Virus record (IMG/VR): IMGVR_UViG_3300034073_001832
Location: 1-32,607 of that record
Direction: 5' to 3' (one strand)
From: a virus
DNA: 32,607 bases
The notes under the pieces are model-generated. The model did not search any database. It saw only the letters and a list, made by a program, of their open reading frames with translations, and was not told the origin of the DNA. This document shows, one piece after another, positions 1-32,607 of this stretch. The position numbers and the translations under genes were made by a program. How positions within the stretch are numbered: position 1 is the stretch's first letter; each line of letters starts with the position of its first letter.

Positions 1-1
1 A

Positions 2-541
2 GTACCACAAGCCTATGCTTACAATGATAAGGTAGCTGCTGAATGGTTCGCTCCTGCTGGTTTGAATCGTGGTGGACTTAGTGGAGCAATTGATACCCGT
101 GTACGTTTGACAAAAGCTGATAGAGACGCTCTTTACAATGGTAGAGTTAACCCAATTGCTAAATTCCAAACTAGCGGAGTAGTAATCTGGGGTCAGAAGA
201 CTCTACAAGTTAGAGACACCGCTCTGAATCGTATAAATGTTCGTAGATTGTTAATCAATCTCCGTGAGTACATCAGTAACGTAGCTCTTAACTATGTGTT
301 TGAGAATAACACTTTAGCGACTAGAAACAGCCTTATATCAGCAATAACTCCGTATATGGAGAGTGTTCAAACTCGTCAAGGTTTGTATGCCTTCCGTATC
401 CAGATTGATGACACACTGAATACCAATGATGTGATAGATCGCAATCAGCTGATAGGTAAGATTTATGTATCTCCTGTTAAGTCTATCGAATTCATCTTAT
501 TAGAATTCAATATCACAGCTACTGGAGTTAATTTCGGATAA
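2..541 (+). CDS. Tail sheath protein, C-terminal part (left end cut by window)
   Basis: The frame is open from the left edge of the window, so this is the 3' part of a longer gene; the TTG at 62 is an internal Leu codon, not a start. The translated residues just before and after it include a WFAPAG motif followed by LNRGGL, a hallmark of the C-terminal region of contractile phage tail sheath proteins (T4 gp18 family). The end of the frame (IEFILLEFNITATG) also fits the conserved last beta strand of sheath proteins. The sheath polymer surrounds the tail tube and contracts to drive it through the host envelope. The tail tube gene follows after a 34-base gap, the same sheath-tube order as T4 genes 18 and 19. 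About 180 codons are visible. The family call is confident; the full length is not visible. Confidence 0.93.
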   Translation, partial: VPQAYAYNDKVAAEWFAPAGLNRGGLSGAIDTRVRLTKADRDALYNGRVNPIAKFQTSGVVIWGQKTLQVRDTALNRINVRRLLINLREYISNVALNYVFENNTLATRNSLISAITPYMESVQTRQGLYAFRIQIDDTLNTNDVIDRNQLIGKIYVSPVKSIEFILLEFNITATGVNFG

Positions 542-575
542 GTTAATATTTATTAATAGAATAAATTAAAATAAA

Positions 576-1064
576 ATGGCTTTACTTAGTACAGATGAAA
601 TGTTGGGCACATTGTTTGAACCCATCCTCCAACATAGATTCGTAATGTATATAGACGGTATCCCTTCCTACCTGATCAAAAAGGTAGGAGGTATCGGATA
701 CGATGATGGAGAGGTTATCATTGACCACATTAATTCATACGTAAAGTTTCGTGCTAAGCGTAGGTGGAACGATGTAACACTCAGCCTCTACAATCCAGTA
801 TCACCTTCAGGTGCACAGACTGTAATGGAATGGGCTAGACTTGGCTACGAGACTGTAACAGGTCGTGCTGGCTACGGTGATTTTTACTGGAAGGATATTA
901 CCTTCAACGCTATAGATCCTGTTGGAAACGTAGTGAATGAATGGGTAATTAAGAAGGCATACATTAGGAGTGTATCTTCTTTCGGTGATTGGGACTGGTC
1001 TTTAGATGCTTACACCACTATTGAGATGACTTTAGGAAACTCAGGAATGGTCTTGAACTTCTAA
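576..1064 (+). CDS. Tail tube protein (T4 gp19-like)
   Basis: This 162-residue protein is about the size of T4 gp19 (163 residues). It shows the family pattern: an N-terminal FRFVMYIDG-like strand, a long central beta region, the DFYWKDI segment, and a late FGDWDWS segment before a final beta strand. It should polymerise as hexameric rings forming the inner tail tube through which DNA and the tape measure pass. The ATG at 576 is preceded by an A-rich leader (AATTAAAATAAA) with no Shine-Dalgarno sequence, typical of this window. It lies directly downstream of the sheath gene, and an intrinsic terminator follows at 1089, so the sheath and tube genes probably end one transcription unit. Confidence 0.93.
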   Translation: MALLSTDEMLGTLFEPILQHRFVMYIDGIPSYLIKKVGGIGYDDGEVIIDHINSYVKFRAKRRWNDVTLSLYNPVSPSGAQTVMEWARLGYETVTGRAGYGDFYWKDITFNAIDPVGNVVNEWVIKKAYIRSVSSFGDWDWSLDAYTTIEMTLGNSGMVLNF

Positions 1065-1088
1065 TTAGCACTACTTTTAAAATATAAG

Positions 1089-1119
1089 ACCCGTCATATT
1101 TATTTATGGCGGGTTTTTT
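1089..1119 (+). terminator. Intrinsic terminator after tail tube gene
   Basis: ACCCGTCAT (1089-1097) pairs with ATGGCGGGT (1106-1114) through nine positions, one of them a G-T wobble, around an 8-base AT loop. A run of five T follows at 1115-1119. The hairpin sits 24 bases after the tail tube stop codon and is followed by a new gene, as expected for the end of a transcription unit. Confidence 0.85.
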
Positions 1120-1131
1120 AATGTATATACT

Positions 1132-1722
1132 ATGAACACACTTAAATACTTTATCGCTTTTGTTAAAGCCGAGTGCCGAAAAGAAGGCGTTAAATGTGAT
1201 TTAAGAAATACAAAGTATGTAAAAGTTACTAATTCTATAAAAGCTTCCGGATATTTTGATGAGTCTGTTCCTACATTAGTTTGTTCTATGGGTAGAAAAG
1301 ATTCAATAGAAATATTAGTTCATGAGTATTGTCATTTAACTCAATGGAGAGAACAAATCCCTTTGTGGAAAGATTGTGTTAAGAGTTGTGCTAAATTAGA
1401 TGAGTGGTTATCAGGAAATTCTGTAGTCGGTATAGAAAAGCATGTAGCAAACTGTAGAGATTTAGAATTAGATAACGAAAAAAGATCTGTAGCCTTAATA
1501 AAAGAGTTTGAACTTCCTATAGATGTAGAAAGTTATACAAGAAAAGCAAACTCGTATGTCCATTTCTATAATTACATGTTAATGTCTAGAAGATGGTGTT
1601 CAACTAAAAACAGTCCGTACACTAATAAAAGACTAATAGAAAACATGTCCCCTAAATTTAATATGAATTATAAGAAACTTTCTAAGAAAATAGAGAAGAT
1701 ATTTATAGAAGAAGGTTTCTAA
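1132..1722 (+). CDS. Putative zinc metallopeptidase-like protein (HEYCH motif)
   Basis: This 196-residue protein has an HExxH zinc motif (H64-E65-Y-C-H68) in a predicted helix (ILVHEYCHLTQW), the signature of gluzincin-type metallopeptidases. Acidic residues further on (E112-L-D114 and E116, before a helix ending near E125) could supply the third zinc ligand, though which one cannot be decided by eye. No signal peptide or membrane segment is visible. It stands between the tail tube terminator (1089-1119) and the next gene, within the tail module, so roles in virion protein maturation or host protein cleavage are both possible. It could also be a catalytically altered relative. Zinc-peptidase-like fold is moderately supported; the substrate is unknown. 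Confidence 0.6.
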   Translation: MNTLKYFIAFVKAECRKEGVKCDLRNTKYVKVTNSIKASGYFDESVPTLVCSMGRKDSIEILVHEYCHLTQWREQIPLWKDCVKSCAKLDEWLSGNSVVGIEKHVANCRDLELDNEKRSVALIKEFELPIDVESYTRKANSYVHFYNYMLMSRRWCSTKNSPYTNKRLIENMSPKFNMNYKKLSKKIEKIFIEEGF

Positions 1723-1727
1723 TCTGA

Positions 1728-1755
1728 TATTTATACAGTAAATTTGATATTTATA
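1728..1755 (+). promoter_or_regulatory. Double TATTTATA motif before the 1775 gene
   Basis: Two identical octamers TATTTATA (1728-1735 and 1748-1755) occur in the 52-base gap, and a TAAATTTG box (1739-1746, matching the Bacteroidota -7 consensus TAnnTTTG) lies between them. No TTG is seen at the expected -33 distance. The same octamer is found before the genes at 2495, 3544, 13246 and 26727. A promoter or other transcription signal is inferred; no experimental support is available. Confidence 0.45.
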
Positions 1756-1774
1756 TACACAAATTGTATTAAAA

Positions 1775-2398
1775 ATGAAGCAAATTCAAAAACTTGACAA
1801 TCTTATTGTTAAAATACTTAAAGAAGAGCTAGACGAAAGAGAGCTAAGATTTAAGACAACTGACGGCACTTCAGCAACAGCAACTCCGCAGCAAGTAGCC
1901 AGGGAAAAAAGTTTAAAACCAGGAGAAGTCATAACTTATACTAAAGAGTCAGAGAAAGAAGATAAACCAGATTCCAAAGTACTAGAAAACGAAGTAAAGG
2001 CATCTGACATAGCTGGTCAAGTATCAGAGATAGTAGACAAGCTAAAGACAATGGCAGAAGCTAAAGATGATCCTAAAAAGCAAAAACTTGCTGTTAGGGC
2101 AGTGAAGCAAATGGAATCTGTTAAGGCTGCATTAGAAGCCCTTACAGCCCATGAAATGATGCTTGAAGAGAAGAAGCAGGCAGAAGAAGAGAAAAACGCA
2201 GAAAAGCATGTAAAAGGATTTAAAAAGCACCTGACTAAGCTTGTTAAAGAACCTGCTGCTGTAGAAAAGATAGCTTCTAAGATGGATGCTAAAAAGATGG
2301 CAGAGCTTAAAAAGAAGATAAAGAGCGGTGAATTAGACGAAGAGAAGCTAGCTAGAGTAATGCTACAGACGTCTTTAAAAGAAGGCTGGATTAAATAA
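1775..2398 (+). CDS. Unknown Lys/Glu-rich helical protein in tail module
   Basis: I do not recognise this 207-residue protein. It is highly charged (Lys, Glu, Ala rich), with no hydrophobic segment or signal peptide. After a short Ser/Thr-rich part near residues 28-55, the region from about 65 to the end looks almost entirely helical, with likely coiled coil around residues 80-150 (many EEKK- and AEEE-like stretches). Such composition is common in phage scaffolding, assembly or core proteins, but none of these can be assigned. It is bounded by a promoter-like gap upstream and an intrinsic terminator 24 bases downstream, so it may be transcribed alone. The ATG at 1775 follows an A-rich leader. 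Confidence 0.7.
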   Translation: MKQIQKLDNLIVKILKEELDERELRFKTTDGTSATATPQQVAREKSLKPGEVITYTKESEKEDKPDSKVLENEVKASDIAGQVSEIVDKLKTMAEAKDDPKKQKLAVRAVKQMESVKAALEALTAHEMMLEEKKQAEEEKNAEKHVKGFKKHLTKLVKEPAAVEKIASKMDAKKMAELKKKIKSGELDEEKLARVMLQTSLKEGWIK

Positions 2399-2421
2399 TA
2401 CCCCTACACCCATGCAAAAGG

Positions 2422-2450
2422 CCCACCTAATATTGGTGGGTTTCTTTTTT
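2422..2450 (+). terminator. Intrinsic terminator after the 1775 gene
   Basis: CCCACC (2422-2427) pairs perfectly with GGTGGG (2435-2440) across a 7-base loop and is followed by TTTCTTTTTT (2441-2450). It lies 24 bases downstream of the stop codon at 2398 and before the next TATTTATA-containing leader. Confidence 0.88.
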
Positions 2451-2469
2451 ACAAAAACGTAAAATCATA

Positions 2470-2477
2470 TATTTATA
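2470..2477 (+). promoter_or_regulatory. TATTTATA motif before the gp26-like gene
   Basis: An exact TATTTATA octamer lies inside a longer alternating A/T run (2467-2490), 17 bases before the ATG at 2495 and 20 bases after a terminator. A new transcript must start about here if the terminator works, so a promoter is a reasonable inference. Confidence 0.45.
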
Positions 2478-2494
2478 TATATAAAATATAGTTT

Positions 2495-3259
2495 ATGGCA
2501 GAATTAATGAATGTTCCGACACAACCTTTAGACCTCCCATCAAGAGGTCTTCTCTACCCAGAGAGTAGTCCACTAAGTTCTGGACAAGTAGAGCTTTATT
2601 TACCTACAGCAATGCATGAAGACATTTTAACAAACAAAAACTTCATTCAGCAAGGTGTAGTAATTGACAAGTTTTTACAGTCTATTATAGCTTCTAAAAT
2701 TGACTATAATGATTTACTTATAGGAGACAAAAACGCTATAATGATAGGAGCTAGGATATTAGCTTACGGTAGTAATTACACTTTTAAATATACGCCTCAA
2801 GGATCTTCAATTTCTGAAGACGTTACAGTAGACTTATCAAAATTGAAAGAAAAAGAGATAGATTGGGCATCTGTTAAGAAAGGATCCAATGAATTTGATG
2901 TAGAACTTTCTATCTCAAAAAAGTTAGTTACATACAAAATTTTATCTCATAAAGATGAGATGGCTATTGAAGCGGAAATAAAAGGTCTACAAAAGATAAA
3001 TAAGAACCTTTCTTCTGATACAACAGTAAGGTTAGCACATTCTATAGTAGCAGTGGAGGGCGATAGGGACAAAAAAGTAATAAGAGACTTTGTAAAACTA
3101 ATGCCAATAAGAGATTCACAAGAATTGAAAAAAGAAGTTTCAAAAAACACACCAGATATAGTAATGAAATTTGATTTTACTTTATCTAATGGAGAGGTAG
3201 TGGAGGGCCTCAACATTCCGCTAACGGTTGACTTTTTTTGGCCTGAGTTTGGAGTATAG
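2495..3259 (+). CDS. Baseplate hub assembly protein, T4 gp26-like
   Basis: The 254-residue protein has the N-terminal pattern of the T4 baseplate protein family (gp26 type): an LDLPSRGLLYP start, then a VELYLPTAMHEDIL segment, a hydrophobic segment with VIDKFLQSII, and LLIGDKNAIMIGARILAYG. The C-terminal end (VDFFWPEFG) also fits the family, whose members end with an aromatic FxW-type segment. In T4, gp26 takes part in assembly of the baseplate hub. The last 32 bases overlap the next gene in another frame at a T7 run (see finding). Its place directly upstream of the tape-measure-like gene is where many phages keep tail assembly chaperones. The family call is good; chaperone action is inferred. 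Confidence 0.75.
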   Translation: MAELMNVPTQPLDLPSRGLLYPESSPLSSGQVELYLPTAMHEDILTNKNFIQQGVVIDKFLQSIIASKIDYNDLLIGDKNAIMIGARILAYGSNYTFKYTPQGSSISEDVTVDLSKLKEKEIDWASVKKGSNEFDVELSISKKLVTYKILSHKDEMAIEAEIKGLQKINKNLSSDTTVRLAHSIVAVEGDRDKKVIRDFVKLMPIRDSQELKKEVSKNTPDIVMKFDFTLSNGEVVEGLNIPLTVDFFWPEFGV

Positions 3260-3512
3260 AAACCGCCTATTTGATGAGTTGTTGTGGTTATCTATGAATA
3301 CCAAGGGAGGCATATCATACGAACAAGCTTACCACATGCCAACAGCATATAGGCTGATAAATATCAAAAAACTTTCTGACATAATAAAGAAACAAAACGA
3401 AGAAATAGAAAAGGCACAATCTAAAGGAACCTCTCTAAATATGGAAGATCTTGCAAAGAGAAAAGATCAAATGGCCGACTACATGTCACCGAGAGCTGCT
3501 AATAAAAAATAG
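3228..3512 (+). CDS. Baseplate hub assembly catalyst-like protein (gp51-like), perhaps made by frameshift
   Basis: This 94-codon frame overlaps the end of the gp26-like gene by 32 bases and lies in a different frame. Its sequence (LEYRNRLFDELLW, then an MPTAYRLINIKKL segment, then a charged helix with IIKKQNEEIEK) resembles the small gp51-like proteins that follow gp26-like genes in T4-type phages. The only start that keeps the first 22 residues is a TTG at 3228 inside the upstream gene; the first in-frame ATG is at 3294 and would remove the aromatic segment. Expression could therefore depend on the TTG, or on frameshifting at the seven T at 3233-3239 to give a gp26-gp51 fusion. The protein probably acts only in tail assembly. 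Confidence 0.62.
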   Translation: MTFFGLSLEYRNRLFDELLWLSMNTKGGISYEQAYHMPTAYRLINIKKLSDIIKKQNEEIEKAQSKGTSLNMEDLAKRKDQMADYMSPRAANKK

Positions 3513-3520
3513 CAGCTTTC
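3491..3520 (+). other. Hairpin spanning the gp51-like stop codon
   Basis: Bases 3491-3501 (GAGAGCTGCTA) pair with 3510-3520 (TAGCAGCTTTC) over 11 positions with one G-T wobble and an A-rich 8-base loop. The stop codon TAG (3510-3512) is within the 3' arm. No T run follows, so it is not a classical terminator. It may be an RNA processing site, an attenuator or an mRNA end-protecting structure. Confidence 0.5.
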
Positions 3521-3521
3521 A

Positions 3522-3529
3522 TATTTATA
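3522..3529 (+). promoter_or_regulatory. TATTTATA motif before the tape-measure-like gene
   Basis: An exact TATTTATA octamer, followed by TATAAAGAGA, lies 14 bases before the ATG at 3544 and directly after the 3491-3520 hairpin. It is the same motif found before several other genes of this window. Confidence 0.42.
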
Positions 3530-3543
3530 TATAAAGAGAAAGT

Positions 3544-6273
3544 ATGCTTCCATCTGGAACACCAACACCAACACCAGCACCAGCACCTACCTCTGGGCCT
3601 ACGCCTACTCCTGCACCTACGCCAGCTATATTTGGTGTAGCTTCGGATATAGTAAAATCTATTACTACATTAAGAAATGATTTACAATCTTCTGTAGACC
3701 ATACTAAAGATTTAGCAAAACAATTAGGAATAAGTAGTACTTCTTTAAAAACCTCTTATGAGTTATCTACAGACGTTAAGCATACTTTAGATGATACTAG
3801 AACAATAGCTACAAAATTAGGAAGATCCTACATAGATCAAGATCTTGTATTGGAGAGAATAAATACTAATCAACTTGAATCAGTTGCTATACAGACAGAG
3901 CTTGAGGAGGCAATGAAGAGAGTAAATCAAGCAAGGACTGCTGCTAAATTAACACCTCTTCAAACAGAAGCAGATCTCCTTGCAGACATAGAAAAAAGAC
4001 TTGAAAGCAAAAACGCAGGAACAAGAAAAAAAGTAACTGCAGATGAAAGAGCTTTTGTTCTTTTAATGAAAGAAAAAGGTGCTAGAGAAGAAATAGATAA
4101 AGTACTTCAAAGAGTAAACGGAGAACTAAATGAAGGAAATGTTTTAGTAAAAGAAGCCCAATTAAAAGCTAGTGTGTTATCTAAAATTTTTGGACAGCTA
4201 ACAGGTATACCATTTTTAAAAGATTTCATGGATTTTCAAAAAATATCTGATGCTTTTAAGAAGAGTAATAAAGAAGGGTTTAGCGCTATGGGAGAAGAAA
4301 TCATGAGGGTTGTAAAAAGTCCTTTGTTTCTACTTGCAATTGGTCTAACAGCTATTGTAGGAATTATCAAGTCTTTAGTAAAAGCGGCTCTTGAATTTGA
4401 TAAACAGTTAACAGAAGTTGCTAATAATTTAGGAATATCTCAAAAAGCAAGTATAGGCGTTTTAGATAATTTTAGAGAAATATCTCTAAACAATCAAAAT
4501 ATAGTAAAAGGGTTAAACAATGCTTATTTATCTATAAAAAATCAAACACAAGCAACAGCAGAACTGCAAGAAATTTTAGGAACAAATGCAATGTTTACAA
4601 ATAGAATGGTACAAAGCCAAATTCTATTAACTAAACAAATGAAGTTATCAAAAGAGGAATCTGCTGGTATACAAAAATTATCTATATTATCAGGAAAATC
4701 AGCAGAAGATATTCTACAAAACTCAATATCTCAAAATAAAACAGCCATATCTTACAAAAAGATAATTTCGGATATAGCTAAAGTAAATTCAGAGATATCT
4801 GTTATGTATAAAAATAATCCTGAGTTAATAGCTAAAGCAGTTATTGAAGCTAATAAATTAGGATTAAGTTTAGAACAAACTCAACAAATATCAAAAAGTT
4901 TATTAGATTTTGAAACTTCTATAGGAGGAGAACTTGAAGCTGAACTTTTAACAGGACAAAGGCTTAATTTTGAAAAAGCTAGAGCTTTAGCTCTAGACGG
5001 AAAATCAGTAGAGGCTGCCAAAGAGCTGATGGATCAAATGGGAGGTTTGAATGGACTTACAAAATTGAACGTAATCCAAAGAGATAGATTAGCAGCGTCT
5101 ATAGGGATGTCAGCAGCTGAGTTAACTAATGCTGCTAGAGAACAAGAAATTCTAAACAAACTTGGATTTGAAAATAGAAAAGGATTAGAAGAGCAGTATG
5201 CACTTCTTAAATCGAGAAATGATACAGCTGGAATAGCTTTATTAATGGAAGAGGCTAGAAAGAAAGAAGGAGGTGAGGTACTATTACAAGACATAGCAAG
5301 GGCTAATTTACAAGAAAGATTCCAAGAAACTTTAGAGAGAATAAAACAAATCTTTACTGAAATAGCAGCTGGGCCTATTATAAATATGATTGAAGGTCTT
5401 GCTAAGTTTCTTCAGAATACAACTCTATTAAAAGGGTTATTAGTGGGCGTGTCAGTGGTTATGGGAGCAATAGCTGCCGCAGCCATAGCCGCTGCGTATG
5501 CAATAACTGTTGCTACGGGAGGAGCTAATTTAGCATCGGCTGCACTTATTGGAGGAGGTACTGTTGGACTTCTTGGTGGATTAGCGCTTACCTCATCGGC
5601 TTTTCAAGGAAGTACTGCATCAATAAATCCAGAAAGTAAGATGCCAACAATTCCAAAAAATGAAAATAGAGCGGATAATCAATACAACAGAAGGGAATTA
5701 GAAAAAAGAATTACCACTTCAGATTACGCAAGTAATCAAAATACTACAAGAGATTTGCAACAAAGATCAAATCCTTTAGTTTATACAAGTAATGAAAATA
5801 CTACAAAAGAATTACAACAAAGATCAAATCCTTCAGATTACGCAAGTAATCAAAATGCTACAAGAGATTTGCAACAAAGAATGAATCCTTTAGTTTATAC
5901 AAGTAATGAAAATACTACAAGAGATTTGCAACAAAGAATGAATCCTTTAAGTTCTGGAGCACAGACTCTGTCTCAAGAAAGGGAAATGTTAGAAGTAAAA
6001 ACAACAAAAGTAGATTCTTACTTAGAAGAGTATAAAAAAACTTTGACAAGTGTAAATTCAAAATCTCCGGAAGTAACTGAAATACCAAAGGTTAGAAATT
6101 CGTATGAAGATTATGAAATGGAGAACAGAAGGAGAGATGATAGGAGAGATGATAGGAGAGACATGGCATCAAACACAGATCAAAATAGGCCAATTGAGAA
6201 TAAGGTCTATGTGTATTTAGATGGACAAAATGTTACCATAGCTCAGAGAAAAGTTGATTATAAATTCACATAA
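3544..6273 (+). CDS. Tape-measure-like tail protein (T4 gp29 position)
   Basis: The 909-residue protein has a Pro/Thr/Ala-rich N-terminus (residues 4-28), a long helical body, and hydrophobic stretches near residues 258-278, 628-662 and 666-689, a pattern typical of phage tape measure proteins. It follows the gp26/gp51-like assembly genes and precedes baseplate genes, which is the usual place. Such proteins set tail length and fill the tube before ejection. The C-terminal part carries four 19-residue repeats (about 726-801) and a short RRDD repeat (about 863-873), then a final beta-rich segment (KVYVYLDGQNV). At about 0.15 nm per helical residue, 909 residues allow a tube near 135 nm at most, longer than T4. 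Function is inferred from layout and composition, not from a recognised domain. Confidence 0.75.
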   Translation: MLPSGTPTPTPAPAPTSGPTPTPAPTPAIFGVASDIVKSITTLRNDLQSSVDHTKDLAKQLGISSTSLKTSYELSTDVKHTLDDTRTIATKLGRSYIDQDLVLERINTNQLESVAIQTELEEAMKRVNQARTAAKLTPLQTEADLLADIEKRLESKNAGTRKKVTADERAFVLLMKEKGAREEIDKVLQRVNGELNEGNVLVKEAQLKASVLSKIFGQLTGIPFLKDFMDFQKISDAFKKSNKEGFSAMGEEIMRVVKSPLFLLAIGLTAIVGIIKSLVKAALEFDKQLTEVANNLGISQKASIGVLDNFREISLNNQNIVKGLNNAYLSIKNQTQATAELQEILGTNAMFTNRMVQSQILLTKQMKLSKEESAGIQKLSILSGKSAEDILQNSISQNKTAISYKKIISDIAKVNSEISVMYKNNPELIAKAVIEANKLGLSLEQTQQISKSLLDFETSIGGELEAELLTGQRLNFEKARALALDGKSVEAAKELMDQMGGLNGLTKLNVIQRDRLAASIGMSAAELTNAAREQEILNKLGFENRKGLEEQYALLKSRNDTAGIALLMEEARKKEGGEVLLQDIARANLQERFQETLERIKQIFTEIAAGPIINMIEGLAKFLQNTTLLKGLLVGVSVVMGAIAAAAIAAAYAITVATGGANLASAALIGGGTVGLLGGLALTSSAFQGSTASINPESKMPTIPKNENRADNQYNRRELEKRITTSDYASNQNTTRDLQQRSNPLVYTSNENTTKELQQRSNPSDYASNQNATRDLQQRMNPLVYTSNENTTRDLQQRMNPLSSGAQTLSQEREMLEVKTTKVDSYLEEYKKTLTSVNSKSPEVTEIPKVRNSYEDYEMENRRRDDRRDDRRDMASNTDQNRPIENKVYVYLDGQNVTIAQRKVDYKFT
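5719..5946 (+). repeat. Four tandem 57-base repeats inside the tape-measure-like gene
   Basis: Four in-frame copies of a 19-residue unit follow each other without gaps; each unit contains YxSNxN and LQQRxNP. Units 1 and 3 are closely alike (SDYASNQN type), as are units 2 and 4 (LVYTSNEN type), so the array looks like a 114-base pair of units that was duplicated. The DNA similarity is high, suggesting recent expansion. Confidence 0.9.
6130..6162 (+). repeat. Short 12-base repeat coding RRDD
   Basis: The unit AGGAGAGATGAT occurs at 6130-6141 and 6142-6153, followed by a partial copy at 6154-6162. It codes an alternating Arg-Arg-Asp-Asp track near the C-terminus of the tape-measure-like protein. 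Confidence 0.85.
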
Positions 6274-6292
6274 TTATAAAAAATAGTATAAA

Positions 6293-8107
6293 GTGCCCCT
6301 TTTAGAACAATTAGTACAAAATTTAAACAACTATATATACTATAGCGGAAAAGGTACTTTTAATGCTAATAATTTACCATATGGTAATGATCGTCCCGGA
6401 GGGGGAAGTAGTAATCAACCATTTGTTGTTAGGGGGGTAGATACTAGATGGTCCCCTTCGAATTTTGATGATGGATTAACTCCTTTTGGAGTAGTAACGT
6501 TAGCCTCCAGAACTGCTTCTGATTTGTCTAGAGTTACTCAATTTTTATACACTACTGTAAAAGGTCCCTTATTTCTTTTAAAACAAACAGGTCTTCAAAG
6601 AAGCAATCCTAATATCAAACAGACAGATGTTAATGTGTTTGATAAAAAAATCATACCGACTCAATTATATAACCCTTTAGGATTAAATACACTGGCTCAA
6701 GTAGCTTTAGGGCCTTTAGGAGCTAGATTTACAAAACATGGATTAATCCCTCAGACAGAATCTGAAAGGAGTTATGAGAAATTTATACTAACTGAGGAAG
6801 CAGAAGGCAGAAATAAGTTAAGCAACTTAGTAAAAAAATTTACCGACAAAAATCAGAATCAGGATGTTATAATGAAGTATGGTGGAGGAGCCAGTTCTTT
6901 TTTTGGAATAGGAAGTACAACAATAAAAAGGTTTTATAAAATAATAAACAATCCTATAGTGGATTCTAAAAGCGGGTTCATATCTGTACCTGTAGCAAAT
7001 CTACAAACTATATCAGGAGATTCTACGTATATTTTTAAAACAGGATATGTAGACACTACCAGAATATCAGAAAATGAGGATATTATATTTAATGCTTATA
7101 CAATCGGTGATATAAGTCCTCAAGAATTAGACAATAGTTTTTATACTGGAGATAGCGACAACAATTACATGCTAAACAGTACTCATGATTTTAGAGCATA
7201 TAAAAATGCTATAAACGAAAAAATAGCAGGTAACAAAGGTAAGAAGTTGCCGCAATCTGATTATAGTCTCTATAACATGGAGAGGAGGATAGGAATTGCA
7301 AAAGTAAGGACCCCTGAGCAAAGGGTGAGTTATAGTTCACAAGCAGACACTGCGGATAGAATTAATAAGATATCTTTATTTTATAGCAATAATCCAGCCG
7401 GAAATGATAGTAATGTAAATGAATTAATTGATGTTAATGGAGAAAAAGTAACTAAAGATAGATTAAGAGATATTGTAAAGTTTAGAATAAAGGTATATGA
7501 TAATGATAGAAATCTAGACCCAAAAGGAACTAACTATGGGGTATTTATGATTTTTAGATCGTATATAAACAATATAAAAAGAAGTGTAATATCTAAATGG
7601 GATGCGTATAAATACGTAGGAAGAGGAGAATCTTTTTATGCGTATGATGGGTTTACAGAGAATATAACAATATCTTTTACCATAGCGGCCTCTAGTAGAG
7701 AGGAAATGAAGCCTTTGTATCAAAAACTTAATTATTTAATGTCAACGTTAACCCCAGACTATTCCAGTTCTGGATTAATGAGAGGTAATATAGCGGAGCT
7801 TACAGTAGGGGATTTTATATTGTATCAACCTGGAATTATAACTAATTTTGATATGATAATAGATGAAGATTCTAACTGGGAGATCGCTTTGCAGGAACCT
7901 GAAAACGATGCATTTGGAACAGATTCTGATATGCACGAATTGCCTCAGTTGATAAAATGTACATTAACTTTCATTCCAATATACAATTTCTTACCAAGAA
8001 AAAGCGCAGAAGCTCCTTTTATAGGCATAGATGGTTTAAGGGAAAAAGATAAAATAAAGAAACAGTGGTTATTAAATTTAGATGAAAAAATAAGAAGCAA
8101 TGTCTAG
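6293..8107 (+). CDS. Baseplate/tail structural protein, possible tube initiator
   Basis: No family is recognised with certainty for this 604-residue protein. It starts at a GTG 19 bases after the tape-measure-like gene and overlaps the next gene by 8 bases. An early segment (residues about 70-110: ASDLSRVTQFLYTTVKGPL...) precedes a poorly conserved middle. The last 170 residues are beta-rich and contain an ISFTIAASSREEMKPLYQKL segment, a TVGDFI segment and an ITNFDMIIDEDSNWEIAL segment, ending with a strand and Pro-rich tail. Order here is tape measure, this gene, LysM-like, hub-like, which matches contractile tails where a tube-initiator (P2 gpU, T4 gp48/gp54) sits between tape measure and LysM genes. 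The baseplate role is inferred from context. Confidence 0.6.
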   Translation: MPLLEQLVQNLNNYIYYSGKGTFNANNLPYGNDRPGGGSSNQPFVVRGVDTRWSPSNFDDGLTPFGVVTLASRTASDLSRVTQFLYTTVKGPLFLLKQTGLQRSNPNIKQTDVNVFDKKIIPTQLYNPLGLNTLAQVALGPLGARFTKHGLIPQTESERSYEKFILTEEAEGRNKLSNLVKKFTDKNQNQDVIMKYGGGASSFFGIGSTTIKRFYKIINNPIVDSKSGFISVPVANLQTISGDSTYIFKTGYVDTTRISENEDIIFNAYTIGDISPQELDNSFYTGDSDNNYMLNSTHDFRAYKNAINEKIAGNKGKKLPQSDYSLYNMERRIGIAKVRTPEQRVSYSSQADTADRINKISLFYSNNPAGNDSNVNELIDVNGEKVTKDRLRDIVKFRIKVYDNDRNLDPKGTNYGVFMIFRSYINNIKRSVISKWDAYKYVGRGESFYAYDGFTENITISFTIAASSREEMKPLYQKLNYLMSTLTPDYSSSGLMRGNIAELTVGDFILYQPGIITNFDMIIDEDSNWEIALQEPENDAFGTDSDMHELPQLIKCTLTFIPIYNFLPRKSAEAPFIGIDGLREKDKIKKQWLLNLDEKIRSNV

Positions 8108-8402
8108 ATACAGTAATTTAGATATATTGAAAGATGGGTCAAATGGAAGAAGGTATATAAAAGCACCAAAATATCCCGAAATTCCATTTTCTGATTTAGA
8201 TATTTATATAGAAACAGTATATGGAGATAGATTGGATGTTATTGCTTACGAGTATTATAAATCTGTAGATTATTATTGGGTTTTAATAGTAGCAAATAAT
8301 TTGCCTGGAAGTAGTATATTTGTTACTCCTGGAACTCAATTAAGAATCCCTGCTGATTTAGAGTCTATATTAACAAACTACGATATATTAAACGGTTTAT
8401 AA
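8100..8402 (+). CDS. LysM-like baseplate wedge protein (gp53/P2 gpX-like)
   Basis: The 100-residue protein carries a LysM-like pattern over residues about 35-85: YGDRLDVIAYEYY, then a YYWVLIVANNLP segment and a PGTQLRIPAD end. In phage tails this small domain occurs in baseplate proteins such as T4 gp53 and P2 gpX, where it bridges tube and baseplate rather than binding peptidoglycan. Its ATG lies within the end of the preceding gene (8-base overlap), suggesting translational coupling, and the hub-like gene follows after 4 bases. Confidence 0.78.
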   Translation: MSRYSNLDILKDGSNGRRYIKAPKYPEIPFSDLDIYIETVYGDRLDVIAYEYYKSVDYYWVLIVANNLPGSSIFVTPGTQLRIPADLESILTNYDILNGL

Positions 8403-8406
8403 ACAT

Positions 8407-11334
8407 ATGTCTATTTTTAAAGGTACATTCAAACCCTATGTAATAAGGCAGATAAATGCTAGACAAAGTATATTAGGGCAAAAAAATAGACCTCCTCAAT
8501 TTTCCCAATACGTTTCTGGAAAAAGTCCATGGATTAGAATGACTTCTTTTGTGAATTACAACAATTCTCCCGACTTAGCTAAACAGTATGTCCTTATGGG
8601 AGGTACTCTTTATGATTTTAATACAGACACAAACATTGTAAAAATGAGGGCGGGTGTCGGAGGCAGAGGTGCATCTTATGGAGGTGATTTGGGGAATAGG
8701 CAGTATGGCATAAGACCTATGCCAGGAATAACAGAATTAACCACAAGGTCACTCGGCGCATATGGATCTTTAACTGAAACAGTTGTTAAATTTTATGCGT
8801 GGGACGTAAAACAACTGGAAGATCTCACAGTGCTATTTATGAGGCCTGGATACAAAGTTTTACTGGAGTGGGGATGGTCTTTGTATTTAAACACAAGTGA
8901 TAAAGGAGAAGATTATAAAAAAAAGACAGACCCTAATTCAGTAAAAAGTGTACCTATTGATTATGATCTCGAAAATATGCCGTTTAATACCATAGACTGT
9001 TTTGGGTCTGGCATAACTCAGGACGTTGTCTATGATCAATTAGAAAAACTAAGACACAGATATTCTGGTAATTATGATGGAGTACTAGGGTCAATTAAAA
9101 ACTATTCATATATTTTACTTCCTAATGGAGGATATGAGTGTACTGTTACTTTAATGAGTATTGGAGATGTTATAGACACTATAAAATTAAACGATACGAT
9201 AGGATATATAGGAACTCCTACTACAGGTCAAGAAGGGACAGCAGAAGGAAATGAAGATATTAAAAGTGATTTTGAGCTTATTTTTGATGAATATTCTAAG
9301 TTGGGACCTTTTCTTGAAAGACCAAAGTCAAGCATAATAACTTATATTGATAATAGCATTGACCCAAAAAATGCTAAATATATAGATCGTTATGTTTATA
9401 CTTACCAGATTCCTGCAAATATACAAACAGTGCAATCAATACCTGTAGGGTTAGATAAGCCGGGAGGTAAGAGATCTTACTATTATCTTCAATTAGGATA
9501 TGTTTTACACATATTGAATACTGTAAAAAATATCTTTACAGAGAAAGATAATAAAACTTTATTTGAAATAGAAATACCAGGAGAGCCAGATAACTATGAT
9601 AATCTTTCTAATGGGCTATGTCAAGCTTCTTATAACATAGTTTCTATAGATCCTAGCATATGCTTAATTAGAAACAGCAGCGCTACATTATTTTCATCAA
9701 AAGTTCCCGATCCTTTAGATGATACAAATGTTTTAAATAAAAGAGGGTTTCTACCTAACATTTATAAAAAAGAAAATTTTACAGCAACTACTACGCCATC
9801 TAATAATAAAAACATAGAAGAGTATTTATACTCTACTACAAATTTTGGATTGATAAGAAATATATATGTTAATGTTTTAGAGATTCTTTCTATATACAAA
9901 CAGCAATCTGTTTCTAATAATGGATATGTTTATTTAGGAGATTTTATAACTGCCTTAATGAATAAAATATCTTATTCATTAGGATCTATAAATGACTTTG
10001 GAATATTTGTATCAAATAAAAAAATTGCAATTATAGACAAACATTACACAGAAGTAGGAGCAGATTCTTCCTATATAAACAAATTTAAAGTTAATATAGC
10101 AGGAACTAATACTATAGTAAGAACTCATAAAATAGAATCTAAAATATTTCCGTCTCAGGCAACTATGATAGCAATCGCTGCTCAAAGCCGACAAAATATA
10201 GCTTCTATTCAAACATCCACATACAACTATATAAATGAAGGCTTAATAGATAGATTACTAGGAGAGAAGACAAATAAAAAAGAGGATTTAGCTAAAACAG
10301 AACAAGAAGCAAAAATAGCAAAATTGATTAGCATATTAAGACTTATACAATATGTAAACAACTATGTTATTCCCAATACTATTAAAAGTGATTCATACAT
10401 GTCAAATGTATCAACTATGAACGGGTATTTAAACACTTTATTAGTAGAAATGGAAGGGGGTACAAATTATAAAGGAATCATACCAGTATCTGTAGATCTT
10501 ACTATAGATGGGCTATCAGGTCTTACAATAGGAGAAATTTTTACAGTAGACAAAAAAGTATTGCCCAAAGATCATAAGGATAAGTCTATAGGATTTATAG
10601 TAACTAAATTGTCTAATCAAGTATTGGCAGGATCTTGGACAACTAATATACAATCTCAAATGTGTGTGTTAGATCAAGATATTAAACAACTAGAGACTAG
10701 AGAAAAAGCAAATGAGATTTTATCTCAAATTTTAAATCTAGCCGAAGAAATTAAATTAAAAAATATTGCATCTGTAATATATTATAACTTATTGGCTGCA
10801 TTAACAGCTGACTTGTTGTCTGGTAGAATAAAGGTTGCAAATGAACTAGGAGATCTAGTAGTCAGAGATCCAAGTAAAGTTTTATATACAAAATCAGCAT
10901 TAGCAGAGTTTTTATCTGGAGAAAAAATAACTTTAGAGGATATTATAAAAGACCTTCAAAGATCTTACCTAAGAGCTTATCCTGACGCTAAAAAGAGAAC
11001 TTTCTACGATACTTTCTTTTATAGAGATGATAATTTAAATGACGCACAAGTAGCTACTAATGTTATATATGGAATGTACTACTACAGTTACATGACGGCA
11101 GAGGTAAAATCAAAATTTGATGCTGAGTTTTCTAGGGTCATGGCTAGATATGTAAACGGAGATTTGACACAAAAGACATCGATTAGTGACGGTAAAGGGC
11201 AGGTAACTTCAGTAATATACGATCTTGTATTCTCCAAAATAGATGTAACAAAGGCAGTAGATCCTGCTACCGGAATATTAGTGCCAAATGTACCTTTTGT
11301 AGGAGGATATGCAATTGTTCCTATAACAAAATAA
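8407..11334 (+). CDS. Large baseplate hub-like protein
   Basis: The 975-residue protein has an N-terminal region with a VLFMRPGYKVLLEWGWS segment (about residues 141-157) and a GGYECTVTLMSIGDVI segment (about 240-255). Near residues 700-745 it has the pattern GLSGLTIGEIF ... FIVTKLSNQV ... W-T-T, a beta-domain pattern shared by hub proteins of contractile tails (T4 gp27, P2 gpD, Mu gp44 types). It should form the trimeric hub at the end of the tube. No lysozyme domain is seen. A poorly conserved helical insert (about residues 610-690) and a C-terminal helical extension of 200 residues lie around the second motif. The ATG at 8407 is 4 bases after the LysM gene. The hub role is a motif-and-context inference. 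Confidence 0.62.
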   Translation: MSIFKGTFKPYVIRQINARQSILGQKNRPPQFSQYVSGKSPWIRMTSFVNYNNSPDLAKQYVLMGGTLYDFNTDTNIVKMRAGVGGRGASYGGDLGNRQYGIRPMPGITELTTRSLGAYGSLTETVVKFYAWDVKQLEDLTVLFMRPGYKVLLEWGWSLYLNTSDKGEDYKKKTDPNSVKSVPIDYDLENMPFNTIDCFGSGITQDVVYDQLEKLRHRYSGNYDGVLGSIKNYSYILLPNGGYECTVTLMSIGDVIDTIKLNDTIGYIGTPTTGQEGTAEGNEDIKSDFELIFDEYSKLGPFLERPKSSIITYIDNSIDPKNAKYIDRYVYTYQIPANIQTVQSIPVGLDKPGGKRSYYYLQLGYVLHILNTVKNIFTEKDNKTLFEIEIPGEPDNYDNLSNGLCQASYNIVSIDPSICLIRNSSATLFSSKVPDPLDDTNVLNKRGFLPNIYKKENFTATTTPSNNKNIEEYLYSTTNFGLIRNIYVNVLEILSIYKQQSVSNNGYVYLGDFITALMNKISYSLGSINDFGIFVSNKKIAIIDKHYTEVGADSSYINKFKVNIAGTNTIVRTHKIESKIFPSQATMIAIAAQSRQNIASIQTSTYNYINEGLIDRLLGEKTNKKEDLAKTEQEAKIAKLISILRLIQYVNNYVIPNTIKSDSYMSNVSTMNGYLNTLLVEMEGGTNYKGIIPVSVDLTIDGLSGLTIGEIFTVDKKVLPKDHKDKSIGFIVTKLSNQVLAGSWTTNIQSQMCVLDQDIKQLETREKANEILSQILNLAEEIKLKNIASVIYYNLLAALTADLLSGRIKVANELGDLVVRDPSKVLYTKSALAEFLSGEKITLEDIIKDLQRSYLRAYPDAKKRTFYDTFFYRDDNLNDAQVATNVIYGMYYYSYMTAEVKSKFDAEFSRVMARYVNGDLTQKTSISDGKGQVTSVIYDLVFSKIDVTKAVDPATGILVPNVPFVGGYAIVPITK

Positions 11335-11338
11335 AAAT

Positions 11339-11854
11339 ATGTATTACCCTAAATCGGAAATATTAAAAGTAGATTATACCTCTGGAACTGAGTTTTTGAC
11401 AAAAAACACATCAGCTTTTTATAAAGGATTTTATTATAAGACTAATGATGGAAGGTTTTTTTCTGGAAAAGAGTATAATTCTGAGACTAAAGAATTAGTT
11501 CCTATATCAAACAGTGTTTCAGGAATAAACCAAAAAAAATCTTATGAGTTTTATTATGCAATGCCTACTAATGAAGAATACGATAAAGGATTTTTTACTA
11601 GGTATGTAATAAAAAGAGTAAATAGCGGCTTTGAAACTATACTAGAAGTAGATGAAAAAGAATATGATAGAGCTACAAAAGATCCTTTATACGTAGCTTC
11701 AAAATTTACCTGGAAGATAACAGGTCCGTTGTATAATACCCCAGAAGGAATTCCAGGAGTAGTTGATGAAAATCAAAAAACTTTAGATCAAGTAGAAAAA
11801 ACTATTGCAGAAGTAAAAAAATATTTTACAAATTTGGCACAGTACGCAAAGTAA
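11339..11854 (+). CDS. Unknown protein, probable tail/baseplate component
   Basis: This 171-residue protein starts 4 bases after the hub-like gene, so it belongs to the tail operon. Its first half is beta-rich with many Tyr and Phe residues (a YKGFYYKTNDGRFFSGKEY segment near 28-46), and its last 35 residues form a charged helix (EKTIAEVKKYF). There is no signal peptide or membrane segment. The YxGYYxxxDGxxFTGK-like pattern is one I associate with uncharacterised structural genes of marine T4-type phages, but I cannot name a family. It is the last structural gene before the replication module, as a promoter-like box lies in its 3' end and the gap after it. Confidence 0.65.
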   Translation: MYYPKSEILKVDYTSGTEFLTKNTSAFYKGFYYKTNDGRFFSGKEYNSETKELVPISNSVSGINQKKSYEFYYAMPTNEEYDKGFFTRYVIKRVNSGFETILEVDEKEYDRATKDPLYVASKFTWKITGPLYNTPEGIPGVVDENQKTLDQVEKTIAEVKKYFTNLAQYAK

Positions 11855-11864
11855 TCTATATTTG
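11834..11864 (+). promoter_or_regulatory. Bacteroidota-type promoter before the divergent polymerase gene
   Basis: TTG (11834-11836) is followed after 20 bases by TATATTTG (11857-11864), matching the Bacteroidota -33 TTG / -7 TAnnTTTG pattern. It sits at the border between structural and replication genes. A transcript from it would start just downstream of the TTG codon at 11862 and favour a GTG start at 11880. The motif is short and could occur by chance. Confidence 0.5.
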
Positions 11865-13217
11865 TACAAAGGTTATAATGTGTATTACATAATAGAAACG
11901 GAAGAACAGTTTCACAAATTTTCACAATACGATTTTACAAATTGTTATGTAGATGTCATAACTCTAAACGATAATTATCACCCCAAGGCATCTGATATAT
12001 CTCTAGTCTACATTAAACCTTTTAGGTCTAGAATGGGGTTTATGCTTTGTGTGGACCACACAGAAACCTTTAGTCTTCCAAAAGACCTTGTATTAGAGTT
12101 TCTTCATGGTAAAATAGGAAACATATACGCAATAGACGGAAAACGTCTTAGGTATTTTATTAATAGAGAGTGTGACTTATACTGCGTAAAAACAGCTAGG
12201 TACATTGCCACAGGGGTGTACACAGAAGAAACAGACTACAATACGGTAGCACATAGATTCTTCTATCAGAAGTACGAAAACAGGCCAGACATTAATAAAA
12301 TAATTCCGGTAGCTAAGCATTTTGAGAAATATGAAAAACTAGTATCAAGTTTTAAATTTGAGGCATCTTGGTATAAAGCCAAGTACTATAAATTGTACGG
12401 ATGCCTGGCTCCAAAGGTATTTAACGAAATAGAGGCAGAGGGGATTAAAATAAATAATGACGTATTTTTCAGTCATTATAAGCCAAAAAGCCCCTTAATG
12501 TCGGTTAAGTCAGACAAAATATACACTCAGTACAACATGTTTACTAGTACGGGTAGACCTTCAAATGCGTTTAATGGTATTAATTTTGGCGCTATGAAAA
12601 AGGAAGATGGTAGTAGATCTTCTTTTATACCATCTAAAGATGTCTTTATAGAGTTTGATTATTCATCGTATCACATTCGTATATTATCGTATCATATCGG
12701 ATACGAATTTGAAAAAGAGGATCTTCACACTCACTTAGCAAAGTTCTATTTCGGTACAGATGACATCACCCCAGAACAGTACTCAGAGAGTAAGGGGCTT
12801 ACATTTAAACTATTGTATACTGATTCTGTAACAGAAGAATTAGAAGACATTCCTTTTTTTGCAAAAGTTAAAGAATTTAAAAAATATCTGTGGAACATCT
12901 ATAAAAAACAAGGGTACATAGAAAGTTTTCTATCTAAAGTACCAATAAAAGGGATAACATCTAAAACACAAGTATTACCCTACATGCTTCAGAGTTATGA
13001 AACGGAAAGAAATATATTAGTTATAAATGATATATTAGATTATCTTAAGAATAAAAACACTAAATTAGTGCTGTATAACTACGATTCTTTCTTATTTGAC
13101 TACAGTAAGACAGATGGAAAAGAAACTGTTAACGACCTTAGAAATATACTTGAACAAGATGGATATAAAACTTCTTGTAAGTTCGGACACAACTATCAAG
13201 AAATGCAAAATATATAA
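11862..13217 (+). CDS. Divergent family A DNA polymerase-like protein
   Basis: The C-terminal half shows the family A polymerase motifs in order (numbered from TTG 11862): TSTGRPS (228-234), motif A FDYSSYHIR (D266), a motif B-like SKGLTFKLLY (K311, F315, Y319), and motif C YNYDSF (D408). The two metal-binding Asp are kept, but E. coli Pol I E710, H881 and E883 correspond to His, Tyr and Ser, and R754 to Tyr307. The N-terminal 180 residues look like an exonuclease-domain remnant (DLYCVKTARYI resembles the usual DTxxA region) without clear catalytic acids. The TTG at 11862 is inside a promoter-like box, so the true start may be GTG 11880. A full PolA is encoded at 21004, so this is a second, unusual enzyme. 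It may be a specialised, repair or inactive polymerase. Confidence 0.72.
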   Translation: MYKGYNVYYIIETEEQFHKFSQYDFTNCYVDVITLNDNYHPKASDISLVYIKPFRSRMGFMLCVDHTETFSLPKDLVLEFLHGKIGNIYAIDGKRLRYFINRECDLYCVKTARYIATGVYTEETDYNTVAHRFFYQKYENRPDINKIIPVAKHFEKYEKLVSSFKFEASWYKAKYYKLYGCLAPKVFNEIEAEGIKINNDVFFSHYKPKSPLMSVKSDKIYTQYNMFTSTGRPSNAFNGINFGAMKKEDGSRSSFIPSKDVFIEFDYSSYHIRILSYHIGYEFEKEDLHTHLAKFYFGTDDITPEQYSESKGLTFKLLYTDSVTEELEDIPFFAKVKEFKKYLWNIYKKQGYIESFLSKVPIKGITSKTQVLPYMLQSYETERNILVINDILDYLKNKNTKLVLYNYDSFLFDYSKTDGKETVNDLRNILEQDGYKTSCKFGHNYQEMQNI

Positions 13218-13236
13218 TTTTTTACTATATTTTTAC

Positions 13237-13244
13237 TATTTATA
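13237..13244 (+). promoter_or_regulatory. TATTTATA motif and direct repeats before the 13246 gene
   Basis: Two copies of TTTTTACTAT (13219-13228 and 13230-13239) are spaced 11 bases apart in the 28-base gap, and an exact TATTTATA (13237-13244) touches the ATG at 13246. If it is a promoter it leaves no room for a leader, so it may be a translation or binding signal instead. Confidence 0.35.
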
Positions 13245-13245
13245 T

Positions 13246-13692
13246 ATGAAAAATACAACGTTTTTTGATTTAACATACGATTACTTGAATAAGCTATTTT
13301 GTACTTTTACAAAGAAAGAAGATCTGGAGATTACAATTACCGACATAAAAAGTCGATATGAAGTGATATATTCCAAGATATTTGTATTAGAGACAAATAA
13401 TGACAACGAATACGTATGTACTTACAACATTGACAGTGAAAATGTCAATAAAAACAACGTATTGCCTAATACTATATTGATGCATAGGAGAAAGGAGTGC
13501 AATGTTCTATACACTATAAACTCCTTGAACAAACTCATAGAGTCTTTAAACAACGGCGTTAGAGACAATAACTATAAAGTTAATTGGAAGGATTATGAAA
13601 ATAGCATTCTCCTTACCCAGAACAACCAGTTTGTTCAGTTAAAGACTAAAATCCACAACATAGTAAACGTGGATAAGTCTTCCAAAAAATAA
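13246..13692 (+). CDS. Unknown 148-residue protein
   Basis: I do not recognise this protein. The frame is open further upstream to 13096, but that part lies inside the preceding gene, and the ATG at 13246 directly follows the intergenic TATTTATA motif, so I choose this start. The protein is rich in Asn, Lys, Ile and Tyr, with no signal peptide, membrane segment or clear motif; single Cys residues near 19, 65 and 92 show no zinc-ribbon spacing. It sits between the divergent polymerase gene and the gp32-like gene, so a link to replication is possible but unsupported. Confidence 0.65.
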   Translation: MKNTTFFDLTYDYLNKLFCTFTKKEDLEITITDIKSRYEVIYSKIFVLETNNDNEYVCTYNIDSENVNKNNVLPNTILMHRRKECNVLYTINSLNKLIESLNNGVRDNNYKVNWKDYENSILLTQNNQFVQLKTKIHNIVNVDKSSKK

Positions 13693-13717
13693 ATTTGGTT
13701 TTATCCAAATACTTTTT
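13693..13717 (+). terminator. Weak terminator-like hairpin after the 13246 gene
   Basis: ATTTGG (13693-13698) pairs with CCAAAT (13705-13710) around a 6-base loop, with TTTTT at 13713-13717. The stem is short and AT-rich, and it overlaps the -33 element of the promoter before the gp32-like gene, so it may be a weak terminator or only part of that promoter. Confidence 0.35.
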
Positions 13718-13724
13718 ATCTTTG
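13695..13724 (+). promoter_or_regulatory. Bacteroidota-type promoter before the gp32-like gene
   Basis: TTG (13695-13697), a 19-base spacer and TATCTTTG (13717-13724) match the Bacteroidota promoter TTG / TAnnTTTG. A transcript would begin about 15 bases upstream of the ATG at 13747, leaving a short A/T-rich leader. It would drive gp32, uvsX, nuclease and helicase, which follow with almost no gaps. Confidence 0.68.
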
Positions 13725-13746
13725 TTTTTCACTTAAAAATTAAGTT

Positions 13747-14595
13747 ATGTCCAAGATTGATTTGATCAAAGAAAGACTGAATAAGCTTCAGTCAAAGAAT
13801 GCAAGCGGTGGTTATGAAAAGATTGATTACACCACAATTTTCTGGAAACCAAAATTAGGAAAGCAAGTAGTCAGGATCCTCCCCAGGAAGTCCAACAAAG
13901 ATTTTCCGTTCTCAGAAGTATCTTTTCATCAGTACAACATCTTTAAGAAGAATGTTTATTGTTTGGAGAATTTCGGAGAAAAAGATCCTGTTGTTCAACT
14001 TGTACGTGAATTGTACGATGAGAATACAGAGAGTAGTAAAGAGTTGGCTAGAAAACTTAAACCCCGTCTCAAATACTTTGCACAAGTACTTGTACGTGGA
14101 GAAGAAGGTTTAGGAGCTAGGTTGTGGGAGTTTAACAAGACTACTTACGAAAAGCTTCTTAGCATCATGGCTGATGATGACTTTGGAGATGTGTCAGATG
14201 TTACTCAAGGTACAGATCTTACTGTAGAAGGATACAATGATGTAATTAAGATTGGAAAAAAAGATGTAAATTACATAGCTGTAAACGTAACACCAAAAAG
14301 AAATATCTCTCCTATTTCTGAAGATGCCTCCCTTGTTGAAAAGGTTTTAGGTACTCAAAAAGAAATTACCGAAGTTTATAAAAAATATAGCTACGATGAA
14401 GTTAAAAAAATGCTTCACGATTATATTAACCCTCAAGAGCAATCTTCTGAGGAAGTAGTAGAAGTAAAGAAAGAGCAAACAACAGAAGAGCCTCCTTTTG
14501 AAGGCCCATATAAATCTACTGCTGATTATGTAGCTCCTGCTAAAAATAGTGTAGCTTCCAAGTTTGACGATTTATTCGGAGAAGAAGAAAATTAA
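13747..14595 (+). CDS. Single-stranded DNA-binding protein (T4 gp32-like)
   Basis: The 282-residue protein has the gp32 layout: a basic N-terminus (residues 1-17, LIKERLNKLQSK), an OB-fold core beginning near WKPKLGKQVVRILP (33-46), and a low-complexity acidic tail ending DDLFGEEEN. In T4 the acidic tail contacts partner proteins such as the helicase loader and recombinase. The protein has only one Cys (C72), so the zinc site of T4 gp32 (one His, three Cys) is absent. It should coat single-stranded DNA during replication and recombination. A well-formed promoter lies upstream, and the uvsX-like gene follows after 10 bases. The ATG at 13747 is preceded by AATTAAGTT, with no Shine-Dalgarno sequence. 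Confidence 0.85.
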   Translation: MSKIDLIKERLNKLQSKNASGGYEKIDYTTIFWKPKLGKQVVRILPRKSNKDFPFSEVSFHQYNIFKKNVYCLENFGEKDPVVQLVRELYDENTESSKELARKLKPRLKYFAQVLVRGEEGLGARLWEFNKTTYEKLLSIMADDDFGDVSDVTQGTDLTVEGYNDVIKIGKKDVNYIAVNVTPKRNISPISEDASLVEKVLGTQKEITEVYKKYSYDEVKKMLHDYINPQEQSSEEVVEVKKEQTTEEPPFEGPYKSTADYVAPAKNSVASKFDDLFGEEEN

Positions 14596-14605
14596 AATTT
14601 AAAAT

Positions 14606-15679
14606 ATGGCAGAATCAAAAAACATTAAGGGCGCTGTAGCTAGCGCTCTTCAGAAAGGTGCGTCCTTTAATTTAGATAATTTTAAAAAATCTAAGAATCT
14701 AACTGAAGGAGTTAAGTATAAGAGGCAAGAGTGGATACCATTGTCTGAGGCTTTTCAAGAAGCTATAGGACTTCCTGGACTTCCTCATGGGCATGTTATA
14801 ACTTTGAGGGGACATAGTGATACCGGAAAAACAACTGCTATGATTGAAGTAGCGGTGAGTGCTCAAAAGATGGGGAAGCTTCCTGTATTTATTGTAACAG
14901 AGATGAAATGGTCTTGGGACCATGCTAAGATCATGGGGTTTGATGTTAAAGAGTCTGTAGATACAAGCACAGGAGAAATCTCTTACACAGGCAATTTTAT
15001 ATATGTAGATAGAGATCATTTGTCTACTATTGAAGATGTTGCTGCTTTTATTATGGATCTCTTGGATGAACAAACTAAAGGGAATCTACCAGTAGACTTA
15101 GTATTCTTATGGGACTCGGTAGGATCTATACCATGTAGACAATCTGTAGAATCTAATAAAAATAATAATGAATGGAATGCTGGAGCTATGTCCGTACAGT
15201 TCGGCAACTTCGTAAACCAGAGAATTATTAGATCCAGAAAAGAAACATCTCCATATACAAACACTTTGGTAATCGTTAATAAGGTGTGGGTAGAAAAGCC
15301 CTCAGTTCCTATGGAAATGCCTAAGATGAAGAACAAAGGAGGTAACACCATGTTCTTAGATTCTACTGTGGTTGTAACTTTTGGTAATGTAACCGGAGCT
15401 GGTACTAATAAAATAAAAGCTACTAAGAATGGTAAAGAAGTTGAATTTGCGAAGAGGACTAAGGTATCTGTCGATAAGAATCACATTACTGGGGTTACTT
15501 CTCTTGGTCGGATTATTGCAACTCCTCATGGGTTTATTATTGATGATAAGAAGTTTATTGACGCTTATAAAAAAGCACATTCTGCTGAGTGGCTCAAGAT
15601 TTTGGGGAGCGATGACTACGATGTCATTGAAGAAGAAGACAACGGAAGTATAGTAGACAACACCCCTGGTGATGAATAA
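14606..15679 (+). CDS. UvsX/RecA-like recombinase
   Basis: The 357-residue protein has a RecA-type core with Walker A GHSDTGKT (69-76) and Walker B LVFLWD (165-170), followed by SVGSIP, as in UvsX. An NKVWVEKP segment and a KGGNTMFLDS segment fit the DNA-binding loop region of phage RecA-like proteins. It should catalyse strand exchange and help start recombination-dependent replication on gp32-coated DNA, whose gene is just upstream (10-base gap). The acidic C-terminal tail (from about 340) resembles those of other recombinases. Its last codons overlap the start of the next gene. The assignment is strong. Confidence 0.92.
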   Translation: MAESKNIKGAVASALQKGASFNLDNFKKSKNLTEGVKYKRQEWIPLSEAFQEAIGLPGLPHGHVITLRGHSDTGKTTAMIEVAVSAQKMGKLPVFIVTEMKWSWDHAKIMGFDVKESVDTSTGEISYTGNFIYVDRDHLSTIEDVAAFIMDLLDEQTKGNLPVDLVFLWDSVGSIPCRQSVESNKNNNEWNAGAMSVQFGNFVNQRIIRSRKETSPYTNTLVIVNKVWVEKPSVPMEMPKMKNKGGNTMFLDSTVVVTFGNVTGAGTNKIKATKNGKEVEFAKRTKVSVDKNHITGVTSLGRIIATPHGFIIDDKKFIDAYKKAHSAEWLKILGSDDYDVIEEEDNGSIVDNTPGDE

Positions 15680-16709
15680 AGAAAGACTCTTAGATATATT
15701 TTCTAGAATTAATAAAGATGAAAAACCAAAAAACCTCCATCACAATAGCAGAGTGTTGATAGTGGATGGTATGAATACTTTCCTCAGAAGCTTTGCTGTT
15801 GTTGATAGGGTTAATCTCATAGGAAATGATATAGGAGGATTAATTGGTTTTCTGAAGTCTCTTGGACATGCAATCAAACTGTTAACACCGACTCGTGTAG
15901 TAATCGTCTTTGACGGTGAAGGCGGGTCGGTAAACAGGAAGTATCTTTATAATGATTACAAATCTAATAGAGATACCGGGAGAATTATGAACTATAAATC
16001 ATTCAATAACAAGGAGGATGAGGATAATTCTAAGTACAATCAAATGTCTAGATTGATTCCTTATTTAGAATGTTTGCCTTTATCGTTAATGTCCTTTGAT
16101 AAGCTAGAAGCGGATGATGTGATTGGGTACTTATCAAATAAAATTTACGAAGAGTACGATGATTCTATAGTGCATATAATGTCATCAGATAACGACTTTA
16201 TTCAATTAGTAAATGATCGAATCAATGTATACAGTCCTACAAAGAAAAAGATATATGAAGTAGAAAATGTTGTACAGGATTTTGGAGTACACCCCAATAA
16301 TTTTTTAATATACAAAACCTTAGTAGGAGATACTTCCGATAACATCCCAGGAGTTCATGGTGCAGGGGAAAAAAATGTAATAAAGCTTTTTGAATTTGTA
16401 TCTAAGCCTGAACCTAAAACTTTACAAGATGTTTATGAAGTTTGTTCTAATCCTCCTAAAAATTCAGTAGTTTATCAGAGAGTTATAAACGTTCAAAAAC
16501 AATTAGAAATTTTCTATAAGTTAATGGACTTGAAAGATCCTAACATATCCGATGAATTAAAGGAACAGATTTTAGAAGAGTATCATAAAAAAACTCCTCT
16601 ACTAAGAAAGTTTGATTTTATAAAACTATACCATCACGACAGAATGGGAGGGGCCATACCTAATTTAGAAACATGGACTACTCTATTTTCATCGTTGAAT
16701 AATTATTAA
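15672..16709 (+). CDS. 5'-3' exonuclease / flap nuclease (T4 RNase H or PolA 5' nuclease type)
   Basis: The protein carries the FEN-type acidic motifs (numbered from a GTG at 15669): VDGMN (D33), VFDGEGG (D82), LEADDVIGYL (E147, D149, D150), SSDNDF (D174, D176) and GDTSDNIPGV (D221, D224), the last opening the helix-hairpin-helix DNA-binding region. Such enzymes remove RNA primers and flaps during lagging-strand synthesis. The PolA at 21004 lacks a 5' nuclease domain, so this separate protein fits as its partner. I choose ATG 15672 over the adjacent GTG 15669; both overlap the end of the uvsX-like gene, indicating coupling. Confidence 0.9.
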   Translation: MNKERLLDIFSRINKDEKPKNLHHNSRVLIVDGMNTFLRSFAVVDRVNLIGNDIGGLIGFLKSLGHAIKLLTPTRVVIVFDGEGGSVNRKYLYNDYKSNRDTGRIMNYKSFNNKEDEDNSKYNQMSRLIPYLECLPLSLMSFDKLEADDVIGYLSNKIYEEYDDSIVHIMSSDNDFIQLVNDRINVYSPTKKKIYEVENVVQDFGVHPNNFLIYKTLVGDTSDNIPGVHGAGEKNVIKLFEFVSKPEPKTLQDVYEVCSNPPKNSVVYQRVINVQKQLEIFYKLMDLKDPNISDELKEQILEEYHKKTPLLRKFDFIKLYHHDRMGGAIPNLETWTTLFSSLNNY

Positions 16710-16714
16710 CAGTT

Positions 16715-18067
16715 ATGACGGCAAATAAATTAAATCAGTATGGGCATCAGTTCCAGATAAAGGTTCTATACTCACTACTAAACGACAAAGCATTTTTACA
16801 AAACATAGCAGATGTAATAACTGCAGAGTACTTTGAATCTGCTGCACATAAGTGGATTATAAAAGTTATTCTGGATTATTATTCTAAGTACCATACCTAC
16901 CCTACAATGGAAGTTCTAAAGATTGAACTTAAGAAAGAGGAAAATGAAGTACTTCAAATATCTATTAAGGAAGAGTTAAAACAGGCTTACACCGCTACTC
17001 AAGATGATATTGATTATGTAAAGGAAGAGTTTTTCAACTTCTGTAAAAATCAAAAGCTTAGAGACGCTTTACTATCCTCAGTAGATCTTTTAAAGACTGG
17101 AGAGTTTGAAGGAATTAGAAAGATGATCGATGAAGCATTGAAAGCAGGTAATGAAAAGAACATAGGACACGAATACGACAAGGATGTAGAGAGTAGGTTT
17201 AGGGAAGAGGAGGATAGAAAGATACCGTTCCCTTGGAAAGTGTTTAATGACATTACGGATGGAGGAGTAGGCGGTAGTAACCTAATGCTTCTCTTTGCGC
17301 CTCCCGGCATAGGAAAGTCTACCGTAGTTTGTAACATAGCTTCCCACTGTATTAAAAATGGGTACAACGTTGTGTACTATACTTTGGAGTTGGATGAGAG
17401 ATATGTAGGTAAAAAAATAGACTCTATCTTGACAGGCATAGAAGTAAAGATGCTTAAGTTTCACAGAAAAGAAGTAGAGGCAGCAATTAAAAGCCTCAAA
17501 GGAAGGATAGTGATTAAAGAGTATTCTCCAGGAAGAGCTTCTCTAGGTACCATAGAGTCCCACCTAAAGCAATTAGAGGCTAATAACGACTTTATTCCAG
17601 ATTTGGTAATAATAGACTACCCAGATCTTTTAAAGGCTAGAAGGACCCGTAAAGAGGCTAAGGAGGAATTAGATGACATCTACACAGATCTAAAAGGAAT
17701 GGCAAAGGACCTTAAGATACCTTTTGTGTGTCCTTCTCAGATTAACAGGATGGGTGCCAAGGATGAGATAATAGAAGGGGATAAAGTGGCAGGTAGTTTC
17801 CAAAAGATGATGATTGCTGATTTTAGCGTATCTTTATCAAGGAAACGAAAGGATAAGATAAACGGGACCGGAAGATTTCATATTATGAAGTCTAGGCTTG
17901 GGCCTGATGGCATGACGTACTCAGCAAAGATAGATTTAAATAAAGGGTTTATAGATATATCTGAAGATCTTTATGATGAAGAAACTGAAGGTCAGGAAGA
18001 AGGGGGAAAGGGGGATTTTAGTTTAGATGACATATCTACTTTGAAAAGAAAGTTTAGCAACAGTTAA
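16715..18067 (+). CDS. Replicative DNA helicase (DnaB/T4 gp41 type)
   Basis: The 450-residue protein has a helical N-terminal domain (about 1-150) and a RecA-like ATPase domain with Walker A APPGIGKST (195-203), a conserved TLEL segment after the next strand (about 223-226), Walker B LVIIDY (297-302), and SQINR (341-345). This is the DnaB family layout, as in T4 gp41. It should unwind DNA at the fork as a hexamer. No primase gene is visible in the window. The gene follows the nuclease after 5 bases and belongs to the same operon; an acidic Gly-rich tail closes the protein. Confidence 0.92.
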   Translation: MTANKLNQYGHQFQIKVLYSLLNDKAFLQNIADVITAEYFESAAHKWIIKVILDYYSKYHTYPTMEVLKIELKKEENEVLQISIKEELKQAYTATQDDIDYVKEEFFNFCKNQKLRDALLSSVDLLKTGEFEGIRKMIDEALKAGNEKNIGHEYDKDVESRFREEEDRKIPFPWKVFNDITDGGVGGSNLMLLFAPPGIGKSTVVCNIASHCIKNGYNVVYYTLELDERYVGKKIDSILTGIEVKMLKFHRKEVEAAIKSLKGRIVIKEYSPGRASLGTIESHLKQLEANNDFIPDLVIIDYPDLLKARRTRKEAKEELDDIYTDLKGMAKDLKIPFVCPSQINRMGAKDEIIEGDKVAGSFQKMMIADFSVSLSRKRKDKINGTGRFHIMKSRLGPDGMTYSAKIDLNKGFIDISEDLYDEETEGQEEGGKGDFSLDDISTLKRKFSNS

Positions 18068-18140
18068 ATTCATAAGCATGCTAAACATCTGTAAAAAAAT
18101 CCGAGCATTTTAAATTTTTTTTCTCTCTGTACTATGTATT

Positions 18141-18148
18141 TATTTTTG
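18141..18148 (+). promoter_or_regulatory. Possible -7 box before the ribonucleotide reductase gene
   Basis: TATTTTTG matches TAnnTTTG, 29 bases before the ATG at 18178 in a 110-base gap, the longest in the replication module. No TTG is found at the expected -33 position, so support is weak. I see no terminator, riboswitch fold or small gene in the rest of this gap. Confidence 0.35.
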
Positions 18149-18177
18149 CTCTCTAAAATTTTTTAATAAACACAACT

Positions 18178-20028
18178 ATGGAATTAGGATCAGAAATCTT
18201 AAGTCAAATTACTATTTTTTCCAAGTACGCTAAATATTTACCAGAAGTACAAAGAAGGGAAACATGGGATGACATTGTAACTAGGTACGAAGTAATGTTA
18301 ACGCAGAAATTTCCTAAATTAAAAAAGGAAATAGTAGAAAACGCAGAATTCATAAGACAAAAAAAGGTTTTGCCTTCTATGAGAGCTTTGCAATTTGCAG
18401 GCGCTGCTGCGGAAGTAAACAACGCTAGAATTTATAATTGTTGCTATCTCCCTATGGATAGCGTACATTGCTTTTCTGAGTCTATGTTTCTTTTGTTAGG
18501 GGGCACAGGAGTAGGATATTCCGTTCAGTTTCAACACGTTGAGAAGCTTCCAGAAATTATAAAGCCTACAAAGACTAAAAGATTTTTAATTCAAGATAGT
18601 ATTATTGGATGGGCTGATGCAGTAAAGGTTTTAATGAAATCTTATTTCGGCAAAGGGCCTAGACCTATTTTTGACTATAGAGATATTAGACCAAAAGGAG
18701 CTAGATTGATCACAGCGGGAGGTAAGGCACCTGGCCCTGAACCATTAAAAGTTTGTTTATTTCATATAGAATCAATTCTTGAACGTAAACAAAATGGGGA
18801 AAGGCTTTCTACATTAGAGGTTCACGATATCATGTGCCACATTGCTAACAGCGTGTTGTCAGGAGGAATTCGCCGTGCTGCTATGATTGCTTTGTTTAGC
18901 CATGAAGATGAAGAAATGCTGACTTGTAAATTTGGAAATTGGTGGGAGTTAAACGAACAACGTGGCAGAGCTAACAACTCCGCTGTTCTTGAAAGAGGTC
19001 AGATAAGTGAGGAAGAGTTTAAAGCACTTTGGAAAAAAGTAGAACTTAGTAATTCTGGGGAGCCTGGATTCTATTGGACTAAGAATGCTGAGTGGGGTAC
19101 AAACCCATGTTGTGAAATTGCATTGAGACCTTATCAATTCTGTAACCTGTGTGAAGTTAATGTATCTGATATAGAGAATGAAGATGATCTTCAGCAGAGA
19201 GTAAGAGTTGCTTCATTTTTCGGAACTCTACAAGCTTCATACAGTGACTTCCATTATCTTAGACCAATATGGCAGAAGACTACTGAAAAAGATGCTTTAC
19301 TTGGAATAGGTATGACTGGGATAGGTAGCGGAGAGATTCTTAAATATGATTTAACTAAGGCAGCAGAGGTAGCGAAAGAAGTTAATGCCTTCTATGCAGA
19401 AGAGATAGGAATCAATAAAGCAGCTAGAGTAACTTGTATAAAGCCTTCTGGGACTACTTCTTGTGTGTTAGGCACAGCCTCCGGTATTCATGCTTGGCAT
19501 AATGAGTATTATCTTAGAACTGTGAGGTTTAACAAGTCAGAAGATATTGCAAAGTATCTTATGGAAAAACATCCTGAGATTTGTGAAGACGATCAGTTGA
19601 GGTCTCATGACACTTTATGTGTAAGGATACCAATCAAAGCCCCAGAAAATTCTATACTCAGATCAGAAACCCCTATTGAACTCCTGGAAAGAGTCAAACA
19701 CTTTTCCATGAACTGGATTAAAAGTGGTCATAGGACAGGGTATAATACTCATAACGTGTCTGCTACTGTATCAATTAGGGAAAACGAATGGGATGTAGTT
19801 GGTAATTGGATGTGGGAAAATAGAAACCATTACAACGGATTATCAGTTCTTCCTTATTGGGGAGGTACGTATGTACAGGCTCCTTTTGAAGATATTACAA
19901 AAGAAGAATATGAAGAAAAGATTAAACACCTAACTTCTATCGACCTCACCAATGTTTTAGAAGAAGATGATACTGTTAACTTTGGAGCTATAGCAGCTTG
20001 TGCAGGAGGTCAGTGTAACGTAGAGTAG
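18178..20028 (+). CDS. Adenosylcobalamin-dependent ribonucleoside-triphosphate reductase (class II)
   Basis: The 616-residue protein matches the monomeric class II reductase of Lactobacillus leichmannii type. It has YNCCYLP (C88/C89, first active-site Cys), NPCCEIAL (N309, radical Cys C311, E313), FCNLCEV (C322, 11 residues after C311 as in the known enzyme), and a C-terminal CAGGQC pair (C608, C613) that would be re-reduced by a thioredoxin-type donor. It should convert NTPs to dNTPs using B12 and without oxygen. It is shorter than the 739-residue bacterial enzyme. The stop codon shares its last base with the next small gene's GTG. No cobalamin riboswitch fits in the 110-base leader. Confidence 0.92.
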   Translation: MELGSEILSQITIFSKYAKYLPEVQRRETWDDIVTRYEVMLTQKFPKLKKEIVENAEFIRQKKVLPSMRALQFAGAAAEVNNARIYNCCYLPMDSVHCFSESMFLLLGGTGVGYSVQFQHVEKLPEIIKPTKTKRFLIQDSIIGWADAVKVLMKSYFGKGPRPIFDYRDIRPKGARLITAGGKAPGPEPLKVCLFHIESILERKQNGERLSTLEVHDIMCHIANSVLSGGIRRAAMIALFSHEDEEMLTCKFGNWWELNEQRGRANNSAVLERGQISEEEFKALWKKVELSNSGEPGFYWTKNAEWGTNPCCEIALRPYQFCNLCEVNVSDIENEDDLQQRVRVASFFGTLQASYSDFHYLRPIWQKTTEKDALLGIGMTGIGSGEILKYDLTKAAEVAKEVNAFYAEEIGINKAARVTCIKPSGTTSCVLGTASGIHAWHNEYYLRTVRFNKSEDIAKYLMEKHPEICEDDQLRSHDTLCVRIPIKAPENSILRSETPIELLERVKHFSMNWIKSGHRTGYNTHNVSATVSIRENEWDVVGNWMWENRNHYNGLSVLPYWGGTYVQAPFEDITKEEYEEKIKHLTSIDLTNVLEEDDTVNFGAIAACAGGQCNVE

Positions 20029-20201
20029 TGTCAAAATTACAAGAAAATATAGATTTTTATATAGATGAGCGGACTGGGTACATGGTACTCACCGCTCACT
20101 ATTTATCTCAAAAAGAAAAGTGTTGTGGGAATAAATGTAAACATTGCCCTTATTATCCTAAATGGGTAAAAGGAAATAAAATTTTGTTAGAAAATAAATA
20201 A
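20028..20201 (+). CDS. Small Cys-rich protein, DUF5522-like
   Basis: A 57-codon frame starts at a GTG whose G is the last base of the reductase stop codon and ends at TAA 20199-20201. It has a GYMVLTAHYL segment (about 18-27) and a compact cysteine motif CCGNKCKHCPYYP (about 33-45). This combination is that of the short DUF5522-type proteins, whose function is unknown. The overlap points to translational coupling with the reductase. The Cys pattern could bind a metal or act in redox, but that is speculation. The frame is easy to miss because it is short and has a GTG start. Confidence 0.75.
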   Translation: MSKLQENIDFYIDERTGYMVLTAHYLSQKEKCCGNKCKHCPYYPKWVKGNKILLENK

Positions 20202-20213
20202 CTTTTATATTTG
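20183..20213 (+). promoter_or_regulatory. Bacteroidota-type promoter before the 20228 gene
   Basis: TTTG (20183-20186), a 19-base spacer and TATATTTG (20206-20213) form the best match to the Bacteroidota promoter in this window. It overlaps the end of the small Cys-rich gene and leaves a leader of about 10 bases before the ATG at 20228. It probably starts the unit that leads to mazG-like and polA genes. Confidence 0.68.
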
Positions 20214-20227
20214 TTAAAATTAATACC

Positions 20228-20437
20228 ATGATTGTATACATTATATTTCTTATACTCAATCTTTTAGGGATGGGGTATCTTTTTTATGCAAATGAAAAGC
20301 AACAACAAATTAATAGAGAGTATCTAACAAATGCAATACTTGTCAATGCTTCTATGGAAATATTGAAAAAACAATTAGATAAACTCCAAGATAAAGTATT
20401 AGAACTAGAAGAAAAGCTAAAAGAAACTAAAAAATAA
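20228..20437 (+). CDS. Small membrane-anchored coiled-coil protein
   Basis: The 69-residue protein has one N-terminal hydrophobic segment (about residues 2-20, IVYIIFLILNLLGMGYLF) and then a charged heptad-like helix (about 25-67, with LKKQLDKLQDKVLELEEKL). It should be an inner membrane protein with a coiled coil on one side. Spanin-like or membrane-tethering roles are possible, but no lysis genes are nearby and no lipobox is seen, so no function is assigned. It is the first gene after a good promoter-like sequence. Confidence 0.62.
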   Translation: MIVYIIFLILNLLGMGYLFYANEKQQQINREYLTNAILVNASMEILKKQLDKLQDKVLELEEKLKETKK

Positions 20438-20443
20438 AAGGTT

Positions 20444-20668
20444 ATGCAAGCAGGATCAATAGTGGAGTGTATTAAAGGACACCCAGGAGTAATAGAAGAA
20501 GGACAGTATTATACAATAAGAGACCTAAAAAAGGGCGTCTTTTTGTATGAACTATCTCCCCCAGAACCATACACTTCTTTTTTAAAAGAGAGATTTAAAG
20601 AAGTACATTCTCCAGATGAAGTATCAAAAATACTAGCAGAATTATTATTTGATGAAATTGAAAATTAG
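20444..20668 (+). CDS. Unknown 74-residue protein
   Basis: The sequence looks like a small beta barrel: VECIKGH, an EEGQYYTIRDL segment and a VFLYEL strand followed by ERFKEV, a pattern seen in small SH3-like phage proteins, then a short C-terminal acidic helix. I cannot name a family. It lies 6 bases after the membrane protein gene and 5 bases before the mazG-like gene, in one tight operon; the leader is AATAAAAGGTT. Confidence 0.6.
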   Translation: MQAGSIVECIKGHPGVIEEGQYYTIRDLKKGVFLYELSPPEPYTSFLKERFKEVHSPDEVSKILAELLFDEIEN

Positions 20669-20673
20669 ATAAA

Positions 20674-20988
20674 ATGGAATTTAGAGAGTATCAAAATTTA
20701 GCAAAGACAACAGCAATATATCCCGATACAGCTAAAATATTTTACCCATGTTTAGGATTAGCTGGAGAAGTCGGTGAAGTGTGTGAGAAAGTAAAGAAAC
20801 ACGTAAGAGATGGCAGAGTTTTAGACAAAGAAGATCTTAAGAAGGAACTGGGAGACATACTGTGGTATCTATCAGCATTAGCAACTGATTTAGAAATTGA
20901 TCTAGATGATGTAGCTTCTACTAATTATGAGAAGCTAAAGTCTAGACAAGAGAGGAACGTTCTGCAAGGATCAGGAGATAATAGGTAA
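20674..20988 (+). CDS. MazG-like nucleotide pyrophosphohydrolase
   Basis: The 104-residue protein has the MazG-type helical metal site: GLAGEVGEVCEKVKKHV (about 28-44, with E32, E35 and E38) and ELGDILWYLSAL (about 59-70, with E59 and D62). These enzymes hydrolyse (d)NTPs to monophosphates and pyrophosphate. In phages they are thought to clean nucleotide pools or adjust stress nucleotides. A location between reductase and DNA polymerase genes fits a nucleotide-metabolism role. Substrate cannot be told from the sequence. Confidence 0.85.
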   Translation: MEFREYQNLAKTTAIYPDTAKIFYPCLGLAGEVGEVCEKVKKHVRDGRVLDKEDLKKELGDILWYLSALATDLEIDLDDVASTNYEKLKSRQERNVLQGSGDNR

Positions 20989-21003
20989 AATAAAATAAAG
21001 GTT

Positions 21004-23310
21004 ATGAGTGAGAAGAGATACGTCACGGTGGAAACGCCGGATGCGTTGAGGCAAATGGTTAAACATATTAGAGAGCATGACATTATTGCTTTTGATACAG
21101 AGACAACCAGCCTTAATGTCAGGAAGGGAAAAATAATAGGGATATCAGTATCGGGGGAAGTTGGAGTGGGGTACTACATGCCAACTATGGTATTAAAAGA
21201 GGGGGAGTTAGTAGACGATACTATATACGGAGAAAGTTGCCATGATTTAGCAAAGAAAGTAATAACTCTTTTGTGCAGTAAAAAACTCATAGGTCATAAC
21301 TTATCATTTGATTCTAGATTTGTAAAAGAGTTTTACGGAATTGATATAGTACCTGCCATACATGCAGACACAATGTTACTAGTACATACGGTATCAGAAG
21401 AAGGCGCAGGAGATGGGTTTGGTAGTTCTTTTGGTCTTAAAGATATTGCAAAGGCTATACAACAGCACATTGGACTTGACATGGATAAAGAAGCCAATGA
21501 AGAACAAGTAGAACTTAAAGAATCTATAAAAGCCAATGGGGGTACTACTACTAAAGAAAATTATGAGATTTGGAAGGCGGACTTGCCTATATTATCTAAG
21601 TATGCTTGTGCGGATACAGATCTTACTCTCAGAGTATATAACTACTACGTAGAGAGACTCAAGTCAGAAGGATTAGAGAAATTCTTTTTTGAAGACGAGG
21701 TGATGCCGTTATACAGGGAAGTTACTATTCCTATGGAGAGCAATGGTATGAAGCTTGACATGGATCTTATAGTTCAATCTAGAGAGGAGATAATAAAAGA
21801 TCTTGAAGAGTATAAAGCTCTTGTAATCAAGACTCTTTTAAAAGATTCTAGAGTAAAAGAATGGGTTATAGACAAGGCATTAGAAAAATACCCTCCCACC
21901 CACAAAGGAAGTTACGCACAGCAACTGATAACAGAATCGGGACACAGTTTACCAAAGTCTGATAAGACTGGTAAGTATACAATGAATGCTGCAACACTAA
22001 AGACTTTAGAAGAAGGGCCTATCAAAGAATTCCTAACAACTGGCAACATAGATGTTCTTGACGCTGACCTAGCTGTAAAAGTTAGTATGAAGCTATGGAA
22101 AGAAAGCCAGGATGGAGATTTCTTTAATATCCAATCTAAAGATCACTTGGGAAGTATTGCATTCACAGCTTTAGGAATGGAACCTCTATCTACTACAGAT
22201 AAAGGTAAAGATAAGTTTGACGATGACTTCATTCAGTCTATTGCAGATAAACACGAGTGGGCTAAGAATCTTCGCATTTATAATAAACTGCTAAAGATAA
22301 AGTCTACTTACATGGACAGATTCCTAGATAAACAGGAAGACGGCATGTATTATTTCTATTACAAACAACACGCTACCGTATCAGGTAGGTATGGATCTGA
22401 TGCACAGCAGTTGCCTAGACCTAAAGAAGAGGGGGAAGAGGATCCTATTGTGCTTAAATACAACAATATGATCCGTGCGTTCTTTGTTTGCAAACCGGGA
22501 ACAATCTTTATAGACTGTGACTACGAATCACTTGAACCTAAAGTATTCTCTCACGTAGCTGATGATGAAGGTTTGAAAGATATCTTCCGTAATGGATGGG
22601 ATTTTTATTCTACTATCGCTATAAAAACCGAGAAGCTAGATCAGTATTCTCCAGATAAGAAAGCTCCTAATTACCTAAAGAAGATGGCTAATAATGTAAG
22701 GCAAAAAGCAAAAGCGTATTCTTTAGGCATTCCCTATGGTATGGGAGCCTACGCACTAGGGAAAAGTATAGATGTATCTACAGATGAAGCAGAAAAACTT
22801 ATAGATGGATACCTTAACGGATTTCCTAATTTAAAAAAATGGATGGAGACTTCTAAACAGTTCGTAAAGAAAAATGGGTATATAAAAACACAAGTAGGAA
22901 GAGTTCGTCATTTACCAAAAGTTTCATATCTTTACGAGAAGTTTGGAGACAGACTATTAGAATTTAAATTTCAAAGAAAGCTAGAAGATCAGCTTGGTAA
23001 AGATACTGTTTTAAATATGGTTAGAGATTATAAGAATGGTTTAAATAACGGAATGAATTATCAAATTCAGAGTTTAGCAGCATCTATTGTAAACCGTGCC
23101 GCCATTGAAATAAACAGAGAATTTAAAAAACATGGAATAAAAGGGCAAGTAGTAGCACAGATTCATGACCAGTTAGTTATGGAAGTAGAAGAAAGTATGG
23201 TAGAAGAGGCATCTAGAATTGTTCAAGATAGAATGGAAAATACTACTAGACTTTCTTTGGAGTTAGTAGCACCGCCAGCATTGGCACATAATTTGAGAGA
23301 CGGACACTAA
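21004..23310 (+). CDS. DNA polymerase, family A, with 3'-5' exonuclease
   Basis: The 768-residue protein has a proofreading domain with DTET (D31, E33), N99...FD (D103) and YACAD (Y200, D204), and a polymerase domain with SGRYGS (460-465), motif A DCDYESLEP (D506), motif B RQKAKAYSLGIPYG (R566, K570, Y578) and motif C QIHDQL (H721, D722). The site equal to E. coli F762 is Leu574. No 5' nuclease domain is present; a separate one is encoded at 15672. This should be the main replicative polymerase, in place of the family B enzyme of T4. The ATG at 21004 follows an A-rich leader ending in AAAGGTT. Confidence 0.95.
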   Translation: MSEKRYVTVETPDALRQMVKHIREHDIIAFDTETTSLNVRKGKIIGISVSGEVGVGYYMPTMVLKEGELVDDTIYGESCHDLAKKVITLLCSKKLIGHNLSFDSRFVKEFYGIDIVPAIHADTMLLVHTVSEEGAGDGFGSSFGLKDIAKAIQQHIGLDMDKEANEEQVELKESIKANGGTTTKENYEIWKADLPILSKYACADTDLTLRVYNYYVERLKSEGLEKFFFEDEVMPLYREVTIPMESNGMKLDMDLIVQSREEIIKDLEEYKALVIKTLLKDSRVKEWVIDKALEKYPPTHKGSYAQQLITESGHSLPKSDKTGKYTMNAATLKTLEEGPIKEFLTTGNIDVLDADLAVKVSMKLWKESQDGDFFNIQSKDHLGSIAFTALGMEPLSTTDKGKDKFDDDFIQSIADKHEWAKNLRIYNKLLKIKSTYMDRFLDKQEDGMYYFYYKQHATVSGRYGSDAQQLPRPKEEGEEDPIVLKYNNMIRAFFVCKPGTIFIDCDYESLEPKVFSHVADDEGLKDIFRNGWDFYSTIAIKTEKLDQYSPDKKAPNYLKKMANNVRQKAKAYSLGIPYGMGAYALGKSIDVSTDEAEKLIDGYLNGFPNLKKWMETSKQFVKKNGYIKTQVGRVRHLPKVSYLYEKFGDRLLEFKFQRKLEDQLGKDTVLNMVRDYKNGLNNGMNYQIQSLAASIVNRAAIEINREFKKHGIKGQVVAQIHDQLVMEVEESMVEEASRIVQDRMENTTRLSLELVAPPALAHNLRDGH

Positions 23311-23320
23311 AAAATAAAAT

Positions 23321-23617
23321 ATGAGTACATTAGTAGCATTACATGACAAAGTCATCTTGAAAAAGATAGACGCAGAGGACAAGATGATAGGAGGTATTAT
23401 AGTACCAGATACCGGAAAAGAAAAGTCAAATTATTTTGAAGTAGTAGATCATGGAGAAGGAATGTATAATCCTCATATGGGAAACTACTATCCCATGAAA
23501 GTAAAAGTTGGGGATATAGCAGTAGTACCAAAATCAGTAGTAACTCAAATTATAGTAGACCAAGAGGAGTATTATGTTTGTAGAGAAGTAGAAATTCTTT
23601 CAATTATAAAAGATTAA
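23321..23617 (+). CDS. groES: Co-chaperonin GroES
   Basis: The 98-residue protein matches GroES over its length (usual 95-100). It starts with LVALHDKVILKKID, carries the mobile loop EDKMIGGIIVP (about 19-29) that contacts GroEL, and ends with a beta strand (EEYYVCREVEILSII). It forms the heptameric lid on GroEL. The groEL gene begins 3 bases after its stop codon. Spaced Asp and Tyr replace some usual residues around the roof loop (PHMGNYYPMKV), which may form the phage-specific dome. The short A-rich leader has no CIRCE-like repeat. Confidence 0.93.
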   Translation: MSTLVALHDKVILKKIDAEDKMIGGIIVPDTGKEKSNYFEVVDHGEGMYNPHMGNYYPMKVKVGDIAVVPKSVVTQIIVDQEEYYVCREVEILSIIKD

Positions 23618-23620
23618 TAT

Positions 23621-25276
23621 ATGATAAAGACAGAGTTTGGAACAGAGTTAAAGAAAAAGATTCTAAATGGAATTAATAAGATTAACGATAGTGTGTCTTC
23701 TACATTAGGGCCTGCTGGTAGGAATGTGATAATTAGAGACGCTGACGGGTCTATTAAAGTAACTAAAGATGGTGTTACTGTAGCTAAAGCGTTTTCTAAA
23801 TTAGAAGATCCAGTAGAAGACATAGGAGCCCAAATGGTAAAACAAGTATCCATTAAGTCCGCAGATAAAGCAGGAGACGGTACAACAACTTCTACGTTGT
23901 TAGCAGCTGTGATGATTAATGATGGCATGAAAGCTATTACTCAAGGATCAAATGCAGTAGAAGTTAAAAAGGGTATAGACAAAGGCGTATCAAAGGTTGT
24001 AGAGGGTTTAAAATATATTTCTAAAGATATCTCATCAGAGGCACAAATAAAGCAAGTAGCAACAATATCAGCTAACAATGATCCTGAAATAGGAGCGCTT
24101 ATTGCTACAGCTTTAGATAAGGTTGGTACAGACGGTGTAGTAGCTATAGAAGAATCTAAAACAGGAGAAACTAGTTTGGAAGTAGTTGAGGGTATGATGT
24201 TTGAAAGGGGATATAAATCTCCGTACTTTGTTACAGATAATACTACTATGCAAACTGTTTTTGAAAAGCCGCTTATCTTTTTGTACGATGGAAGATTAAG
24301 CAGTACAGCACACGTACTTCCTGTACTACAAGCAGCACATTCTGAAAACCTTCCGCTTTTGATTATTGCAGAAGATGTAGAAAACGAAGCCTTAGCATTA
24401 CTTGTAGTAAACAAAGCTAACAATACAATTAAAGTTTGTGCTGTAAAAGCTCCTGACTTTGGAGACAGGAGAACTGCTATACTAGAAGACATTGCTATTC
24501 TTACTGGAGCAACTGTAGTCTCTCCAACTAAAGGGCACAAGGTAGATAAGATGAAGCCTGATGAATTCAAAGCAATGTTTGGTAAGTCTCGTGTTGTAAA
24601 CATAACAAGTAAAGACACAACTATCATTGATGGAAAAGGAGAGATTGAAAAGATAGAACAGAGGCTCTCTGATTTAAAAGCACAAATAGAAATAGCTAAA
24701 TCTAATTTTGAAGTAGAAAAACTCCAAGAAAGATTGTCAAAGCTTACTGGAGGTGTAGCTATAATTAATGTTGGAGGTTTGAGTGAGGTAGAAATGAGAG
24801 AGAAGAAAGATCGTGTTGATGATGCCTTACACGCAACCAAAGCGGCTTTAGATCAAGGTATTGTGCCTGGAGGTGGTATGGCTTTGATTAACTGTAAAGA
24901 GTTCATTAAAGACGCTTACAACAACTGTGACAACGATGATCAAGAGCTTGGAGTTGGCATAGTAGAGAAGGCTTTGTCTGCTCCATTTAAAAAGATTCTT
25001 TATAATGCCGGAATAGAAAATGTATACGAACTTCTTAGTTTAATCGACAAGAGATGTAAAGATGAGGAAGATAACAAAGAGTGGATCGGATACAATGCTA
25101 AGACTGGTGAAGTAGAAGATTTTCTTTATAGCGGTATTCTTGATCCAACTAAGATCACAAGGACTGCTATAGAAAACGCAGCAAGCGTAGCAGGAACAAT
25201 TCTCACTACAGAATCAACTGTATATTTTGTAGGGGATAATAAGAAAGAAGATATAGATTATAATCAATTCATGTAA
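23621..25276 (+). CDS. groEL: Chaperonin GroEL
   Basis: The 551-residue protein is full-length and keeps the ATPase residues: TLGPAGRNV (28-36), KDGVTVA (49-55), GDGTTT (85-90, catalytic D86), the RVDDALHAT segment and VPGGG near residue 420. The C-terminal end (about 535-551) is acidic and Asn-rich and lacks the usual GGM repeats that project into the cavity. Together with the adjacent groES it should form a complete folding chamber, probably for phage structural proteins too large or too different for the host chaperonin. The ATG at 23621 is 3 bases after groES. Both genes look intact. Confidence 0.96.
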   Translation: MIKTEFGTELKKKILNGINKINDSVSSTLGPAGRNVIIRDADGSIKVTKDGVTVAKAFSKLEDPVEDIGAQMVKQVSIKSADKAGDGTTTSTLLAAVMINDGMKAITQGSNAVEVKKGIDKGVSKVVEGLKYISKDISSEAQIKQVATISANNDPEIGALIATALDKVGTDGVVAIEESKTGETSLEVVEGMMFERGYKSPYFVTDNTTMQTVFEKPLIFLYDGRLSSTAHVLPVLQAAHSENLPLLIIAEDVENEALALLVVNKANNTIKVCAVKAPDFGDRRTAILEDIAILTGATVVSPTKGHKVDKMKPDEFKAMFGKSRVVNITSKDTTIIDGKGEIEKIEQRLSDLKAQIEIAKSNFEVEKLQERLSKLTGGVAIINVGGLSEVEMREKKDRVDDALHATKAALDQGIVPGGGMALINCKEFIKDAYNNCDNDDQELGVGIVEKALSAPFKKILYNAGIENVYELLSLIDKRCKDEEDNKEWIGYNAKTGEVEDFLYSGILDPTKITRTAIENAASVAGTILTTESTVYFVGDNKKEDIDYNQFM

Positions 25277-25285
25277 AAATAAAAT

Positions 25286-25537
25286 ATGCAACAACAAAGT
25301 CCGTTATCGAATATTAGATTTGATCAAACTACAGGAGTGGTTTGTGAGAAGTGTGGAGGAAGTATTTTCTCAGAAGCAATGTATTTACGAAAAGTATCTA
25401 AGTTTTTAGTAGCAACTACTAGCGATAAGGATCAACTTATTCCTGTGCCTACTTTTTATTGTGTGAGTTGTAAACATGTCAATAAAGAGTTTTCTCCTTT
25501 TGGAATTGAAGAAGAATCTAAAAAAGATACAGAATGA
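25286..25537 (+). CDS. Small zinc-ribbon protein of unknown function
   Basis: The 83-residue protein has two CxxC knuckles: C20-E-K-C23 (CEKCGG) and C59-V-S-C62 (CVSCKHVN), separated by about 36 residues that include an LRKVSK segment. This layout fits a zinc ribbon. Similar small proteins occur in marine T4-type phages, to my recollection, but no function is established. It begins 9 bases after groEL and overlaps the next gene by ATGA, so it is probably cotranscribed with the chaperonins. Confidence 0.7.
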   Translation: MQQQSPLSNIRFDQTTGVVCEKCGGSIFSEAMYLRKVSKFLVATTSDKDQLIPVPTFYCVSCKHVNKEFSPFGIEEESKKDTE

Positions 25538-25728
25538 CAATAGAAGAAATAAACGAAGGTATAGAGGCTTGCAACAGAAAGCTAGAGGACTATAGAATAC
25601 AGATAGAAGCTTTATCTAATAGCGATGACCCAGCTAGCGATGATGTACAAGCTCAGTTTAGCTATCTTATGACAGAGATTGGAAAAGTAACAGTAGAACT
25701 AGATAACTATATATCTAAAATTCCATGA
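25534..25728 (+). CDS. Small coiled-coil protein of unknown function
   Basis: The 64-residue protein is mainly two helices with heptad character (about 3-27 and 38-60), separated by a Ser/Asp-rich turn (SNSDDPASDD). It has no membrane segment or cysteine pair. Its start overlaps the zinc-ribbon gene by ATGA, and its end overlaps the nuclease gene by ATGA, so the three genes are coupled. A helper of the nuclease is conceivable from the coupling only. Confidence 0.62.
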   Translation: MTIEEINEGIEACNRKLEDYRIQIEALSNSDDPASDDVQAQFSYLMTEIGKVTVELDNYISKIP

Positions 25729-26675
25729 AAGAAGCGATTGGATTATCAGAAGAGTTAGCACCTAAAATAAGATTAGAGAAAGGAGATGGACAAAAAAACA
25801 TCTCCTTCTCTCAATATTCTGTATATGAATCCTGTCCTTACAGGTGGTATTTAACTTATGGAAAAGGAATGTATCTTTTTTCTGCTAGTATAAATACTGT
25901 CTTTGGAACTGCTATACATGAAGCTCTTCAAACTTACTTAACTATAATGTTTAAAGAGTCTGTTAAAAAAGCAGAAGAGTTTGATGTGCTGGGCTTATTT
26001 GAAAAAAGATTTAGAGAGGAGTACGTAAAAGAGTTAGCTAATAATGATGGAATTCATTTTTCTACTAAAGAAGAGATGTCTGAATTCTTTGAGGACGGAG
26101 TGCAAATAATAGAGCAATTTAAAAAGAAAAGAGCTTCCTATTTCTCCACCAGAGATTACGAGTTGCTTGGGATGGAAATCCCTATACTGGTACAACTAAA
26201 AGAAGATTCAGATAAGTTTTTATTCCAGGGGTTTGTAGACTTTATATATAGAGATAAACTAGAAGGTACAGTTTATATTGAGGACTTTAAAACTTCTACA
26301 AAAGGATGGAGGGATTATGAAAAGAAGGATGAAATAAAACAATCTCAGATTCTACTGTATAAAAATTACTTTGCAAAACAATTTGGAATATCCTCTGATT
26401 CTATAGTACCTAGATTCAGAATATTAAAAAGAAAGCTATATGAAAATGCAGACTTCCCACAATCAAGAATACAAGTTCATGAGCCGGCTAATGGAAAAGC
26501 TAAAGTCCATCAAGCTGTTCAGAAGCTTGTCAATTTCGTTAATGATTGTTATAATGAGGATACTACCCCAAAAGAAAAACAATATGTAAAAAAATCATCT
26601 GGAAATAACTGTAGGTTCTGCCCTTTCAAAGATCGTCCTGATTTATGTGATAAAAAAAATTCTTCTGTTTTATAA
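25725..26675 (+). CDS. PD-(D/E)XK nuclease, RecB/Cas4-like
   Basis: The 316-residue protein has the RecB-type nuclease core: FSQYSVYESCPYRW at the start (C37), GTAIHE (61-66, H65), FQGFVDFIY (D172), YIEDFKTS (D187, K189) and QSQILLY (Q206 or Q208). A late cysteine set C296-x2-C299-x8-C308 with C37 could hold a 4Fe-4S cluster, as in Cas4, AddB and related nucleases. These enzymes degrade or resect DNA ends. In a phage it may process replication or recombination intermediates or destroy host DNA. No CRISPR genes are nearby, so a Cas4 role is unlikely. Confidence 0.85.
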   Translation: MKEAIGLSEELAPKIRLEKGDGQKNISFSQYSVYESCPYRWYLTYGKGMYLFSASINTVFGTAIHEALQTYLTIMFKESVKKAEEFDVLGLFEKRFREEYVKELANNDGIHFSTKEEMSEFFEDGVQIIEQFKKKRASYFSTRDYELLGMEIPILVQLKEDSDKFLFQGFVDFIYRDKLEGTVYIEDFKTSTKGWRDYEKKDEIKQSQILLYKNYFAKQFGISSDSIVPRFRILKRKLYENADFPQSRIQVHEPANGKAKVHQAVQKLVNFVNDCYNEDTTPKEKQYVKKSSGNNCRFCPFKDRPDLCDKKNSSVL

Positions 26676-26695
26676 AGAAATATGTCATTTGTATA

Positions 26696-26703
26696 TATTT
26701 ATA
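26696..26703 (+). promoter_or_regulatory. TATTTATA motif before the RHH gene
   Basis: An exact TATTTATA octamer lies in a 51-base A/T-rich gap, 23 bases before the ATG at 26727. It may begin the transcription unit that includes the ribbon-helix-helix gene and the glycosyltransferase island. Confidence 0.42.
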
Positions 26704-26726
26704 TATGAAATATATAATTAGTTACT

Positions 26727-26927
26727 ATGGTATACAAAGACAAATTAAAGTTAACTAGTGTAAAAATACACAAGGACTTATCAGAAAATTTTAAAGTAGA
26801 AAGTGCGAAGACTGGATTATCTCTTCAAAAATTTGTGAACAGATCTATACATTTATATCTCACAGATTCTGAATTTAAAGTTAAAATGCTGACTTACAAT
26901 CAATTAGCAACAAGCGGAAGTCTATAA
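26727..26927 (+). CDS. Ribbon-helix-helix (CopG/Arc-type) protein
   Basis: The 66-residue protein fits the ribbon-helix-helix fold: a short strand LTSVKIHK (about 9-16), a helix (LSENFKVESAKTG), and a second helix (SLQKFVNRSIHLYL). Such proteins bind DNA as dimers through the paired strands. It is the first gene after the nuclease operon and lies before five glycosyltransferase-like genes, so it may control its own promoter or the island. No operator could be identified. The start at ATG 26727 is the only one that keeps the strand intact. Confidence 0.68.
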   Translation: MVYKDKLKLTSVKIHKDLSENFKVESAKTGLSLQKFVNRSIHLYLTDSEFKVKMLTYNQLATSGSL

Positions 26928-26943
26928 TCCTTAAAAAATCTTA

Positions 26944-28383
26944 ATGAAAGCAGGTTACATAAAAAGAGAAGACAGAAAAAAAATTCTATTCATAGGAGAT
27001 GATATTAGATTTTTTTCAGGTATAGCTACAATATCTAGGGAATTAATTTTAGGTACTGCCCATGCCTTCAACTATGTTTGCGTAGGAGGAGCTATAGAGC
27101 ACCCAGATAAGAATAAAAAAATGGATCTATCCCAATCAACAAACGAGATAGCTAAAATTCCTGACTCGTCTGTTGTATTATATCCTACAAATGGGTATGG
27201 AACTCCTGATTTAATAAGACATTTGATACATTCAGAAAAACCAGATGCCTTAGTTTTTATAACAGACCCAAGATATTATGAGTGGTTATTTAAAATAGAA
27301 CATGAAATAAGGCAATCAGTTCCGATGGTGTATATTAATATTTGGGATTGTGAACCTGCTCCTTTGTATAATAAGAGTTATTATAGATCTTGTGATACAT
27401 TATTATCTATATCAAAACAAACAGAGATACTAAATAAAGTTGTTCTGGGAGAGTATGCTAATGAGAAAATAATACAATATTTTCCTCATGGTATAAATGA
27501 GAATAACTTCTACCCTATTCAAAAAAATACCGAGGAATATGTTAATCTTCTTAATTTTAAAGAAGCTTTGTTTCAAGGAAAACAGTATGATTTTGTTTTG
27601 TTGTTCAACAGTAGAAACATAAGAAGAAAATCTATTCCGGATACTATATTAGCGTTTAGATATTTTCTTGATCAGCTACCAAAAGAAAAAGCAGATAAGT
27701 GTTGTTTAGTCTTACACACTCATAGAGTGGATGATAATGGCACAGACTTGCCAGCAGTAGTAGATCTATTTATGGGCGACAAGAACCATCAGGTAGTGTT
27801 TTCTAATCCAGGAAATGATGTGGCCTATATGAATAGGTTATACAACTCTTGTGACGCTACAATATTACTATCTTCTAATGAAGGTTGGGGATTGTCATTA
27901 ACAGAGAGTTTAATGTGCGGTAAAATGATTATTGCTAACGTTACAGGCGGTATGCAAGATCAAATGAGATTTGAAGATGAGAACGGAGACTGGATTAAAT
28001 TCAGTGAAGACTTCTGCACAAATCATTTAGGAAGGTATAAAAAATGTGGGCAGTGGGCTATACCTGTATTCCCTTGCGGAATAAGCATACAAGGGTCTCC
28101 TCCCACTCCATACATATCTGATGACAGGGTAGACTTTAGAGACGCTGCTAAAGCTATGGAGACTTTATACAATCTTTCTAAAGAAGAAAGAGATGAGAAC
28201 GGTTTTAAAGGAAGAGAGTGGGTTACTTCTGAAGAATCAAAGATGTCAGCTTATCATATGTCACAAACATTTATAAGCACTATAGACAGAACATTTAACG
28301 AGTGGAAACCTAGAAAAAGATATCACGTAATAAAAGTAAAAGACCCAGAAATAAAAACTCTTAAACATTATATATCAATTTAA
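26944..28383 (+). CDS. Glycosyltransferase, GT-B fold (GT4-like)
   Basis: The 479-residue protein begins with a Rossmann strand and Gly-rich loop (ILFIGDDIRFFSGIA, about 14-28) and carries the GT4 donor-site pattern EGWGLSLTESLMCGKMII (about 314-331), in which two Glu lie seven residues apart. LLFNSRNIRRKS (about 219-230) fits the strand and basic loop before the phosphate-binding part. It should transfer a sugar from a nucleotide donor; acceptor unknown. The next gene starts 6 bases downstream and is also GT-B. No membrane segment is visible, so the enzyme is soluble. Confidence 0.82.
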   Translation: MKAGYIKREDRKKILFIGDDIRFFSGIATISRELILGTAHAFNYVCVGGAIEHPDKNKKMDLSQSTNEIAKIPDSSVVLYPTNGYGTPDLIRHLIHSEKPDALVFITDPRYYEWLFKIEHEIRQSVPMVYINIWDCEPAPLYNKSYYRSCDTLLSISKQTEILNKVVLGEYANEKIIQYFPHGINENNFYPIQKNTEEYVNLLNFKEALFQGKQYDFVLLFNSRNIRRKSIPDTILAFRYFLDQLPKEKADKCCLVLHTHRVDDNGTDLPAVVDLFMGDKNHQVVFSNPGNDVAYMNRLYNSCDATILLSSNEGWGLSLTESLMCGKMIIANVTGGMQDQMRFEDENGDWIKFSEDFCTNHLGRYKKCGQWAIPVFPCGISIQGSPPTPYISDDRVDFRDAAKAMETLYNLSKEERDENGFKGREWVTSEESKMSAYHMSQTFISTIDRTFNEWKPRKRYHVIKVKDPEIKTLKHYISI

Positions 28384-28389
28384 TCTGTT

Positions 28390-29661
28390 ATGAATAAACC
28401 TTATTGCGTAGTATCCTGTCCTATAGATATTCTGAGTGGGTATGGAGCACGGTCTAGAGATTTTGTAAAAGCTTTAATAAAATTAAAAGGAGAGGAGTGG
28501 GATATAAAAATACTATCTCAGAGGTGGGGAGAATGCCCTTACGGTGCTTTAGATGAGAATAATCCTGAAGATTTGGATCTTCTTAATAGAATATTAAATC
28601 CTCCGCAACTAAATAAACAACCTGATATATGGTTTCAAATAACTGTCGCTAATGAATTTCAAGCCGTAGGAAAGTATAATATAGGAGTGTCAGCTTTAGT
28701 AGAGACAACAATACTTCCTGGAGAGCTTATAGAAGGTATAAATAGAATGAACCTTACTATAGTTTCCTCTGAGTTTGTAAAACAAGTAGGACTTCAGACT
28801 AGTTTTGAAAAAATAGATCCAAATACAAAACAAAAGCTAGGTATTATAAAAGTAGATAAACCTATAGAAGTATTGTTTGAAGGGGTAGATACTAGAAAGT
28901 ATAAAAGACTAGAAACATCTAGTTTTGATTTATCAAATATAAAAGAAGAGTTTTGTTATCTTACTGTAGGACATTGGCTTCAAGGGGATATGGGAGAGGA
29001 CAGAAAACAAATTACCACTCTTGTTAAATCTTTTTTAGAAGCGTTTAAAGATAAGAAAAACAGACCTGCTCTTATTTTAAAAACTGGAATGGCTGGGTTT
29101 AGTATAATAGAAGAAGAGCATCTCTTAGATAAAATAAACAATATTAGGCGTACAGTTAATGGAGATCTTCCAAACATTTATTTTTTGCATGGAGAACTTA
29201 CAGAAGAAGAGATGAACAATCTTTATAACCACAGTAAGGTAAAATCATTTGTACTATTCGGTAACGAAGGATTTGGTAGACCCTACTTAGAGTTCTCCGC
29301 AGCTTCTAGTAAACCTATAATAGCATCGCCTTTTAGTGGGCACGTTGATTTTTTAAACCCAGAATTTAATATCTTTGTAAAAGGGAGTGTAGACAAACTT
29401 CACGCCTCAGCAGTCAATGCTTTTTTAGTTGCTGATTCTAGTTGGTTCAAAGCATTTCCACGTTCAGTTGAAGAAACTATTGTGGAAGTTTATGAAAATT
29501 ATAACAAGTATGTAGATATGGGAAAAAGACAAGGGCATATATCTAGAACAAAGTTTAGTTTTGATTCTATGGTATTTAAATTAAAAGAAATACTAGATAA
29601 AAATGTTCCTAAAATAAGTGTAGCTCAGCCTATTAATTTACCAAAATTAAAATCATTATGA
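28390..29661 (+). CDS. Glycosyltransferase, GT-B fold
   Basis: The 423-residue protein shows a GT-B pattern: an N-terminal ILSGYGARSRDFVKAL segment (about 14-29), and a donor-site segment GNEGFGRPYLEFSAASSKPIIA (in two halves, about 290-313) with two Glu seven to eight residues apart, followed by GHVDFL. It is related in layout but not clearly similar to the preceding enzyme, so the two are probably separate acquisitions or old duplicates. It overlaps the next small gene by ATGA. Substrates are unknown. Confidence 0.78.
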   Translation: MNKPYCVVSCPIDILSGYGARSRDFVKALIKLKGEEWDIKILSQRWGECPYGALDENNPEDLDLLNRILNPPQLNKQPDIWFQITVANEFQAVGKYNIGVSALVETTILPGELIEGINRMNLTIVSSEFVKQVGLQTSFEKIDPNTKQKLGIIKVDKPIEVLFEGVDTRKYKRLETSSFDLSNIKEEFCYLTVGHWLQGDMGEDRKQITTLVKSFLEAFKDKKNRPALILKTGMAGFSIIEEEHLLDKINNIRRTVNGDLPNIYFLHGELTEEEMNNLYNHSKVKSFVLFGNEGFGRPYLEFSAASSKPIIASPFSGHVDFLNPEFNIFVKGSVDKLHASAVNAFLVADSSWFKAFPRSVEETIVEVYENYNKYVDMGKRQGHISRTKFSFDSMVFKLKEILDKNVPKISVAQPINLPKLKSL

Positions 29662-29888
29662 CATCTCAAGAATTTGTAATGTGGTTAAAAGGATTTACGG
29701 AGGCTTGTAACGATCTTACAGCCACTCCTAAACAATGGGACAGAATAAAAGAAGTACTAGAAAAAGTATCTGATAAAAAAGAAACTGCTCCTATTGGACC
29801 AAGCGGTATAATAACAACAAGTGGGATAACTAGTGTATCAAGATACCCTCTGGGAACAAATATAAATTATACACAATTAATAGATTAG
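29658..29888 (+). CDS. Unknown 76-residue protein
   Basis: The N-terminal half (SQEFVMWLKGFTEA, about 3-16, then TPKQWDRIKEVLEKV, about 23-37) is helical and resembles small phage proteins of unknown role that begin with a WLKGF-type segment. The second half is Gly/Ser/Thr-rich and probably unfolded. It overlaps the preceding glycosyltransferase gene by ATGA and is followed after one base by the next gene, which indicates tight coupling. Confidence 0.62.
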   Translation: MTSQEFVMWLKGFTEACNDLTATPKQWDRIKEVLEKVSDKKETAPIGPSGIITTSGITSVSRYPLGTNINYTQLID

Positions 29889-29889
29889 T

Positions 29890-30333
29890 ATGCAAGATCA
29901 GTTAACAAGTTGTAGAAAATGCGGAAGTCCTTTGTGTTATGAAAGACATGTACAAGGTATAATAAGCTGGGATTGTTTACAGTGCGGGTTTACTACAAAC
30001 ACTTTACTATTAGAAAACACAGAGGGAGCAGCTACGTATGAGTCTATGCTCCCCAACTTGTTTAGAGATATAAAATTTGTAGACAAGGATGGATTTGTAT
30101 GGTTCCCTACAACAGTAACTAAAGAAGGAGTGGGGATAGTTTTCCCAGATGGAACATCAAATCAAGATTGGAAATGGGCATTTGCACCTCACGTAGAAGT
30201 ATTAGAAGAAGAAAAAGAAAGGTTTAAAAAGCCAGACGGATCTTATCACAAGTATAAAACGGATATGAAAAAGGTTCTACACTTTGATAAGGAATATTTT
30301 TCACAAGCTTTAGAAGCAGCTGGATTTTTATAA
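29890..30333 (+). CDS. Unknown protein with N-terminal zinc ribbon
   Basis: The 147-residue protein begins with two CxxC knuckles, C8-x2-C11 and C29-x2-C32, with an extra Cys at 16, typical of a zinc ribbon. The rest is a mixed alpha/beta part with a VDKDGFVWFPTTV segment (about 58-70), W-rich DWKWAFAP (about 96-103) and a charged C-terminal helix. No known enzyme motif is seen. It sits among glycosyltransferase genes; a link to the island is only positional. Confidence 0.62.
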   Translation: MQDQLTSCRKCGSPLCYERHVQGIISWDCLQCGFTTNTLLLENTEGAATYESMLPNLFRDIKFVDKDGFVWFPTTVTKEGVGIVFPDGTSNQDWKWAFAPHVEVLEEEKERFKKPDGSYHKYKTDMKKVLHFDKEYFSQALEAAGFL

Positions 30334-30342
30334 ACAAAAATT

Positions 30343-30966
30343 ATGGTAAGTATATCCTATTGTATAACAACTCACAATGAAGGAGCTGTGTACATAAAAC
30401 CTTTATTAGATAGGCTACTAAAGCATTTACAACCAGAAGATGAAATAATAGTAGTAGATGACTTTTCAGATGAAGCATCTACAGTTAATGTTCTTGAAGA
30501 ATATAGAGATAAAGTTAATCTTTATTTTAATCCTTTGAACAATGACTTTGCTGCGCATAAAAATTTTTCTAAGTCTAAATGTACAAAAGATTATATCTTT
30601 TTTATAGATGCAGATGAAAATGTACATGAGAGTCTTTTAATAACTTTAAAAGAAATTCTTTATAATAATCCTACGATAGAAATGTTCATGGTCCCCAGGA
30701 TTAATATAGTTCAAGGACTTACAGAGCAGCATGTTCAAAAATGGAACTGGAATGTAAATGAAAAAGGATTTGTTAATTATCCAGATCCACAAACTAGAAT
30801 TGTAATTAATAAGGAAGAAATTAAGTGGGAGAATAAAGTCCACGAAAGATTAGTAGGACACTCTAGTCACACTCTATTACCTTTTGAAACAGAGGATTAT
30901 TGTCTTCTTCATATTAAAGATATTAAACGCCAGGAAGCGCAGAATGGCTTCTATGCTACTTTATGA
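30343..30966 (+). CDS. Glycosyltransferase family 2 (GT-A fold)
   Basis: The 207-residue protein starts with ISYCITTHNEG (about 3-13), has EIIVVDDFSDE (about 33-43) and the metal-binding DxD motif as DADE (about 88-91), the classical family 2 layout. A WENKVHERL segment (about 166-174) is also typical of family 2 enzymes acting near the cell surface. At 207 residues it is near the minimal size of the catalytic domain. It overlaps the next gene by ATGA. The acceptor is unknown. Confidence 0.85.
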   Translation: MVSISYCITTHNEGAVYIKPLLDRLLKHLQPEDEIIVVDDFSDEASTVNVLEEYRDKVNLYFNPLNNDFAAHKNFSKSKCTKDYIFFIDADENVHESLLITLKEILYNNPTIEMFMVPRINIVQGLTEQHVQKWNWNVNEKGFVNYPDPQTRIVINKEEIKWENKVHERLVGHSSHTLLPFETEDYCLLHIKDIKRQEAQNGFYATL

Positions 30967-31886
30967 ATATTCTTTTTCATTCTAATCAATTGGGAGTACG
31001 TGGTACCGAAGTGGCTATGTATGATTATGCCCACTATAATGAAACTATATTAGGAAATGTATCTTATATAGTTTCAAATGCTTCAGCAGATTTATCGGCA
31101 CTATCTAAATTTAAAAACAGATTTGGAGACAGAGTTATATTATATAATGACTTTGATGAAGTAGTTAATATGCACAGCTTATCTATAGATGCTGCATATT
31201 TCACCAAAGCTGGGTTTAATGACAGTATGCTATATCCAGGAGCAAAAAATATAGTACACGTTGTTTTTGATTGTTACGAGCCTCACGGAGAAAAATATGT
31301 CGCAATTAGTGAGTGGTTAGGTAACAAATTAAATATAGACTACCTGCCTTACATAGTAACTTTACCTGATGTAAAAGAGGATTTTAGAGAATACATAGGA
31401 GCTTCTAGTACAGATATTATATTTGGAAGACACGGAGGCTTTGATCAATTTGATGTTCCATATTTAGGAGATGTGATAAAAGCAGCTGCTGATAAAGGTA
31501 TTAAGTTTTTTTTGATGAATACCAAGCCTTTTAATTATAACCATCCCAATATAATATATGCAGAGGCTAACACAGATATGAATACTAAAACTGCTTTTAT
31601 AAACACTTGCGATGCAATGTTACACGGCAGGTTAGAGGGAGAATCTTTTGGTTTAGCAATAGGAGAGTTCTTACATCAAAATAAACCTGTAGTAACCAAC
31701 ATACAATGCAGAGATAAAAATCAGATACATGTTTTAAAAAGTAATGGTTTTTATTATTCAAACCCAAATGAGCTTTACACTATTTTAACTTCTTTTGAGA
31801 AAAAAGATTATAATGTTAAAGAGCTAGTAAAAGACTTCAGACCAGAAGTTGTTATGAAAAAATTTAAATCTTTAATAAGTGAATAA
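30963..31886 (+). CDS. Glycosyltransferase-like protein, GT-B type
   Basis: The 307-residue protein begins with a Rossmann strand MNILFHSNQLGVRGTE and contains GRLEGESFGLAIGEFL (about 223-238), a GT-B donor-site pattern with two Glu seven residues apart, followed by NKPVVTN. It is shorter than most GT-B enzymes. It starts inside the stop codon of the family 2 gene and its end overlaps the next gene by 8 bases, so the three are translated together. Confidence 0.75.
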   Translation: MNILFHSNQLGVRGTEVAMYDYAHYNETILGNVSYIVSNASADLSALSKFKNRFGDRVILYNDFDEVVNMHSLSIDAAYFTKAGFNDSMLYPGAKNIVHVVFDCYEPHGEKYVAISEWLGNKLNIDYLPYIVTLPDVKEDFREYIGASSTDIIFGRHGGFDQFDVPYLGDVIKAAADKGIKFFLMNTKPFNYNHPNIIYAEANTDMNTKTAFINTCDAMLHGRLEGESFGLAIGEFLHQNKPVVTNIQCRDKNQIHVLKSNGFYYSNPNELYTILTSFEKKDYNVKELVKDFRPEVVMKKFKSLISE

Positions 31887-32607
31887 CTTTAAAATAGCAT
31901 TTATATTTGCACATAGAGATACTGATGTGTGGACAACTCCTTTATCTATAGTTAATGAATTTAAACGTTTAGAGTGGCAAGTATCTATATATTCATTATT
32001 TGATTTATACGATAATTATGTAGATTCTGGAATATCTTTATTAATAGACGATAATAACTCCGGTAAATTTTGTCCTGATGTGGTTATGTATATGGATTGG
32101 GGTAGATATGATTCTCCCTTGCTAGATAAGAAACATATTCCAAATGCTTACTGGGTTATGGAATCTGGGGATGATCCTCAAAATTTTGAGAGAAATTCAA
32201 TAAAAGCCCATAAGTTTGATTTGATTTTAACTCCTGCTCATGACTCTTATTTAAAATATAAAGATAAAGGATTCCCTACTTTGTGGTGGCCACACTTCGC
32301 TGATACTAATATCCATAATCCATACAGCGGGTATACTCCTTTTGATGATCTTCCTCCTATAAGATCCACTAGAGGACCCGGAGGATCCCATGTTATGGAT
32401 TACTTGTCTCAAATAATGCCAGACAAATTTATTAATAGAAATGGTTTATCGGGACAAGAGTACGGAGATTTCTTAAACAGTGGAGTAATAGTTTTTCAAC
32501 ATAGTAGATGGCAGGAGGTAACTAGAAGAATCTTTGAAGGTATGGCTTGTGGTAAATTAGTTATAACTGATAAATTGCCTGACCATACTAAAATAGATTC
32601 TTTATTT
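31879..32607 (+). CDS. Glycosyltransferase-like protein (CgeB-like), cut by right edge
   Basis: An open frame runs from GTG 31879 to the end of the window without a stop (243 codons visible). It overlaps the previous gene by 8 bases. The sequence begins NNFKIAFIFAHRDTD, a Rossmann-like start, includes DVVMYMDWGRYD and LILTPAHDSYL segments, and ends with FQHSRWQEVTRRIFEGMACG, followed by KLVITD, which is the donor-site pattern of CgeB/YkvP-like glycosyltransferases. The remainder lies outside the window. GTG is chosen because it gives the longest frame coupled to the upstream gene. Confidence 0.72.
   Translation, partial: MNNFKIAFIFAHRDTDVWTTPLSIVNEFKRLEWQVSIYSLFDLYDNYVDSGISLLIDDNNSGKFCPDVVMYMDWGRYDSPLLDKKHIPNAYWVMESGDDPQNFERNSIKAHKFDLILTPAHDSYLKYKDKGFPTLWWPHFADTNIHNPYSGYTPFDDLPPIRSTRGPGGSHVMDYLSQIMPDKFINRNGLSGQEYGDFLNSGVIVFQHSRWQEVTRRIFEGMACGKLVITDKLPDHTKIDSLF

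Follow-up and report, generated by a model that had tools for sequence, protein, structure and literature searches.

The viral DNA analysed here (the window) is the entire 32,607-base IMG/VR record IMGVR_UViG_3300034073_001832, a genome fragment, and its gene at 11862-13217 encodes a real, conserved and probably active member of the divPolA1 polymerase family with an unusual, fixed active site, as judged from sequence comparison and structure prediction. The protein is not unknown: by homology it belongs to a family of Pol I-like polymerases reported in 2024 (Yutin et al. 2024, Virol J 21:200; PMC11348598), which T4-like phages carry besides their regular replicase, and it does not represent a novel type of system. 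What this analysis adds is the clade-wide fixation of the altered active site, seen in alignments of 239 homologs, together with the steady gene order around divPolA1, the change of regular replicase beside it and the primase in its large relatives. The main text of the 2024 report describes divPolA1 from 14 phages with genomes of 155-190 kb, the immuto phages among them. There it stands beside a regular DNA polymerase (DNAP) of family A, B or C, and its traits are conserved palm residues, a truncated thumb, an inactivated exonuclease and conserved downstream replication genes (PMC11348598). The words “steric” and “translesion” are absent from that main text, which does not take up primase for divPolA1 either, so the fixed steric-gate change appears to be undiscussed in it (PMC11348598).

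The window protein is 36% identical to gp001 of Flavobacterium phage immuto over 97% of the query (E 2e-79) and differs from it in forming part of a separate subclade. Besides this homology, both have a Klenow-like model, retained palm Asp residues, lost exonuclease acids, a short thumb, an extra DNAP in the same contig or genome and the same downstream genes, and these are the traits by which the window protein is assigned to divPolA1. Two peptide patterns gave at least 584 confirmed divPolA1 matches in IMG/VR, and 243 loci were analysed, including those of Microcystis phage Mel-JY01 and of a 484 kb phage genome (LR756508). The immuto and Mel-JY01 homologs, used as queries, brought in further relatives; the LR756508 homolog brought in none. 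Seven matches lie in bacterial MAG contigs, several of them from Flavobacteria, and are probably phage sequence. Phage immuto also encodes, within 30001-80000, a 7-deazaguanine DNA modification set (DpdA, QueC/D/E/F and FolE); a PF01702 search found no match in divPolA1 relatives, but it also missed the annotated DpdA of immuto.

The divPolA2 proteins of barbaviruses and others (e.g. AUR84708) are likewise divergent, exonuclease-less PolA proteins that occur beside a regular DNAP. In the available description they differ from divPolA1 in a motif A (DFKAFE) that keeps Glu at the E710 position, in having another N domain and in a variable gene neighbourhood. An hhalign comparison of divPolA1 with divPolA2 (AUR84708) gave a probability of 0.3% and E 0.18, over the motif A stretch only.

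The open reading frame is intact on the plus strand, with a family A polymerase-like product and motifs A, B and C as initially annotated, and only its start has been moved. The frame is open to a TTG at 11862 (451 aa), and the GTG at 11880 (445 aa) is the likely start because relatives begin at residue 7: most of them lack anything matching the first six codons, and the annotated immuto gp001 begins at that residue. Residue numbers below are those of the 445-aa form, and adding six gives the earlier numbering. Upstream of the GTG, the element TATATTTG resembles the Bacteroidetes -7 consensus and is a putative promoter element. TAnnTTTG elements resembling it are found at -23 to -26 in six close relatives, and such elements hint at a promoter belonging to divPolA1 itself and at a Bacteroidetes host. 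The features of the gene are as follows.

11857..11864, plus strand: putative promoter element of the Bacteroidetes -7 type, TATATTTG, 23 nt upstream of the GTG
11880..13217, plus strand: divPolA1 gene, 445 aa; vestigial exonuclease-like N domain, truncated thumb, palm and fingers
11880..12305, plus strand: N-terminal exonuclease-like domain, residues ~1-142; catalytic acids not conserved, H34, H60 and K88 conserved
12471..12494, plus strand: truncated thumb, residues 198-205; ~8 residues versus ~93 in Klenow
12657..12680, plus strand: motif A, DYSSYHIR; D260 = D705, H265 replaces E710
12780..12818, plus strand: motif B, YSESKGLTFKLLY; Y301 replaces R754, K305 = K758, F309 = F762, Y313 = Y766
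13071..13097, plus strand: motif C, LYNYDSFLF; Y401 replaces H881, D402 = D882, S403 replaces E883

The AlphaFold2 model of divPolA1 (input of 74 relatives; mean pLDDT 93.8, pTM 0.91) is Klenow-like, and the Klenow fragment is its top match in Foldseek (E 7.9e-19). In VIA-align, residues 1-444 match M. smegmatis Pol1 with Z 28.0 over 413 residues (rmsd 3.4 Å), with the Pol I enzymes of Bst and Taq ranking just below; T7-like RNA polymerases are not among the structural matches listed. The structure prediction and structural search proposed in the initial annotation therefore returned a polymerase fold, with no absence of palm and fingers seen, and a match to Pol I over the whole length means that motifs A, B and C are not coincidental. 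Klenow and Bst resemble divPolA1 in whole-length fold (Z 26-28) and in these motifs; they differ from it at E710H, R754Y, H881Y and E883S/A, in the ~85 thumb residues that divPolA1 is missing and in overall sequence (16-17% identity). The 3'-5' exonuclease domain of Bst is inactive as well. In the Klenow alignment, query residue 197 pairs with chain residue 233 and query residue 206 with chain residue 327, a gap by which most of the thumb is removed.

The earlier view of the N-terminal part as an exonuclease domain that has lost its acids holds in the alignment. There is no conserved acid pair at motif I, where residue 25 is E, D, I, V, K or R and residue 27 is mostly I, and no conserved acid in the motif II region (residues 83-92). 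At these motifs the acids are gone, yet H34 (73/74 relatives), H60 (74/74) and K88 (74/74) are fixed, and the N domain therefore probably has another role. The invariant H60 and K88 (window 12057-12143) are a candidate new functional site. Loss of both proofreading and duplex grip would make synthesis distributive.

Active-site residues were compared in an alignment (E 2.1e-6) that spans motifs A, B and C and pairs E. coli Klenow with a profile of the 74 relatives. This alignment agrees with the initial annotation that both catalytic Asp residues are kept (its 266 and 408, here D260 and D402) and bears out its four replacements, i.e. E710 to His, R754 to Tyr, H881 to Tyr and E883 to Ser. Residues were then counted over 239 full-length homologs, 238 of which reach motif C. 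His occupies the E710 position in 239/239 and Tyr the R754 position in 232/239, while motif C reads Y-D-[A/S] in 238/238, with Tyr at H881, an invariant D882 and either Ala (173) or Ser (65) at E883. The equivalents of R668, D705, K758, F762, Y766 and Q849 are invariant in the 239 homologs and that of R682 in 74/74 relatives; further fixed residues in the Q849 helix are E374 (239), N378 (239) and T375 (238). This invariance spans homologs down to 23% identity, and the window protein keeps most of the residues that bind primer and nucleotide. Although the protein exceeds the curated cut-off of Pfam DNA_pol_A (PF00476; 35.2 bits against 34.3, E 9.1e-9) and has the Pol I fold, it lacks the Glu of the steric gate (E710), and on these features divPolA1 is a divergent branch of family A rather than a typical member.

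An altered site fixed in 239 homologs, together with dN/dS values of 0.03-0.08 for divPolA1 pairs (similar to those of the main PolA), argues against a dead relic. The same data disfavour the inactive structural partner considered in the initial annotation. Such a scaffold would retain the polymerase fold for loading or organising the single-stranded DNA-binding protein (SSB), recombinase and helicase; it would account for changes at four canonical active-site positions and for an N domain in which the nuclease acids are missing while H60 and K88 are invariant, a pattern suggesting that this domain still has a role other than nuclease action. However, a scaffold would not need both Asp residues and the catalytic and nucleotide-binding Lys, Phe, Tyr, Gln and Arg, and we regard it as improbable.

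R754 normally contacts the triphosphate. Its replacement by Tyr could weaken dNTP use, and the fixed His/Tyr/Tyr/Ala-Ser changes, read from the alignments, probably retune triphosphate binding and possibly alter sugar selection. Activity has a precedent in the PolA of Thermus phage Tt72, which naturally has Ser at the E883 position, as the window protein does, and is experimentally active (PMC9324360). Mutants of the Tt72 enzyme retain 76% activity for S616A, 35% for E389A (the E710 position) and 4% for the two Asp mutants (PMC9324360). Unlike divPolA1, Tt72 PolA keeps E710 (as E389) and has strong proofreading (PMC9324360).

Downstream of divPolA1 lies a block of replication genes, with the regular replicase further along in the same record.

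13246..13692, plus strand: orfB, conserved companion, 148 aa from the ATG at 13246; generic ferredoxin-like half
13747..14595, plus strand: gp32-like SSB
14606..15679, plus strand: RecA/UvsX-like recombinase
15669..16709, plus strand: 5'-3' exonuclease (FEN/Pol I N-terminal type)
16715..18067, plus strand: DnaB/gp41-like replicative helicase, 450 aa
21004..23310, plus strand: regular PolA replicase, 768 aa; intact exonuclease motif I (FDTET), with E710, R754, K758 and H881

The neighbourhood was counted in 86 loci with at least 8 kb downstream, which are related by descent and so do not amount to 86 independent observations. The order divPolA1, orfB, SSB, RecA, 5'-3' exonuclease, helicase occurs in 85-86 of the 86, with orfB, SSB, RecA and helicase in 86/86 and the exonuclease in 85/86, all on the same strand. 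Upstream, the 975-aa and 171-aa genes have homologs in 135 of the 136 loci with 6 kb of upstream sequence. Mel-JY01 and LR756508 share the conserved neighbourhood, and in the phage collection the nearest helicases are those of immuto, Mel-JY01 and LR756508, all of which have divPolA1, with the next at ~31% identity. Starting from the main PolA, divPolA1 is found ~8 kb upstream in most loci that reach far enough; of four main-PolA loci (10 kb upstream) seemingly without it, two carry divPolA1 elsewhere in the contig and two are short contigs. The product of orfB (model pLDDT 87) has no identified relative and no known family, and is a candidate partner or regulator of divPolA1. A secondary-structure hint that orfB is RegA-like found no support, as the matches from Foldseek and VIA-align were generic ferredoxin-like ones throughout (Z up to 6.7), with RegA absent from those listed.

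The complete PolA makes divPolA1 a second, divergent PolA of the same record, as the initial annotation had it. In the divPolA1 phages, the main PolA has E710, R754 and H881 in 37/37 aligned sequences, every one of which carries Leu at the F762 position and Gln at the E883 position. These residue sets differ from those of divPolA1, and the two enzymes are therefore under different constraints. Immuto-type genomes have PolA as their regular replicase, and Mel-JY01, LR756508 and others have PolB; since the replicase varies between families A and B and divPolA1 stays, divPolA1 is not bound to a single replicase. Phage GroES and GroEL genes (window 23321-25276) directly follow the main PolA, and the same placement after the regular DNAP of these phages appears in the main text of Yutin et al. 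2024 (PMC11348598).

A DnaG/gp61-type primase (phrog_47) is present in 12/12 divPolA1 genomes of at least 147 kb, e.g. immuto gp091, and in the T4 control, and is absent from three shorter divPolA1 fragments (110-124 kb). Toprim_2 by itself was too insensitive a probe for primase, missing T4 itself. That divPolA1 is the only primase of the phage, one form of the primer-making role raised in the initial annotation, might be suggested by the PHROGs scan, which found no primase family among the window proteins, and by a 450-aa helicase too small to hold a primase domain. The window is, however, a 32.6 kb fragment, and with a primase in every tested relative of at least 147 kb divPolA1 is not the sole primase in this group of phages. 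This reading was rejected as highly improbable.

Beside a conventional primase, a His gate that accepts ribonucleotides could let divPolA1 make or extend RNA or mixed primers with the helicase. The steric-gate Glu of family A polymerases excludes ribose, and its mutation (E615 in Taq) relaxes this exclusion and admits ribonucleotides (PMC4215692, PMC9738464). His stands at this position in every divPolA1 homolog counted, whereas Glu is retained in the main PolA that these phages encode, and a short thumb would fit short products. On the other hand, the large genomes already carry a primase, His is larger than the engineered Gly or Ala and may still exclude ribose, and the structural matches listed are Pol I-type DNA polymerases. 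Altered sugar selection of this kind is unlikely but a live alternative. It is equally doubtful that divPolA1 is a natural, clade-wide enzyme (His gate, Tyr for Arg) that prefers ribonucleotides or another unusual substrate and, by making or extending RNA or mixed primers, forms a distinct part of a T4-like replisome.

The best explanation, to which we give a probability of roughly 55% on sequence and model evidence, is that divPolA1 serves as an auxiliary polymerase, distributive and without proofreading, that carries out short synthesis together with the SSB, recombinase and 5' nuclease. The enzyme would be catalytically active, for which Tt72 Pol, active with Ser at E883, provides the precedent (PMC9324360). 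It would work distributively and without proofreading on SSB-coated DNA, for example filling gaps after primer removal by the 5' nuclease or extending recombinase-made 3' ends, and would leave bulk replication to the interchangeable PolA or PolB. We infer the specific step, gap filling or recombination-coupled synthesis, from the gene neighbourhood alone. The loss of proofreading residues, the reduced thumb and the nearby recombinase gene would also suit a translesion or damage-tolerance polymerase. Fidelity is not readable from sequence, however, and a strict core replication block under strong purifying selection suggests a routine rather than an occasional role, making this reading quite unlikely.

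As an auxiliary polymerase or otherwise, divPolA1 is widespread and cannot be separated from the block of replication genes in a large phage group. It poses the question of whether a family A polymerase can function with a His/Tyr/Tyr/Ala-Ser site, and on which nucleotides. If active, it would be a small enzyme with a reduced thumb and no proofreading, which might find practical use and would serve as a natural variant in which to study sugar selection; the same phages supply a built-in control in their regular PolA, where the matching positions hold Glu, Arg and His.
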